From: Phycisphaerales bacterium
GTDB lineage: Bacteria > Planctomycetota > Phycisphaerae > Phycisphaerales > UBA1924
Assembly: GCA_020846975.1 (NCBI GenBank)
Contig: JADLCX010000021.1
Location: 1-64,000 of the forward strand
DNA: 64,000 nucleotides
Direction: 5' to 3'
Below the pieces are notes generated by a model. It was not told the origin of the DNA. It searched no databases and worked only from the letters and a program-made list of their open reading frames with translations. Made by a program: the position numbers and the translations under genes. This document shows, piece by piece, positions 1-64,000 of the stretch; within the stretch, counting starts at the first letter, position 1; each line of letters begins with the position of its first letter.

Positions 1-93
1 GTGCCGAGTCACCGAGTTGGTCATCCTGACCTCCGCTTGATCCACGGCCTCCGCCGTGTCACCAAGCATCGATCAGCATCACCATCGTTCAGT

Positions 94-111
94 CATTATT
101 CGGCAATAATG
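94..111. promoter_or_regulatory. AT-rich inverted repeat upstream of the NagB-like gene
   Basis: A perfect 7-base inverted repeat (CATTATT, 4-base spacer, AATAATG) stands out as AT-rich in very GC-rich sequence, about 110 bases before the downstream start codon. Its form fits a regulator operator. NagC/ROK-type repressors of amino-sugar genes use AT-rich palindromes, but no regulator is visible here, so the link is inference. Confidence 0.3.
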
Positions 112-220
112 CGGTTGCCCTGCCGAGACCCCTGTTCGGCCGCCCGGTTGGGACATCGCACGGGTACCATGACGGGATCGCCCAGTCCGGCTTGGACTTG
201 GAGTCGATCTGGAGAGCCCG

Positions 221-2410
221 ATGGCCGGATCCAACGGACACAATCGCCCCGGCGGACTCAAGGGACGGCCGGTCGGCTCAGCCGCCACCACGAACACCAT
301 CACGAGCCGCGATGCAAGGATGCGGAGACTCGAGAGGGTCCCGGTGGTGATCCATGGCACCAGCGGAGAGGCCAACCGCGCGGTCGCCGGCCAGATCGCC
401 GAACTCATTCGAGACAAGGCCGAGCGCGGCGAACGGGCGGTGCTCGGTCTGGCCACGGGGAGCACGCCGACGGGCGTGTATGACGAGCTGGTGCGGATGC
501 ACCGCGAGGAAAGGCTCAGTTTCCGCAACGTCGTGACCTTCAACCTCGACGAGTACTGGCCCATGCAGCCCGACCGGCTGCAGAGTTACGTGAGGTTCAT
601 GCGCGAGCACCTGTTCGACCACGTCGATATCCCACGGGCCAGCGTCAACATCCCTGACGGAACCGCGGCACGCGAGCGGGTGGGCACGTTCTGCGAGGGC
701 TACGAGCGGGCGATCGCCGGCGCGGGCGGCATCGACCTCCAGATCCTGGGCATCGGCCGCACGGGGCACGTGGGGTTCAATGAACCCGGATCCTCGCGCG
801 AGAGCCGCACGCGATTGATCACGCTCGATCGCGTGACGCGAATGGACGCCGCGAGCGATTTCTTCGGTGAATGGCACGTGCCGCGGCAGGCGATCACGAT
901 GGGCGTCGGCACGATTCTTGATGCCAAGCGGATCATCCTGCTTGCCTTCGGCGAGCACAAGGCCGGCATCATCAGGCGTGCGGTCGAGGGCGAGATCACC
1001 CCCGGTGTCGCGGCCAGTTATCTGCAGGAACACCGCGCGACGCAGATCGTGCTCGACGAGGCCGCGTCGGCGGAACTCACGCGGGTCAAGACGCCGTGGA
1101 TGCTCGGATCGATCCGTGACTTCGGCCTTGATTGGACGGTGGCGCTCACGCGCCGGGCCACGATCTGGCTGGCCCTCACGCTCGGCAAGCCGATCCTGAA
1201 ACTGACCGATGAGGACTACAGCGAGCACGGCCTCCAGGAACTGGTTGCGTCGAGCGCGGGCGGCGCGTACGACATCAACATCGAGGTCTTCCGTTCGCTG
1301 CAGGGCACGATCACGGGTTGGCCCGCGGGCCGCGCTCAGGGCACCCCGCCGCCGGGCGGCGTGCCATCGTTTCCAACCCGCTCGGACACCGGCAGGCCGT
1401 CGTCGCACTGGGAGATTGCGCAGTCGATGTCTTCGCAGTCGCCCGCCTCGGAGAGACGGGGTACCCAAAGGCGGGCGACCCAGGCCAAGCGGGTCGTGCT
1501 TTTCAGCCCTCACCCGGATGACGATGTGATCAGCATGGGCGGAACGTTCATCCGCCTGTGCGATCAGGGCCACGAGGTGCATGTGGCGTACCAGACCAGC
1601 GGCAACATCGCGGTGTGGGACGAGACCGCGCTGCGGCACGCGGACTTCGTCACCGAGTTCGCCGGTGCGTTCTTCCGCGGCGGATCTCGCGAAGGCGAGC
1701 GCGTGGCGTCGCACATCGAGGAGACGGTCGAGCGATTCATCAAGCGGAAGCGGGCGGGCGAGATCGACATCCCGGAACTCCGCACGATCAAGTCGCTGAT
1801 CCGCCGGACCGAGGCCCGCGCGGGCGCCCGGTTCTGCGGCGTCGCCGACGAGGGCCGCATCCACTTCCTTGACCTGCCTTTTTACGAGACCGGCAAGGTC
1901 CGCAAGCAACCCCTCGGAAGCGAGGATATCCGCATCGTCGCGGAACTCCTCGACCGCGTGAAGCCCGACCATGTGTACGCGGCGGGCGACCTCAGCGACC
2001 CCCACGGCACGCATCGCGTGTGTCTCGCGGCGATCCTTCGGGCCATCGAGTCGCTGCAATCCCGGCCGTGGATGAAGTCCTGCGAGGTCTGGCTGTACCG
2101 CGGCGCGTGGCAGGAGTGGGAGCCGCACGAGATCGACATGGCCGTGCCCCTCTCGCCGGACGAGGTGAAGCGCAAGCGCATGGCGATCTTCAAGCACGAG
2201 AGCCAGAAAGACAAGGCTCTTTTCCCGGGCCCGAACGACCCTCGCGAGTTCTGGCAGCGGGCCGAAGATCGCAACCGCAACACCGCACAGCTCTACGACC
2301 GCCTGGGGCTGACCGAGTACGAAGCCATGGAGGGGTTCGTCCGCTTGAAGCCGGCGTCGCCGCCGATACAAGAAGCCAATCGCCGTGCGTCGAAGCACGC
2401 TCGTCGATGA
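221..2410 (+). CDS. NagB-like glucosamine-6-phosphate deaminase fused to a PIG-L (LmbE-type) deacetylase domain
   Basis: A 729-residue two-domain protein. Residues about 40-300 resemble glucosamine-6-phosphate isomerase/deaminase: the GLATGSTP phosphate loop, NLDEY (the catalytic Asp) and GHVGFNEPGSS are visible. Residues about 420-700 form a PIG-L N-acetylglucosamine deacetylase domain with SPHPDDD and the later DPHGTH metal-binding motifs. The same fusion is known from Bacteroidetes-type proteins. In the deaminase part, the Asp that precedes the catalytic His in Escherichia coli NagB (DGH) is Thr here (TGH), so true deaminase activity is uncertain. The fusion suggests a role in amino-sugar catabolism, with deacetylation and sugar-phosphate chemistry in one cytosolic protein. 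The ATG is preceded by GGAG; a later ATG at 320 would trim a poorly conserved leader. Confidence 0.88.
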   Translation: MAGSNGHNRPGGLKGRPVGSAATTNTITSRDARMRRLERVPVVIHGTSGEANRAVAGQIAELIRDKAERGERAVLGLATGSTPTGVYDELVRMHREERLSFRNVVTFNLDEYWPMQPDRLQSYVRFMREHLFDHVDIPRASVNIPDGTAARERVGTFCEGYERAIAGAGGIDLQILGIGRTGHVGFNEPGSSRESRTRLITLDRVTRMDAASDFFGEWHVPRQAITMGVGTILDAKRIILLAFGEHKAGIIRRAVEGEITPGVAASYLQEHRATQIVLDEAASAELTRVKTPWMLGSIRDFGLDWTVALTRRATIWLALTLGKPILKLTDEDYSEHGLQELVASSAGGAYDINIEVFRSLQGTITGWPAGRAQGTPPPGGVPSFPTRSDTGRPSSHWEIAQSMSSQSPASERRGTQRRATQAKRVVLFSPHPDDDVISMGGTFIRLCDQGHEVHVAYQTSGNIAVWDETALRHADFVTEFAGAFFRGGSREGERVASHIEETVERFIKRKRAGEIDIPELRTIKSLIRRTEARAGARFCGVADEGRIHFLDLPFYETGKVRKQPLGSEDIRIVAELLDRVKPDHVYAAGDLSDPHGTHRVCLAAILRAIESLQSRPWMKSCEVWLYRGAWQEWEPHEIDMAVPLSPDEVKRKRMAIFKHESQKDKALFPGPNDPREFWQRAEDRNRNTAQLYDRLGLTEYEAMEGFVRLKPASPPIQEANRRASKHARR

Positions 2411-2429
2411 ACCCAAGCCTGATGGAGAA

Positions 2430-2504
2430 TGCCGAGGGGCGGACTCGAACCGCCGACCTCCGGGTTATGAATCCAGCGCTCTAAACCAGCTGAGCTACCT
2501 CGGC
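2430..2504 (-). tRNA. tRNA-Met (anticodon CAT)
   Basis: Cloverleaf on the minus strand with a perfect 7-bp acceptor stem (GCCGAGG/CCTCGGC), D-arm TAGCTCAG, T-arm GGTTCGAGTC, anticodon loop TTCATAA and discriminator A. Position 31-39 is an A-C mismatch. CAT could also be the lysidine-modified tRNA-Ile2; elongator Met is the better first guess. CCA is not encoded. A TATACT box lies just upstream (complement of 2514-2519). Confidence 0.93.
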
Positions 2505-2617
2505 GTCGGGCGGAGTATAGGGCCCGTGGGATGACTTTCGCGTCAAGACTAGGACAAGCACCCGATCACGGCGAATCGGGCGCATCGCCGCCCCACGAGT
2601 CTTCGGAAGTCGCTCGA

Positions 2618-2923
2618 TCAATCCACCACATCGGCACGGCTGACACGCGCATCGGCGCCCATCGCCGTCGCGGGCGGGGCGATGCGCGGCGAGTTCGCGG
2701 CCGAGGCGGGCGGAGGGAGATTGGTCGGATGCTCAGACTGCCGACGCACGGTCTCGGTGATCTGGTCGTCCACTCCCGCCAAGCCCTTCTTGAACTCGAC
2801 GATGCCCTTGCCGAGGCTTCGGCCGACTTCGGGAAGCCTGCGGCCAAAGATCAGAAGTCCCAGCGCGAGCAGAATGACCCACGTCATCGGGGTCATGTGG
2901 TTGATGAATGCCAGCGTGGTCAT
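2618..2923 (-). CDS. tatA: Twin-arginine translocase subunit TatA-like
   Basis: A 101-residue TatA/Hcf106-type protein, a component of the Tat system that moves folded proteins across the cytoplasmic membrane. It shows the family plan: a short N-terminal membrane helix (residues about 10-25, WVILLALGLLIF), the conserved FGRRLPEVGRSLGKGI hinge and amphipathic helix, then a charged, Pro/Ala-rich disordered tail. TatB proteins share this plan, but the length and F-G-R-x-L-P-E signature favour TatA. It stands alone; no tatC is in the window. The ATG is preceded by AGGATG-like purines. Confidence 0.9.
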   Translation of the reverse strand: MTTLAFINHMTPMTWVILLALGLLIFGRRLPEVGRSLGKGIVEFKKGLAGVDDQITETVRRQSEHPTNLPPPASAANSPRIAPPATAMGADARVSRADVVD

Positions 2924-3093
2924 CGGTCACATCCTTGTCGTTCGGCGTAACAACTGAGCAGACTCCGAACAGTAGCGCGCCGCTGACTTATCGGCAAATT
3001 CTCTGACGCGCTTGGGCATTGGGCTAACGGTGGGCTCGCGAACGCCTTGCTCCGTCCGCCCGCTTCGACCGCCGTATCCAACCACAATACGAA

Positions 3094-4395
3094 CTACTGC
3101 GACGCTTTCACCATATCGGCGAGTCGATCCAACCCGGCAGTCAGGTTTGCTCGCGGGGGGCCGAAGCTGAATCGGACGAATCGGCACAGACCTGGGTCGG
3201 CTTGTCGCTTGGTCCCAGGGTTCACATCGAAGAACTCGCCTGGAACAGTCAGAACACGGTGCTTGAACGCCTCGCGCATGAAGCCCTGCCCGGTGCTGAG
3301 CGGGCCGGGGAGTGACGATACATCGCCGTAGATGTAGAAGGTGCCCGAATGGCGGCTGGCGGGATGGTGGAACTTGACGCCCAGCGCGCTCAGCCGCTCG
3401 ATCGTGATGCGCCGCTTCTCGGCAAACTCGGCACGGACCGCCGCGAGTTCCTGATCGGCGCGGGCGGGCTTGAGCACCTCGATCGCCGCACGCTGCATCG
3501 GGCGACACGGCCCTCCATCCAGGAAGCTGCCCGCCGCGGTCATGCGCTGGATGATGTCCGTGGGCGCAACGACCCAGCCGATACGCCAGCCCGGGTACCG
3601 GAAGCACTTGGTCAATCCGTCGATCACGACGACCCGATCGCTGTTCACATCGTCGATGAACTCGGCGGCGCTTACGCCCGCGGATGCCGGCTTGCCGTCG
3701 GCGGTGTAGTGGTAGTGGGAGTAGAACTCGTCCATGAGCAGGGTCGTGCCGCGCGTGCGGGAAAGCTCGACCCACGCCCTGAGTTCCTCGCCGCTGATCA
3801 CCACGCCGGTCGGGTTGCACGGATTGCTGATCAGCAGCGCGTCGAGCCTGTCTCGACCGACGCGGTCGCCCAAAGCTTCCGGGGTGATGGTGAAGCCGCT
3901 CGCCGGAGAGAGGTCGATCTGCACGGGATCGATCGTCGGGAACGAGGTCAGCAGGTCTTCATAGGCCGTGTAATCCGGCGTGAAGTGGCCGAGCCGCGCG
4001 TGCTTCATCGAGGCGGCCAGGCGAGAGAGCGCCATGCGCCCGCCCGCCGCGACGGCGATGTTCTGCTCGGTGTATTGCGACTTCATGCCGACTCGGTACA
4101 GACGGTTGTAGTGGGCGGCGATCGCGGCCCGCAGGTCCGGTAGGCCTTCGACCGGCCCGTACGCGTGGTCCGCAAGGTCTATCTTGAGGTCGCTGAATCT
4201 CGCCGGCGCGCCCGGCAGCTCCCCCACTTCCGGTTGACCCTGCCCGAGGTTCGACCACGATGGGTCGCCCATGCGGTATCCCACCCTTGCGGCCTCGTTG
4301 TTGACACGGATCACGCCCATGAAAGGCAGGTCGCGGAAGACCGCCGCGGCGGGCAGAGGAGCGGTTCGCGTCGGCTGGGGTGGGGCTTGGATCAT
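3094..4395 (-). CDS. Pyridoxal-phosphate-dependent aminotransferase (class I/II)
   Basis: A 433-residue fold-type I aminotransferase. Visible motifs are the YGPVEGLPDLR substrate/cofactor region, SNPCNPTG, MDEFYSHY and the Schiff-base lysine in DGLTKCFRYPGWRIGW, followed by a C-terminal Arg region (RFVRFSFGP). These are typical of aspartate/aromatic/alanine-type enzymes that move an amino group between an amino acid and a 2-oxoacid in the cytosol. The exact substrate cannot be read from sequence. The gene is divergent from the first globin gene and has no obvious operon partner. Confidence 0.88.
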   Translation of the reverse strand: MIQAPPQPTRTAPLPAAAVFRDLPFMGVIRVNNEAARVGYRMGDPSWSNLGQGQPEVGELPGAPARFSDLKIDLADHAYGPVEGLPDLRAAIAAHYNRLYRVGMKSQYTEQNIAVAAGGRMALSRLAASMKHARLGHFTPDYTAYEDLLTSFPTIDPVQIDLSPASGFTITPEALGDRVGRDRLDALLISNPCNPTGVVISGEELRAWVELSRTRGTTLLMDEFYSHYHYTADGKPASAGVSAAEFIDDVNSDRVVVIDGLTKCFRYPGWRIGWVVAPTDIIQRMTAAGSFLDGGPCRPMQRAAIEVLKPARADQELAAVRAEFAEKRRITIERLSALGVKFHHPASRHSGTFYIYGDVSSLPGPLSTGQGFMREAFKHRVLTVPGEFFDVNPGTKRQADPGLCRFVRFSFGPPRANLTAGLDRLADMVKASQ

Positions 4396-4628
4396 GGGAC
4401 GGTCCTTGTTGCGGTTGGGGGGGGTGGCGATCGTACTCAGGACGGCCGCCCGAGCGCTCTCGGACCTCGGGTGCCGATCGAGTTGAGCGGATACGCCGCG
4501 TGCGCTGATCGTGCCGCGACGCGGATCGTGCCCGGGGAGCCGGCGCGAACGCGGTGCTCGAACCTTGCCGACGATCCGTCCCGCGCGGCCGGCGGCGGCC
4601 GAGCCCTTGCAAACTCCCGGAGTTCACG

Positions 4629-5066
4629 ATGTTCCTCGACCATTCAAGCGTTCAGCAGGTCCGCACGCACGGGGCCGCGATCGATCGTTGCGCCTACCAG
4701 CTCGTTGACGGGTTCTGCGACCGGTTCTTCGGCGCCTGCCCGCACCTCCGAAGGTCATTCGCGACCGATGCGCGGCAGCGCCGGGAAATGGCGCACCGAT
4801 GGGCGTGGTTCATCCGGCATCTGGGTGAGACCGACCTTGTGAAGACCGAGCTCGGCCGGTTCGGCAAGACGCTCACCTCGCGCGGGTTCAGCCACCCGAC
4901 CTTCCTGACGGCCCGGGCGTGTCTGCTCGAAGCGACCCGTGCTGCGGCGCACACCTGCAACGCGCCGTGGGGGCCCGCACAGGAATCGGCGTGGGCCTCC
5001 GCGATCGACGCCTGCCTTGAAGTCATGAACCCGTCGGCCCGCATGTTCTACGCCAAGGCCGCCTGA
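4629..5066 (+). CDS. Globin-fold protein without an evident proximal histidine (first of a tandem pair)
   Basis: A 145-residue protein with the globin pattern: a B-helix-like segment (LVDGFCDRFFGACPHLRRSF), an E-helix-like segment (residues 54-74, MAHRWAWFIRHLGE) and a G/H region (TFLTARACLLEAT). Globins usually bind haem through a His in the F helix. Here the F-helix stretch, residues 75-87, has only Gly, Arg, Phe, Lys, Thr and Ser; the next His (89) aligns with the start of helix G instead. It may be a haem-free globin fold or use another ligand. A GGAG sits before the chosen ATG. A second globin follows 212 bases downstream on the same strand. Confidence 0.72.
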   Translation: MFLDHSSVQQVRTHGAAIDRCAYQLVDGFCDRFFGACPHLRRSFATDARQRREMAHRWAWFIRHLGETDLVKTELGRFGKTLTSRGFSHPTFLTARACLLEATRAAAHTCNAPWGPAQESAWASAIDACLEVMNPSARMFYAKAA

Positions 5067-5278
5067 TTGCGGTGGCTCCGGCAGGTTATTGAGACCTACA
5101 ACGACGAAGTTCGGCAATCTCCGCAAGCCGGGATCGGTCACAACCGATTCTGAATTGGACGGTTGTTCAGGCACGTCCCCGTTGTCGGGTCGGACGCTGA
5201 CGCTCGGCGTGCACCCGCTGATGGCTGGCCCCCCTCCCCCCTCCCCCTGTTCCCTTCAACATGACGCGAGGTTCGCCG

Positions 5279-5704
5279 ATGAACGCCGATCAACTCGACA
5301 GCATCCGTGAGACGTTCCGCACGCTCGCACCCCGCGGGCCGGAGTTGTTCGAGCGGTTCGTCAAGCGGGTCAGGGCGGCATCGCCGACACTCGGCAAGCT
5401 CTTTCCCGACGAGCCCCGTGACCACGCCCAACCCTACATCGCGCCGTGCGGGATGGTGGTGAAGAACCTGCACCGGCTGAGCGCGATTGAATACCTGCTG
5501 CTCGAAACGGGTGTGCGGAACCAGATGCTCGGGATGGAGCCGCGGGACTACGGCATCATCCGGGATGCCCTGCTCGAGACCCTGCGCGAAGGCATGGGCG
5601 ATGAGTGGACGCACGACCTCCACGACGAGTGGATGGAGGCGATCCAGGTCGTGACCAGCCTGATGATCCGCGGCGCGGGCCGGGCTCGGGCGAAGGCGGC
5701 GTAA
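5279..5704 (+). CDS. Globin-fold protein without an evident proximal histidine (second of a tandem pair)
   Basis: A 141-residue single-domain globin. The C-terminal half (ALLETLREGMGDEWT, then EWMEAI) closely follows the flavohaemoglobin/vitreoscilla-type G-H region. In that family the motif R-H-x-G-Y-G-V-x-P-E-H-Y contains the proximal His; here the matching stretch is R-N-Q-M-L-G-M-E-P-R-D-Y, so Asn81 stands at the His position. Oxygen or NO binding in the usual way is therefore doubtful. The ATG at 5279 is preceded by GCGAGG; an in-frame ATG at 5261 would add six residues. aspS follows 96 bases downstream. Confidence 0.82.
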   Translation: MNADQLDSIRETFRTLAPRGPELFERFVKRVRAASPTLGKLFPDEPRDHAQPYIAPCGMVVKNLHRLSAIEYLLLETGVRNQMLGMEPRDYGIIRDALLETLREGMGDEWTHDLHDEWMEAIQVVTSLMIRGAGRARAKAA

Positions 5705-5767
5705 GCGAGAATACTGCGCGGCAGAACTGGGCCGAAGCGTGCCGGGCTCTCCGCCCGCACCGACCGC

Positions 5768-5773
5768 TATACT
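5768..5773 (+). promoter_or_regulatory. Probable -10 box for aspS
   Basis: TATACT lies 28 bases before the aspS start, in otherwise GC-rich sequence. No convincing -35 hexamer is seen at the usual spacing. A strong Shine-Dalgarno (GGAAGGA) follows before the ATG. Confidence 0.35.
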
Positions 5774-5800
5774 CCGCCCCGATACGGGAAGGAACCAACC

Positions 5801-7654
5801 ATGCTCCGGCGCACGCACACCTGCGGCGAGCTTCGTGAATCGCACATCGGCCAGACCGTCAACCTCAATGGCTGGGTCAACAGCTACCGCGACCACGGCG
5901 GCCTGGTCTTCATCGACCTGCGCGACCGCTTCGGCCTGACGCAACTGGTCTTCGATCCCGAGGGCGCGGCCAATCCGTCCATGCACGAGGCCGCCCGCAA
6001 GCTCCGCAACGAGGATGTTGTCGCGGTGCGGGGCACGATCCGGACCCGTATCGGCGGCGAGAACCCCAAGCTGGCGACCGGCAAGGTCGAGCTGGTCGTG
6101 TCCGAGCTCGAGGTGCTCAACAAGACCGACAATCCCCCGTTCCTTCCCGACGATTTCGGCCAGTTGCCCAACGAGGAGATCCGGCTCAAGCACCGGTACC
6201 TCGACCTCCGCCGGACGACGATGCAGAAGATCCTGACCACGCGCCACAACGTGATGCGTGCGACGCGGAACTACTTCCACGAGAACGGCTTCCTCGAAGT
6301 CGAGACGCCGATCCTGTACAAGTCCACGCCCGAGGGGGCCCGCGAGTTCATCGTCCCCTGCCGCAACGTGCCGGGAACATTCTACGCACTCCCGCAGTCG
6401 CCCCAGTTGTTCAAGCAGATCCTCATGGTGTCGGGATGCGATCGATACATGCAGATCTGCCGCTGCTTCCGGGATGAAGACCCGCGCGCCGACCGCCAGC
6501 CGGAGTTCAGCCAGGTCGATCTTGAAATGAGTTTCGTCCGGCGCGAGCACATCATGGAGATGATGGAAGGGTTCGTGCGCCGAGTGTTCGGTGAGGTGCT
6601 CGGCATCACCGTGCCCGCGCTGGTGCGCATGCCCTACCGCGAGTGCCTTGAACGCTTCGGGATCGACCGTCCCGACACGCGGTACGGGCTGGAGATCAAG
6701 GACATCTCCGAGATCGCGGCCAAGTGCGATTTCAAGGTCTTCAAGGATGCGCTCGCGAAGAACCCCACCGCCCGCCAGTTCTACTCCAAGAAGGGCGTCG
6801 TGAAGGCGATCCGCATTCCGGGCGGCGCGGAGAAACTGACCCGCAAGCTGACCGACGGCTACAGCGAGTGGGTCAAGACCTTCGGCGCGGGGGGTGTCGC
6901 CGTCGTCAAAACGATCAAGACGCCGGACGGCAACATCGGATTTGAGACCGGTATCGCCAAGTTCATCGACGCTCCGACCGTTAAGCCCGAGCTCATCGCC
7001 GCGCTGGGCCTTCAGGTCGGCGACACCGTCCTGTTCGTGGCCGACACTTACGCCGTCGCGACCAAGACGCTCGGCGAACTTCGGCAGAAGGTCGCCCGCG
7101 ACCTCGGCATCGTGCCCGAGTGGGGCAAGATGTGGAACTTCCTGTGGATGATCGATCCGCCGATGTTCGAGCGCAACAAGGACACGGGCAAGTGGGTCGC
7201 CCTGCATCACCCCTTTACGGCACCGCGCGACGACCAGGCCGCGGCGTTCGTCGAGGCCGCCGAGGATGACGACGAAACCCTCGAGTCGATCGTGTCGGCG
7301 GGCTACGACGTCGTGCTCAACGGGTCGGAGATCGGCGGCGGCTCGATCCGCATCCACGACCGCGCGGTGCAGAGCAAGGTCTTCCAGTTGCTGGGCCTCT
7401 CGCCCGAGCAGGCCAAGGAAAAGTTCAGCTTCCTCCTCGAGGCGCTGTCGTACGGCGCACCTCCCCACGGCGGCATCGCCTTCGGGCTCGACCGGCTCGT
7501 CATGCACCTGGTCGGATCGGACAACATCCGGGACGTGATCGCCTTCCCCAAGACGCAGATCGGCGCCGACCTGATGACGCGGGCCCCGAGTTCGTGCACG
7601 GAGGACCAGATGAAGCAGGTCCACATCAAGAGCACGTGGGTTCCGCCGGTTTGA
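5801..7654 (+). CDS. aspS: Aspartyl-tRNA synthetase
   Basis: A 617-residue class II aminoacyl-tRNA synthetase that charges tRNA-Asp with aspartate. In order: an N-terminal OB-fold anticodon-binding domain (VNLNGWVNSYRDHGGLVFIDLRD), the catalytic domain with FLEVETPIL (motif 1), CRCFRDEDPRADRQPEFSQ (motif 2), an inserted GAD domain about residues 290-420, and motif 3 near the C terminus (GGIAFGLDRLVM). Length and insertion are those of the usual bacterial type. The ATG follows a GGAAGGA ribosome-binding site. No partner gene overlaps it. Confidence 0.98.
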   Translation: MLRRTHTCGELRESHIGQTVNLNGWVNSYRDHGGLVFIDLRDRFGLTQLVFDPEGAANPSMHEAARKLRNEDVVAVRGTIRTRIGGENPKLATGKVELVVSELEVLNKTDNPPFLPDDFGQLPNEEIRLKHRYLDLRRTTMQKILTTRHNVMRATRNYFHENGFLEVETPILYKSTPEGAREFIVPCRNVPGTFYALPQSPQLFKQILMVSGCDRYMQICRCFRDEDPRADRQPEFSQVDLEMSFVRREHIMEMMEGFVRRVFGEVLGITVPALVRMPYRECLERFGIDRPDTRYGLEIKDISEIAAKCDFKVFKDALAKNPTARQFYSKKGVVKAIRIPGGAEKLTRKLTDGYSEWVKTFGAGGVAVVKTIKTPDGNIGFETGIAKFIDAPTVKPELIAALGLQVGDTVLFVADTYAVATKTLGELRQKVARDLGIVPEWGKMWNFLWMIDPPMFERNKDTGKWVALHHPFTAPRDDQAAAFVEAAEDDDETLESIVSAGYDVVLNGSEIGGGSIRIHDRAVQSKVFQLLGLSPEQAKEKFSFLLEALSYGAPPHGGIAFGLDRLVMHLVGSDNIRDVIAFPKTQIGADLMTRAPSSCTEDQMKQVHIKSTWVPPV

Positions 7655-7659
7655 TAGCC

Positions 7660-7815
7660 GTACGCGGAGGTACCAGAGAACATCAGAGACAGCAGAGGAA
7701 AGGCGAGCAGCGGCCCGACCCTCGGGTTCTTGATTCAGCGCCTGCCCGGAATGCCGTGAACGGCGGAGCATTCATTCGAGCTGATCGTTTGTCCGATCTC
7801 CGCTGCCTCTGCTGT
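7660..7815. repeat. Inverted-repeat element, copy 1 of a dispersed family
   Basis: The aspS-methyltransferase spacer carries a segment at 7660-7689 that matches 42615-42644 at all but a few positions in the first 29 bases (shared core CAGAGAACATCAGAG). Inside it, ACAGCAGAGG at 7689-7698 is perfectly complementary to CCTCTGCTGT at 7806-7815, so the transcript could fold into a long-range stem. The other copy is similarly built from complementary ends, which suggests a small non-coding repeat rather than chance. Confidence 0.55.
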
Positions 7816-7863
7816 ATGCCGCAACCACTACGCAGTGCCTTTGCGGGCGCGTACGCTTGAGGT

Positions 7864-8607
7864 ATGCAGTGGTTCGAGGATGACCATCTATGGCGCGAGC
7901 TGCGCGAGGTGCTGTTCACACCCGAGACACTCGCGAAGGCCCCGGCGGAGATCGACGCGCTGTGGCGCCTCGTCGGGCCGCGTGCCGGCGCGGCCGTGCT
8001 GGACTTGCCATGCGGAGTGGGACGGCACGCGATCGAACTCGCGCGCCGCGGCTGCCGCGTCACCGCGGCCGATCGAACTCGCCCGTACCTGCTGGAGGCA
8101 CGAGATGCCGCCTCGGCCGTCGGCGTCGAGCTGGAACTGGTCGAGGCCGACATGCGCGAGTTCTGCCGGCCCGGCGCGTTCGACTTCGTGTTCAATCTCT
8201 GGACGAGCTTCGGGTACAACGCAGACCCCGCGGATGACGCCCGTGTGCTCGCCAACTTCTTTGCGAGCCTGAAGCCCGGCGGAACCCTGGTCATGGAGTT
8301 GCACTCGAAAGAGACCTGCGCGAAGGTCTTCCGCGAGCGAGATTGGCGGCGGCTGCCCGACGGCCGGGTTCTGATCGAGGAGCGTGCCGTGCGCGACGGC
8401 TGGGGATGGATCGACAACGTGTGGAACGTGCTCGACGGCCCCAGCCGGCGCGAGATCAGGTTCGGGCATCGCCTGTACTCGGCGATCGAGCTCTGCGATC
8501 TTGCTTCGCGTGCCGGGTTCACGGATGTGCGGACATTCAATGGGTTGACCGGCCTGCCGTTCGACCACGGGGCCGAGCGCCTGGCGATCACGGCTCGCAG
8601 GGATTGA
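7864..8607 (+). CDS. Class I SAM-dependent methyltransferase
   Basis: A 247-residue Rossmann-fold methyltransferase. Motif I is LDLPCGVGRHAIELARRG (residues about 46-63), with the acidic residue after strand 2 (TAADRTRPYL), the motif around residue 98 (EADMREF) and the strand-4 segment FDFVFNLWTSFGYN. The C-terminal half contains LKPGGTLVMELHSKE. The family methylates small molecules, proteins or RNA using S-adenosylmethionine; the substrate cannot be told. It stands alone between aspS and a gene for an exported protein. Confidence 0.85.
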   Translation: MQWFEDDHLWRELREVLFTPETLAKAPAEIDALWRLVGPRAGAAVLDLPCGVGRHAIELARRGCRVTAADRTRPYLLEARDAASAVGVELELVEADMREFCRPGAFDFVFNLWTSFGYNADPADDARVLANFFASLKPGGTLVMELHSKETCAKVFRERDWRRLPDGRVLIEERAVRDGWGWIDNVWNVLDGPSRREIRFGHRLYSAIELCDLASRAGFTDVRTFNGLTGLPFDHGAERLAITARRD

Positions 8608-8714
8608 GCGCGGAATCAAAAACCGGTGTCCGTCGAGGCTCGAAGTACCTGCGTGAGGCATGGGGTCCCCCCCGACGCGCCCAACCCCGAACTCGCCTCG
8701 CGAAGGAGATCCCG

Positions 8715-10157
8715 ATGACGTTCATGTTCATGGCACGAGGTTCCGGCCGACGGGTTTCAGCGGTTGCGTGCCTGCTGATCTCGGCCGCGCAGACGCACGC
8801 ATCCAGCCACCGTGAGGCCCCCGGCACCGCGGCCAACCCGACGATCGACGGCACGGATTTCTACATGTTCCGGAGCTACGAACCCGGACGCGAAGGCTTC
8901 GTGACCATCGTGGCCAACTACATCCCCCTGCAGGACGCGTACGGCGGGCCCAACTACTTCAAGTTCAACCAGAACGCCGTCTACGAGATCAACATCGACA
9001 ACAACGGCGATGCCCAGCCGGACTTCGTGTTCGAGTTCCGCTTCACCAACACGATCCGCGGCCTGTCATTGAACGTCGGGGGCGTGATGGTGCCCGTCGC
9101 GCTCAACAACATCGGTTCGATCGGACCCACGGCCCTGGACAACGGCAATCTCAACGTCCTTGAGTCGTACAACGTCGTGCTTCGACGCCCGAACTCCAGC
9201 GCGTTCCTGCGACCGGTCGGCGCACCGGGACAGTTTGACTACCTCAAGCCCGGCGACAACATCGGCGGGAAGACGTTCGCCGACTACCCGACGTACGCCG
9301 CTTCGCACCAGTCCACGATCCGGTTGTCGGGGTCGCAGTCCGGTCGCGTGTTCGTCGGGCAGCGCAAAGATCCGTTCGTCGTCAACCTCGGCGAGGTCTT
9401 CGACCTGGTCAACACCAACCCGCTCGGACCGGAAGATGGCGAGCGCGACGACCTGTACGACAAGAACGTGACGTCGATCATCCTCGAACTTCCGATCTCG
9501 TTCCTCACGCGTCCGGGCGAGCCGGTCATCGGCGGGTGGACGTCGGCCAGCCTGGCGACCCCGATCTTCGTCAGCCCATCCGGGGAGTACGTGCCCGGGC
9601 GCGGCACGCGCCAGGTTTCACGCCTCGGAATGCCTCTGGTGAACGAGGTCGTGATCGGCCTGCCCGACAAGGATCGCTTCAACGCCAGTGAGCCGCGGAA
9701 CGACGGGCAGTTCCTGACCTACGTCACCAATCCGACCCTGCCCGCCATTCTTCAGTCGCTGTTTCCCGCGGTCACCGCGCCGTGCCTTCCGCGGAACGAC
9801 CTGGTGTCGATCTTCCTCACCGGCATTCCCGGACTGAACCAGCCCGCGAACGTTCGGCCGTCGGAGATGCTGCGGCTCAACACCGCCATCGCTCCGACGC
9901 CCGCGGCCATGCAGAGTCGGTTGGGCGTTCTCGGCGGCGACCTGGCCGGTTTCCCCAACGGACGGAGGCCGGGCGACGACGTGGTCGATATCTCGCTGCG
10001 TGCCGTGATGGGCGCGGTGGTTCCCAACGCCGGTCAAGCCGGGAGCTGCGCGCCCTCGGGCAACCTGGCGTTCACCGACGGGGCGTTTCTTGATGCAACC
10101 CGGTTCGCGGCCGCGTGGCCGTACTTGCAGCCGCCGATCGCGGGTTCGCCGAACTGA
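8715..10157 (+). CDS. DUF4331 domain-containing exported protein
   Basis: A 480-residue protein with a hydrophobic signal-like leader (GRRVSAVACLLISAAQTHA) followed at once by SSHREAP, the hallmark start of DUF4331. The rest keeps family features: DGTDFYMFRS, NFKFN-type segments, KRDPF-like (GQRKDPFVVNLG) and a late NDGQFLTYVTNPT block, and a C-terminal NLAFTDGAFLD. Function of DUF4331 proteins is not established; they are secreted or periplasmic. The ATG at 8715 is preceded by GAAGGAGAT, a strong ribosome-binding site. It is followed at 102 bases by another exported protein, possibly one transcript. Confidence 0.88.
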   Translation: MTFMFMARGSGRRVSAVACLLISAAQTHASSHREAPGTAANPTIDGTDFYMFRSYEPGREGFVTIVANYIPLQDAYGGPNYFKFNQNAVYEINIDNNGDAQPDFVFEFRFTNTIRGLSLNVGGVMVPVALNNIGSIGPTALDNGNLNVLESYNVVLRRPNSSAFLRPVGAPGQFDYLKPGDNIGGKTFADYPTYAASHQSTIRLSGSQSGRVFVGQRKDPFVVNLGEVFDLVNTNPLGPEDGERDDLYDKNVTSIILELPISFLTRPGEPVIGGWTSASLATPIFVSPSGEYVPGRGTRQVSRLGMPLVNEVVIGLPDKDRFNASEPRNDGQFLTYVTNPTLPAILQSLFPAVTAPCLPRNDLVSIFLTGIPGLNQPANVRPSEMLRLNTAIAPTPAAMQSRLGVLGGDLAGFPNGRRPGDDVVDISLRAVMGAVVPNAGQAGSCAPSGNLAFTDGAFLDATRFAAAWPYLQPPIAGSPN

Positions 10158-10259
10158 GGCTGCAACGACGCCGGAGTTCCGCGAAAAGTGTTTGCACGGC
10201 CGCTCGGGCGGGCGGTCCTTCTCTTGAAGCCGAGGTAAGTCCGTCTTTGGAGTGCGATC

Positions 10260-11126
10260 GTGATCAAGGCAATCACTTGGCCGATGATGATGGTTCTGGT
10301 GCTCGCTCTGGCCGCGCCGGCGTGGGCGCACGACTTCTGGATCCGACCGTCGTCGTACGCACCCACGGCCGCTACGCTCGTGAGCCTCGATCTGCGGATC
10401 GGCGACGACTATCCGGGCGAGGTATTCAGACGCAAGGATTCGATGATCGAGCGGTTCGTGGCGATCTCGCCCGACGGAACCGAGGCACCCGTTGTCGGGC
10501 TTGACGGGCGAGCGCCGGCCGGCGCGTTGCGGATCGAGAGTCCCGGATCGCACATCGTGGTCTATCGCGGCAAGCACGCGACGGTGCAACTGGAGAGCGC
10601 GAAGTTCGAGGACTACCTCCGTGAGGAGGGGCTTGAGAAGATCATCGAGGCCCGCAAGAAGGCGGGCGAATCCGACAAGCCGGGCCTGGAGATGTACTCG
10701 CGGTGCGCGAAGTCGATCATCTTCGCTCGCGGTTCGGAAAGCGATGCCGCGCCGGTGACCACGGGCTTCGATCGTGTCGTCGGACTTCGCCTCGAACTCG
10801 TGCCGATCACCGATCCGGCCGCGGCCAAGCCGGCTGAGGAGTTTCAAGCCAGGCTGCTGCTGGACGGCAAACCCTGTTCCGGCGTGCTGGTCGGCGCCAA
10901 CTGCGTCGAGGATGCCCGTGCGCGGGTTCGGGGCCGTACGGGCGAGAACGGCGAGGTCAAACTGAAACTCTCGCGTGCCGGCACCTGGGTGCTGAACGCG
11001 GTCGAGATGTTGCCCGCGCCGACCGACACCGCCGCCAACCCGACGGGGTGCAAGTGGGAGAGCCTGTGGGCGTCGCTGAGTTTCGAGGTCGTCGAACCGC
11101 CCGCGAAGAAGACGGAACCCAAGTGA
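10260..11126 (+). CDS. DUF4198 (NikM-like) exported protein
   Basis: A 288-residue protein with a clear signal peptide (MMMVLVLALAAPAWA) and mature N terminus HDFWIRPS, the typical opening of DUF4198/NikM-like periplasmic proteins. Members often sit by metal or cobalamin transporters; the conserved His-Asp near the mature N terminus could bind metal, but no transporter is adjacent here. Start is GTG at 10260. Its end faces the OppF-type gene with only 24 bases between. Confidence 0.85.
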   Translation: MIKAITWPMMMVLVLALAAPAWAHDFWIRPSSYAPTAATLVSLDLRIGDDYPGEVFRRKDSMIERFVAISPDGTEAPVVGLDGRAPAGALRIESPGSHIVVYRGKHATVQLESAKFEDYLREEGLEKIIEARKKAGESDKPGLEMYSRCAKSIIFARGSESDAAPVTTGFDRVVGLRLELVPITDPAAAKPAEEFQARLLLDGKPCSGVLVGANCVEDARARVRGRTGENGEVKLKLSRAGTWVLNAVEMLPAPTDTAANPTGCKWESLWASLSFEVVEPPAKKTEPK

Positions 11127-11150
11127 GCAGCCCGGCACCCGGTCGGCCGC

Positions 11151-12047
11151 TCACGTCGCCCCGCCCTCGAACACCACCCGCTGCTTCTTCTGCCCCGGCG
11201 CGGGCGGCTTGGGGATGGGCACCGCGGAGAGCAGGCTCTGTGTGTACTTGTGCTGGGGCGAGTTGATGATCTGGGTCTTCGGGCCTTCCTCGACGATCTT
11301 GCCCTTGTACATCACCGCGATCCGCTCGCACATGTGCTGGATCACCGCCATGTCGTGCGAGATGAACAGGTAACTGAGTCCCAGGTCGCGCTGCAGATCC
11401 TTGAGCAGGTTCAGGATCTGCGCCTGGATCGAGACATCCAGCGCGCTGGTCGGCTCATCGCACACGATGAAGCTCGGTTCGAGCGAAAGGGCTCGGGCGA
11501 TCGCGATGCGCTGGCGCTGTCCGCCCGAGAACTCGTGCGGGTACCGGTCGGCCGCGGCCTTGGGCATGCCGCATTTCACGAGGTTGGTCTCAACGCGCTC
11601 ACGCAGTTCCTCGCGCGACTTCACCAGCCCGTACACGAGGAGCGGTTCCCCGACAATGTTCAGCACCCGCATGCGCGGGTTCATGCTGCCCGCGGGGTCC
11701 TGGAAGATGATCTGCATCCGCCGGCGCAGCTTCTTGAGTTCCTCGCCGCGGGCCTGATAGACATCCCGCCCGTCAAAGTTCACGTGCCCACCCGTCGCGG
11801 GGATCAGCCGAAGGATCGTCCGCCCAACCGTCGTCTTGCCGCACCCCGACTCCCCTACCAATCCCAAGGTCTCGCCGCGGCCGATATGGAAGTCGATCCC
11901 GTCAACGGCGCGCACGAACCCGGTGGTCCGCTGGAGCAGACCGGACTTGACGGGGAAGTGGGTCTGCAGACCCTTCACGTCAAGCAGACGCGGCGGCGTT
12001 TGCAGTTCTCCGGGCGTGGGATTTGGAGCGGTTGCGGTTGCGGCCAT
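11151..12047 (-). CDS. Oligopeptide/dipeptide ABC transporter ATP-binding protein (OppF/DppF type)
   Basis: About 298 residues of an ABC ATPase. Walker A is GESGCGKTT, the signature is FSGGQRQRIAIARAL, Walker B is FIVCDEPTSALD and the switch His lies in YLFISHDM. The C terminus (SPQHKYTQSLLSAVPIP) is the oligopeptide-transporter extension. It would power uptake of peptides, or sometimes sugars or nickel, with two permeases and a binding protein, none of which is next to it. ATG at 12047 is preferred to the in-frame GTG two codons upstream. Orphan status is odd, because OppF is usually the last gene of a five-gene operon. Confidence 0.93.
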   Translation of the reverse strand: MAATATAPNPTPGELQTPPRLLDVKGLQTHFPVKSGLLQRTTGFVRAVDGIDFHIGRGETLGLVGESGCGKTTVGRTILRLIPATGGHVNFDGRDVYQARGEELKKLRRRMQIIFQDPAGSMNPRMRVLNIVGEPLLVYGLVKSREELRERVETNLVKCGMPKAAADRYPHEFSGGQRQRIAIARALSLEPSFIVCDEPTSALDVSIQAQILNLLKDLQRDLGLSYLFISHDMAVIQHMCERIAVMYKGKIVEEGPKTQIINSPQHKYTQSLLSAVPIPKPPAPGQKKQRVVFEGGAT

Positions 12048-12077
12048 GGACACTCGGTTGCTCGCTGCGTGTGGAAC

Positions 12078-13208
12078 TTAGGTGCGCGTACAAGGTGAGG
12101 GAAGCCCGAAGAAGCACGCCAGGAAGTCAAAGCTGTCCTGCATCGAGGCAGTTCCGCTCTGATTGAACTCACCATTGCCTGCAAAGTAGCTGGCCAGGAA
12201 GTCAAAGAGAACCTGAATCGAGACAATGTCGGAGCGGTTCCAGTCGCACGGGCGGACCGTGTAGACAACTTCGCAGCCATCGGGGATGTTGTTGTGGTTG
12301 TTGTCCAACGAAATCGGCGGATTCTGGGTGACCTCCCAGACATCCTCGATGCCATTGTTGTTGCGGTCGGGATGCAGCCGGAAGGCGTACACATCGTCGT
12401 TGCGCGCTCGGAAGCCCGATTGACCTCGCGCGACTTGACCCGCCCATCGCGAGATCGCACCGGCCGAGAGCGTGTCGATCATCTTCTCCGCCCACACGCG
12501 GCCGGAGAGGGTGCCCTGCACGGTTACACTCTTGATGTTGCTTTCATTTGAGAACACGTGCCCCGCCATATCACCAAGCACATGGAGCGTGGTCACGTCG
12601 CCGTGAGTTGCGGAAACATAGGCATTTGACGCTATGCTTCCGCCGACCTGGACATGACCCAGATGGGGGCCACCAGCCGGACCGGTGTGCTCGATGAAGC
12701 TGGCCGACCCCATCGAGCCATCAACATCCAAGCGCACGAGGTTGCGCACGACAATCGGACCGGTCAGATCACCCAGCACACGCCCTTTCAGTTGGAAATT
12801 GTAAGCGCCTTCTTGCACCCCGCCCCAGTTGACTCCCCCAGCGGCGGCTTGGCCGTATGGAGCGGTCTGCGAGCCAACCGTCGGCGCATTGGCGATAATG
12901 AGTATGTAGTTCACGCCGGTGCTGCCACCGGTATCAAGCACGATTTTAGGAAGATCTTCCGTCGGCAGCGTGCTTGTGGAAGGATTGCCTGTGTCGGAGT
13001 ACACGCGAAACTTCACGTTCGACGAGTTCAACGCGCTGGCCGGGATGTGAAGCGCACCATTGGCGTCAATATACGTTCCAGACACAGTGGTAAACGTTGT
13101 TGACGAAGATGACGGTGCTGATTCGACCACGATTGCGGATTGAACGCGACTTGTCGCCACAGCGACGCACCAAACATAGGCGAGAAAGACAATAACAGTC
13201 CTCGTCAT
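12078..13208 (-). CDS. Secreted protein with C-terminal GC-type dockerin-like domain
   Basis: A 376-residue protein with a signal peptide (residues 1-24). The middle (about 140-260) is Gly/Val-rich with repeated 'LG.L.G.V...NL..L.V.G' segments, suggesting a beta-helix or beta-sandwich. Residues 281-313 hold two calcium-loop-like stretches (DRNNNGIEDVWE, DNNHNNIPDGCE) as in thrombospondin type 3 repeats. Residues 321-376 form a dockerin-like tail: CDWN, then two half-repeats LFDFLASYF and SFDFLACFF, ending in Cys. The tail matches that of the cytochrome at 50145-52016. Its ATG follows GGAAGAG. It lies 53 bases after the SUMF1-type gene and may be co-transcribed. Confidence 0.85.
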   Translation of the reverse strand: MTRTVIVFLAYVWCVAVATSRVQSAIVVESAPSSSSTTFTTVSGTYIDANGALHIPASALNSSNVKFRVYSDTGNPSTSTLPTEDLPKIVLDTGGSTGVNYILIIANAPTVGSQTAPYGQAAAGGVNWGGVQEGAYNFQLKGRVLGDLTGPIVVRNLVRLDVDGSMGSASFIEHTGPAGGPHLGHVQVGGSIASNAYVSATHGDVTTLHVLGDMAGHVFSNESNIKSVTVQGTLSGRVWAEKMIDTLSAGAISRWAGQVARGQSGFRARNDDVYAFRLHPDRNNNGIEDVWEVTQNPPISLDNNHNNIPDGCEVVYTVRPCDWNRSDIVSIQVLFDFLASYFAGNGEFNQSGTASMQDSFDFLACFFGLPSPCTRT

Positions 13209-13261
13209 CTCAAGCTCTTCCTTCTTCGAGTGAGTGGAATCAGAAAAAGCGATAGTACCAC

Positions 13262-14272
13262 CTAACCACAGTTGGGTACGGGTATAGATGCAATCCGCAA
13301 TCCAGCATCGTTGGCGTTCGAGTCTCCGCCAATGTACGCAGAATGTTCAATTAGCTCGTCTACCGAAGAAACGTTAGGTTGAGGCGTGTGAGCCTGCGAG
13401 GCCGACGACCCGTCGGCGAAGCGATAGGCAAACTGACTTCGTTCGAAAATGTCCTCCGACCACTCGGCCACCCCACCAGCTAAGTCCAAAAGACCAAAGG
13501 CAGAACGAGTCATCGGATATGACCCGACAGGAACCTCCCAGAACTCCGTACCGATGTTTGCCTCCCCCATGCCCGGCAGCCCAGGAACCGGGGCCAAATC
13601 GGAGCGGTTCGGGTATTGCCAGTAGCCGCCTTGGCCCGCTCCGTACTTGGCGGGGTCGTAATGCGCAGCCTTGATCCATTCGTCGATTGTGGGGATCCAG
13701 AATCGCGCGCCCGGCAGGTGGCGCTCCGCATCGGTCGCCGGCGTGCCGGTGCCCGGCCCTCCGCTCCAAGTCGTGGTGTCGTACGCTCCGGTCACCAGCG
13801 CGTCGAGACTTGACGACTTGCCGCTTTGCAGCCAGTTACAGAATCGGGCTGCCTGCCGCCAACTGATCCCCGCCACCGGCTGATCGGCCGCCCTCGGGTA
13901 GAGCGGGTCGAGCAAGTACAGAATCCCCGGACCGTTCGGATTGTTCGTCGGCACCCCTCCCCAGTGAAGTGGGCGCTGCCAGGCACGGCTGAACGCATCA
14001 ACACCCGGCTGGGTGATGAACGTGTTCAGAAACTCCATCCATTGGAGGGTTGTGATCTCGGTGCGGGAAATCCGGTACTCGTAGCCCACGGACCCGCGCC
14101 CCACAGGATAGTTCCGATGATCCGGGCTGCCGGGACCGGTGTACGCCGGGTTGTTCACGTCGCCGATCGTTACCCAGTCAAAGCCGTAGTCGGGCACGCC
14201 GCCGGGCTGTGCAAGCGTCGCCACGGTGACCACCAACCAAGCAAAGAGAGCCGCTGCCAAGTTCCTGGACAT
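13262..14272 (-). CDS. SUMF1/FGE-sulfatase-domain secreted protein
   Basis: About 336 residues. The chosen ATG at 14272 gives a signal peptide (residues 1-21, ending ATLAQ) and follows GGAG. The mature part keeps the formylglycine-generating-enzyme/EgtB-like fold: EITTLQWMEFLNTF near the start, ISWRQAARFCNWL, FWIPTIDEWIKAAHYDP and GLLDLAGGVAEWSED. The C terminus has GGDSNANDAGLRIAS, where family members have a similar G-R-L-x motif. The two catalytic cysteines of true formylglycine enzymes are not evident, so a structural or binding role is likely. Many planctomycetes carry such proteins alongside exported partners. Confidence 0.85.
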   Translation of the reverse strand: MSRNLAAALFAWLVVTVATLAQPGGVPDYGFDWVTIGDVNNPAYTGPGSPDHRNYPVGRGSVGYEYRISRTEITTLQWMEFLNTFITQPGVDAFSRAWQRPLHWGGVPTNNPNGPGILYLLDPLYPRAADQPVAGISWRQAARFCNWLQSGKSSSLDALVTGAYDTTTWSGGPGTGTPATDAERHLPGARFWIPTIDEWIKAAHYDPAKYGAGQGGYWQYPNRSDLAPVPGLPGMGEANIGTEFWEVPVGSYPMTRSAFGLLDLAGGVAEWSEDIFERSQFAYRFADGSSASQAHTPQPNVSSVDELIEHSAYIGGDSNANDAGLRIASIPVPNCG

Positions 14273-14363
14273 GCGAGAGTCTCCAGTTTCCGGGGTGAGA
14301 GGGCCGGATGGTAGCCCAAAGCCGTGAGTCGGCACCCGCCAATCCGATTCCGCGGGTGACCAC

Positions 14364-14391
14364 TTGACCAATGATTGGGCGCTGATAGGCT
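14364..14391 (+). promoter_or_regulatory. Promoter for tRNA-Phe
   Basis: TTGACC at 14364-14369 and TAGGCT at 14386-14391 with 16-base spacing end 15 bases before the tRNA. This matches the TTGACC-type -35 boxes found before tRNA-Gly and the Gld operon. Confidence 0.5.
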
Positions 14392-14406
14392 TGTGGTCCA
14401 CACGTC

Positions 14407-14479
14407 GGCTGGGTAGCTCAGTTGGTAGAGCACCGCACTGAAAATGCGGGTGTCGCCGGTTCAAGTCCGGCCCCAGCCA
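14407..14479 (+). tRNA. tRNA-Phe (anticodon GAA)
   Basis: A complete cloverleaf: acceptor GGCTGGG/CCCAGCC, D-arm TAGCTCAG, anticodon loop with GAA flanked by T and A, T-arm GGTTCAAGTCC and discriminator A. CCA is not encoded. It lies 75 bases before cysD. Confidence 0.96.
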
Positions 14480-14554
14480 TTTCCGGGTTTTCGACCCCCC
14501 CTTCGAGCACCGACGTTTCCGCCCACCGCCTCCCGCCGCGGCCGGCGTTCAGCC

Positions 14555-15538
14555 ATGCCGACGATCACTTACTCCTACACTCGGGCCGTGAACGCCACTT
14601 CGCCCGTCGCCGAGACACCGCTTGCCCATCTGCGGGTCCTGGAGGCCGAGTCGATTCACATCATGCGCGAAGTCGCGGCCGAGTTCGAGCGGCCCGCCCT
14701 GCTGTTCAGCGGCGGCAAGGACTCGATCGTCATGGTCCATCTCGCGCTCAAGGCCTTCCGACCGGCGAAGTTCCCCTTTCCCCTGCTGCACATCGACACG
14801 GGGCACAACTTTCCGGAGGCGATCGAGTTCCGCGATGAACTGGCCAAGAAGATGGGTGAACGTCTGATCGTGCGGTACGTGGAAGACTCGATCAAGTCCG
14901 GCCGCGCGACCGAGGACCCCGGCCCCAGCCCGTCCCGCAACAGGGCGCAGATCCCGACGCTGCTCGATGCAATCGCCGAGTTCCGGTTCGACGCCCTCTT
15001 CGGCGGCGCACGACGCGATGAAGAAAAAGCCCGTGCCAAGGAACGCATCTTCTCCTTCCGCGACGATTTCGGGCAATGGGACCCGCGCAACCAGCGCCCG
15101 GAACTCTGGAACCTTTACAACGGGCGCATCCGCCGGTCCGGCGATGCCGGCGGCGATGGCGGTGGCGAGCACATCCGCGCTTTCCCGCTGAGCAACTGGA
15201 CCGAGCTCGATGTCTGGCAGTACATCGCGCTGGAAAAGATCGAGATCCCGAGCATCTACTTCTCCCACCAGCGCGACATCGTCATCCGCAACGGCCAGAT
15301 CTGCCCGGTGTCGCACTTCTTCCCGGTGCGGTCCGGCGAGACGCTGGTCCGCCGGACCGTCCGCTTCCGCACCGTTGGTGACATGACCTGCACGGCGGGT
15401 GTCGAGTCGCCGGCATCGACCGTGCAGGACATCATCGACGAGATCGCGGCCAGCCGCACCAGCGAACGGGGCGCACGCCTCGACGACACCGTCAGCGACG
15501 CCGCGATGGAGGACCGGAAGAAGGAAGGATACTTCTGA
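14555..15538 (+). CDS. cysD: Sulfate adenylyltransferase small subunit CysD
   Basis: A 327-residue ATP-pyrophosphatase that, with CysN, makes adenosine 5'-phosphosulfate from ATP and sulfate, the first step of sulfate assimilation. The PP-loop is SGGKDS at residues 52-57. The conserved GGARRDEEKARAKER, FRDDFGQWDPRNQRPELW and the C-terminal YF of the family are all present. The start ATG at 14555 gives the usual short N-terminal extension before the LxxLEAESIHIMRE motif. cysN follows 149 bases downstream on the same strand; no cysC or cysH is in the window. Confidence 0.96.
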   Translation: MPTITYSYTRAVNATSPVAETPLAHLRVLEAESIHIMREVAAEFERPALLFSGGKDSIVMVHLALKAFRPAKFPFPLLHIDTGHNFPEAIEFRDELAKKMGERLIVRYVEDSIKSGRATEDPGPSPSRNRAQIPTLLDAIAEFRFDALFGGARRDEEKARAKERIFSFRDDFGQWDPRNQRPELWNLYNGRIRRSGDAGGDGGGEHIRAFPLSNWTELDVWQYIALEKIEIPSIYFSHQRDIVIRNGQICPVSHFFPVRSGETLVRRTVRFRTVGDMTCTAGVESPASTVQDIIDEIAASRTSERGARLDDTVSDAAMEDRKKEGYF

Positions 15539-15686
15539 TGTCGAGTATGACGACCCGGGGCCGGAACCTCGAAGACCGAGCGGGACATTGAGCACGACGC
15601 ATTCGCCAACCGAGTCAACCTCACGGAGGCCGATCGAAGTTACGATTGATCCGGTCGCTCCGCTGGTCACCGCTCCGAGTTCTGCC

Positions 15687-16982
15687 ATGTCCCTTCTCCG
15701 CCTGATCACCTGCGGCTCGGTTGACGACGGCAAGTCCACGCTCATCGGCCGCCTGCTCTACGACACCAAGAGCATCCACCAGGATCAGTGGGAGGCCGTC
15801 CACCGCACCAGCCTCAAGCGCGGCGATGCCCGTGTGGACCTCGCCCTGCTCACCGACGGGCTCCGCGCCGAGCGGGAGCAGGGCATCACGATCGACGTCG
15901 CGTACCGCTACTTTTCCACGCCGCGGCGCAAGTTCATCCTCGCCGACACGCCCGGCCACGTCCAGTACACCCGCAACATGGCCACCGGCGCCAGCACCGC
16001 CGACCTCGCGATCATCCTGATCGATGCGCGGCAGGGCGTGCTCGAGCAGACACGCCGCCACGCCTTCCTCGCCACGCTCCTGGGCGTCTCGCACATCGTG
16101 GTCGCGATCAACAAGCTCGACCTGGTCGGCTGGGACAAGGCCCGCGAGGTCTTCGATCGCATCAAGAGCGAGTTCGAGGGTTTCGCGGCCGGGCTCCCGC
16201 CCACCGACACGGTCTTCATCCCGATCTCCGCGCTCAACGGCGACAACATCGTCAATCGCTCCGAGCACACGCCCTGGTACGAACGGGCGGATGGGGGCAG
16301 GGGGGGCGGCCCGACGCTGCTGGAGCATCTCGAAGCCGTGCCGCCGCGCCCGATCAAGCAGTTCCCCCACGCCCGTTTCCCGGTGCAGTGGGTCGTGCGC
16401 CCGCAGAGCGACGACGCCGCCAATCACGACTACCGCGGCTACGGCGGTCAGATCGTCGCCGGCGAGCTGCGCACCGGCGATGAGGTCATCGCGCTCCCGG
16501 CGGGCCAGCGCTCGCGGGTCAAGCGCATCCACCTGCTCGATGAAGACCTCCCCGAGTGCCACCCGCCGCAGTCGGTGACCGTGCTCCTTGAGCACGATCT
16601 GGACATCAGCCGCGGGGACACCCTCATCAAGGCCCCGGGCAACGGCCACGCCGACGCGATGCCCCGCATCTCGCGCGAGATCGAGGCGACCGTCGTCTGG
16701 ATGTCCGAGAGCCCGCTCACGCCCGGCAGACGCTGCATCATCAAGCACGGGGCCCGCTACGTGCGGGCGATCGCGGGCCCCATCCGCGAGCGCCTCGAGA
16801 TCCACTCCCTCGCCTGGCAAGCCGGTGCGAGCCAGCTCGGGCTCAACGAGATCGGCCGCGTGGGCTTCAAGCTCGCATCCACCATCGTCTTTGACGCTTA
16901 CACGCAGTGCCGCGCCACCGGCGCGGTCATCGTCATCGACGAGGCCACCAACAACACCGTCGCCGCGGGCATGATCCTCTGA
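15687..16982 (+). CDS. cysN: Sulfate adenylyltransferase GTPase subunit CysN
   Basis: About 431 residues of the EF-Tu-like GTPase that drives CysD. The G-motifs are GSVDDGKSTL, DTPGH and NKLD, followed by beta-barrel domains 2 and 3. The length is that of CysN alone: there is no fused APS kinase domain, unlike the long CysNC form. The ATG at 15687 gives MSLLRLITCGSVDDGKS; a TTG at 15588 would add 33 residues, which fits the longer leaders seen in some homologues. A glycine-rich insert (GGRGGG) sits in the middle of the GTPase domain. Confidence 0.94.
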   Translation: MSLLRLITCGSVDDGKSTLIGRLLYDTKSIHQDQWEAVHRTSLKRGDARVDLALLTDGLRAEREQGITIDVAYRYFSTPRRKFILADTPGHVQYTRNMATGASTADLAIILIDARQGVLEQTRRHAFLATLLGVSHIVVAINKLDLVGWDKAREVFDRIKSEFEGFAAGLPPTDTVFIPISALNGDNIVNRSEHTPWYERADGGRGGGPTLLEHLEAVPPRPIKQFPHARFPVQWVVRPQSDDAANHDYRGYGGQIVAGELRTGDEVIALPAGQRSRVKRIHLLDEDLPECHPPQSVTVLLEHDLDISRGDTLIKAPGNGHADAMPRISREIEATVVWMSESPLTPGRRCIIKHGARYVRAIAGPIRERLEIHSLAWQAGASQLGLNEIGRVGFKLASTIVFDAYTQCRATGAVIVIDEATNNTVAAGMIL

Positions 16983-16995
16983 ACGTCGTGACCGC

Positions 16996-17574
16996 TCACC
17001 CTTGCGGGGCCGTGACATCATCGACCGTCAGGAGTTCCGCGTACCCGCCCGCGATCGGCTCGCCCATCGCGGGATGGAATGCTTCCCGCAGTTCGTCGAT
17101 CAGCGCGTGGCACGCCGCGAGGTTGTGGTCGTGCCCCCCACCACCCCCCCCCCCACCCCCACCCCCACCCCCGACCACCGCCTCGAACTCGATGAACTCG
17201 CCCAGCCCCTCGACGCGGTCGAGGTGGATCCGCACACCCTTGTGCACGAACAGCTCGCGGGTCTTCCTGACCACCACCCACACCGGCATCGGCGTCGTGC
17301 CGAACCGCTCCATCGCCTGCGCCTCGGAGTAGATCGTGTAGCTGCTCAGCTTGGGCTTGGAGCGGCTCGGCCGGTTGTAGAAGATGTACTCCGTTGGCGC
17401 GCCCGGCATTTCACGCTTCTTGAGCTTGGCATCCGGCACGCGGAAGTACGTGTCGGTCTGGTGCATGGTCCCGACGAACCGCGCCGACTGCCCGCCTTCG
17501 CCTTCCAGCGCGCGGCAGATCGTTCGGGCCAGGCCGGGATCCCGCAGTTCGGCCTTGAACTCAACGTTCTGCAT
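16996..17574 (-). CDS. CYTH-domain protein (class IV adenylate cyclase-like) with a polyglycine insert
   Basis: A 192-residue CYTH-type protein. The start NVEFKAEL matches the N-x-E-x-K form of the family's opening motif, and RFVGTMHQTDTYFRVPDAKLKKRE, then VVRKTRELF and RIHLDRVEGLGEFIEFEAV, supply the Lys/Arg/Glu residues that line the triphosphate tunnel. Members are class IV adenylate cyclases, triphosphatases or uncharacterised. A run of 13 glycines (residues 135-147) replaces a loop; it comes from tandem ACCCCC-type repeats on the plus strand at about 17133-17180. The gene ends 13 bases from the cysN stop, pointing toward it. Confidence 0.85.
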   Translation of the reverse strand: MQNVEFKAELRDPGLARTICRALEGEGGQSARFVGTMHQTDTYFRVPDAKLKKREMPGAPTEYIFYNRPSRSKPKLSSYTIYSEAQAMERFGTTPMPVWVVVRKTRELFVHKGVRIHLDRVEGLGEFIEFEAVVGGGGGGGGGGGGGHDHNLAACHALIDELREAFHPAMGEPIAGGYAELLTVDDVTAPQG

Positions 17575-18064
17575 CGCCCGCGAGCATACCGGAAACCGCG
17601 CGGGGGGTGTGGCGCACAGCCTGGCCGCTCTGGGACAGGCTATGCCGAGGGGTGAGGGGGTGAGGGGGGGTCACGGGGTTGAGGAGAGGGCCGATGGAAA
17701 CCGCGTGAATGCTGAACCAAGCCCCGCGCCGCCCTTCCGAGCGGGGAAACGGGCCGGAGTTGACCCCGCGAATCCACCGGAAGCGCGGCCTTCCGGCGAG
17801 TTCGACCCCACGAATGCGCCGGGCGCGCGGTCTTCTGGCGCATTTCGGGGCACAGATCGGACCTTGGCCCCCCCCCCGCTCCCCCCCGCGCCCCCGCGCG
17901 ACCGAGAACGCGCGAAGCACGCACCGCGCCCCCTCACCCCCTCACCGTTGTTCGGGCTTGGCTCTCGCTCCCTGACGGTTGCATCCCCGCGCGGGCCATG
18001 CGACAGGCCGCTCCCTCGCGGTCGCGGTTCCGTGCCTTGCGCGCCACGTCATCCCCTCACTCCC
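17575..18064. other. 490-bp gene-free spacer with inverted and direct repeats
   Basis: No convincing coding region is seen. An 18-base perfect inverted repeat joins 17651-17668 (GGTGAGGGGGTGAGGGGG) with 17929-17946. Between these arms lie two adjacent imperfect copies of a unit of about 42 bases (17759-17799 and 17800-17842) that share a GACCCC-CGAAT core and a CTTCCGGCG-type end; read on the minus strand they give a 14-residue repeat, but no start or ribosome-binding site supports a gene. The flanks are G- or C-homopolymer rich. Confidence 0.6.
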
Positions 18065-20428
<2,364 letters not shown>

Positions 20429-20440
20429 CTACCATCGAAC

Positions 20441-21319
20441 ATGCCCGACCTTGCCCGCATCCTCGACGGCAAGCAGCTCGCCACCGCCTACCGCGACCTG
20501 ATCGCCCGCCGCGCCGCCGCGCTCCGCGAGGCCGGCCGCCCCGCGAGACTCGACGCCGTGCTCGTCGGCGCCGACGACAACGCCGCGCGCCAGTACGCCG
20601 AGAGCCAAGGCCGCACCTGCCGCGAGCTGGGCATCGAGTACGTTCTGCACGAACTGGCATCGGGCTCCCTGTACGACGACATCGCCGGCCGCGTCCTGCT
20701 GCTCAACACCAAGGATGAAGTCTCCGCCATCATGGTCCACATGCCCATGCCCGAGGGTGTGGACCCATACTCCATCCAACGGCTGATCGCGCCGGAAAAA
20801 GATGTCGAGGGCGTCAACCCCGCCAACATCGGCAACGTCGTGTACGGACGGTCTTCGCTCGCCCCCTGCACCGCCCTCGCCGTCATCAAGATGATCGAGC
20901 ACACCGGGATCGACCTCCGCGGCAGGGTCGCCGTGGTCGTCGGGGCGTCGAACCACGTCGGCAAGCCGATCGCCGTCCTGCTCATGCGCCAGGATGCCAC
21001 CGTCATCTCCTGCAACAAGTGGTCGCCCGGCATCGAATCCATCATGCGCTCCGCCGATGTGCTCATCGCCGCGGCCGGCGTGCCCGGACTCATCACCGCG
21101 GCGAAGGTCAAGCCCGGGGCCGCGGTGATCGATGTCGGCGTCAACCGAGTCAAAGGCGCGGACGGCAAGATGAGGACCGTCGGCGATGTGGACTTCGAGC
21201 CGGTCCGCGCGGCCGTCGGCCCGCAGGGCTGGGTCAGCCCCGTCCCCGGCGGCGTCGGCCCCATGACCGTCTCGATGCTCCTGCTCAACGTCGTCGAGGC
21301 GGCGGAGCGGGCCAGGTGA
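20441..21319 (+). CDS. FolD-family methylene-tetrahydrofolate dehydrogenase with altered cyclohydrolase residues
   Basis: A 292-residue member of the FolD family, which normally oxidises 5,10-methylene-THF and hydrolyses the methenyl product. The NAD(P)-binding part is intact (VVGASNHVGKPIAVLL) and PVPGGVGPMTVSMLL is present. The folate/cyclohydrolase residues differ: the catalytic Lys of Y-x-x-x-K (human Lys56) is Gln56, the Gln of V-Q-L-P (human Gln100) is His100, and the second Asp of KDVDG (human Asp125) is Glu123. Yeast Mtd1, a dehydrogenase-only enzyme, lacks the same Lys and Gln and also has KDVEG. The ATG at 20441 follows a divergent gap with ligA; its stop overlaps the NUDIX start. 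Confidence 0.88.
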   Translation: MPDLARILDGKQLATAYRDLIARRAAALREAGRPARLDAVLVGADDNAARQYAESQGRTCRELGIEYVLHELASGSLYDDIAGRVLLLNTKDEVSAIMVHMPMPEGVDPYSIQRLIAPEKDVEGVNPANIGNVVYGRSSLAPCTALAVIKMIEHTGIDLRGRVAVVVGASNHVGKPIAVLLMRQDATVISCNKWSPGIESIMRSADVLIAAAGVPGLITAAKVKPGAAVIDVGVNRVKGADGKMRTVGDVDFEPVRAAVGPQGWVSPVPGGVGPMTVSMLLLNVVEAAERAR

Positions 21320-21756
21320 GCCTGCCACCGAGCGACGATCCCGCGAACTGGCCTCGCTTCTGCTGCGCCATCCTCCGCGATTCCGCCGGCCGCTACCTCC
21401 TCGAGCGGCGGAGCGACGATGACGAGCACATGCCGGGTCAACTCGTCTGTTTCGGAGGCGGCCGAAACCCCGACGAGCACCCCGACGACAGCATCCGCCG
21501 CGAGCTTCGCGAGGAGATCGGCTGCGAACTCACCGCACTGGAGTTCTGCCTGATCCTGCGCGGCCGCGACAGCCGCACCATCGCGTGGTTCTACCGCGCC
21601 CCGGCCCCCGCCCCCACGCGGGTGCGCACCGAGCCGGGCGTGCGGGCCGTCTGGGCCGCGTGGCACGAGTTCGGGGCTCTCCCCATCGGCAACTGGAATC
21701 TGGCGGCCATGATCGCCGAACGCGATGGCCGTTGCGAGGCGCTCGTCGATGGCTGA
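21316..21756 (+). CDS. NUDIX hydrolase
   Basis: A 146-residue hydrolase of nucleoside diphosphates linked to another group. The Nudix box is complete, G-x5-E-x7-REL-x-EE-x-G, in GGRNPDEHPDDSIRRELREE. The start is GTG, sharing bases with the preceding stop (GTGA), so translation is probably coupled. The partner might be a folate-related pyrophosphate (dihydroneopterin triphosphate hydrolases are Nudix proteins), but nothing in the sequence proves that. An in-frame ATG is much later. Confidence 0.86.
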   Translation: MSLPPSDDPANWPRFCCAILRDSAGRYLLERRSDDDEHMPGQLVCFGGGRNPDEHPDDSIRRELREEIGCELTALEFCLILRGRDSRTIAWFYRAPAPAPTRVRTEPGVRAVWAAWHEFGALPIGNWNLAAMIAERDGRCEALVDG

Positions 21757-21789
21757 CCCCCCACCTCCCCCACCTCTCCGTCGGCCTGC

Positions 21790-23175
21790 TCACATCGTCC
21801 CGAGTCGCCTCCGTACGATCGCGTTGAACGACCGGGTCGCGATCTCTTCCCGCGTCACGCCCGTCGCCGCGAGGTCTTCATCGCTGATCGCCCGCCGCCG
21901 CAGACCCTGGATAAAGAACGTCAGCAGCCCCTGCGCTGTCGCCGCATCGTCGAACACGCCCACTCCCGAATCGCTCCGCACAAGCGTCGCACGCGCCGCC
22001 TTCTCGACAAAGTTCCTCAGCCGCCGCGTCGCCTCGGGCAGGTACTCGAGGAAGTATGAGTACACCGCCGCGTACCGCACGGGCAGTTGCGCCGGGTTCA
22101 GGTCCCACCCCTGGTACCACCCGTGCATCAGCGACCGTCGCACGTGCCCGAAGTTCAGCTTCCAAGCGTCGTGCACCGTCCGCGCATTCTCTTCCCGCTG
22201 CGCGCTCGTCAGGCTCGCGCCCGGTTGAACCGCGTGCGGCGGTGTCGGCATGATGTTCGTCGCCCCATCCGACAGGAACAGCCCGCTGCCCCCCAGCGCT
22301 ACCTGCATTACGTGCCTGGCAAAGTCGCACCCGCGATGGTCGATCCGCTGCTGGTTCGCTGTGATCCCGAGGCTCGCGGTGTAGTCGTACACGCCCAGCG
22401 CGGCCGCGATGCAGCGCCCCTTGCTCGCACGCACGAACTCCGGCAACGGGCACGCGCCGTTCGAGTCGATCACCGACTGCGTCGTTTCGACCATGAACTC
22501 CATCTTCAGCGAGCCGCGCGGAAACAAGCCCTCCCCTCCCCTCCCCTCGAACGTCTCGAACAGCTCGACCATCGTCCGCACCTGGCCCGCGGCCACGAGC
22601 TTCGGCAGCATCACCACGAAGTTCTCCGGCAACTTTCCGCCCGTCAGCCCGCTGAGCGCGGTCAGGAAGATATCCAGCGTCCGGATGCCCCGCTCGCACG
22701 TCCCAAGCCCGAAGTTTTTGATGCGGATCCCGATGAACGGGGGGAGCGTGCCCGCCTTCATCCCCTGGGCCACCTCCACCGCCGCCTGCGCCGCGTGCGC
22801 ATCCTCTTCCGCCTCCTCGCGCGTCCCGTACCCATCCTCGAAGTCGATCCGAAAGTCCTCCACGGGCTCTCGCTTCAGTTTGTCCACCACGCGCTCGTAC
22901 ACCGACCTCTCCAGCGCGGTCTCGCCCTCGAACCCGATCGCCCGCGCGAAGCTCTCGGCATCCGGCCCATACTCCGCCATCGACGCGAGCGCGAGGTCCC
23001 CCAGCCGCCGCGCGGAGTCGCGCCTGAACAGGTGGCCACCCCCGTAGATCGTGTGCACCGGCTGCCGACCGATCGGTTCACCCGGGTAAACCCGCGCGTA
23101 TGCCGAGTTCTCCGAGTTCAACCGCGTCAGCAGCGGATCGAGGATGTCCGGGTCAAGCGAGCGTGTCACAGCCAT
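21790..23175 (-). CDS. DUF6986 / HpcH-HpaI aldolase-like family protein
   Basis: About 461 residues resembling DUF6986 proteins, related to the PEP-pyruvate aldolase/citrate lyase beta superfamily. Visible features are PVHTIYGGGHLF near the start, EPVEDFRIDFEDGYG, GIRIKNF, VMLPKLVAAGQVRTMVE, the metal-binding-like METTQ region (FMVETTQSV), YDYTASLGI and DGATNIMP. The reaction is not established. ATG at 23175 is chosen since an upstream start would add a poorly conserved leader. No operon partner. Confidence 0.82.
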   Translation of the reverse strand: MAVTRSLDPDILDPLLTRLNSENSAYARVYPGEPIGRQPVHTIYGGGHLFRRDSARRLGDLALASMAEYGPDAESFARAIGFEGETALERSVYERVVDKLKREPVEDFRIDFEDGYGTREEAEEDAHAAQAAVEVAQGMKAGTLPPFIGIRIKNFGLGTCERGIRTLDIFLTALSGLTGGKLPENFVVMLPKLVAAGQVRTMVELFETFEGRGGEGLFPRGSLKMEFMVETTQSVIDSNGACPLPEFVRASKGRCIAAALGVYDYTASLGITANQQRIDHRGCDFARHVMQVALGGSGLFLSDGATNIMPTPPHAVQPGASLTSAQREENARTVHDAWKLNFGHVRRSLMHGWYQGWDLNPAQLPVRYAAVYSYFLEYLPEATRRLRNFVEKAARATLVRSDSGVGVFDDAATAQGLLTFFIQGLRRRAISDEDLAATGVTREEIATRSFNAIVRRRLGTM

Positions 23176-23403
23176 TCCGCAGGATACCCACCCGTCCACG
23201 ACAGGCTCCCCGCCAACGGCCGCAATCGCGAACCAAATGTGGACCGAACAGCACGCGCGAACTCCGAGGGAGCCCCACCACGCCCCGAGACGGCGCGGCA
23301 AATCATCGCACACAGCCCCGCAGGGCAGCGATTGACCAAGAGCGTCCCGAATCTGAACCGCGCGACCGCGCATCACTCGAACGCACGCATCGCATCGAAA
23401 AAG

Positions 23404-23476
<73 letters not shown>

Positions 23477-23612
23477 CTGGCGGAGCCGGCGAACTTCGAG
23501 TGCCGGTCCGTGGATGCGTGAGTTTAGCGGTCCCGCAGCGTGATTCCAGTCTCCCAGACGCGCCCCCCGACCGAAGATCCTTCAACCACCAATCATGTCC
23601 CGACCTTCCGGG

Positions 23613-23641
23613 TTGACTCCCGCAAGGCCCCACCCTATGCT
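23613..23641 (+). promoter_or_regulatory. Sigma-70-type promoter for rpmF-plsX(-fabH)
   Basis: TTGACT (23613-23618), exactly 17 bases, then TATGCT (23636-23641). This is close to the consensus of the housekeeping sigma factor and stands about 79 bases before the rpmF start. It is the best promoter in the window and probably drives rpmF, plsX and fabH. Confidence 0.65.
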
Positions 23642-23719
23642 TGCCGCCCTTCACCAACGCGCGTCCCGCTCGGCGGGCCGTGCGCGGTGAGTGTGTCCGA
23701 GTCTCAGCCGGAGCCTTCC

Positions 23720-23923
23720 ATGCAACCGTCCTTTCGTCAGAGCTATGGCCGCACCCGCCGCCGCCGCTCCCACCACGCCCTCAAGCCCGTGAACCCGACT
23801 GTGTGCCCGATCTCCGGCACCTCCAAGATGCACCACCGCGCGTGCAAGGAGTCCGGCTACGTTCGGCCCGGCCTGCGGATCAGCGTCCCCAAGCTCGGCA
23901 TCGGCGTCGATCGCGGCGAGTAA
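23720..23923 (+). CDS. rpmF: 50S ribosomal protein bL32
   Basis: A 67-residue ribosomal large-subunit protein. The Arg-rich start (RQSYGRTRRRRSHHAL) and core CPISGTSKMHHRACKESGY match bL32. Zinc-binding bL32 has two CxxC pairs; here each is CxxS (Cys29/Ser32, Cys42/Ser45), so half of the zinc ligands are lost. The rpmF-plsX order seen here is widely conserved. The start is preceded by GGAG (GCCGGAGCC). Confidence 0.95.
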   Translation: MQPSFRQSYGRTRRRRSHHALKPVNPTVCPISGTSKMHHRACKESGYVRPGLRISVPKLGIGVDRGE

Positions 23924-23983
23924 CCCTCCGTCGGCCCGCTCCGGGCCCTCGACCTCAGCATCATCACCAGCAAGGACCCGGCG

Positions 23984-25030
23984 ATGCGCATCGCGGTGGA
24001 TGTCATGGGGGGCGACCACGCCCCCGATGCGATTCTGCGCGGCTGTCTCGACGCTCTCTCGATCCTCTCGCCCGAGGATGAGCTGGTCCTCGTAGGCACC
24101 CAGCGCGACCTTGACGAGCTCCTCGCCGACCGCGGCGTGAGCAACGCTCGCATCCGCTGCGTCTACACACCGCAGGTCATCGGCATGGACGAATCGCCCG
24201 CGAAGGCGATCAAGTCCAAGCCCGACTCGTCGATCGTGAAGATGGCCTGGCTCGGCTCGAAGCGGTCAGACCTGTTCTGCGATGTGGTTCTCAGCGCGGG
24301 CAACACCGGGGCGTGCGTCGCCGCCGCCACCACGCAGATGCGACGCCTCCCCGGCGTCCACCGGCCCGGCATCGCGGTCACCATCCCCGCCTTCAACGGC
24401 CCCCTGGTCCTGTGCGATGCCGGGGCCAACCCCGAGCCGCGGCCGATGCACCTCTGGCAGTACGGCATCATGTCGAGCGTCTTCGCCGAGCGCGCCCTGG
24501 GCATCGCCAGCCCGCGTGTCGCGATGATGAACATCGGCTCCGAGGAGGGCAAGGGGACGGAACTGATCTCGCAGACGCACGAACTGCTCAAAGAGTCCGC
24601 ATCAACCGGGCACGTGAACTACATCGGCTTCATCGAGGGCCGCGAGCTGTTCGAGAACGCCGCCGATGTCGTCGTCACCGACGGCTTCGTCGGCAACACC
24701 ATGCTCAAGATGGCCGAGGGCTTCGCGCGAAGCCTGATGAAGGCCATCGTCACCGAGGTCGTCAACCATGATCCGGGCCTGATGGCCACGCTCGAGCCGG
24801 TGTTCAAGGAGCTGTACAAGAAGAACGACTACCACGAGCACGGCGGCGCGCCCCTCCTGGGCGTCAACGGCGTGTGCATCATCGCCCACGGCTCCAGCGA
24901 GGCCCGCACCATCAAGGCCGCGATCCGCAACTGCCGCCGGTTTGTCACCAGCGGGGTGAACGAGGGGATCGTTGAGAAGCTGGCCGAGATCGGATCGCCC
25001 GGCCGGAGCGAGGAAGAGAACTCAGAGTAA
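23984..25030 (+). CDS. plsX: Phosphate acyltransferase PlsX
   Basis: A 348-residue enzyme that turns acyl-ACP and phosphate into acyl-phosphate, first step of phosphatidic acid synthesis with PlsY. It begins MRIAVDVMGGDHAP, then shows SAGNTGACVAAAT, NIGSEEGKG, FIEGRELF and VTDGFVGNTMLK, and PLLGVNGVCIIAHGSS. These are the family's substrate-binding signatures, and the length is usual. It follows rpmF by 60 bases; fabH is 222 bases downstream. Its last codons and stop form the left arm of a long inverted repeat (25018-25047). Confidence 0.97.
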   Translation: MRIAVDVMGGDHAPDAILRGCLDALSILSPEDELVLVGTQRDLDELLADRGVSNARIRCVYTPQVIGMDESPAKAIKSKPDSSIVKMAWLGSKRSDLFCDVVLSAGNTGACVAAATTQMRRLPGVHRPGIAVTIPAFNGPLVLCDAGANPEPRPMHLWQYGIMSSVFAERALGIASPRVAMMNIGSEEGKGTELISQTHELLKESASTGHVNYIGFIEGRELFENAADVVVTDGFVGNTMLKMAEGFARSLMKAIVTEVVNHDPGLMATLEPVFKELYKKNDYHEHGGAPLLGVNGVCIIAHGSSEARTIKAAIRNCRRFVTSGVNEGIVEKLAEIGSPGRSEEENSE

Positions 25031-25215
25031 GGGGAGAGAGGGGAGGCGATGGGAGGGAAGCCTCGATCGTTCTGTTCTTCCTCATCGTCTTGTTCCTCCT
25101 GCTCGCGGCCAAAGGCCCGGAGGGCGAGAGCAAGAGGATGAGCGGGAGCAGGACAGGATCACACCGCCCCGGTCCTGCTCTGCTTGCCTCCCCTCTCTCC
25201 CCTCACTCCGAGTTC
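25018..25215. repeat. Long inverted repeat in the plsX-fabH junction
   Basis: A 30-base arm at 25018-25047 is complementary to 25186-25215 at 28 of 30 positions. The left arm contains the plsX stop. The 138-base interior is purine-rich on the plsX side and pyrimidine-rich on the other half, with a further weak complementarity (CTCATC-TCTTG segments). A transcript could form a 30-bp stem. It may be a remnant of a small mobile element, or a processing or regulatory hairpin. Confidence 0.6.
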
Positions 25216-25252
25216 CTTCCGAACGATGGTCGTGAGAAGGCTACCCTCACCC

Positions 25253-26320
25253 ATGCCCGCAAACGCCTCCAGCAGCACGAAGTCGGCGCCTGCCCCCACG
25301 GGGGGGGGAGGGAGGGGCGTCCGCATCCTCTCCACGGGTGTGGGCATGCCCAGCAGGACGCTCACCAACGCCGACCTCGAACGGCTGATGGACACCAGCG
25401 ACGAGTGGATCACCCAGCGTACCGGCATCCGCACGCGCCGCATCGTCGATCACGATGCCGGCGAGTGCACGCTCACGATGGCGACCGATGCGGCGCGCAT
25501 GGCCCTCGAGCGCGGCGGGGTCAGGGGGGCCGACCTCGACTTTGTCATCCTCGCCACCATGTCGCCGGAGATGCTCTGCCCGCCGACGGCGTGCCGTATC
25601 GCCGCGCGGCTGGGCGCGGGCGGCCGCGGCGCGAGGGCGGGCGGGGCCATGGACCTCTTCGGCGCGTGCACCGGCTACGTCTACGGCCTCAACATCGCCC
25701 ACGACCTCATCAAGGGCGGCTCCTACGACCGCATCATGGTCCTCGGCGGCGACACGCTCAGCCGCCTGATGGACTACTCCACCGCCGGCCGCGGCACCGC
25801 GATCATCTTCGGCGATGCCGGCGCGGGCGCGCTCCTCATCGCCGACCCCGACCCGCGCCTGGGCATCATCGCCCAGAGCATGCACTCCGACGGCGAGGGC
25901 TGGAAGGAGATCTTCGTCCCGCAGGAGGCCCGCGACTTCCCCGAGGGTGTCCCGCCCGATCCGGCCAAGTTCGGCCGCGTGCAGATGAACGGCGCGACGG
26001 TCTTCAAGTTCGCCGTCGGCACCTTCCCGAACCTCATCCAGGAAACGCTCGACAAGGCGAACCTGCGGCCGGAGGACATCGACATGGTGATCAGCCACCA
26101 GTCCAACGCCCGCATCCTCCAGGCCGCCCGCGACCGCTTCGGCATCCCCGAGGACAAGTTCTACATCAACATCGACCGCTACGGCAACACCGTCGCCGCG
26201 AGTGTGCCGTTGTGCCTGCACGAGCTGGTCATGGCCGGTCGTGTCAAGCCCGGCATGAAAGTCATGTTCGTCGCGTTCGGCGCGGGGCTGACGTGGGGCT
26301 CGAGCCTCTGGCAGATGTGA
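25253..26320 (+). CDS. fabH: Beta-ketoacyl-ACP synthase III (FabH)
   Basis: A 355-residue condensing enzyme that starts fatty acid chains from acetyl-CoA and malonyl-ACP. The Cys-His-Asn triad is visible: Cys139 in DLFGACTGYVYGL, His282 in SHQSNARI and Asn312 in RYGNTVAAS. The family's opening ISTGVGMPSRTLTN (here ILSTGVG) and GTGIRTRRI are also there. A low-complexity Ser/Pro/Gly leader (residues 1-22) contains a G-rich run in DNA; the true start could be later. plsX upstream is a usual neighbour in fatty-acid clusters. Confidence 0.93.
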   Translation: MPANASSSTKSAPAPTGGGGRGVRILSTGVGMPSRTLTNADLERLMDTSDEWITQRTGIRTRRIVDHDAGECTLTMATDAARMALERGGVRGADLDFVILATMSPEMLCPPTACRIAARLGAGGRGARAGGAMDLFGACTGYVYGLNIAHDLIKGGSYDRIMVLGGDTLSRLMDYSTAGRGTAIIFGDAGAGALLIADPDPRLGIIAQSMHSDGEGWKEIFVPQEARDFPEGVPPDPAKFGRVQMNGATVFKFAVGTFPNLIQETLDKANLRPEDIDMVISHQSNARILQAARDRFGIPEDKFYINIDRYGNTVAASVPLCLHELVMAGRVKPGMKVMFVAFGAGLTWGSSLWQM

Positions 26321-26393
26321 GGGCGGGTGGGGGAAGGGCAGAGGGGTGATGGGATAGGGCCGAGGGGGAAGGCCGAGACCGTCGCGCAGGTCA

Positions 26394-26411
26394 TCATCAC
26401 GGCCGTGATGA
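26394..26411. terminator. 18-base palindrome between convergent genes
   Basis: TCATCACGGCCGTGATGA is a perfect palindrome in the gap between the convergent fabH and binding-protein genes. It could act as a bidirectional transcription stop, though there is no T-run. The surrounding 100 bases are rich in GATGACGATC-like short repeats. Confidence 0.3.
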
Positions 26412-26506
26412 CGATCATCCTCTCGACGATGCTCATCATCCTCGTCCGGATGACGATCACCCCTGACAGGATGACGACCTCGGCTTCGATGATTGGACCA
26501 GACCGC

Positions 26507-27544
26507 TTACTTCTTATCTTCTTCCTTCTTCTTCCCCAGCCACTTGTCCCACAGGCCGGCGTACTCGTCGGCGTTGGCCGTGGTCACGATCTTGAGGTCG
26601 AAGTTGTTGATGACGCTGGCGGGCTTCTTGTTGCTGTGGACCTTGTCGAAGAGCATCATCACGCTCTGGTAACCCCAGCCGTAGCAGTCCTGCCCGACCA
26701 GGGCCTGCACCTGGCCGTTTTTCACGTAGGTGATCTGCTCGGGGAGGTGATCGACGCTGACGACCTTGGCGTGCTGATGAACGCCGTCGAGAGCGTTCTT
26801 GGTGAACAGCGGCCACCCGCCGACCATCGCCCACCCGGTGATGTCGGGGTTGGCGTTCTGCACGCTCTGGACCTTCTGGGCCGCCTCGGCCGCGGTCTCG
26901 GGGTGATAGTACTTGTCCTTGAGCTTGATGTTGGGGTGGTTCTTGAGTTCCTCTTCGACGCCCTTGATGCGGGCCTGGAGGTTGGTCGCGTTGGCGTTGC
27001 CGCCGAGGATCGCCACGACACCCTTGTCGCCCATGGCCTTGGCGAGTTCCTTCATCACGGTCTTGCCGGCCTCGACATCGTTGATCCCGTAGTAGGCGAA
27101 TCGCTTGCTCTCGGGCGAGTCGGAGTCGAACGTCACGACCTCGACACCCTTGCCCACGGCCGAGTCGATCGCGCTCTTGAGCACCTTGCCGTCGGTGCAA
27201 CTGATCGCAATGCCGTCCACGTTCTGGCTGGCGAGCTGCTCGACGAACTGGGCCTGCTGCTGGGCATCCTCGTTGTTGGGGGTACGCCAGTTGATCTTGA
27301 CGGTCACGCCCGGGTTCTTCTTCTCAAGGTCCTTGGCGGCATCCATCGCGCCCGTGCGGGCGGCCTGGAAGACCGGGTTGGACTGGCTCTTGGCGATCAC
27401 GCCGAACTCGTAGGTCTTGGCTTCGGGGGCCGCGGAATCGGCGCGGGCACCCACGCCGACCAGCAGGGCCGTGGCGGCGGCCGCCGCGAGGGAGAGGCTC
27501 AGGAACGGGTGGCGTGACAGGGCGGACGTGGTGAGGCAGCACAT
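26507..27544 (-). CDS. Sugar-type periplasmic substrate-binding protein (RbsB-like)
   Basis: A 345-residue protein with a signal peptide (residues about 12-36, ending GARAD) and a type I periplasmic binding fold. Motifs are EFGVIAKSQSNPVFQAARTGAMDAAKDL, NVDGIAIS(CTDG), VVTFDSDSP, GNANATNLQARIKGVEEEL and the late QDCYGWGYQSVMML. This form binds sugars or similar small molecules for an ABC transporter. No permease or ATPase is next to it, so partners must be elsewhere. The Lys/Glu-rich C-terminal tail is unusual. Confidence 0.9.
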   Translation of the reverse strand: MCCLTTSALSRHPFLSLSLAAAAATALLVGVGARADSAAPEAKTYEFGVIAKSQSNPVFQAARTGAMDAAKDLEKKNPGVTVKINWRTPNNEDAQQQAQFVEQLASQNVDGIAISCTDGKVLKSAIDSAVGKGVEVVTFDSDSPESKRFAYYGINDVEAGKTVMKELAKAMGDKGVVAILGGNANATNLQARIKGVEEELKNHPNIKLKDKYYHPETAAEAAQKVQSVQNANPDITGWAMVGGWPLFTKNALDGVHQHAKVVSVDHLPEQITYVKNGQVQALVGQDCYGWGYQSVMMLFDKVHSNKKPASVINNFDLKIVTTANADEYAGLWDKWLGKKKEEDKK

Positions 27545-27694
27545 GGGTGGGTGGGCTCCGCGGGGAGGGGAGAGGAGGGGGGAATGAAGGGAACGGAGAA
27601 TCAGTGGCTCGGAGGGATCATACCGGCAGAGCGGGCCTGCGTGTCACGAGGCGGGCCGCAGCGGGTTTGGCGTGTGGCTGGGTGGGCGCGATCA

Positions 27695-28903
27695 TCAAGC
27701 CTTGTCGAAGCGCACCTGGTTTGCGGTGACGCGGACGGTGAGCGATGAGGCGGGGAAGGTGAAGGTGCGAGGGTGCGTCACCCGGTCGCGGATGGCGCGG
27801 ATCAGCGGCCCGAGAGTCCTGCGGCCGAGGCGGTCCGCGCCCGGCCGTTCCTCACCGCTCTCGCCGTCGGACCCGCGTGCCGGAGAGAGGGAGGTGGGGT
27901 TGAGAATCCGAGCCCGGAGCACCCGCGCCAGCAGCGTGGGCGAGAGACGGCGGAGTTCAGACCGCGGCCACGCCTCGGGCGAGCCGCTGCGGGCGTCGAG
28001 GCTGATCGCACGATCGCGGGCGGCGGCGTCGAGCAGGCGGGCAAGGTCGTGCTGGATCATCGCTGCTGCGGCGGCGTGCTCGGCGCTGCGGGGGCGGAGA
28101 CGGCGGAGAACCGGGAGGACCTCCGCGCGCAGGGCGTTGCGGAGCAGGACGGTGTCGGCGTTGGTGCGGTCTTCTTGCCAACTCCACCCGGCGGCGCGGC
28201 AGAGTCGCTCCGCATCGGCCCGCGTGAGCGGGCGAGAGCGGGCATCAGAGGTCCCAAGCATGGGTCGGATCACACGGACCGGGCGACCGCTCGGCGGACC
28301 AAGCCGGCGCGAACGGGCCACACCGCTCAGCCCGCGCGGACCCGACCCGCGCATGAGGGCCATGAGCAGGGTTTCGAGCTGGTCATCGGCGTGGTGGGCG
28401 GTGGCGATGAAGCCGCACCCTTGCTCGCGGGCGAGCGTGGCGAGGGCGCGGTAGCGGGCGGTGCGGGCGCGGGCCTCGGTGTTCCCCCCGGGAGGGAACC
28501 GGACCGCGACCTCGGCGGAGACAAACGGCAGTCCGAACGCCTCGGCGAGTTCGGCCGCGGCGTGCTTGCCTGCGAGGGCTTCGGCGCGGGGGCGAAGGTC
28601 ATGGACGATGTGGGCGACGACGATCTCGCCGGTCACCGAGGCCAGAGCGATGAGGAGGGCGGAGGAATCGCACCCACCCGAGCATGCGACGAGCGTTCGC
28701 CCCCCCACTCCCCTACCCCCTTGACCCTTCGGTTCCCGCCGCGCTCCCCGCACATCTTCACCGCGTGACCCCGATCCCGCCGGGTTCGCGGCCACGGTGA
28801 GCTCGCGCCATGCACGGGCGATCGAGGCAACGCCGGGGTCGCGGCGAGGGAGCCGAACCACGGCTTTGGGCGGGGAATCCGGCTGTCGAGCGAGTCGCGG
28901 CAC
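27695..28903 (-). CDS. tilS: tRNA(Ile)-lysidine synthase TilS
   Basis: A 402-residue N-type ATP pyrophosphatase that converts C34 of tRNA-Ile(CAU) to lysidine. The PP-loop SGGCDS is at residues 75-80; next come VAHIVHDLRPRAEALA, the RTARYRAL motif and ATAHHADDQLETLLM, the classic TilS core. The first 65 residues are a variable leader and the start is GTG, so a shorter protein is possible. It is divergent from the small membrane-protein gene. Confidence 0.93.
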   Translation of the reverse strand: MPRLARQPDSPPKAVVRLPRRDPGVASIARAWRELTVAANPAGSGSRGEDVRGARREPKGQGGRGVGGRTLVACSGGCDSSALLIALASVTGEIVVAHIVHDLRPRAEALAGKHAAAELAEAFGLPFVSAEVAVRFPPGGNTEARARTARYRALATLAREQGCGFIATAHHADDQLETLLMALMRGSGPRGLSGVARSRRLGPPSGRPVRVIRPMLGTSDARSRPLTRADAERLCRAAGWSWQEDRTNADTVLLRNALRAEVLPVLRRLRPRSAEHAAAAAMIQHDLARLLDAAARDRAISLDARSGSPEAWPRSELRRLSPTLLARVLRARILNPTSLSPARGSDGESGEERPGADRLGRRTLGPLIRAIRDRVTHPRTFTFPASSLTVRVTANQVRFDKA

Positions 28904-28952
28904 GGCGAATGGTACGGTGGAAACCGGCCAATCCCGCTACACTATCGCCGTG

Positions 28953-29453
28953 ATGTTCGCGAGCGTGGACCTGTTGCAGATCGGGGCGATCGTGCTGCTG
29001 GTGCTGGCGTGCGGGGCGCTGACGGCGGCGGTGGCGGCGTCGCGTCGGGGCCGATCGTCGGTATCAGGTGGGTCGGTCGGCGCGGGCGAGCTTCGCACGC
29101 TGATGGATCAGGCGGAACAGATCGCCGATGGGTTGGCGAACGACCTCGACGCGCGCGCGGCGAGGTTGGAGGAACTGATCCGGCAGGCCGATGCGCGGCT
29201 CGCACGGCTGGAGAGATCGGAGTCGCGGCCCATCTCGAACGCGATGATCGAGCCCCATGGCGCGCGCGCCACGGACTCGACCTCATCGGCCGTGCGGGAC
29301 GACCCGATGACGCGGGAAATCTGCCGGCTCGCGGACACGGGGCTTGCGCCCGTCGAGATCGCGCGCCGACTCGATCAGCACACGGGCAAGGTGGAACTGA
29401 TCCTGGCGCTGCGCCAGCGCAGGATGCCGGAATCGGAGCGGGCGCGCGGGTGA
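28953..29453 (+). CDS. Small membrane-anchored coiled-coil protein with C-terminal helical motif (DUF2802/DUF6115-like)
   Basis: A 166-residue protein. Residues 7-32 form a membrane helix (LLQIGAIVLLVLACGALTAAVAA). A coiled coil follows (about 45-90, EQIADGLANDLDARAARLEELIRQADARL). The C terminus has the small helix-turn-helix-like segment ICRLADTGLAPVEIARRLDQ(HTGKVELILALR), seen in DUF2802/DUF6115 proteins. Function is unknown. It may tether or sense something at the inner membrane. The start ATG is at 28953, just after an in-frame GTG. It is divergent from tilS. Confidence 0.72.
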   Translation: MFASVDLLQIGAIVLLVLACGALTAAVAASRRGRSSVSGGSVGAGELRTLMDQAEQIADGLANDLDARAARLEELIRQADARLARLERSESRPISNAMIEPHGARATDSTSSAVRDDPMTREICRLADTGLAPVEIARRLDQHTGKVELILALRQRRMPESERARG

Positions 29454-29509
29454 GCGAGAATCGCGGCGGCGGCTTCGGACGCCGGCGCCGGGGTGATTCA
29501 AGGCCCGCA

Positions 29510-30277
29510 TCAGCCGCCCAGTTCGCAGGAGACCAGGCGGTAGCCGAGGTCCATCGCCTGGTGCCCGAGGATCGCCCGGTTCCGCTCGGCCCATCGCCCA
29601 CACTCGATATCGGCGCGGAGTTTCGCTATCCCGGCTTCGGCGTCGATGCGCCCGAAACTGGAGATGGCGCTGCGCCGCTCGGCATCCAGGTAGCACTCGG
29701 GCCGACGCCAATAGGCGCAGAGCATCCCGTCGGTGCAATCGTGCGGGATGGGGAGAGGAAACATGCGAACCGAACCGACCCGACCCGCGGCGCGTTCGAG
29801 CATCGCGGCGAGTGCCGCCGCGCTTGGAAAGATCTCGCGATCGTGGGCGAGGATCTCGGGGAAGTAATCCTCGGTCAGCCAGAACGGCGCGGCGAACGGC
29901 GCATCGGGAACCCACGTGAGCAGAACGACCCGCTTCCTCGCGACCCGCACCATCTCGGCGAGGCCGCGGGTGAGGTCGGTCCAGTGGTGGGCGCTGAGGA
30001 TCGCCATCGAGGCATCGACGGAGGCAGCCCCGAGCGGCAGCGACTCGGCCGAACCACGCACGCAGGGCGCGGCGCCCGCGGGGCGCTGTAGGATCATCAC
30101 GTCGGAGGGTTCGACCGCGAGGACGGTGCGTCCGGGCGGTTCGTACGAGCCGGCGCCGGCGCCGATGTTTGCAACCGTGGCGGCATCGCCCAGAGCCGAG
30201 GCAATGGCCGCGGCGATCCGGGCATCGGGGCGGCGGAGCGACGCGTAACCGCGACCGATGGAATCGTAGAGAGCCAT
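29510..30277 (-). CDS. Class I SAM-dependent methyltransferase (Methyltransf_11-like)
   Basis: A 255-residue methyltransferase starting MALYDSIGRGYASLRRPD, typical of UbiE/Methyltransf_11 proteins. Motif I is VANIGAGAGSYE, followed by LAVEPSDVM; then GSAESLPLGAASVDASMAILSAHHW, and AEMVRVARKRVVLLTW. Substrate unknown. The ATG at 30277 is chosen by the conserved opening. The gene ends 56 bases from the convergent small membrane-protein gene and lies just after tRNA-Pro. Confidence 0.85.
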   Translation of the reverse strand: MALYDSIGRGYASLRRPDARIAAAIASALGDAATVANIGAGAGSYEPPGRTVLAVEPSDVMILQRPAGAAPCVRGSAESLPLGAASVDASMAILSAHHWTDLTRGLAEMVRVARKRVVLLTWVPDAPFAAPFWLTEDYFPEILAHDREIFPSAAALAAMLERAAGRVGSVRMFPLPIPHDCTDGMLCAYWRRPECYLDAERRSAISSFGRIDAEAGIAKLRADIECGRWAERNRAILGHQAMDLGYRLVSCELGG

Positions 30278-30300
30278 TTGGCGCGTGGAGCGATGCTGAA

Positions 30301-30374
30301 TCAGGGTGACTGGATTCGAACCAGCGGCCTTCTGGACCCAAACCAGACGCTCTACCAAGCTGAGCTACACCCTG
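30301..30374 (-). tRNA. tRNA-Pro (anticodon TGG)
   Basis: Minus-strand cloverleaf with acceptor CAGGGTG/CACCCTG, D-arm TAGCTCAGC, anticodon loop TTTGGGT (TGG with G37, as usual for Pro), T-arm GGTTCGAATCC and discriminator A. No CCA encoded. It sits between the pseudopilus locus and the methyltransferase. Confidence 0.94.
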
Positions 30375-30458
30375 TACGAGCGGATGATAGGGCGCGTGGG
30401 TTCCGCGGAGACGGCAGTTTTGCGCATGTCGGCTCGGAGAGCCGACATACCCGATACC

Positions 30459-33400
30459 TCAACGCATCGGCACCTCGCGGAGCATGACGATCCGCGGCTT
30501 CATGCCGGGGTCGGTCACGTTCGAGCGGTCCACGACCATCACGTAGCGGCGGGCGACGCTGGGGACCATCGGGAAGCCGTCCTCGACGGCGACATCCTCG
30601 GGCGTGTAGCCGTTGATGACGAACCAGACCGCGAACACATCGCTTCGCACGGTGATGTTGTTGAGGATCGCGTTGGCGATCGTGAGTTTCTCGGCGTAGT
30701 CATCGACGACGGCGTTGGGGCCGAAGTGGTTGTTGGTCAGGTTGCGGGCGACGGAGGCTTCGAGCGCGGGGCTGTAGATGGCCAGACCGTCGAGCCCGAG
30801 GCGTGTAATGCTGTTGTCCTTGTCGATCGGCTGGGCGCCACCCGATGCGGCCTGAACGGCGTTGTCGGTCGAGTAGTTCAACTGCACCGCCATAACCTCG
30901 CCCACGGACTTGAAACCGCGGGCCTCGCGGATGCCGGGGATGTCGGTGGCGTGGCCGCGGCCCCACGGGATGCCGACGGGTGTACCTGCCGGCGCGGTCC
31001 GGCCCGTCACCGTGCGATCGTCGCGGAAACTGACCTCGACGGTCTGGCCGCCGGGCGTGACGGCGCGGGTGCGGGTGGCGAGCTTGTCGCGGTAGGCGAC
31101 GATGGCCGCGGCGATGTCCCAGTTCTTCAGGGGCTGGGTCGGGTCCCAGAGCATCGCGGGCATGATCGCGCCGGTGGTGGGATCGACGGTCGCGGCGAGG
31201 AGTTTGGTCGGATCGGACCGGACAATCGTCTGCGCCAGCCAGCCGTTGGCCAGCGTGTCGGCGAGCAGTTCGGGCGAGAGCAGCGAGAGGGCCCGGAGCA
31301 CGGCCTCGGGCGCGGTGTTGATGTTGATGCGGCCGGGGATCAGGCGATTGACGCCGCCGGGTGCGGACTGGCCGACCTCGGCGTAGGCCTGCCGCCCGTA
31401 CCAGGCGGGCATGCCGCCGACGCGCAGACGGTCGAGGAGGTTGAGCGCGAGCGGGATGCCGTTGCCGAGTTGCTGATCGACGCCGGGGTCGTACTGGGCG
31501 TTGTCATTCTTTTCGATGTACGGAGCCCAGGCGTCGAGTGTCAGGCAGCCGTGGTCGGCCTTGGGCAGCGTGTGGACGAATCCGGCCGCCGTGTTGTACT
31601 TCCGCGTATCGCGTGCGAAGCGGTAGAACGGGCTGGTCGGATCAGTGGGCGTGTAGTAGTCGGCCGCGAGCGCGAGGGACTCGGCGAGGGTGGTCCAGCG
31701 GGCTTCGAGGTTCCGGATGCGAGGATCAATCGTGGCGGAGATGTTCGGCGCGTTGTCGTCAGTGCCCACGGCGAAGGGATCGAACGAGGGGCCGACCGCC
31801 AGGGGGAGCAGGAAGTCGCCGACTCGCGAGAAGAGAGCGCGGCTGTTGTACTCGTAGTTGCCCGAAGAGAGCGGGGCATTGAGCGGGGCCGCGCCCGCGC
31901 TGGTCTTTCCGGCGACGCGGTGGACGATCGGCGCAACATCCTTGTATCGCGCACCCAGGATGTCCGGCGCGCCGAGCGAGTACAGCGTGGCGAGCTGGTT
32001 GATGCGGTCGGTGTCGATACGGTCGTAGGGGTTGTTGGTCTTGTCCTCGGCCTTGCGCTGCATGTGCGGGTCGAGGCGGGCCTGGTTGGCGCCCTGGACA
32101 AGGTCGATCAGGTCGCTCAACGTGGGCTCGTGGCCGGCGCGGCGGCCCGCACCGACGAACGCACCGCGTCCGCCCGCGCCGAGGGCGCGATCGGGCTTGT
32201 TGAGCGACAGTCGCAGGCCACCCTGCGCCGCCCCGCGCGCAAGGTACTCGTTGTCGGCCTTGGCCTCGAAGCACCAGATCGGCATCGCGCCGGCGGCGAC
32301 TCGCGGCGAATCCGCCGTGATCGTCAGCGGGTTTGTCGGGCGGCTGATGCTCGCGAAGTTGGCGAACGAGAAACCCGTGTTGTCCTCGGCGGCGGCTCCG
32401 CCGACGCTGTCATCGCCCGCGCGGGTGCCGTTGATCTCCTGATTCAGGTTGCCCGAGCCGAAAGGATCGACCAGCGAGGTGATCAGCACACCGTTGGAGA
32501 ACGCACCGGGGTCCGAGGGATCGTGGATGCGGTCGATGAGCTGGTCGTTGGCGGTGGCGTTAAGCTGAGTCGGCCCGTCGCGGCCCGCCGTGCCGTCGGG
32601 GCGGGTCTCATCGCGGACGACGCGCCAGAGGTTGATCACCCGACGCTCGGCGCGGCCGGTCTGGAGCGTGGGCATGGCCGCGCCGCCGTTGAACGCGGGG
32701 GCCTCGTAACTTGTGTTGGTCGCGTGCAGGTCGATGTTGGTCAGCGCGGCCGCGCTGCGGACGGCCAGACCGGTCTCGGGATAGACGGCGGCGATGTGCA
32801 CGGGTTCGCGGCCGGCCTCGCCGAACTGCTGCTGGGCGAAGGTGGGCAGGCGGAAGGTGTTGCCAGCCCCCCCGCGCAGGCGGCGGGAGAGTGCGGTGCG
32901 GACGGAGTTCACCCGCGTCTCGACTTCGGCTTCGGACGCGGGGAACGTGGCGTAGAAGACCCGCGTTTCACCCGGCTTGAGCTTCGGTGCCCACTTGGCA
33001 TCGTTGAGATCGGGCTGGAAACCGCTGGGGTCGGTCGGCTGCTGCTGACGCAGCCGGTACGTGCGTCCCGCGTACTCGACGTAGTAGAACGACTTGTTGT
33101 CGAGTGTCTGCGGCTCGATCTGGACATCGACATCGAATGGGTTGGTGATCTGAAAGGCCAGCACGGAGAAGAGGAAGTCGGGGTTCGACAGGCTCTGATC
33201 GAAGTTGATCGTGATCGGGTCCTGCGGGTTGCCGTTGGCGTCGTAGTTGCGAGAGACATCGTCATCGCCGCCGGCGTTCGGGGGCGAATCGCAGTAGAGA
33301 TTGATCGCCATGACCTGCGTCATGAACGGCTGGGGCGCGATGCCGAAGATGTTGCGCCGGATCACGGTCGATGGTGCGGGCGTTGTGCTGGTGATCTGGG

Positions 33401-35801
33401 TGTTGTTGCTGGTGAGGCGTGTGAGGGTCGTCGTTCCCAGGCGCGGCCAGGGGTAGGTGTCGTCGTAGTTGCCGTTACCCGTGAAGGTCTCGCGCACAGC
33501 GGCCTGGTTCATGTCGAGCGACATGGGCAGCGCGGCCTGATCGAGGGGGCCGTACGTCGCGCCGGGGCTTGCCGGCGTGCGATCGACGGCTTCACGCAGG
33601 TTCAGGGCCAGGTGGGCGGACATGAGGTAGGCGAGTTCGGCGCGGCCGCCGTAGGAGAGGCCGCGGGCGATCTTTCCGTCCGGGGTGTTCGGATTGGGCT
33701 CCCACGCGTTGGGGAAAAGCGTGGAGTCGGTGTAGGGCATGAGCGAGTCGAGGTAGACGGAGAACATCGACGCGGCGGCGGCATTGCGGAGAGCGCGGAT
33801 GCCCGCGTTGTCGCCGGGAATGGCCAGGGCCTCGATGATGCCGGTCGCATCCGCCCGCAGGTTGTTTCGAGGGTCGGTCGGGTCGTTGCCCAGCGCGGAC
33901 TCGGGGGTCACACCCGCCGCGAGCGGGCGATCGCCGCTGATGGTCGTGAGCAGGCGGCGGACATCGATCTCTCGCTGCAGCAGGGCCTTGTCCAGGTCGG
34001 CAGCGAGCGAGCCGCTGGTGCGGCCCTTCATCTCGATCTCGCGCGGCCGGTTGCTGCGGAGCGGGTCGTATCCGAGCATCGGCGGGGTGTTGGCGAAGTT
34101 GGAGCGTCCGACGGTTGTGGATTCGAGGCGAGAACGCTGGCCGTAGTCGTTGATACCCTCGAAGGTGAGCAGGTCGAGCAGGTCGCCGGTATCGAACGTC
34201 GAGACGACCTCGCGCGAGCCGGTGCTGTTGTTGGGCGTGCCTGAAGGCCGGCGCACGCTGACGCCGTCGGTCGAGGCTCCGAACCGCGAATAGAACCGGA
34301 AGCGATCCCAGGCGGTCGGCGGGGCGAGCGGGGCCGTGCCCGTCCAGGGCAGGTATTGTGCGCCGGCATCGGGGACGCGGTTGACCTGGGTGCCGAGCAA
34401 CTGCGGCTGGACGCGGCCGGCATCGCGGAAATCCCAGAGCGCCTGGTAGGCGGCGAGCCCGCCGCGGGCGGAGGCTTCGTCGCCGTAGCCGGAGTAGTCG
34501 CCGGCGGCGTTGGTGGCGGTCGGCTGCGGGCAGAGGTCGTAGCACTCGCCGAGCGAGATCGAGGCATCGCTGCGGCGGAGCACACGCAGCAGATCGACAT
34601 CGCCGGGCGTGAGGCCGGGCACGAACTGCACGGCGTCGGAGTTGATGCTGGCCTGCTCGGGGGCGCGGTAGTTGTCGCCCGCGGTGTTGACGTTGATGCG
34701 GCCGGAGAGATCGACGCAACGGGCGGCGACGAAGAGGCGGGCGCGGCCGGCGTTGGGCACGATCGGCCTCGGGTCGTTCTGGTTCCAGACATCGACGAGC
34801 TCGAACCAGCGGGCATCGGCGAAGCCGTCGCCGTCGGTGTCGCACCACTGGTTGTTGATGTGGTCGGGGTCCTCGGGCCGTAGGGGAGGGGTCTCGTACA
34901 TCGGCCTGAACGCGAACAACTGATCGGACGTGGTCAGCGCGGGATTACGGCTCCGTGCGCCAGCCACTCTTTGCAATACGCCCGTGCTATCGGCGACGCT
35001 CAGCGCCTCGCTCATTCGAGGAGAACCATCGGAGGCGGTGCCGAATCCTGACTCGGCGCGGAAGTTGTTCCGTAGATTCGCGAGATTGACGAAGTTGCCG
35101 CTCGGGGCAAAGTTGCTGATGTTCAGCCAGTCTCGCTTCGACAGGTACTGGGGGTTGTTCTGATCCCATTGCGGGACGGCCGCGCCTCCGAGCCCGGCCC
35201 GGCCGTTCGCAGGTTCGCTGCTCGCGATAAAGGGAACCCCCGGCGAGCGGGGATCCGGAGAGTTATCGATCGTCCACGGGGTCGAGTAGGTCCCCGTAGG
35301 CGTAAACCGATACGGCGCGCGTCGCGGCGCCTGGGCTAGCGAAGCCCCGGGCGTCGGAGGCTGCGAGACCATCTGAGGATCGGTGTATGGATAATCCCAC
35401 CCGCGCCACTTGAGCGTGCCGCGAGGGCCGGCCGCGCCCGATCGGTTGTCGGGCTCGACGTAGGTCGCGAACAAGCCATCGCGGACCACGCCGGCGAGGT
35501 AGTCGGCGATCTGGCTGGCCTGATCATCGACGCGGGTGTTTCGGACGATCGAGGCGCTCGATACGCGATCGCCCTTGCCGATGGCGGCGTAGACGACCGC
35601 GACGATCGCCATCAGGGCGAGCACACCGAGCACCATGAGCAGGACGGTGCCGCGATCGCCGGCGCGCGCAGCGCCCGCGCGGGCGGCTCGCTCGGCGCGC
35701 AGCACCAGCCGCAGCGAGGCTCGCCGATTGCCGCGCCCGAGCGGCGCGGGAGGCTCGGCGTTGTGGGGCTGCCGGGTGTTCATCGGGCTGTTGAGACGCA
35801 T
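30459..35801 (-). CDS. Giant GspK-like minor pseudopilin / PilX-type protein
   Basis: A 1780-residue protein, over five times normal GspK size. One membrane helix at residues 52-73 (TVLLMVLGVLALMAIVAVVYAA), preceded by a basic N-terminal stretch, is the prepilin-like part, without the usual Glu5-type motif. GspK features appear twice: RCVDLSGRINVNTAGD (about 361-376) and RININTAPEAVLRAL (about 1491-1505), the helix-hairpin-helix-like turn. Residues 321-329 (DTDGDGFAD) form a calcium-loop-like motif. In pseudopili GspK sits at the tip with I and J. It is the last gene of the locus, 42 bases after the J-like gene. ATG at 35801 is preceded by GGAG. Confidence 0.85.
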   Translation of the reverse strand: MRLNSPMNTRQPHNAEPPAPLGRGNRRASLRLVLRAERAARAGAARAGDRGTVLLMVLGVLALMAIVAVVYAAIGKGDRVSSASIVRNTRVDDQASQIADYLAGVVRDGLFATYVEPDNRSGAAGPRGTLKWRGWDYPYTDPQMVSQPPTPGASLAQAPRRAPYRFTPTGTYSTPWTIDNSPDPRSPGVPFIASSEPANGRAGLGGAAVPQWDQNNPQYLSKRDWLNISNFAPSGNFVNLANLRNNFRAESGFGTASDGSPRMSEALSVADSTGVLQRVAGARSRNPALTTSDQLFAFRPMYETPPLRPEDPDHINNQWCDTDGDGFADARWFELVDVWNQNDPRPIVPNAGRARLFVAARCVDLSGRINVNTAGDNYRAPEQASINSDAVQFVPGLTPGDVDLLRVLRRSDASISLGECYDLCPQPTATNAAGDYSGYGDEASARGGLAAYQALWDFRDAGRVQPQLLGTQVNRVPDAGAQYLPWTGTAPLAPPTAWDRFRFYSRFGASTDGVSVRRPSGTPNNSTGSREVVSTFDTGDLLDLLTFEGINDYGQRSRLESTTVGRSNFANTPPMLGYDPLRSNRPREIEMKGRTSGSLAADLDKALLQREIDVRRLLTTISGDRPLAAGVTPESALGNDPTDPRNNLRADATGIIEALAIPGDNAGIRALRNAAAASMFSVYLDSLMPYTDSTLFPNAWEPNPNTPDGKIARGLSYGGRAELAYLMSAHLALNLREAVDRTPASPGATYGPLDQAALPMSLDMNQAAVRETFTGNGNYDDTYPWPRLGTTTLTRLTSNNTQITSTTPAPSTVIRRNIFGIAPQPFMTQVMAINLYCDSPPNAGGDDDVSRNYDANGNPQDPITINFDQSLSNPDFLFSVLAFQITNPFDVDVQIEPQTLDNKSFYYVEYAGRTYRLRQQQPTDPSGFQPDLNDAKWAPKLKPGETRVFYATFPASEAEVETRVNSVRTALSRRLRGGAGNTFRLPTFAQQQFGEAGREPVHIAAVYPETGLAVRSAAALTNIDLHATNTSYEAPAFNGGAAMPTLQTGRAERRVINLWRVVRDETRPDGTAGRDGPTQLNATANDQLIDRIHDPSDPGAFSNGVLITSLVDPFGSGNLNQEINGTRAGDDSVGGAAAEDNTGFSFANFASISRPTNPLTITADSPRVAAGAMPIWCFEAKADNEYLARGAAQGGLRLSLNKPDRALGAGGRGAFVGAGRRAGHEPTLSDLIDLVQGANQARLDPHMQRKAEDKTNNPYDRIDTDRINQLATLYSLGAPDILGARYKDVAPIVHRVAGKTSAGAAPLNAPLSSGNYEYNSRALFSRVGDFLLPLAVGPSFDPFAVGTDDNAPNISATIDPRIRNLEARWTTLAESLALAADYYTPTDPTSPFYRFARDTRKYNTAAGFVHTLPKADHGCLTLDAWAPYIEKNDNAQYDPGVDQQLGNGIPLALNLLDRLRVGGMPAWYGRQAYAEVGQSAPGGVNRLIPGRININTAPEAVLRALSLLSPELLADTLANGWLAQTIVRSDPTKLLAATVDPTTGAIMPAMLWDPTQPLKNWDIAAAIVAYRDKLATRTRAVTPGGQTVEVSFRDDRTVTGRTAPAGTPVGIPWGRGHATDIPGIREARGFKSVGEVMAVQLNYSTDNAVQAASGGAQPIDKDNSITRLGLDGLAIYSPALEASVARNLTNNHFGPNAVVDDYAEKLTIANAILNNITVRSDVFAVWFVINGYTPEDVAVEDGFPMVPSVARRYVMVVDRSNVTDPGMKPRIVMLREVPMR

Positions 35802-35843
35802 GCGTGCGTGCTCCGAAAAGGGCTGCCAATCGACCGTCGAACC

Positions 35844-37763
35844 TCAGTTGACCGATCCCGCTCGCGGCGCGGGAACCTCGAACACGAACTGGAACGTCTG
35901 CTCACGCTGGTCCTCGGTGTCGCTCGGGTCCACGAGCGTGACCGTGACGCGGATCAGTTTCGGCCACGGGACCGGCATGGTGGCCGGCTGGAACTCGACG
36001 TAGAAATCGTTGTCGCTGAAGCCGCTGGTCGAGGCCGCGGCCGAGCCGGGGGCGAAGGTCGCGTCGTAGTAGCCGAAGGTCTGGTAGAGCGAGCCGTCGG
36101 GGGTGGCGTCGTTGATGACCTCGCCCTTGAGCCGCCACGGGACGGGCGACTTCTGGCCGCTAGGCAGGTCGTACTCCACGAAATGGGCATCGCTGGGCGT
36201 CTGACCTTGCGGACGCGGGTTGGCCGCGGGCGGGTAGCTCGTCGGACGGACCGACGAGGCCGTGAAGAGCGTCTGATCGAGGAAGCCGAGGTAGGGACGC
36301 ACGATCGCCTCGTTATCCACTCGCTGGTCGATCGCGCCGTCGAAGTTCATGTCGGAATGACGGGTCAAGCCGTGCCAGATAAGCTGGCCCTCGAGCCGCC
36401 GCCGCTCGGGGGTGGACATGACGAACGGGTCGTTGGCCTTGTAGACTTCACCGAACGACCACTCGACGATGAAACTCGTGCAACCGGCGATCAGTTTGCT
36501 CTGGGTGAGCATCATCTGATCGGTGCGGCGGAAATCCTGTGTCGGGGCGTAGGTGACGCCCGCGCCGCTGTTGCGGTAGGTTCCGAGGTAATCGACCGGG
36601 AGCGACTGGTAGCGCATTCGGCCGCCGTGGGCATCGGCCTGGTAGCCGGGCGTGAGGCGGGGCGCGGCGGGGAGCGCGTAACGCATCCACTGCTTCATCG
36701 CGTTGGTCGAGGCGTTGGTGCGGTTGCCGTCGGGATCGAACGCGGTGACGACGATGTTGGGGTTGCTGCCGTCGCCGGAGAAGTCGTAAGGTTGGAGCAA
36801 CGGGTGCGCACCCGGGAGCGGGCTCATCGCGTTGGCCTGAGCATCGAGGATCATCGCGCGAACATCGCTGAGGTTGCCGTTGATGACATCGACCAGCCCG
36901 GAGGCGGTGAGCGGATGCGCGACCTGAGGATCGCCATCGCGGCAGAGCCTTGCCGCGCCGGGGAGTGCGACTGGCTCGGCCTGCGAAGTGTGCCAGAAGA
37001 GATTGGACTGGGTGGGTTGTAGTCCGATCTGGATCGGATTGTCGCTCCATTGCTGGAGGGTCGGCCAGGTCAGAGAAGCGGGATAGGGCGGGACCGAGGG
37101 CGAGGGTGTGGTGAGCAGGTGCTCGGCCCGGAGGAGCGTCCAGTCCGCGGCGTACTGGTTGGGGCCGGGCTGGCCGAAGTAGGGCAGCCGCTCGTTCTGG
37201 GGCGTGGCGTTCGTGGAATCGTCCTGATCGTCCAGCCGCAGCACGGGCGGGTTGGCGGGCGGCGAGGAATCGTCCCATTGGCGCAGACCGTGGCCCCACC
37301 AGATGCGGGCCTGGTTGGCCGTCGCCTGGCGCGACTCGTGGAGTTGGGCCCGCATCGAGCGGAACTGGCCCTCGGAGAAGAACATCAACTGGTCGATGCG
37401 GCGCGGGAGTTCGCTGCCCTGATCGGCCTGCGAGTTCAGGCGCGAGCCGCGGCGGTTGTTGAAGTCGCCGGGGTCGTAGGCGTTCTCGTTGACTATGACC
37501 AGGAAACCCTCGCGGGTCATGGCGTCGATGTCTGACCGGAGCGTGCGCTCAAGCATCGCGGCGGTGTCGTTGAGCAGGCTGATGCGCTTGCCCGCGCGGA
37601 GCGTACCGCTGGTGGCGCTGAACACCCTTGCCAGACCCAGGCCGATGAGCGCCACCGCGCCGACGGCGACGAGCATCTCGAGCAGCGTGAAGGCCGGGCG
37701 CGGCCGGGCGCCGCGAGCCCTTCGATCGCTTCCCGCAAGGAGGAGCAGCTTCATGACGCTCAC
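35844..37763 (-). CDS. GspJ-like prepilin-type protein
   Basis: A 639-residue protein with a class III signal near the N terminus: PRPAFTLLEMLVAVGAVALIG (residues 22-41), where cleavage by prepilin peptidase would precede Phe and leave Glu5. J-type minor pseudopilins are about 200 residues, so this is much enlarged. Residues 471-479 hold a calcium-loop-like motif (DMNFDGAID). The GTG start overlaps the previous stop by four bases (GTGA); an ATG three codons in is also possible. Position after the I-like and before the K-like gene supports J, not the sequence alone. Confidence 0.8.
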   Translation of the reverse strand: MSVMKLLLLAGSDRRARGARPRPAFTLLEMLVAVGAVALIGLGLARVFSATSGTLRAGKRISLLNDTAAMLERTLRSDIDAMTREGFLVIVNENAYDPGDFNNRRGSRLNSQADQGSELPRRIDQLMFFSEGQFRSMRAQLHESRQATANQARIWWGHGLRQWDDSSPPANPPVLRLDDQDDSTNATPQNERLPYFGQPGPNQYAADWTLLRAEHLLTTPSPSVPPYPASLTWPTLQQWSDNPIQIGLQPTQSNLFWHTSQAEPVALPGAARLCRDGDPQVAHPLTASGLVDVINGNLSDVRAMILDAQANAMSPLPGAHPLLQPYDFSGDGSNPNIVVTAFDPDGNRTNASTNAMKQWMRYALPAAPRLTPGYQADAHGGRMRYQSLPVDYLGTYRNSGAGVTYAPTQDFRRTDQMMLTQSKLIAGCTSFIVEWSFGEVYKANDPFVMSTPERRRLEGQLIWHGLTRHSDMNFDGAIDQRVDNEAIVRPYLGFLDQTLFTASSVRPTSYPPAANPRPQGQTPSDAHFVEYDLPSGQKSPVPWRLKGEVINDATPDGSLYQTFGYYDATFAPGSAAASTSGFSDNDFYVEFQPATMPVPWPKLIRVTVTLVDPSDTEDQREQTFQFVFEVPAPRAGSVN

Positions 37764-39217
37764 GGGATCACCTCCATCACGAACACCGAGACCGGGACCT
37801 GCGGGGTGAAAATCAGCTCGCGGATCGCGTTGACGGTGTAGTCGGGGCTGGTCAGCGTGTTGTTCGCCTGGGCCGTTTCGATCACGCTCACCGGCACGGG
37901 CGGATCAACCCTGAGCGTGCGCACGCCGCCGTCGATCTTGCTGCCGATCACGGTGTAGATGTTGCCGAGGTTGTCCACGACCTTCTGCCCGTTCTGGCGG
38001 ATCAGCGACCAGTTGGCCGCGCTGACCGAGGCGGGCACGACGAGCGTGTCGCGCCGGGTCGCGTTGCTGGAGTTGGCGGGGCCGGACAGGTCGAACGAGG
38101 CGGCCACGGTCCGCACAGCGGAGTAGCGCACGCCGTTGCGGCCGTCGGTGCCGTTACTGGTCGGCAGGCTGTTGGCGGCGTTGGCGTTGGTCTCCTCGCC
38201 CACGGGAAGACGGCGATCGGCCGGAGAGAGGTTCGTGTTGAGGAACGCCTCGCGGAGCGTGCGATCGGTGCGGATGCCGGAATCGACCCGGCGCACGAAG
38301 ACCGCGACCTGCAACGAGGTCGCGACGGGCGTAAGGCGCTCGGCCGCGCTCTCCAACGCCGCACCGCCCGCGCCGGCAAAGCGGTTGCGAAGCGTTGTCT
38401 CGGGGTTCAAGCGGCGCACCGCAAAGTCCCAGACCAGGAAGGGGTTCGCGGCATCGTCCGCGCCGGCGGGGTTGAGCCGATCGGCCAGGGGGAGCAGCAC
38501 ACGGGAGAACCGGACCTCGTAAGTCGGATCGCTGGTGATCGGGTTGTACGCCGGGAAGTTCCGAGCGACGTTCAACTCGCCCGCGACCCGCAGCGGCATC
38601 GCGTCGCGGGCCTGGTTGCCCGTGAGCGCTGAGGGCGGGTTCATCGGGAACTGGAGGTTCCCGGTGTTGCGGTACTCGGCCATCACGCCGCTCATGCCGT
38701 TCCAGTCGAGATCGGTCTCCCACCGCCCATCGGGCGAGAAGTCAAAGTCCGGGCCGGCGGGCATGGCCGCGGTCGGGCTGTTCAGCAGGTCCTGACGCCA
38801 CAGGCTGACCCAGGTGTGGTACTTCCATGTCTCGGCGAAGAAGTGCCAGCCGCTGTAATCGGCCACGACGCGGACATTCTGGAACTGGCCGGTGGTGCCG
38901 TCGGGGTTGCTGGGCTCGAAGAAATACGGCTCGCTTCGCGGGCGAAGACCCGTGGTGGAGTGGAGGTACGCGCGGATGTTGTTGGTCGCGGTTGCTCCGC
39001 CGATGCGGTCCTGGGCGGTACGCTGCTCGCGGATCACGACCGGGAATACCGCGCCCAGGCCCAGGAGGCCCAGCGCGAGGATCAGCACGGCGATGAGGAT
39101 CTCGATGAGGGAGAAGGCACGCGGTATCGGCATCCTTGCCGATGTCGGCAGGTCGCCGGGACGAGCACACGGAAGATGTCGGCAGGCTTGGGCGAACCTG
39201 TTGCGCGAAGTTGTCAT
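37760..39217 (-). CDS. GspI-like prepilin-type protein
   Basis: About 485 residues, with prepilin motif RAFSLIEILIAVLILALGL (residues 31-49 from this start). GspI proteins are about 120 residues, so it is enlarged. The chosen ATG at 39217 overlaps the stop of the upstream gene (ATGA), implying coupled translation; an internal ATG at 39136 would give a shorter leader peptide. It may carry a loose calcium-loop-like segment (DLDWNGMSG). The C-terminal half has no recognisable domain. Confidence 0.8.
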   Translation of the reverse strand: MTTSRNRFAQACRHLPCARPGDLPTSARMPIPRAFSLIEILIAVLILALGLLGLGAVFPVVIREQRTAQDRIGGATATNNIRAYLHSTTGLRPRSEPYFFEPSNPDGTTGQFQNVRVVADYSGWHFFAETWKYHTWVSLWRQDLLNSPTAAMPAGPDFDFSPDGRWETDLDWNGMSGVMAEYRNTGNLQFPMNPPSALTGNQARDAMPLRVAGELNVARNFPAYNPITSDPTYEVRFSRVLLPLADRLNPAGADDAANPFLVWDFAVRRLNPETTLRNRFAGAGGAALESAAERLTPVATSLQVAVFVRRVDSGIRTDRTLREAFLNTNLSPADRRLPVGEETNANAANSLPTSNGTDGRNGVRYSAVRTVAASFDLSGPANSSNATRRDTLVVPASVSAANWSLIRQNGQKVVDNLGNIYTVIGSKIDGGVRTLRVDPPVPVSVIETAQANNTLTSPDYTVNAIRELIFTPQVPVSVFVMEVIP

Positions 39218-40284
39218 GGCTGCACCTCCAAGCCTCGCGGCACGCCCGAGTACCGATCGATCATGAACAACCGGGCCGCGGGCGCGTCCCCATCGTTCGA
39301 CCCGCGGACCTCGCCATCGAAGTTGGTGTCGCCGATGATCCACTTGTTGATGTTCGCGACGATGACCCTTCGCACGTAGGTCGGGCCTCGCACCGTGGAA
39401 CCATCCACGGGCTGATAGATGCTGCGCGTCTTTCGGTCGAGTTCGACCCCCAGCGCGGAAGCGAGCTTGCTCTCGTCGTAGACGGCGAACTGGGCGACCG
39501 GCGCGGCGAGCACGACATCCGAACTGTCATCACCGAGCAGCCGGGCCCGATCGATGTTGGAAAAGTCGTTGCTGGTCAGGATGCAGCGCACCGACGCCAT
39601 GAGGTCGGGGCTGATGTCGATTCGGTTGGCCTGGCACGAACCGGCCGGCAACCCCTGCCGGTCCTGGTAAGTCGGCCGCGGCATGACCACGAGCACCGGC
39701 ACGGACGGGCTGGTCACCATCTCGCCCGTGCGGGCCTTGAAACGCACCATGAATGTCTGACGATCGACCCCGGTGGTGGAGAGCGCGACGTTGTAGAAAT
39801 CGGTTTCCGGGAAGACCCAGTTGGCGATCGCATCGTCGTACCGGTTCTGCTGCCCGTTGCCGTCGTCGTACCACCCTGTTCCTGCGCCCAGCGTGCCCGG
39901 CGGCGCGTAGCCGCGGATCACCCACCCGGCGGGAAGTTGCAGCGGCTCCATGTCGGCGGCGGGAACGAAAACCTCGCGCTGCGGCTGATTGGTCGATGCG
40001 GGCAGCACGCCCGCCTTGACGCAAGCAACCATCCCGAGCCTGTTGTTCGAGCCGTAGGTGAACACCAGCGCGGCATCGTCATCGCCCTGCGTACGCAGCG
40101 CGGCATCGCGGCCGGTCTTCATCCCGACCCGCAGCAGGTTCTCCGCCAGGCTCTTCTCCTGGTTGTAGATCATGGCGGTGAACGAGGGCAGGGCGATCAG
40201 CGTCACCACCGCCAGGATGACGATGACCACCAGCAACTCGATCACCGTAAATGCCGCTGCGTTCAAGCGTCGAAGCGTGGTCAT
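39214..40284 (-). CDS. GspH-like prepilin-type protein
   Basis: A 356-residue protein with prepilin motif AAFTVIELLVVIVILAVVTL near the N terminus (residues 10-29), Glu5 present. The rest is beta-rich with a late calcium-loop-like motif (GDTNFDGEV, residues 318-326). Its start overlaps the stop of the G-like gene by four bases and its stop overlaps the start of the next gene likewise. These junctions suggest one tightly coupled transcript for the pseudopilins. Confidence 0.82.
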   Translation of the reverse strand: MTTLRRLNAAAFTVIELLVVIVILAVVTLIALPSFTAMIYNQEKSLAENLLRVGMKTGRDAALRTQGDDDAALVFTYGSNNRLGMVACVKAGVLPASTNQPQREVFVPAADMEPLQLPAGWVIRGYAPPGTLGAGTGWYDDGNGQQNRYDDAIANWVFPETDFYNVALSTTGVDRQTFMVRFKARTGEMVTSPSVPVLVVMPRPTYQDRQGLPAGSCQANRIDISPDLMASVRCILTSNDFSNIDRARLLGDDSSDVVLAAPVAQFAVYDESKLASALGVELDRKTRSIYQPVDGSTVRGPTYVRRVIVANINKWIIGDTNFDGEVRGSNDGDAPAARLFMIDRYSGVPRGLEVQP

Positions 40285-41207
40285 GGTCCCACCTCCACGA
40301 TATCGTCATCGGTCGCCGGATCGGCCGCGGGACCGGTCTGGTTGGTCTCGCCCGCGCGGCGGGGCTGCTGCTCATCCGTGCGCTTGTCGTTGCCGAGACT
40401 CACGATCGCGAACTCCGCGCTGGCGAGCGATGGGTTCTTGATCGGATCGCCCACGCACCTGGGCACCATGATGACCGGTTTGCCCGACTGCTTGTCCGGG
40501 CGCGGGTTCCAGCGGTAGTAGCGGATCGGGGACTGCCAGCGGTCGAGGAAGACCAGCCGCGTGGCCGACTCACGCACGCCGCGGCCGCCCTTGCCGAAGT
40601 CGAACAGGGCCTCGGTCGCCGCGCCGCGCTGGGCGAAGGTGCCGTCCTCGTTGGGGCGTGTGAACTTGGGGCCGAGGACGCCATCGACCGGCTTGCCGGT
40701 GTTGTTGGGATCGGCGTCGAGCGCGCCCATGAGGTAATAGGGCAGTGAGAGTTCGCTGTAGCGACGATCGGTCGTGAGCGGCGTGCCACCCGCGGCGGAT
40801 GTGAACCCCTGGAGGTAGGCGCGATCGGAATCCATCGTGCCGGTGTTCTGCTGCGAGACCTTGCCGAGGTAGGTGTTGGGCTGAGTCCCGCCGCCGTTAG
40901 GAAGGACCGCCACGGGCGTGGCGTCCTTCACCAGCGGCGGGTAGAACCCGAAATCGTTCTTGAAGAGAATGACCGCGGTCTTGAGCGAGTTGACCGTCTG
41001 ACGCTCGGCCGACTCGCGGGCGAATATCGCGCCCTTGCCGATCGCCAGAAGCAGGATTCCGGCGAGCACGGCGATGATGATCACCGTGATGGCGGTTTCC
41101 ACCAGCGTGAAGCCGCGCCGCGCGGACGCCCGGGCGCCCCATCCTGACAACGCGTAGTTCGCGGAGATTCCGCAGAGATCGCAGAGTCGTTGATTCGGTC
41201 TTGACAT
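40281..41207 (-). CDS. GspG-like prepilin-type protein
   Basis: A 308-residue protein whose prepilin motif is RRGFTLVETAITVIIIAVLA (residues 31-50). Then comes VNSLKTAVILFKNDFGFYPP, typical of major pseudopilins of type II systems. The leader before cleavage is long (31 residues, with NQRLCDLCGIS) and is encoded partly by repeat-like CTCTGCG sequence, see 41171-41262. The ATG at 41207 is preceded by GGAAGAG. The gene overlaps the H-like gene by four bases. It is larger than usual (about 140). Confidence 0.86.
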   Translation of the reverse strand: MSRPNQRLCDLCGISANYALSGWGARASARRGFTLVETAITVIIIAVLAGILLLAIGKGAIFARESAERQTVNSLKTAVILFKNDFGFYPPLVKDATPVAVLPNGGGTQPNTYLGKVSQQNTGTMDSDRAYLQGFTSAAGGTPLTTDRRYSELSLPYYLMGALDADPNNTGKPVDGVLGPKFTRPNEDGTFAQRGAATEALFDFGKGGRGVRESATRLVFLDRWQSPIRYYRWNPRPDKQSGKPVIMVPRCVGDPIKNPSLASAEFAIVSLGNDKRTDEQQPRRAGETNQTGPAADPATDDDIVEVGP

Positions 41208-41262
41208 CGGCTCTTCCTTGTATTTCTCCGAGACCTCTCCGGGCCTCTCCGCATTCTCTGCG
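41171..41262. repeat. Inverted repeat around the gspG-like start
   Basis: CGCAGAGATCGCAGAG (41171-41186) is imperfectly complementary to CTCTCCGCATTCTCTGCG (41245-41262). The G-like start codon and its ribosome-binding site lie in the loop between these arms. The CTCTGCG/CTCCGCG word is shared with the other elements at 7660 and 42614. Confidence 0.45.
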
Positions 41263-41275
41263 TTGTCCGAACCGA

Positions 41276-42568
41276 TCACACCGCATTGCCGCCCTGCAAC
41301 GACTCGATCATGCTGACCAGCGGCAGGAACATCGACACGACGATCGCGCCGACGATCACGCCCAGGAAGACGACCAGCATGGGCTCGATGAGGCTCACCA
41401 GCGCGGCCACGGCCACGTCCACCTCTTCGTCGTAGTTGTCGGCGATCTTCAGGAGCATCGCGTCCATGTCGCCGGTCTCTTCGCCGACGTCGATCATGTT
41501 GACCACGATCGCGTCGCAGACCTTCGCCTCGCGGAGCGGTTCGGCGAACGGCTCGCCCTCGCGGATCGAGTCGTGCACCTTTCCGAGCGCCTTCTCGAAC
41601 ACGTAGTTGCCCGAGGTGTCGCGGGTGATGAGCACGGCCTCGAGGATCGGCACGCCCGCGGAGATGAGCGTCCCCAGCGTGCGGGTGAATCGCGCGGTCG
41701 TGGTCTTGCGGATCAGGTTGCCGAAGACGGGCGTCCACAGGATCAGCGTGTCGGTCGCGGCGCGGCCGACCTGGGCCTTGCGGATCAGCTTGAAGAAGAT
41801 GAACAGCAGGAGCGGCGCGAACAGCAGCACGATTCCGCCGGGGAACGACTGGCCGACGTTCTTGCCGGCGACCCAGTTGCTGAACGCGATCAGGTACCGG
41901 GTCATGAGCGGCAGGGCCACGCCGAAGTCGCGGAAGATCTCCTCGAACTTGGGCACGATGAACCACATGATGAACGTCACGATCGCGATCGCGACCACCA
42001 CGACCACCGACGGATAGACCAGCGCGCCCTTGATCTTCCTCTTCAGGCGCTGGGCCTTCTCCATGAACTCGGCCAGACGCTGGAGGATGATGTCCAGCAC
42101 GCCGCCGACCTCGCCCGCGGCCACCATCTTCGTGTAGAGCCGGTTGAACGCGCTGGGGTGCTTGGCCATCGCCTCGGACAGGCTGGAGCCGCCCTCGACA
42201 TCCTCGCAGATATCGACGAGCACGTTCTTGAGCTTGCCGGGCTTCTGCTGGCCTTCCAGAATCTGGAGCGAGCGCAGGAGCGGCAGGCCGGCGTCCTGGA
42301 GCGTCGAGAGCTGGCGAGTGAACGTCGTCAGGTGCTTCTGCTTGACCTTGCCGAAGGAGAACGAGAGTTCCTTCTTCTTCTTGGTCTTCTTCTCTTCGCC
42401 GTCGCCGCCGGCGGGCCCGGGCGCCTTCTGCTTCTGCTCGCGCACCGAGGTCGGGAAGAACCCCTGGCCCTTGATCCGCTGGATCGCCTCTTCCGTGGTC
42501 GAAGCCTCGACCTGACCCTTCTGGGTCTTGCCCGAGGCGTTCAGTGCTTCATAGAGGAACGTCGCCAT
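41276..42568 (-). CDS. gspF: GspF/PilC-type inner-membrane platform protein
   Basis: A 430-residue polytopic protein that connects the ATPase to the pseudopilus. It starts MATFLYEALNASGKTQKG, typical of GspF, and has the two T2SSF domains with the repeated LSTLQDAGLPLLRSL and TLISAGVPILEAV segments. Three membrane helices are visible (about 190-215, 240-265 and near the C terminus). A charged insert (KAPGP...KKTKKKKE) follows the first 60 residues. The next gene downstream is gspG-like, 69 bases away. Confidence 0.93.
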   Translation of the reverse strand: MATFLYEALNASGKTQKGQVEASTTEEAIQRIKGQGFFPTSVREQKQKAPGPAGGDGEEKKTKKKKELSFSFGKVKQKHLTTFTRQLSTLQDAGLPLLRSLQILEGQQKPGKLKNVLVDICEDVEGGSSLSEAMAKHPSAFNRLYTKMVAAGEVGGVLDIILQRLAEFMEKAQRLKRKIKGALVYPSVVVVVAIAIVTFIMWFIVPKFEEIFRDFGVALPLMTRYLIAFSNWVAGKNVGQSFPGGIVLLFAPLLLFIFFKLIRKAQVGRAATDTLILWTPVFGNLIRKTTTARFTRTLGTLISAGVPILEAVLITRDTSGNYVFEKALGKVHDSIREGEPFAEPLREAKVCDAIVVNMIDVGEETGDMDAMLLKIADNYDEEVDVAVAALVSLIEPMLVVFLGVIVGAIVVSMFLPLVSMIESLQGGNAV

Positions 42569-42613
42569 GATCGTCTCCGCAAAGATTCCCGAGTACTTCA
42601 ACTCATCAGAACC

Positions 42614-42742
42614 GGTACGCCGAGGAATCAGAGAACATCAGAGGAAGAAGAAAAAACGCAAACCGCCCTTCTCAAAGGCCTCTGCTCCTTGATCTTGTCC
42701 TTCCTCTGCTCCCTCCGCTGTCCTCCGCGTTCTCCGCGTACC
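42614..42742. repeat. Inverted-repeat element, copy 2 of a dispersed family
   Basis: GGTACGCCGAG (42614-42624) is complementary to 42732-42742 with one mismatch, and CAGAGGAAG (42639-42647) is perfectly complementary to 42700-42708. The left end (42615-42644) matches 7660-7689. The element fills the gspE-gspF spacer. An A-rich stretch lies in the middle. Confidence 0.55.
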
Positions 42743-42753
42743 GCCTACCCGTC

Positions 42754-44487
42754 TCACTCTTCCGCAATGGTCTCCCGCACCACCTCGTCGATCGTCGTCT
42801 GGCCCTCGTAGATCGCCAAGAGCCCCGACTCGCGCAGCGTCCTCATGCCCGCCTTGCGGGCGTGGTCGCGGAGCACGTTCGTGCTGGCCTTCTTCATCAC
42901 CAGTTCGCGGAGCGCATCGCTCATCACCATGATCTCGAAGATCGCCATGCGCCCGCGGTACCCCGAGCCGTGGCAGTTATCGCACCCTTTGCCGCGGAAC
43001 AGTTTCCGCCCGCCGATGTCCTCGGGCAGAAGCCCGAGTTCCATCAGTTCCTCCTCCTTCGGGTCGTACGCTTCCTTGCACTTGGGGCAGATCGTCCGCA
43101 CCAGCCGCTGCGCGACGATGCCCTCGATCGTGGCCGTCAGGAGGAACGACTCGACACCCAGGTCCATGAGGCGGAGGATCGAGCTCGGCGCGTCGTTGGT
43201 GTGCAGGGTGCTCAGCACGAGGTGCCCCGTCAGAGAGGCCTGCACCGCGATGTTGCCGGTCTCCAGGTCGCGGATCTCACCCACGAGGATGATGTCGGGG
43301 TCCTGACGAAGGAAACTGCGGAGGCACCGCGCAAACGTCAGTTCGACCTCGTTGTTGATCTGGCACTGGCACAGGCCGTCGATGTCGTACTCGACGGGGT
43401 CTTCGGCGGTGAGGATCTTGGTCTCGATGTCGTTGAGGCTCGCCAGCGCGGCGTACAGCGTCGTGGTCTTGCCCGAGCCTGTCGGCCCGGTCACGATCAC
43501 GATCCCGTTCGGCTTGTTCACCAGCGCCTTGAACGTCGTGTAGTCGTCCTCTCGCAGGCCGATCCGGTCCAGCGAGAGCTGCACGTTCGAGCGGTCCAGC
43601 ACGCGCATCACCACGCTCTCGCCGTGCATCGTCGGCAGCACGCTCACGCGAAGATCGACCGGTGAGCCCCCCACCGTCAGTTCGATACGGCCGTCCTGCG
43701 GCAGGCGGCGCTCGGCGATGTCCATATTCGCCATGACCTTGACGCGGCTGGTGATCGCCGGGCCGAGGTGCTTGGGCGGGGGTACCATCTCGTACAGCAC
43801 ACCGTCGATGCGGTACCGCATCTTGAACTCGTGCTCGAACGGCTCGAAGTGGATGTCCGAGGCGCGATCCTTGATCGCCTGCAAGAGCACCAGGTTCAGC
43901 AGTTTGATGACCTTGTTGTCCTCGGAGGCTTCCTTGAGGGCATCGAGGTCGATCGACGCCCCGCCCTTGCCCGCCAGGCTCTTGAACTTGTCGTCGCTGG
44001 CGAGCTCGCTCACGACCTCGGTCACCGACGCCTGTTTGGCGTAGTGCTTCTTGATGATCGCGTCGATCTGGGCCGGCTCGGCCACCACCGCCTCGACGTT
44101 GAAGCCCATGAGCAGCCGAAGGTCATCCACCGCCCGGTAGTTGTCCGGGCTCTTCATCGCGATCTTCAGCCGCTTGCTGCGCGGGTTGTATTCAACCGGG
44201 ACAACCTGGTACGCCTGCACTGTTTCAGCGGCGATCGCATCCCGAACCTCGTCGGCGAGATCGGACTTCCCCAGATCGATGAACAACATGCCCGCCTGAC
44301 CGGCGAGCGCTTCCTGAACATCCCGCTGCGTGCAATAGCCCAACTCGACCAGAAGTTGACCGATCGGTACCTTCCGCGTCTTCTGAATGGCCAGGGCCTC
44401 GTGCACGCGCTCCCGCGTCACCTTGCCCAGCTTCGTCAGCACGCGGCCGAGTTTCCGGCCCTTGAGTTCCTGAGGATCGACAGGCAT
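42754..44487 (-). CDS. Type II secretion/type IV pilus assembly ATPase GspE/PilB-like (copy 1)
   Basis: A 577-residue hexameric assembly ATPase. An N-terminal MshEN-like domain (residues about 10-70), a linker, then the ATPase core: Walker A GPTGSGKTTT (334-343), Asp box TAEDPVEY, Walker B IILVGEIRD (399-406), His box TLHTNDA. Two CxxC pairs (CPKC 467-470, CDNC 502-505) form the zinc motif of GspE/PilB. The ATG at 44487 was chosen over an upstream one because a ribosome-binding-like CGGAG precedes it. The order with pilT and gspF marks the pseudopilus locus. Confidence 0.95.
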   Translation of the reverse strand: MPVDPQELKGRKLGRVLTKLGKVTRERVHEALAIQKTRKVPIGQLLVELGYCTQRDVQEALAGQAGMLFIDLGKSDLADEVRDAIAAETVQAYQVVPVEYNPRSKRLKIAMKSPDNYRAVDDLRLLMGFNVEAVVAEPAQIDAIIKKHYAKQASVTEVVSELASDDKFKSLAGKGGASIDLDALKEASEDNKVIKLLNLVLLQAIKDRASDIHFEPFEHEFKMRYRIDGVLYEMVPPPKHLGPAITSRVKVMANMDIAERRLPQDGRIELTVGGSPVDLRVSVLPTMHGESVVMRVLDRSNVQLSLDRIGLREDDYTTFKALVNKPNGIVIVTGPTGSGKTTTLYAALASLNDIETKILTAEDPVEYDIDGLCQCQINNEVELTFARCLRSFLRQDPDIILVGEIRDLETGNIAVQASLTGHLVLSTLHTNDAPSSILRLMDLGVESFLLTATIEGIVAQRLVRTICPKCKEAYDPKEEELMELGLLPEDIGGRKLFRGKGCDNCHGSGYRGRMAIFEIMVMSDALRELVMKKASTNVLRDHARKAGMRTLRESGLLAIYEGQTTIDEVVRETIAEE

Positions 44488-44513
44488 TGAACGCTCCGGG
44501 AGGCTTTGGGCAC

Positions 44514-44532
44514 CACGCCTCTCCGAGGCGTG
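44514..44532. promoter_or_regulatory. 8-bp hairpin in the gspE leader
   Basis: CACGCCTC-TCC-GAGGCGTG is a perfect 8-bp stem with a 3-base loop, 26 bases upstream of the gspE start. It may affect translation or mark an end of the pilT transcript. A second hairpin (CCCGCCG-AATC-CGGCGGG) stands at 44559-44576. Confidence 0.4.
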
Positions 44533-44641
44533 CGTAGGCTGCGTACCCAAGCCCACAACCCGCCGAATCCGGCGGGCCCTTCATCCGATATCGTTCAAGT
44601 TACCCTTACGGTTCCAAGAAAGCAAATGATCGCGGCCCAAA

Positions 44642-44670
44642 GTCTCGTTGCGACATTGACAAAACGAGAC
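44642..44670 (-). terminator. Hairpin after pilT
   Basis: GTCTCGTT and AACGAGAC form an 8-bp stem with 13-base loop, 17 bases past the pilT-like stop. On the minus strand it is followed by TTTGGG, a poor T-run, so a weak or rho-aided stop is likely. Confidence 0.4.
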
Positions 44671-44686
44671 ACCTTTCGTGACCGGA

Positions 44687-45838
44687 TCAGCCTTTCTTCT
44701 GTCCACCCGCGGCCCCAGACGCCGGCGGCTCTTCCTGCTCCTCATCCCACTCGGCGCGGCCGACGGTGCGGCCGAGTTTGTGCACCTTATCTGAGAGATC
44801 CTGAGGGTTCTTGGACTTGTCGATCATTTCCTCGGCCGAGATCATGCCACGCATGTACAGCGACCAGAGGTGATCATCCAGCAACTGCATACCGAACCGT
44901 TTGCCGGTCTGGATGAACGAATCGATTCGGAAGGTCTTGTTCTCACGGATGAGGTTCGCGATGGCGGGCGTGATGACCAGGAACTCGTAGGCGGCCACCA
45001 TGCCGGGCTGGTCGGTCCGGCTGAGGAGCGCTTGCGAGAGGATCGCGATCAGGGCCGTCGAAAGCTGAACTCTGATCTGGTTCTGTTGGGTAACTGGGAA
45101 GGCGTCCACCACGCGGTCGATGGTCTTGGCCGCGCCGGTGGTGTGCAGGGTTGCGAACACCAAGTGGCCGGTCTCGGCGGCCCGCACGGCGGCCTCGATG
45201 GTTTCGAGGTCTCGCATTTCGCCGACCAGGATCACGTCGGGGTCCTGACGCAGCACGCGACGCAGCGCCTCGGAGAAGCTGGGCACATCGTTGCCCACCT
45301 CACGCTGGTTGACGATCGACTTCTTGTGGTAGTGGTAGTACTCGATCGGGTCTTCCATCGTGACGATGTGCCGATCGGCGGTCTGGTTGATGTAGTCGAG
45401 CATCGTCGCCAGCGAAGTGGTCTTGCCCGAACCGGTCGGCCCCGTCACCAGGAACATGCCGCGGGGCCGGCGGATCAGTTCGCGGCACATATCCGGCAGA
45501 CCGATCTGCTCGAACGTCAGAAGGCGGCTGGGAATCTGGCGGCAGACGATCGCGAGATCGCCACGCTGGCGGAAGACCGAAACGCGGAAGCGGGCGGCAT
45601 CGCCGTAGGCGAAGCCGAAGTCGCACCCGCCCTCTTCCTGCAGTTCCTGCTGGCTTCGCTCGGGCGTGATCGCCTTCATCAGCGACACCATGTCGTCCGA
45701 ATCCAGGACCTTGGTGGCGAGGTTCTTGAGGTGACCGTGGAGCCGAAGCGTGGGCGGCCGACCGACGGTCAGGTGGAGGTCCGAAGCGCCGAGCTTGACG
45801 ACGGTGTCGAGCAGGCGGTCAATTTGCATGGTGGACAT
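44687..45838 (-). CDS. pilT: PilT-like type IV pilus retraction ATPase
   Basis: A 383-residue PilT-family ATPase. It begins MQIDRLLDTVVKLGASDLHL; Walker A is GPTGSGKTTS (133-142), Walker B VILVGEMRD (202-210), then TGHLVFATLHTTGA and the AIANLIRENK motif near residue 300, corresponding to the PilT AIRNLIRE helix. The latter motif separates it from PilB/GspE. It implies pilus retraction. Lying between two GspE-type genes, it suggests a type IV-pilus-like machine rather than a pure secretion system. Confidence 0.94.
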   Translation of the reverse strand: MSTMQIDRLLDTVVKLGASDLHLTVGRPPTLRLHGHLKNLATKVLDSDDMVSLMKAITPERSQQELQEEGGCDFGFAYGDAARFRVSVFRQRGDLAIVCRQIPSRLLTFEQIGLPDMCRELIRRPRGMFLVTGPTGSGKTTSLATMLDYINQTADRHIVTMEDPIEYYHYHKKSIVNQREVGNDVPSFSEALRRVLRQDPDVILVGEMRDLETIEAAVRAAETGHLVFATLHTTGAAKTIDRVVDAFPVTQQNQIRVQLSTALIAILSQALLSRTDQPGMVAAYEFLVITPAIANLIRENKTFRIDSFIQTGKRFGMQLLDDHLWSLYMRGMISAEEMIDKSKNPQDLSDKVHKLGRTVGRAEWDEEQEEPPASGAAGGQKKG

Positions 45839-45893
45839 GTTGAGTTCCCTACTTCCGCGTTGCTGCTTCTACCGAAGACGTTCTACTCGCCGC

Positions 45894-47630
<1,737 letters not shown>

Positions 47631-47789
47631 GGATGCTTCGCGTGACGAGCCCGAATCCTCACCGGACGGTGACGCATCCGACCCGGGAGGGAAAGGGATG
47701 ATACCGCCGATCCCGCGGGCCGGAGCGGCCGGACCCCGCGCGATTGTGTAGACACCGCCGGCAGACCCTACCATCCGCACTCAACGCTC

Positions 47790-48443
47790 ATGACCGCCAC
47801 GCCTCACCTGCTCATCACCGCCGGCCCGACCCACGAGCCGATCGATCGCGTCCGCTTCATCGGCAACCGGTCATCGGGCCGACTAGGGATCGCGCTGGCC
47901 GATCGAGCGGCGCGGCTGGGATGGAGCGTCGAGTTGCTGCTGGGACCGACCTGTCTGACTCCCTCCGATTCGCAGATCCGCCTTCACCGGTTCCAAACAG
48001 CGTCCGACCTCGAATCACTCCTGCGAGAGTGCGTTCCGCGGTGCGACATCCTGATCATGGCGGCCGCCGTGGCGGACTACCGGCCGCGTGCCGGCGTCGA
48101 TTCCTCCGGGAAGATCAAGCGCGGCGACCAGCCGTTGGTCATCGAGCTCGAACCGACCAACGACCTGCTGGCCGGTGTCGCCGGCTGTCGCCGCCCAGAC
48201 CAGACGGTGGTCGGCTTCGCACTCGAGCCGCGTGAACGACTGATCGAGTCAGCGACCTCGAAGCTCGCGAGAAAGCGCCTGGATTTCATCGTCGCCAATC
48301 CGCTCGAGACCATGGATGCGCCGACCATCGAAGCGACGCTGTTCGGCCCGCGCGGGGTCGTTCGTACCTGGCCGTCGGTCTCGAAAGAGGACTTCGCCGC
48401 CGACCTGCTCCAGACCATCGCCGCCGCGAGGATCCCTGCATGA
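47790..48443 (+). CDS. coaB: Phosphopantothenate-cysteine ligase (CoaB domain)
   Basis: A 217-residue protein equal to the C-terminal half of CoaBC. It starts with TAGPTHEPIDRVRFIGNRSSGRLG, the CoaB nucleotide-binding signature, and has AAAVADYRP with the conserved Asp, and the KIKR and LEPTND motifs. It joins 4'-phosphopantothenate to cysteine in CoA synthesis; the decarboxylase half (CoaC) is absent and must be separate. Its stop overlaps the next start (ATGA). Confidence 0.93.
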   Translation: MTATPHLLITAGPTHEPIDRVRFIGNRSSGRLGIALADRAARLGWSVELLLGPTCLTPSDSQIRLHRFQTASDLESLLRECVPRCDILIMAAAVADYRPRAGVDSSGKIKRGDQPLVIELEPTNDLLAGVAGCRRPDQTVVGFALEPRERLIESATSKLARKRLDFIVANPLETMDAPTIEATLFGPRGVVRTWPSVSKEDFAADLLQTIAAARIPA

Positions 48444-50164
48444 ATCGAGCTCGTCCCGAATCCAGACCGACGGCTTTGCGCCCGCAGCAGGCGCGGCGGC
48501 CGCCACGCGAGCGCGACGGCCCGCGCTTTCTCAGTCGCGGCGTGCGCATCGTGCACGAGGACGATCATCTGTTGGTTGTGGACAAACCCGCCGGCATCAT
48601 CACGGCCGACCCGGCAGCCGCTTCAGGCCGGCCCGCGGCCAAAGCCGGCAGCACGCTCTTTGATATTCTGAAGAAGCACGTCAAGGACCAGCCGGATCGG
48701 CGCGCGACCCGCGCGGCGGATGGTGACCGGTATCGCGCCAAAGGCGCACGCCTGTGGATCATCCACCGGTTGGACAAGGAAGCGTCAGGCCTGCTGGTGT
48801 TCGCCAAGACCGAGCAGGCGTTCATGTGGCTGAAAGAGGATCTCCGCGCCAAGCGCATCGAACGGATCTACAGCGCGGTCGCCGAGGGCACGGTCGGCTC
48901 GCCCGGTGAGACGGGAACGATTCAGTCGTTCATGCGAGAAGAGACGCCCAAGCACGTGCGTGCCCACGGCAAGCGCGGCCGCGACGCGGATGCGGACGAG
49001 GATCAGGGCAAACTCGCGGTCACGCACTACCGCGTCGCGGCGTGCGGTTCCAACCGCACGTTGCTGGATGTCCGGCTCGACACGGGCCGCAAGAACCAGA
49101 TCCGAATCCACCTCTCCGAGAAGGGATTCCCGCTGGTAGGCGACCGCCGCTTCGGCGCCAATAGCGACGCGATCGGCCGGCTCGCGCTGCACGCGGCCGA
49201 ACTGACGCTGACTCCGCCGACCACCGGCCAGCCGCTCACGTTCCGCTCACCCGCCCCAGCCTCGTTCTACAGGTGTGTCGGCGCGGCCGTGCCGGAGGTG
49301 GAGGCCTCGGCGTCATCGACGTCCGCACCGAAGCCAACGGTGCGACCAGGCATCATCGGCAGAGATGCCGATGCCACAACCTCGTGGGAGAAGGTCGCGG
49401 ACTGGTACGACGAGATGCTTGAGGGCAAGGGCAACGACCACTACGAGGATGTGATCCTGCCCGGCGCGTTGCGCCTGTTGGGTGTCACCGCGGGCATGTC
49501 GATCCTCGATGTGGCGTGCGGCCAGGGAATCCTGAGCCGGCGGGTGGCCGCGTTGGGAGTCGCGGTCGTCGGCGTCGAAGCCTCACCCTCGCTTGTCACG
49601 GCCGCGCGTGAACGCTCGAAGGCACCGCCGAAAGGCGTGGCCCCGCTGAGGTTCGAGGTCGGCGATGCTCGCGAACTCGCCACGCTCGGACTCTCGGGTT
49701 TTGACGCCGCGGCGTGCATCATGGCGCTCTCGAACATCGACCCGCTCGAACCGGTACTCCGCGGGATCGCCGGCGCACTCAAGCCTGGGGGCGCGTTTGT
49801 TTGGATCATCACGCACCCGGCATTCCGGGCCGCGGGACAGACTTCATGGGGTTGGGACGAACAGACCAAGTCGCAGTACCGGCGCGTGGACGGGTACCTC
49901 TCACCCGGGCAGAGGAAGATCGAGATGAACCCGGGCAAGGCCGCGCGGGGCGGAGAGGCGGTCAGCACGTACACGTTTCACAGGCCGATGCAGGCGTATT
50001 TCGACGCGATGCGCCGATGCGGCTTCGTGGTCGAGCAGCTCGAAGAGTGGCCGAGCCTGCGGGCGAGCGCCTCGGGCCACCGCGCGGCGGAAGAGAACCG
50101 CGCACGCCGGGAAATCCCGTTGTTTGTCGGCGTGCGGGCGGTGCTCAGCCCGAACAGCCGGTGA
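48440..50164 (+). CDS. RluA-type pseudouridine synthase fused to a SAM-dependent methyltransferase
   Basis: A 574-residue two-domain protein. Residues about 30-280 are an RluA/RsuA-type pseudouridine synthase: VVDKPAGI near residue 47, the catalytic HRLDKEASGLLVF with Asp112, and RKNQIRIHL. A low-complexity linker (about 281-312) joins a class I methyltransferase (from about 313) with LDVACGQG at 356-363, and VVGVEASPSL, ACIMALSNID, ALKPGGAFVWII. The first half modifies RNA uridines; the second may methylate the same RNA or a small molecule. No frameshift is needed. Its start overlaps the coaB stop, and its last 20 bases overlap the end of the cytochrome gene on the other strand. Confidence 0.88.
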   Translation: MNRARPESRPTALRPQQARRPPRERDGPRFLSRGVRIVHEDDHLLVVDKPAGIITADPAAASGRPAAKAGSTLFDILKKHVKDQPDRRATRAADGDRYRAKGARLWIIHRLDKEASGLLVFAKTEQAFMWLKEDLRAKRIERIYSAVAEGTVGSPGETGTIQSFMREETPKHVRAHGKRGRDADADEDQGKLAVTHYRVAACGSNRTLLDVRLDTGRKNQIRIHLSEKGFPLVGDRRFGANSDAIGRLALHAAELTLTPPTTGQPLTFRSPAPASFYRCVGAAVPEVEASASSTSAPKPTVRPGIIGRDADATTSWEKVADWYDEMLEGKGNDHYEDVILPGALRLLGVTAGMSILDVACGQGILSRRVAALGVAVVGVEASPSLVTAARERSKAPPKGVAPLRFEVGDARELATLGLSGFDAAACIMALSNIDPLEPVLRGIAGALKPGGAFVWIITHPAFRAAGQTSWGWDEQTKSQYRRVDGYLSPGQRKIEMNPGKAARGGEAVSTYTFHRPMQAYFDAMRRCGFVVEQLEEWPSLRASASGHRAAEENRARREIPLFVGVRAVLSPNSR

Positions 50165-52016
50165 AATAGCAGGTCAGATAGTCGAAGATGTCCTGCAGCG
50201 TGGTCCCGCCCGCGCCATTGAAGTCGCCGTCGCTGTTGAACCAGTCGGTGAGAAAGTCAAAGAGGTCCTGGAGCGTCAACCCTCCGGTGCTGTTCCAATC
50301 GCACGCACACCCGAGAACAAGCGATTGGGAATCCATCTCGATCGGCGCGCTGCGTCCGCCGACAAGGTCCCACAGGTCGTAGGCGATCATGCCCTTGTTG
50401 TTGGTTTCGTTCTCATCGCGCAAAAACTCGATGTACTCTCGGGTGGTGGTCTGGTGCATGACACGCACCTCGACACGGCTGGCGCCCGCGGGGATCTCGA
50501 ACCGCGTGTCGTCCCAGTACTGCCCGTCGTTGTAGAGATTGCCCGGTGTGTGGCCCGCACCGACCGCCTCGAAGGCCGCGCGTGTGTAGCCCATCGGAGG
50601 AATGCGGTTGTCCTTGATGATGTCGCTGTTGAGCACCAGATGGAAACTCTGGCCGGGCTGCTGCCCGGAGAGCGCGGCGACCTCGGGGCTGATCGCGCTC
50701 TCCATTTCGTAGACCTTTGTGGACCCGGCATCGAGCGTGGCCTCGGCATCGTCGTACGCGCCGTGCTCTGCGACGACCTGTCCGCCCGAATCGAGGAATC
50801 GCACGTTGATCCACATGCGCCGGCCCTCGGGATAGCCCGTCGGGAGCTTGTGACCGGTGAAGTTGATGATGCGCACGTTCAGTTCGCTGCCGATGCGAGT
50901 GAGCTGGAGGTCGCTGGCGGCCTGCATCATCTGCACGTTTCGGGCGATCGCGTCGTCCACGGCCTGCCCGGTCAGCCCGGTCTCGGAGTCGAAGTAGGCC
51001 GAGCGCACGGCCCTGAGCACCCACGAGTTGGCCCCGTTGAGGTTGTGCTGCGGGAGTTTCGGGCGCATCGGACCGTCCAGCGCGCAACCGGTGCCGTTCA
51101 CGCCGGGCATATGGCAATCCTGGCAACTCGAAACCGCGCCGCGCGTGCCGCCGAAGCGGCCGGCAAGGTCCACGGGAGCCTGGGCGAACAGGCTGTTGGC
51201 CCACTCGCTGTAGGTGCGTTGCTCCGGGTATTGCTGGTACTTGCTCGGCCCGGGCTCGTCCACCGTGTTGAGCTCGTACTCCCCGTTGGCCTGGCGCGTG
51301 AACGTCGGGATGCTGACATCGTGGCACGTACCGCACATCTGGGACGATTCGTGGAACGGAGATTGGAGGAACTGGTGGAAGCCTGGCCACCCGCCAAACT
51401 CGGTACTGGCCCAATCGGCCTGGAGATCGAACGGCCCGCGGCGGCGGTCGCGCGGATCGAACACGAAGCTTCCGTTGTGCGGATCGGCCAACGGCGGCGG
51501 CGACACGCCGGCAAGTATTGATTCGTCCACCGCGGGGCTGACGCCCGGCGCGTACTGCGGGTTGACCATCCGGTGGCAGACCGAGCAGGAGACACCCTCG
51601 AAGTCCGTGCCAGTGAGCGCCGAGCCGTCGGGTGGGACCGAATGCCCGGCCATGAACCCGCCCGGCGAGTGGCACCGGATGCAAGACTCGCCCGCGTTGG
51701 CCGCATCCTGATTCGCGATCGCGAGCGCGGCATGGAAAATCGGATCGCGCGCCGCCTGACCCATCATGCTGGCGGCCCAGCGGTTGTACGGAGCCTGTTC
51801 CTCGGCGTAGTCGGCGTGACAGAACGCGCACTGCTCGGTGGAGATCAGCGGATCCACCAGCGAACCGGGCTGGCTGCCGGGGGTGTAGAAGTCAGTCCGA
51901 GTCGTGGGGAGGGGCTGCGAAGCGATCGCGATCGTCGCCACGCCACCGGCGAATACGCCCAGCCACATACCTTCGATCAGGCGCCTGCGGGTCACAGATG
52001 TGCGGGATTGAACCAA
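50145..52016 (-). CDS. Five-haem c-type cytochrome with GC-type dockerin-like C terminus
   Basis: A 623-residue exported protein. A basic start and hydrophobic segment (residues 11-32) act as signal or anchor. Five CxxCH haem c motifs lie in the first half: CAFCH (63), CIRCH (112), CSVCH (144), CGTCH (228), CQDCH (298). The middle has FTGHKLPTGYPEGRRMW, seen in multihaem cytochromes of the perchlorate/nitrite-associated (cytochrome c-554-like) type. Residues 570-623 are a dockerin-like tail with CDWN, LFDFLTDWF and IFDYLTCYF, as in the 376-residue protein at 12078. It probably works outside the cytoplasm in electron transfer. The tail overlaps the neighbouring gene by 20 bases. Confidence 0.87.
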   Translation of the reverse strand: MVQSRTSVTRRRLIEGMWLGVFAGGVATIAIASQPLPTTRTDFYTPGSQPGSLVDPLISTEQCAFCHADYAEEQAPYNRWAASMMGQAARDPIFHAALAIANQDAANAGESCIRCHSPGGFMAGHSVPPDGSALTGTDFEGVSCSVCHRMVNPQYAPGVSPAVDESILAGVSPPPLADPHNGSFVFDPRDRRRGPFDLQADWASTEFGGWPGFHQFLQSPFHESSQMCGTCHDVSIPTFTRQANGEYELNTVDEPGPSKYQQYPEQRTYSEWANSLFAQAPVDLAGRFGGTRGAVSSCQDCHMPGVNGTGCALDGPMRPKLPQHNLNGANSWVLRAVRSAYFDSETGLTGQAVDDAIARNVQMMQAASDLQLTRIGSELNVRIINFTGHKLPTGYPEGRRMWINVRFLDSGGQVVAEHGAYDDAEATLDAGSTKVYEMESAISPEVAALSGQQPGQSFHLVLNSDIIKDNRIPPMGYTRAAFEAVGAGHTPGNLYNDGQYWDDTRFEIPAGASRVEVRVMHQTTTREYIEFLRDENETNNKGMIAYDLWDLVGGRSAPIEMDSQSLVLGCACDWNSTGGLTLQDLFDFLTDWFNSDGDFNGAGGTTLQDIFDYLTCYFTGCSG

Positions 52017-52227
52017 GTGAACTCCCTCCGTGGAAGGGCTGACGCCCGAACACTGTTGCCAACTCGCACCAATCCCGAGGGCGGACGAGGCCGCGTTCCC
52101 GGTCCGCTGAAAGGGCGGGCAGAAGATCTATCGGAGGATACGTCTGCCGGAAGAAGGTGGATGCGGTGTTCGCCTGCCGGTTGGACAGTTGAGACAGCGT
52201 TTCAGGCTGGTGTTGGTCCGGGAACAG

Positions 52228-53130
52228 TCAGGTCGGGCGGACCAGGCAGACGGGACCTGTCCAGCGACACAACCCCTCGTGGGCGGCAAGATCGAGAAGT
52301 CGCTGGATGGACATAAGGCCGCGGCCGGATGGGGGCGGGCCGGCATCGACTGTCAGGTCGCTCACGTACATGTCGATGTAGCGGTCGGCCTGCGCGCGAG
52401 AGATCTCGGGCGCGAATCGCATCGCGTACCTGGTCGATTCGTCGCGGTGCATAAGCGCGTGACGGATGGAACGATCGAGGATGGCGGTGACCTCTCGGAG
52501 CGTGCCGGGGCCGTGGCGGTGCTCGAGATCGCGGCGGAGCGCGTTGCCGCCCAGAGGGAGAGGGAGGCCGGTTCGCTCAAGCCACCACGCGCCCAGATCG
52601 AGGAGTTGAACCAGGCCGAGGTCGGCGAACGTCAGTTGCGACTGGTGGATGAGCAGGCCCGCATCCGCGCGGCCGGCGGCGACCGCGTCGAGAATCTGAT
52701 CGAAGGGCAGTTCGAGCGTCCGGAAGGTCTGGCCTCGCTCCTTCAACGCGAGCGAGAGCAGGAGGTACGCGGTGGTGCGGGCTCCGGGAACGGCAATGAG
52801 CGGCTCGGCGGGCAGTTCCGTGCCAGCGACGAGCTTCGGCCCGTAACCCTCGCCGAACGAGCCACCACAGGATGTGAGCGCGTAGCGATCGGCAACCATC
52901 GCCCAGGCAAACACGGAGAGGGCCGTGATGTCCAGGTCACAGTGCTCGATCGCGCGACGGTTGAGCACGTCGATGTCGGCGGGCAATGCGCGGAAGGTGA
53001 AGCGTCCGGTGTCGAGGGCGGGTGGGCTGACGACGCGCGTATGGTCGTCGGGGTCGATCATGCCGGTGATCGGCCACCACATGAAAACGTCGTCCGGGTC
53101 GGGAGAATGGGCAAGGGTGAGGGCGATCAA
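52228..53130 (-). CDS. MqnD-like menaquinone biosynthesis protein
   Basis: About 300 residues of the MqnA/MqnD/substrate-binding-fold family. It starts LIALTLAHSPDPDDVFMWWPI, matching the MqnD-type opening AHSPDSDDAF. Next is DITALSVFAWAMVADRYAL, and GLLIHQSQLTFADLGL, matching the family's IHE-type catalytic region. MqnD cleaves cyclic de-hypoxanthine futalosine to 1,4-dihydroxy-6-naphthoate in the futalosine route to menaquinone. The start is a TTG; a further TTG at 53205 would add 25 residues. No other mqn gene is near. This is the first gene upstream of tRNA-Gly on this strand. Confidence 0.8.
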   Translation of the reverse strand: MIALTLAHSPDPDDVFMWWPITGMIDPDDHTRVVSPPALDTGRFTFRALPADIDVLNRRAIEHCDLDITALSVFAWAMVADRYALTSCGGSFGEGYGPKLVAGTELPAEPLIAVPGARTTAYLLLSLALKERGQTFRTLELPFDQILDAVAAGRADAGLLIHQSQLTFADLGLVQLLDLGAWWLERTGLPLPLGGNALRRDLEHRHGPGTLREVTAILDRSIRHALMHRDESTRYAMRFAPEISRAQADRYIDMYVSDLTVDAGPPPSGRGLMSIQRLLDLAAHEGLCRWTGPVCLVRPT

Positions 53131-53252
53131 GCCCGATCGTAACGCGTTTGGCCTCGATAATCCGGCGTACGCCGCCCCGGCTGCAAGCACCAAGAACCAA
53201 TACAAGTGCCCCTTGAAAACAAGGGGCCGTGCGAGTCTGGCAAGAACTGAAA

Positions 53253-53324
53253 AGAGGGCGAAGGGGCTTGAACCCTCGACCTACACGTTGGCAACGTGTC
53301 GCTCTACCACTGAGCTACGCCCTC
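53253..53324 (-). tRNA. tRNA-Gly (anticodon GCC)
   Basis: Minus-strand cloverleaf with acceptor GAGGGCG/CGCCCTC, D-arm TAGCTCAG, anticodon loop TTGCCAA, T-arm GGTTCAAGCC and discriminator T, as usual for Gly. CCA is not encoded. Confidence 0.95.
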
Positions 53325-53347
53325 GAGGGAAACTGGTTGTGGGTGGG

Positions 53348-53376
53348 AGTGTATGGTCGGCACCGCCACGGGTCAA
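53348..53376 (-). promoter_or_regulatory. Promoter for tRNA-Gly
   Basis: On the minus strand TTGACC (complement of 53371-53376), 17 bases, then TACACT (complement of 53348-53353). It stands 23 bases before the tRNA and overlaps the dsbD stop codon region, so the tRNA can be expressed independently of dsbD. Confidence 0.55.
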
Positions 53377-55307
53377 CGGGAGGCAGCCGGCAACACAGCC
53401 GCGGCGGAGCCCGTGCCTCGGGCCCTTTCGATCGCGTCGAGCACCTGCTGGGGTGTGTAGCTGTCGAACTTGAGAGGATCCTTCAGGCCGGGCCCATAGA
53501 TCGCCAGAAGGGGGATGCCGACCCAGTCGAGCTCCTTCAGTTTCGCCGTCCCGTCGGGATTGTCACCCGTGAAATCCACCTTGATGGGCGTCACTCTGGG
53601 CCCGTCGTTGAGAATCTTCACGATGTCCTTACGATGCAGGACGCCGGATTCGAGGGTCTTGCAGTTCAGGCACCATTCAGCGGTAAAGTCGACAACCACG
53701 ACGTTGCCGGCCTTGACCGCGTCCTGGAACCGCTGCGGGGTGTAGTACACCCAGTTGATCGGGCCGTGACTGCTGAGCAGCGTCGCGACCGCCCCGCTCG
53801 CAGCCACGACCACCAGGCCAAGCCCGCCGAAGATCGCTCGTTTGCCGGGCTTGGAGGTGATCTTGAAAGTCTTGTAGACCAGCAACCCGCCCGCGAACAC
53901 CCCGAGCAATCCGACGATCCACCAGTAGAACCGGCTGGGCGGATTCGGGGGCGCCTGCAACCAGCCGGCGATGGGAGGCCCCATGAAGAACACCGCGACC
54001 GCAAGCATGAGCAACCCCATGACCTGCTTGATGAGCTCGCTGGCCGGCCCGGTCCTGGGCATGCGCTTCACCAGCCCCGGGCTCGCCGAGAGGACCAGGT
54101 AGGGAAGCGCCATCCCGGCGCCGATCGCCGCAAACGTGGCCATCGAGGTAACCGGTGACTGCGTAACGGCCCACGCAGCCGCCGCGCCCATGAACGGCGC
54201 CGTGCAGGGCGTGCTGAGCACCGCGGTCAGGATTCCGAACAGGAACGAACCGTGCACGGACTCGTGCTTGGGATTGATCATGTACACCCAGTTGGGCAAG
54301 CCGACAGAGAACGTTCCAAGCATGCCCAGCGCCATGAAGAGCATGAAGACACCGACGGCGATGCCGAAGGCGGGGTACTGAAAGAGGTGGCTGATCGTCT
54401 TGAAACTCGCCAACGAGGCCATGAGTCCGCCGATGACGAGCCAGAAGGCCACCACACCTATCGACATGACGATGCCGAGGAACAGGCAGCGGCGGGGATT
54501 CCCGGCCGCGTTGCTGAGGCCGATGATCTTGATGGGAATGACCGGGAGCACGCACGGGGTAAAGTTGAGCAGCAACCCGCCGAGCGCGGCGAGCAGGAGC
54601 AGCAGAGCGAAACCGCCGCCGCTGGGGTCGATGGTGATGGTCTTGCCGAACAACTGGAACGTGATCGTGCGCTTGGTCGGCGAGCCCTTGCCCCACTGAG
54701 TCAGGTCGTACGTCTTGAACAGGTCGGGCTCGTTGAGCCTGGCCTGCTCGGTGGAGCCCGCGGCGAGGATGCGCACGCTCGCGGTCAGCCTGCGTTTCTG
54801 CGGGCTTGTGCAGATGTTCTCATCGCAGGCCTGGTTGTCGACTCGGATGGTGATTTCGGCCGGGCCCGGTGGCGCGTTGGCGGCGACCTGAATTCGGATG
54901 AACGCGATCGCCTTGTGGGAATAGAGCGGCGCAGTCAGCGACTCCGACTCGCCGGTGGGATCGGCCACCTTGGCCGGCTTGGCCTCGGGCCACTGGATTC
55001 CGTCTATCCTCTCGACCCATGCCGGCTTTTCGACCGCCTCGATCTCGGTGCGGATGGCGAACTCGGCGATCGATGCGGGCAGCTCTACATGGACCGCGGG
55101 CCAACTGTGGAAGTGCTCATCGTGGTCCATCACCACCGCGATGGCGAACTGTTCTCCGGGGCGGACGGCATCCTTCTGAGGGACGACTCGAACCGTGACG
55201 GGATCTGCGGGCTGGGCGACCGCCGGGGCGGCCGCCAAGCCCAGCAATACCGACAACACCGCGATCAATCGCGGCCAAGACTGAACGAGAGGTGCGGTCG
55301 GGGACAT
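53373..55307 (-). CDS. DsbD-type thiol:disulfide interchange protein
   Basis: A 644-residue membrane reductase that moves electrons from cytoplasmic thioredoxin to periplasmic targets. Signal peptide (about 1-31); DsbD-alpha-like domain with the Cys161/Cys166 pair (ACDENIC); eight predicted membrane helices with a Cys in each of two conserved turns (FTPCVLP at 252, STPCTAP at 368); C-terminal thioredoxin domain with WCLNC (545-549). All six redox cysteines are present. Such a protein can serve cytochrome c maturation, fitting the multihaem protein 1.4 kb away, but that is context only. Confidence 0.93.
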   Translation of the reverse strand: MSPTAPLVQSWPRLIAVLSVLLGLAAAPAVAQPADPVTVRVVPQKDAVRPGEQFAIAVVMDHDEHFHSWPAVHVELPASIAEFAIRTEIEAVEKPAWVERIDGIQWPEAKPAKVADPTGESESLTAPLYSHKAIAFIRIQVAANAPPGPAEITIRVDNQACDENICTSPQKRRLTASVRILAAGSTEQARLNEPDLFKTYDLTQWGKGSPTKRTITFQLFGKTITIDPSGGGFALLLLLAALGGLLLNFTPCVLPVIPIKIIGLSNAAGNPRRCLFLGIVMSIGVVAFWLVIGGLMASLASFKTISHLFQYPAFGIAVGVFMLFMALGMLGTFSVGLPNWVYMINPKHESVHGSFLFGILTAVLSTPCTAPFMGAAAAWAVTQSPVTSMATFAAIGAGMALPYLVLSASPGLVKRMPRTGPASELIKQVMGLLMLAVAVFFMGPPIAGWLQAPPNPPSRFYWWIVGLLGVFAGGLLVYKTFKITSKPGKRAIFGGLGLVVVAASGAVATLLSSHGPINWVYYTPQRFQDAVKAGNVVVVDFTAEWCLNCKTLESGVLHRKDIVKILNDGPRVTPIKVDFTGDNPDGTAKLKELDWVGIPLLAIYGPGLKDPLKFDSYTPQQVLDAIERARGTGSAAAVLPAASR

Positions 55308-55495
55308 GGTGTGATTCTTACTCGTTCGTGCGGGAAAGGTTGCCGCACGGGTTGGTGTTCGGACGGGCGGTCGGGGGTCGGCGTGACGTTCTGACGTGAC
55401 CGCTGCGATGCCTCAAGCGTAGTTCGGGATACGTCCGATAGTGTGGTCGCCCCCGCAATTCTCAACGCCGCACGCCCCAACCTCGCCTCTCCCGC

Positions 55496-56512
55496 ATGGC
55501 CGACATCCTTCAGCAATCCGACATCGACGCCCTGCTCGCCGCTGTGGACGCCGGGGATGTGCACGAGGAGCAGGATGCGGTCCAGATCTTCAGCCGCCAT
55601 CGGCGTGACTTGGAGAGCGTGGAGGTCCGGCTCTACGACTTCAAGCGGCCGGAGCGCGTCAGCAAGGACCAGATGCGGGCGATGCAGACGCTGCACGAAG
55701 CGTTCGCACGGAACTTCGGCGCCGCGCTCTCCGGGTTCCTGCGGACGATCGTCGAGGTCAAGGTCGCCAACTGCGAGCAGATGACCTACGCCGAGTTCAT
55801 CGCGGGTCTGCCCAACCCGACCAGCTTCAACCTCGTCGAGGCCAAGCCGCTCGAAGGGCAGATGTGCCTGGAGATCAGCCCGCTCATCATCTACCCGATC
55901 ATCGATCGCCTTCTCGGCGGGACCAACAGCGAGCTGTTCATCCCGCAACGCCCCATGACGCTGATCGAGACGCGGCTCATCAGCAAGATCACGACGCGCG
56001 GACTGGCCGCGCTGAGCGAGGCCTGGCAGAGCATCCGCAACCTCGACTTCCGCATCGTCGCTGAAGAAAGCAATCCGCAGCTCGTGCAGATCGTGCCGCC
56101 GAACGAGGTCGTGGTGGTGATCGGCTTCGAGCTCAAGCTCGCCAACCGCGCGGGAACGATGAACCTGTGCTTCCCGTTCAACGTGATCGAGCCGCTGATG
56201 GACGATCTGTCGAGCCGGAGCTGGTTCAACAACCCCAAGGCGGGCAAGGAAACCAGCCTGAAAGGCCGAATTGCCGGCCACCTCGGCCGCGCGCCCCTGA
56301 CCGCGACGGGCCTGCTCGCCGAGACAACCATCACACTCAGGGATCTGATGAACCTGTCGGTCGGCGATCTGATCGTCACGGATCGGCCCGCCAGCAGCAA
56401 CGTGGTGCTCTGCCTCGAGAACGAGAAGAGCTTCCTGGCCAACATCGGACAATACAAGGGCAACCGAGCCCTGCGGGTGGTGAGGGCCGTGAAGGAAGGG
56501 GATCGGGTGTAG
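55496..56512 (+). CDS. fliM: Flagellar motor switch protein FliM
   Basis: A 338-residue switch (C-ring) protein. It begins with the CheY-binding peptide [13 protein letters not shown], then has the CheC-like middle domain (MRAMQTLHEAFARNF, PTSFNLVEAKPLEG) and a C-terminal SpoA domain (LSVGDLIVTDRPASSNVVL). Length is usual. No other flagellar gene is near; fliM is here as a single gene divergent from dsbD. It has no visible ribosome-binding site beyond a weak purine stretch. Confidence 0.95.
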   Translation: MADILQQSDIDALLAAVDAGDVHEEQDAVQIFSRHRRDLESVEVRLYDFKRPERVSKDQMRAMQTLHEAFARNFGAALSGFLRTIVEVKVANCEQMTYAEFIAGLPNPTSFNLVEAKPLEGQMCLEISPLIIYPIIDRLLGGTNSELFIPQRPMTLIETRLISKITTRGLAALSEAWQSIRNLDFRIVAEESNPQLVQIVPPNEVVVVIGFELKLANRAGTMNLCFPFNVIEPLMDDLSSRSWFNNPKAGKETSLKGRIAGHLGRAPLTATGLLAETTITLRDLMNLSVGDLIVTDRPASSNVVLCLENEKSFLANIGQYKGNRALRVVRAVKEGDRV

Positions 56513-56521
56513 TCGCGGCGG

Positions 56522-56950
56522 CTACGCCGCGGCTCTCGCCGCGACCCAACCGAGCCAAACCGCCCCAAGACCTCCGAGCACGCTCGCGAGCACGTACACA
56601 ACCGCTCGACCTTGCTGGCCTCCCTGCACAAGTTCGAGGGTCTCCTTTCCGAACGCGGAGAACGTCGTGAAGCCGCCGAGCAGGCCCACCATCAGCGCCC
56701 CACGCACGAAGTCTCTCGTTGATTCCGACGCGATACGTTCGGTGACGACCATCAGGACGCCGATCGATAGGCACCCAGCAATGTTCACCACCAGCGTGCC
56801 GAGCGGAAACGCCGGCGGAATCGGCCCCGATCGAGACTGGATCAGCGATCCGATCGCGTGACGCAACAGCCCGCCCGCCCCCGCGCCGACGAAGATCACC
56901 AGACACTTCAGCACATCGAACTCTCGGACGGATGGATGCTGCTCGATCAT
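56522..56950 (-). CDS. crcB: Fluoride ion channel CrcB/Fluc
   Basis: A 142-residue four-helix protein. The key family motifs are GGLLRHAIG near residue 27, GTLVVNIAGC, and GFTTFSAFGKET (TM3 break with phenylalanines). Two such subunits form a channel that exports fluoride. It lacks a fluoride riboswitch upstream because its start overlaps the stop of the DUF4340 gene (ATGA). It is the last gene of the Gld-type operon. Confidence 0.94.
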   Translation of the reverse strand: MIEQHPSVREFDVLKCLVIFVGAGAGGLLRHAIGSLIQSRSGPIPPAFPLGTLVVNIAGCLSIGVLMVVTERIASESTRDFVRGALMVGLLGGFTTFSAFGKETLELVQGGQQGRAVVYVLASVLGGLGAVWLGWVAARAAA

Positions 56951-58221
56951 GGGTTCGGCGGCTTGACCGGGACGTTCGGCTCACCCTCGCCCCCGGACGG
57001 CTGCGCGGCCGGTGGAGCCGGGTCCCTGACCTGATCGCTGAGCCGGGTGTTGAGTATCGAACTCTTGTACGCGGGCGCGGCATAGGCCCATCCCCCCCAC
57101 TTCGCGTTGAGTTCGGCAACCTCTTTGGCCACCTGCTCGGGCGTTCGACGCGGCTTGGGCTCGGCAGTGGGAGGAGCGCTCTCGGCGCCTTCCGGTGTTG
57201 TTGGAGGTGGCGCAGCGGGAACCTCCTTGTACGGATCAGCATCGGGAGAGGCCGTGAGTCTCCACCATGTCTTGCCGTCCTGTTCGGTCTGGCTCAAGTC
57301 AATGACCAGGCCGTCCCAGGTGCGTACTCGCACCTCGCTGCCGGGCTTGCCGCCCTCGGTACCCCCGAAATCGATGCTCGACGCGGGGGCAACATCCTCG
57401 AACGTACAAAACGCCAGCGTTGACGCGATCGACTCCGCCGCGCCTGGGTTCTTGAGTTCCTTGCCCGCGGGAATGCTCTGGATGACAAACGCACCCGCGG
57501 CGGGATCTCGCTTGCGAACCGTCACGACCTCCGCATCGCCACCATCGCGCGGCGTGATGGTGACACTCCAAACACGGTCGCGCGTGATGTCCGCAAACTT
57601 GGTCTCGATCCAGGCGGTGGCCTGCCGGGGCAGATCGAACCGGCGCGCCCCAAGGTCGGCGAGGTACGAGGTCGGCTCGCCGGGCTTTCGGACATAAACA
57701 CCCTGCGTGCCGCCGTTCTCGAACTTGGTGTTGCCGACAATCACGCTCGCGATCGCCTTGCCGTCCTTGCCGACGAGCGTGACGAGCGCGGACTGGCTTG
57801 TGGGCGGGGGTGGCTCTTCGGGATTGGCGGGAAGGACCGGCTTAGCCGCATCCGCGGACTTCACGTCTTCAACACCGATTGACTTGTACTGGTCCGATCG
57901 GCTGGTACGCGGCGAGAGGTCCTTCATGGCCGCGAGGCCGAGCAGCAGCCCGCGAACCTTTCCGGCCTCGATCGGATAGCCACTCTTGTCCTTGAGCGTC
58001 CAGCGGTCATCCTTCATTTCCGCGGTTGTTGTGCCGGAGGCGGTCTGCACCGTCACCGACACCACGTCATTCAGACTGCCATCCAGTCCCGGAAAGAGCG
58101 CCGCGAGCTTCGCATCTGTCGTCGCGGTTTCGGCCTTGCGCTCTCCCCTCACCACGACAAACGCCACCACCGCAGCGATCGCGGCAACGATGGCGAACAG
58201 GCCCAGGTTCTTGCTGTTCAT
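56947..58221 (-). CDS. DUF4340 domain-containing membrane-anchored protein
   Basis: A 424-residue protein. Residues 5-24 form a membrane anchor (NLGLFAIVAAIAAVVAFVVV); the rest is exported. DUF4340 features include the DRWTLKDKSGYPIEAGKVRGLLLGLAAMKDLSP segment and later SYLADLGARRFDLP, with WIETKFADI. A Pro/Glu-rich tail ends near residue 424. DUF4340 proteins regularly follow GldG-type genes. Function unknown. It lies 14 bases after the GldG-like gene. Confidence 0.88.
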   Translation of the reverse strand: MNSKNLGLFAIVAAIAAVVAFVVVRGERKAETATTDAKLAALFPGLDGSLNDVVSVTVQTASGTTTAEMKDDRWTLKDKSGYPIEAGKVRGLLLGLAAMKDLSPRTSRSDQYKSIGVEDVKSADAAKPVLPANPEEPPPPTSQSALVTLVGKDGKAIASVIVGNTKFENGGTQGVYVRKPGEPTSYLADLGARRFDLPRQATAWIETKFADITRDRVWSVTITPRDGGDAEVVTVRKRDPAAGAFVIQSIPAGKELKNPGAAESIASTLAFCTFEDVAPASSIDFGGTEGGKPGSEVRVRTWDGLVIDLSQTEQDGKTWWRLTASPDADPYKEVPAAPPPTTPEGAESAPPTAEPKPRRTPEQVAKEVAELNAKWGGWAYAAPAYKSSILNTRLSDQVRDPAPPAAQPSGGEGEPNVPVKPPNP

Positions 58222-58235
58222 GTGCGGCCCTCGAT

Positions 58236-60173
58236 TCAGGTTCGACGTGCGGAGCGAGAGCGATCGGCACGGCGGCGATTGGACCGGAACGCTCCGACAC
58301 CCACGGCCACCAGCGCGACGATGCCGGGCATCAAGGCCATATTGGCGATCTTGAGGTTGTTGCCCAGTCGCTCGATGTCTTTGCGCAAGTCCAGCTGCAC
58401 TCGCCGCAACTGCTTGCGGGTCTCCACCCGCTCCTTCTGGAACTCCTCCAGCTTGGTCTGCTGCTCCGGGGTGAGGAACATGGTGGCCTGCCCGTCCGGG
58501 CGCTGCTGCTGGAGCTTGTTGATCTCGCTCTCGGTCTCTCGGAGCTTGTCCTGGAGTTCCTTTTCCTTGGCCGCGTACTGCTGCTCGGCCTGCTTCTGAA
58601 TCCCCTCGACCCTGTCAAACTTACGGGAAAAGGTGCCGCGAGAGCGCAGGTTCATGACATCGCCGGATCCGCCGAGGTTGTCCACCGCGCCGAAGACGAG
58701 GTCGCCGTTGTCGGCGGTCTTCTGGTAGCCCAGGCGCACGTTGCCGAACCCGATGGGCTGCACCCACACCTCGTCACGAAGCATGTCACAATCAGCGAAG
58801 ACGATGACGTTGATCGGCTCGGTGCTCTCCGCCAGGTGCGGCCCGTTGCGCTCGGGCGCGGGCGGTTGACCCTCGGCCGGGGGCGCGGGTCGCGGCGGCC
58901 CGTCGGGGAACGCGCTCTTGACTTTGCCCGTCACACGGGCCGCCAGAACCAGCGGCTGCTTTCCGGGCTCGAACTTGGCCAGCAGATCTTTCCAGTTCGG
59001 AAACGCCGCGAGTTCCTGCGCGTTCAACTCCGCCGCCTGATCACTCGTCGAGACAAGCGGCTCAAACGCGGTCGTCGCACCCGTGGACTGAGCAAGCACA
59101 CCCGAAGTCACCATCCGAACCGTTCCGATGCTCCCGGTGATGGGGTCATCCTTGGCAAGGTTGTCGGCTTCCAACTGCAAATAGGCGATCACGCTGATGA
59201 GTTCGGGCCGCGTCTGCGAGCCCGTGGGGATCGACATCGCCAGCGATCGGTCGGCCGCGACCTTGGCCTCGTGGAGTTCCAGGCCCCAGGCCTTGAACAG
59301 GGTCGGCACGTCCGACGCCTTGGGCACGTTCATCGCCTGCATCGGGTTCATGCCCGGCGGCACATCGACCTCGCACAGCGGATCGACGAACATCAGCAAG
59401 CGCCCTCCGCGAAGCACGAACTGATCCAGAGCGTACTGCGTGTCGATCGACGGGCTCTTGGGGTGGATCACCACCAGCACGTTGATGTCGGCGGGAATCT
59501 CCTTGACTCCCGGCTCGACCGTCTTGACCTCGAAGAGTTCCTTCATCTGCTCGATGATCTGCCACGGCTGCTGCCCGCCGCGCTGACCGGTCATCGGGTT
59601 GAAGGGCATCCCCTGCACCGGCAGCCAACTCATGACGCCGACGGTCTTCTTGGGCGCATCGGAAAGCAGGTAGATCATGCGGGTGAGGTCGTACTCGAGG
59701 AACGACTCCTTCCGCATGTCGAAGAACGGGATGGTCTCCTGCTTGTCGGTGCTGTTGACGCCGACGAGCCCGAAGTAGAGCCGATCGACGCCGCGGCCGA
59801 TCGGCGCGCCGACCAGCCCCGCGGCGTCGGCGCGGTCCTGCGCCTCGCTGAACGGCTCGGGATTCACGATGTCCAGCCGCAGTTTGCCGCCGGAGGCCCG
59901 CTCGAACTCGTGCAGGATCTCTTTGACCCGTGCGGCGTACGACTTGATCTGCGGCACATCGTTCGCAGCTTTTTCCGAGTAGTACAGCGTGAGCCGGATC
60001 GGCTCCTGCAGCTTCCCCGCGACGCTGCGCGAGCCTTGCGAGAGGGTGTACATGTGCCCCTGGGTCAGGTCGGCTCGAACGCCGCGGAGCATCGACGAAC
60101 CCGCGATGTTGACCGCGAAAAAGAGTACGAGAGCGGCGAGGAGGGCGCCGATGGAGATGAAACTCTTGTTCAT
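58236..60173 (-). CDS. GldG-like ABC transporter auxiliary protein
   Basis: A 645-residue protein with an N-terminal membrane helix (ISIGALLAALVLFFAVNIAG), the GldG/ABC-type_uncharacterised domain (LTQGHMYTLSQGSRSVAGKLQEPIRLTLYYS, residues about 33-64) and LVVIHPKSPSIDTQYALDQFVLRGGRLLMFVDP. A coiled coil precedes a second C-terminal membrane helix (about 600-625). In gliding Bacteroidetes, GldA, GldF and GldG form an ABC complex; the same trio occurs widely in non-gliders. The ATG at 60173 is preceded by GGAG-like purines. Confidence 0.9.
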   Translation of the reverse strand: MNKSFISIGALLAALVLFFAVNIAGSSMLRGVRADLTQGHMYTLSQGSRSVAGKLQEPIRLTLYYSEKAANDVPQIKSYAARVKEILHEFERASGGKLRLDIVNPEPFSEAQDRADAAGLVGAPIGRGVDRLYFGLVGVNSTDKQETIPFFDMRKESFLEYDLTRMIYLLSDAPKKTVGVMSWLPVQGMPFNPMTGQRGGQQPWQIIEQMKELFEVKTVEPGVKEIPADINVLVVIHPKSPSIDTQYALDQFVLRGGRLLMFVDPLCEVDVPPGMNPMQAMNVPKASDVPTLFKAWGLELHEAKVAADRSLAMSIPTGSQTRPELISVIAYLQLEADNLAKDDPITGSIGTVRMVTSGVLAQSTGATTAFEPLVSTSDQAAELNAQELAAFPNWKDLLAKFEPGKQPLVLAARVTGKVKSAFPDGPPRPAPPAEGQPPAPERNGPHLAESTEPINVIVFADCDMLRDEVWVQPIGFGNVRLGYQKTADNGDLVFGAVDNLGGSGDVMNLRSRGTFSRKFDRVEGIQKQAEQQYAAKEKELQDKLRETESEINKLQQQRPDGQATMFLTPEQQTKLEEFQKERVETRKQLRRVQLDLRKDIERLGNNLKIANMALMPGIVALVAVGVGAFRSNRRRADRSRSARRT

Positions 60174-60252
60174 TGGAGATTCCCGAGTCACAAACCTGGC
60201 GGCAGTCCGGAGCAAACTCGATCCTCGACGACCTATGGCGTCCCGCCGGCTC

Positions 60253-60999
60253 CTATCCCGCCTTCTTCACCTCCACCATGACCGCCGTTCCGAACAGGCA
60301 CACGAGAATCAGGCTCGCGAAGAAGAGCAGGTCACGAGAATCGAGCACACCTTTGGAAATCGAGTCGAACCGGGTGAAGAAGGAGAAGCCGGTGATGGCG
60401 TCGATGATCACCTGCGGCGCCCAACTGTTGAGAAAGTCCGTTACCGGTCCGAACCCCGCGAGCAGGAAGCCCAGGCACACCACCACGGAACCTACGAACG
60501 CGATGACCTGATTCCTCGTGAGCGCGGAGATGAACGAGCCGATCGCCAGAAAGCCGCCGGCCATCAGCCAGCTCCCGAGATAGGCCGCGGCGATCACCCC
60601 GTGGTCGGGGCTTCCCAGGTAGCCGACGGTGATCCACATCGGAAAAGTCAGCGCCAGCGCGATGCCGCAGAACACCCAGGCCGCGAGGAACTTGCCCGCG
60701 ACCGAAGCCCACAGCGGGATCGGCAGAGTCAGCAGCAGTTCCAGCGTTCCCTGCTTCCGCTCTTCGGCCCACAGCCGCATGCTCACCGCCGGCACGAGAA
60801 ACAGATAGAGCCACGGGTGGAAGTCGAAGAACGGGCGCAGATCGGCCTGGCCTCGCTCGAAGAAGCCGCCGAGCTGGAAGGTGAACACCCCGCACAGGAG
60901 CAGGAAGATCACGATGAACACGTACGCCACGGGCGTGTAGAAGTACCCGCCCAGTTCACGCTTGAACACGGCCCACATCCGACGCAGCGCGGAGCTCAT
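60253..60999 (-). CDS. ABC-2-type permease (GldF-like)
   Basis: A 248-residue protein with six predicted membrane helices. It starts MWAVFKRELGGYFYTPVAYVFI, and has SMRLWAEERKQGTLELLLTLPI, the ABC-2 permease signature. It probably pairs with the ATPase, whose stop overlaps this start (ATGA). GldG-like gene follows 79 bases downstream. Substrate unknown. Confidence 0.93.
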   Translation of the reverse strand: MSSALRRMWAVFKRELGGYFYTPVAYVFIVIFLLLCGVFTFQLGGFFERGQADLRPFFDFHPWLYLFLVPAVSMRLWAEERKQGTLELLLTLPIPLWASVAGKFLAAWVFCGIALALTFPMWITVGYLGSPDHGVIAAAYLGSWLMAGGFLAIGSFISALTRNQVIAFVGSVVVCLGFLLAGFGPVTDFLNSWAPQVIIDAITGFSFFTRFDSISKGVLDSRDLLFFASLILVCLFGTAVMVEVKKAG

Positions 61000-61958
61000 G
61001 ACCGCACCTCCTCTCCACGGCCAACGGTGATGTCGCGGAAGACCTCGTCGAGACGCCCCGCCTCTACGCGGAGTTCGTCAACCACCCATCCGCGCGAGCG
61101 GACGTGCGCCCCGACCTCGGAGGCGATCGAGCCCTGGCCCTTCGGATAGACGATCAGCGACAGGTCGCCGTTGTCGCTCGGTCCGATCTCGGCCCCCGCC
61201 ACGCCGGCCAACCTCGCCAGTTCCGACCGTGCGGCCTCGGCGCTGACCGCGCCGCCGGCCCTGATCTTCACACTCACCGCGTTGTGATGCCGCGAGCGGG
61301 CCCGCAGTTCCGCGGGGGTGCCGTCGGCGACGATCCGGCCCCGGTTGATGATGATCGCCCGCGTGCACACCGCCTCGACCTCTTCGAGGATGTGCGTGCT
61401 GAGCACGATCGCTTTGGCAGGCGCCATCTTCTGGATGAGCGCTCGAACCTCGTGCTTCTGGTTGGGGTCGAGTCCGTCGGTGGGCTCATCCATCACCAGC
61501 ACCTCGGGATCGTGCAGGATGGCCTGCGCCAGCCCGACTCGACGCTTGTAGCCCTTGCTGAGTGTGTCGATCGTCTGGCGCATGACCCCCTCCAAGTGCA
61601 CCATCGACGCGACTTCTTCGATCCGGGCCGCACGCCTCGCACGATCGATCCCTCGCACCTGCGCGATGAAGTTCAGGAACTCCCATGGCGTCATGTCCGG
61701 GTACGCCGGCGCTCCTTCGGGCAGATAGCCGATCCTTTCCTTGACGGCGATCGGCTCCTGCTCGACATCATGGCCGACCACTGTCACCCGGCCCGCCGTC
61801 GGCGAGAGGTAGCCCGTGAGCATCTTCATCGTCGTGGACTTGCCCGCGCCGTTGGGCCCCAGAAAGCCCAGCACCTCGCCGCGCTGCACGGAGAAGGAGA
61901 CACCGTCCACGGCCGTCAGGGCACCGAAACGCTTGACAAGACCTTTGATTTCGATCAT
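60996..61958 (-). CDS. ABC transporter ATP-binding protein (GldA-like)
   Basis: About 320 residues. Walker A GPNGAGKST, signature LSKGYKRRVGLA, Walker B VLVMDEPTDGLDP and switch STHILEE. The C-terminal domain is an extension (HNAVSVKIRAGGAV...) as in GldA/YadG-like exporters. The ATG at 61958 is preferred to an in-frame TTG at 61973. It is the first gene of an operon with the permease, GldG-like, DUF4340 and CrcB genes. Confidence 0.93.
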   Translation of the reverse strand: MIEIKGLVKRFGALTAVDGVSFSVQRGEVLGFLGPNGAGKSTTMKMLTGYLSPTAGRVTVVGHDVEQEPIAVKERIGYLPEGAPAYPDMTPWEFLNFIAQVRGIDRARRAARIEEVASMVHLEGVMRQTIDTLSKGYKRRVGLAQAILHDPEVLVMDEPTDGLDPNQKHEVRALIQKMAPAKAIVLSTHILEEVEAVCTRAIIINRGRIVADGTPAELRARSRHHNAVSVKIRAGGAVSAEAARSELARLAGVAGAEIGPSDNGDLSLIVYPKGQGSIASEVGAHVRSRGWVVDELRVEAGRLDEVFRDITVGRGEEVRS

Positions 61959-62097
61959 GCGACGTTCACCCAATCAGGAACGATGCGTGCTCGCAACTCA
62001 ACTCCCCGTTCCTCCCGCTGACTTCCGGATGCGTTTAGCCTCCTCGCCACGATCGCGCCCGGACCGTGCGGGTTCGACCGGCACCCGAACGGCAGGG

Positions 62098-62126
62098 ATT
62101 TTTCGCCGCACACCCGGTCCGGTCAA
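62098..62126 (-). promoter_or_regulatory. Candidate promoter of the Gld-crcB operon
   Basis: On the minus strand TTGACC (complement of 62121-62126), 17 bases, then AAAAAT (complement of 62098-62103), giving a leader of about 130 bases before the ATPase start. The -35 matches the tRNA-Gly and tRNA-Phe promoters; the -10 is weaker. Confidence 0.4.
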
Positions 62127-62177
62127 TCCCTCCGGGTGATCAGCGCAAATCTGTGCAGGTCACGAAACAAGGATGCT

Positions 62178-64000
62178 TCAGGCGTGATTCTCCGTCAGCC
62201 GTCCCGACCCACGGGTCCGACATCCACGCAAGAAACGTCCCGGCCACCACCGCTCGCCCCACAACGCCAGGTTGACCATCGGCCACGCCAACCGCCACAG
62301 GGCTCCGGGCTGGGCACAGACCTGCGCGATCGCTTCCTCGCGGAACATGGACCGGGAAAACTCTGAGCGTTGCAGCGCGGGTACCGCATCGATGACCCAA
62401 TCTTGAAAGGGCAGCGGGAAGCTCGCCTTGGGCCGCTGGATGATCTCGCTCGGCAGAACACCCGCAAACGCCTCGCGCAGCGCGATCTTGGTCCGCATCG
62501 CCTCTCCTTCGACAGCGAACTTGCGGGCGGTCGGCAACGACTCCGCAAACTCGCACACGCGGACATCCGCGAACGGTGTGCGCCCTTCGACGCCTTCGAG
62601 CATCGTCGCGGTATCGAGCCGCACAAGAAGCCCGACAAGGTTCACGCGTCGATGAAACGTCAGGTGTGCCCCCACGCCATCCTGCTCCGGTGCGCCCTGC
62701 GCGAATACGTCCCGATACGCAGAAACAAGCGAGCAATCCTGTTCAACACCTTTCCAGACATCCGGTCGCAGGATTGCCGCCTTGGTCTCGATCGGTACCC
62801 ACGCGTTCGAGTCGAGCTGAAAGCGTGCGGCGGCTTCCACCCTCGACTCCGCTCGCTCGTTCCCCGACCGCGCCGCCTCCCACTGCATGGCCAACCTCAG
62901 CGGAAGCTCGTACCCCCCGAACAGCTCGTCCGCACCCTCGCCCGAGAGCGCCACCACCTGCCCGTCGGCGTGCAGACGCCGCGCCACCTCGTTGATCGCC
63001 ACTTCGTTCGGCGTGCTCAATGGAACACCCATGCGTCCGACCATTTCCGGCCAGCGATCGGCGAACATCTGGCGAGAAACCGGTGCGGCCGTGTGACTCG
63101 TTCCGAAGTGTGACGCGGCCTGCTCGGCGAACGCCAGATCGCCTCGATTCTGCCCGTCATCGTGCCCGGAGCAATAGGTGCGAATCTCACCGGCGGTGCG
63201 TCGCCTGACATCCGACACGATGATCGACGAATCCAAGCCGCCGCTCAGCAGGCAGCACGTTGCCACATCCGATCTCAGGTGCCGTCCGATCGAGTCCGCC
63301 ACCACCTCACGCACGGACTCCTCTCGATGCATGTTCCCGGATGCGGCGGACGCGGTCGAAACCTGGTGACGTCTCATCACCGGCTCTGCCCCGTCCAATC
63401 GAAACTCGATCGACTCCCCGGGTCTCACGCACCGCACCCCCTCGAACAATGTCCGATCATCCAGCGTCGTGCGGATGGTTGTCATGTACGCGCTCGCGGC
63501 CACCATATCCGGCCGCGGCGGCGCATCCGCGTACTCCATGATCGGCGCGGGCTCGCTCGCGAACACGATCTCGCGTTCGCTCGCCTTGTAATACAAAGGC
63601 TTGATGCCCAGCGGGTCTCGGGTCAGGACCAGCGTCCGCCTGACCTGATCCACGAGTGCAAACGCGAACATCCCTCGCAGCCGCGACACGCCTTCGGTGC
63701 CCCACCGAGCCATCACATGCAGCAGCGTCTCGGTATCACAGGATGTGCGGAATGCCCCGCCACCTCCCCACCCCCCCGTCTCTCGCCCCAACTCGTCGCG
63801 AAGTTCACGGTCGTTGTACAACTCCCCGTTGTACGCGATCGCCCAGCGAGCACGCCCGCGCACACCGAAAGACCGATCATCCATGAGCATCGGCTGCGAG
63901 CCGGCCTGGGTTGGGTCGATGACCGCCAGACGCCGATGCGCCAGGACAAACTGCCCCCTCCCTCCCACTTCACCGTCGCTCCGCCACAAGCCCGCTCCAT
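62178..64000 (-). CDS. asnB: Asparagine synthetase, glutamine-hydrolysing (AsnB-like), partial at the window edge
   Basis: A partial gene: the open frame runs off the right edge, so the N-terminal Cys2 (MCGI-type) is not visible. What remains starts at the end of the amidotransferase domain (AGLWRSDGE ... LAHRRLAVIDP, then YNGELYN) and includes the GD and the glutamine-binding region CDTETLLH. The synthetase domain follows: the PP-loop LLSGGLDSS, the LSGEGADELFGGYE motif and ASFPLPFQDWV. It makes asparagine from aspartate, ATP and glutamine, or an amide in a cell-surface pathway. No partner gene is visible. Confidence 0.92.
   Translation of the reverse strand, partial: GAGLWRSDGEVGGRGQFVLAHRRLAVIDPTQAGSQPMLMDDRSFGVRGRARWAIAYNGELYNDRELRDELGRETGGWGGGGAFRTSCDTETLLHVMARWGTEGVSRLRGMFAFALVDQVRRTLVLTRDPLGIKPLYYKASEREIVFASEPAPIMEYADAPPRPDMVAASAYMTTIRTTLDDRTLFEGVRCVRPGESIEFRLDGAEPVMRRHQVSTASAASGNMHREESVREVVADSIGRHLRSDVATCCLLSGGLDSSIIVSDVRRRTAGEIRTYCSGHDDGQNRGDLAFAEQAASHFGTSHTAAPVSRQMFADRWPEMVGRMGVPLSTPNEVAINEVARRLHADGQVVALSGEGADELFGGYELPLRLAMQWEAARSGNERAESRVEAAARFQLDSNAWVPIETKAAILRPDVWKGVEQDCSLVSAYRDVFAQGAPEQDGVGAHLTFHRRVNLVGLLVRLDTATMLEGVEGRTPFADVRVCEFAESLPTARKFAVEGEAMRTKIALREAFAGVLPSEIIQRPKASFPLPFQDWVIDAVPALQRSEFSRSMFREEAIAQVCAQPGALWRLAWPMVNLALWGERWWPGRFLRGCRTRGSGRLTENHA

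Follow-up and report, generated by a model that had tools for sequence, protein, structure and literature searches.

Predicted single-domain globins without the proximal haem histidine upstream of aspS in a Phycisphaerales bacterium

Two adjacent genes of a Phycisphaerales bacterium (assembly GCA_020846975.1), here P1 and P2, encode predicted F-family globins in which the proximal haem histidine is replaced. They lie in the 64,000-nucleotide stretch that was analysed (contig JADLCX010000021.1, positions 1 to 64,000 of the forward strand; called the window here). Our preferred reading, to which we assign a probability of roughly 60%, is that these F-family globins have abandoned haem and now act as free-standing proteins binding a ligand or a partner, and that a ClpXP-type tail probably controls their abundance. 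P2 would be this genome's copy of a globin found upstream of aspS across the family. In the aspS-linked lineage, the F8 His and the B10 Tyr would have been lost together several times, with retention of the fold, two Trp residues, a helix G Arg and an Ala-Ala tail. The empty or reshaped pocket may bind another small ligand, or the protein may bind a partner, after the example of the non-haem globin domain of RsbR and with no attached output domain. ClpXP-type proteolysis, to which the exposed Ala-Ala tail would direct the protein, would then set its level.

Globin fold and haem-pocket residues

P1 (4629..5066, + strand, 145 aa) and P2 (5279..5704, + strand, 141 aa) are both intact open reading frames in place, and their description in the earlier note as adjacent globin-fold proteins is borne out by profile matches and predicted structures. 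P2 matches the Pfam Globin model (PF00042) with an E value of 1.9e-7 and 32 bits, the curated cut-off being 22, and the flavohaemoprotein model at 3.9e-9. In the PDB it matches F-type globins by sequence, best of all Hell's Gate globin I (PDB ID: 3s1i; E 3e-7). P1 is a divergent member. With Pfam Globin alone it scores 14.6 bits (E 0.048), below the curated cut-off of 22, but a profile of P2 and its relatives, from which P1 had been left out, found it in its own genome at E 1.1e-11. The same profile found no further globins beyond P1 and P2 in this genome. AlphaFold models, each computed from an input of six sequences, have a mean pLDDT of 95.4 (P2) and 89.5 (P1), and both are ordinary 3/3 globins. 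The best match of both models by VIA-align was again 3s1i (P2: Z 19.2, 131 residues, 1.8 Å; P1: Z 17.7, 130 residues, 1.9 Å). Both proteins consist of a single domain and lack a fused STAS output domain. On these models and matches, P1 and P2 are assigned to the F-family (flavohaemoglobin-type) single-domain globins.

Alignments place Leu82 of P1 (codon 4872..4874, + strand) and Asn81 of P2 (codon aac, 5519..5521, + strand) in the F8 column. The proximal His is thus missing in both proteins, as had been claimed. The motif R-N-Q-M-L-G of P2, with Asn81 at the His position, had also been read correctly; relatives have R-H-x-x-Y-G in the alignment. In the AlphaFold models, both residues sit where F8 is expected, Asn81 towards the end of the F helix predicted for P2 (71-83) and Leu82 towards the end of a predicted P1 helix (68-84). 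Two other histidines had been named as possible proximal ligands. By sequence, neither is at F8: His65 (P2) falls in the turn between helices E and F, and helix G of P1 starts with His89. At position B10, where haem-type relatives have Tyr, the alignment shows Cys30 in P1 (codon 4716..4718, + strand) and Val28 in P2 (codon 5360..5362, + strand). Since the B10 Tyr has gone too, and the two losses also coincide in relatives, the missing F8 His is more than chance. The CD1 Phe is present in both proteins (Phe44 in P1, Phe42 in P2), and G5 of P2 is Tyr91.

Foremost among candidate alternative haem ligands is His49 at the distal E7 position of P2 (codon 5423..5425, + strand); it aligns without gaps to the E7 Gln of 3s1i. 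P1 has His56 in its E helix. Because of these two residues, the absence of a proximal His stands as an observation, while an inability of P1 and P2 to bind haem is an inference.

F8 and B10 across the family

A family profile found about 100 globin domains in 80 of 163 genomes of the same family. The F8 residue is His in the majority, and Ala, Leu, Asn, Cys and others also occur; Ala is the commonest replacement. After the addition of order-level loci to the family set, F8 and B10 could both be read in 113 domains. F8 His and B10 Tyr were both present in 73 of these and both absent in 33; six had the His only, and one had the Tyr only. In other words, the B10 Tyr is also gone in 33/34 His-less domains. 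It is found in 90–94% of His-bearing members, and there is no majority residue at B10 in the His-less set. The CD1 Phe falls from 93–98% of His-bearing members to 51% of the His-less ones. Kept in the His-less group are W110 (100%), W118 (97%), G107 (74%) and R95 (71%), and also P43. As B10 has no majority residue and the CD1 Phe is reduced, with the two Trp, R95, G107 and P43 kept, the haem site appears to have been abandoned as a whole while the scaffold was kept. Further genomes hold highly divergent globin-like proteins without the F8 His (L128, L132, L134, L140, L144 and L145), several of which retain an Ala-Ala end.

These counts bear on the possibility that a distal ligand (His49 at E7 in P2 or the E-helix His56 in P1) has taken the place of the proximal one and that P2, and perhaps P1, can still bind haem. 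Besides the ungapped alignment of His49 with the E7 Gln of 3s1i, it is favoured by a His one position beyond E7 in 10/37 His-less relatives and by the CD1 Phe42 and G5 Tyr91 that P2 keeps. However, the B10 Tyr is lost as well, the CD1 Phe is gone in half of the His-less members, and about half of them have no His at all in the E-helix stretch around E7. We regard haem binding of this kind in P1 or P2 as unlikely.

The aspS locus and the tandem pair

The aspartyl-tRNA synthetase gene aspS (5801..7654, + strand) begins 96 nt 3′ of P2 in the same direction and is a conserved neighbour of P2-like globins. On the other side of P1 and P2 lies a class I/II aminotransferase gene (3094-4395, minus strand). 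Elsewhere in the window, a single ORF at 221-2410 fuses a glucosamine-6-phosphate isomerase domain to a PIG-L (LmbE) deacetylase domain, a gene on the minus strand (2618-2923) encodes a small TatA/E-type protein (PF02416), and genes for a DUF4331 protein (8343-10157) and a DUF4198 protein (10260-11126) follow each other on a shared strand.

A P2-like globin stands directly 5′ of aspS, and co-directional with it, at 27 loci, with a gap of 47–261 nt that is often around 113 nt. Most of these loci carry a single globin. The F8 residue there is His (10), Ala (9), Asn (3), Leu (2) or Phe (1), with two gaps and one masked position (one locus is counted twice). This recurrent arrangement, spacing included, would suit regulation of aspS expression or charging by the globin, which could act as a leader gene or as a protein sensor. 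Against such regulation, no Rfam element was found near P1 and P2, and no promoter-like or terminator-like site was found at the globin–aspS locus; moreover, many globins with an Ala-Ala tail are not adjacent to aspS. We hold a regulatory role to be quite unlikely, and the link may be plain synteny. A more far-reaching reading, also unlikely, is that free-standing globins without haem form a family in planctomycetes, born repeatedly from haem globins beside aspS, and act as sensors or partner proteins that are controlled by proteolysis (ClpXP, Ala-Ala tail) and tied to translation or aspartate status.

The tree of AspS proteins requires at least six changes between His and non-His at F8, and the globin tree at least five. 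In the globin tree, P2 groups with five other globins (98/93 support), the six having His, Ala, Ala, Asn, Asn and Asn at F8, and a clade of His-less globins with Ala is coherent (100/100 support). Part of the changes may reflect differential retention of old tandem paralogues across genomes. In G154, a His-less and a His-bearing globin stand in tandem before aspS, and relatives of this genome retain one or the other. The canonical His-bearing line of the family, which has no tail, is found elsewhere, beside genes for an ECF sigma factor (PF07638) and a large Ser/Thr kinase-WD40 protein. This arrangement occurs at about 20–30 loci (for example L064, L066, L080, L082 and L105) and is a possible globin-linked signalling module.

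Selection was estimated on close His-less relatives elsewhere, P1 and P2 themselves having no close relative; dN/dS was approximately 0.04–0.09 for L094/L098 and 0.08 for L107/L117, and His-bearing pairs fall in the same range. These close His-less relatives are maintained, under purifying selection. These values weigh on the idea that P1 and P2 are decaying remnants, drifting under weak constraint after the loss of haem binding. P1 would fit such decay by its very long branch (2.3–2.75 changes per site) and its identity of only about 20% to P2. Yet both reading frames are intact, dN/dS is low in the close His-less pairs, the His-less Ala clade is coherent and the C-terminal tail is conserved, and we consider decay to be distinctly improbable. 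The earlier note had proposed a haem-free role shared by the two neighbours. A haem-free use of the globin fold gains support, since the His-less state recurs in a conserved family under selection and several haem-pocket residues decay together; that the role is shared by the pair does not.

A tandem pair with both His lost is peculiar to this genome. Including the window, tandem globins occur at four loci: both members have the His in G138 (before aspS) and in G173 (where the contig ends), one has it in G154, and neither has it in the window. Among homologues, then, the missing His is a recurrent state, and the doubly His-less tandem is limited to this genome. No close P1 orthologue was found in the 163 family genomes; the best matches there scored no more than about 36 bits and were to general members of the family. 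On the globin tree, a sister relationship of P1 and P2 is neither supported nor rejected (p-AU 0.42), and the same holds for a position of P1 within an old His-less paralogue clade of G154, G153, G161 and G162 (p-AU 0.49). P1 is a second copy that evolves rapidly and whose origin is uncertain.

An obligate heterodimer of P1 and P2 with a common function, as had been suggested, would agree with tandem genes on one strand that both lack the F8 His and the B10 Tyr. It fits poorly with the other tandem loci, which keep at least one His, with P1 having no close orthologue in the 163 genomes and with the single globin at most aspS-linked loci. The heterodimer is not sustained, and we judge it very unlikely.

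The Ala-Ala C-terminus and known systems

Both proteins end in Lys-Ala-Ala, a candidate degron (P1: 5055..5063, + strand, end FYAKAA; P2: 5693..5701, + strand, end GRARAKAA), and the tail is conserved in the family. An Ala-Ala end is found in 29/34 His-less domains, 29/79 His-bearing domains and 8/482 neighbouring genes of at least 150 codons each; the association between tail and His loss is not independent on the tree, and a test on independent pairs had too few pairs. A basic residue occupies position −3 or −4 in 52/64 tails, as compared with 24% of genes. The Ala codons of the tail vary, which places the constraint on the protein and rules out one at the level of RNA. The 29 His-bearing members that carry the tail also rule it out as a mark of His-less proteins only. 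As His-bearing relatives share it, the tail is no mark of haem loss and probably came earlier; it is probably older than this family. Ala-Ala tails were also seen on some His-bearing globins of other families in the order, not beside aspS (L156, L157, L160, L163 and L174).

This genome has a clpX gene and a tmRNA tag reading ANNNYALAA. The Ala-Ala ends of the globins resemble this tag and known AA degrons, and we infer that the tail is a putative ClpXP-type degron. We may speculate that a degron on a globin originally coupled haem occupancy to stability. In Caulobacter CdnL, the C-terminal AA is needed for degradation (PMC5324124). CdnL and other ClpXP substrates with AA ends share a conserved C-terminal Ala-Ala with P1 and P2, and AA or VA ends more than 80% of alphaproteobacterial CdnL proteins (PMC5324124). 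The fold of CdnL is unrelated, and its degradation has been measured, whereas that of P1 and P2 is proposed.

Haem-free globins have so far been known from a few scattered sensor domains. At the P2-like syntenic locus, haem-type and His-less states stand side by side in close genomes, with parallel losses, and haem loss and the selection that follows it can therefore be studied stepwise. The data suggest that the globin fold has taken on a task for which haem is dispensable, and the Ala-Ala tail points to a link of globins with regulated proteolysis that can be put to the test. A literature search, with most subscription journals outside its coverage, found no paper describing these planctomycete globins.

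The closest haem-binding relatives are Hell's Gate globin I of Methylacidiphilum infernorum (3s1i) and Vitreoscilla haemoglobin, both of which rank high among the matches of P2 by sequence and by structure. They are F-family single-domain globins and resemble P2 in fold, length and helix pattern. Unlike P1 and P2, they have the F8 His and the B10 Tyr and bind haem, and no Ala-Ala tail is shown for them. In RsbR of Bacillus subtilis, the F8 His is replaced by Ala and no haem is bound (PMC4476040). The N-terminal non-haem globin domain of this stressosome protein shares with P1 and P2 the globin fold and the replaced F8 His, but it comes from the sensor-globin line and is fused to a STAS output domain. 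A further non-haem globin domain is the N-terminal domain of MabR (PMC11617747, which also cites Photoglobin and the sensor domains of Bacillus sporulation inhibitors). All of these reuse the globin fold without haem, as proposed here, although families and architectures differ; the globin domains of RsbR and MabR are parts of larger signalling proteins, whereas P1 and P2 are free-standing. Non-haem globins as such are thus already known, and what is added here is a set of free-standing F-family proteins with parallel losses in one locus.
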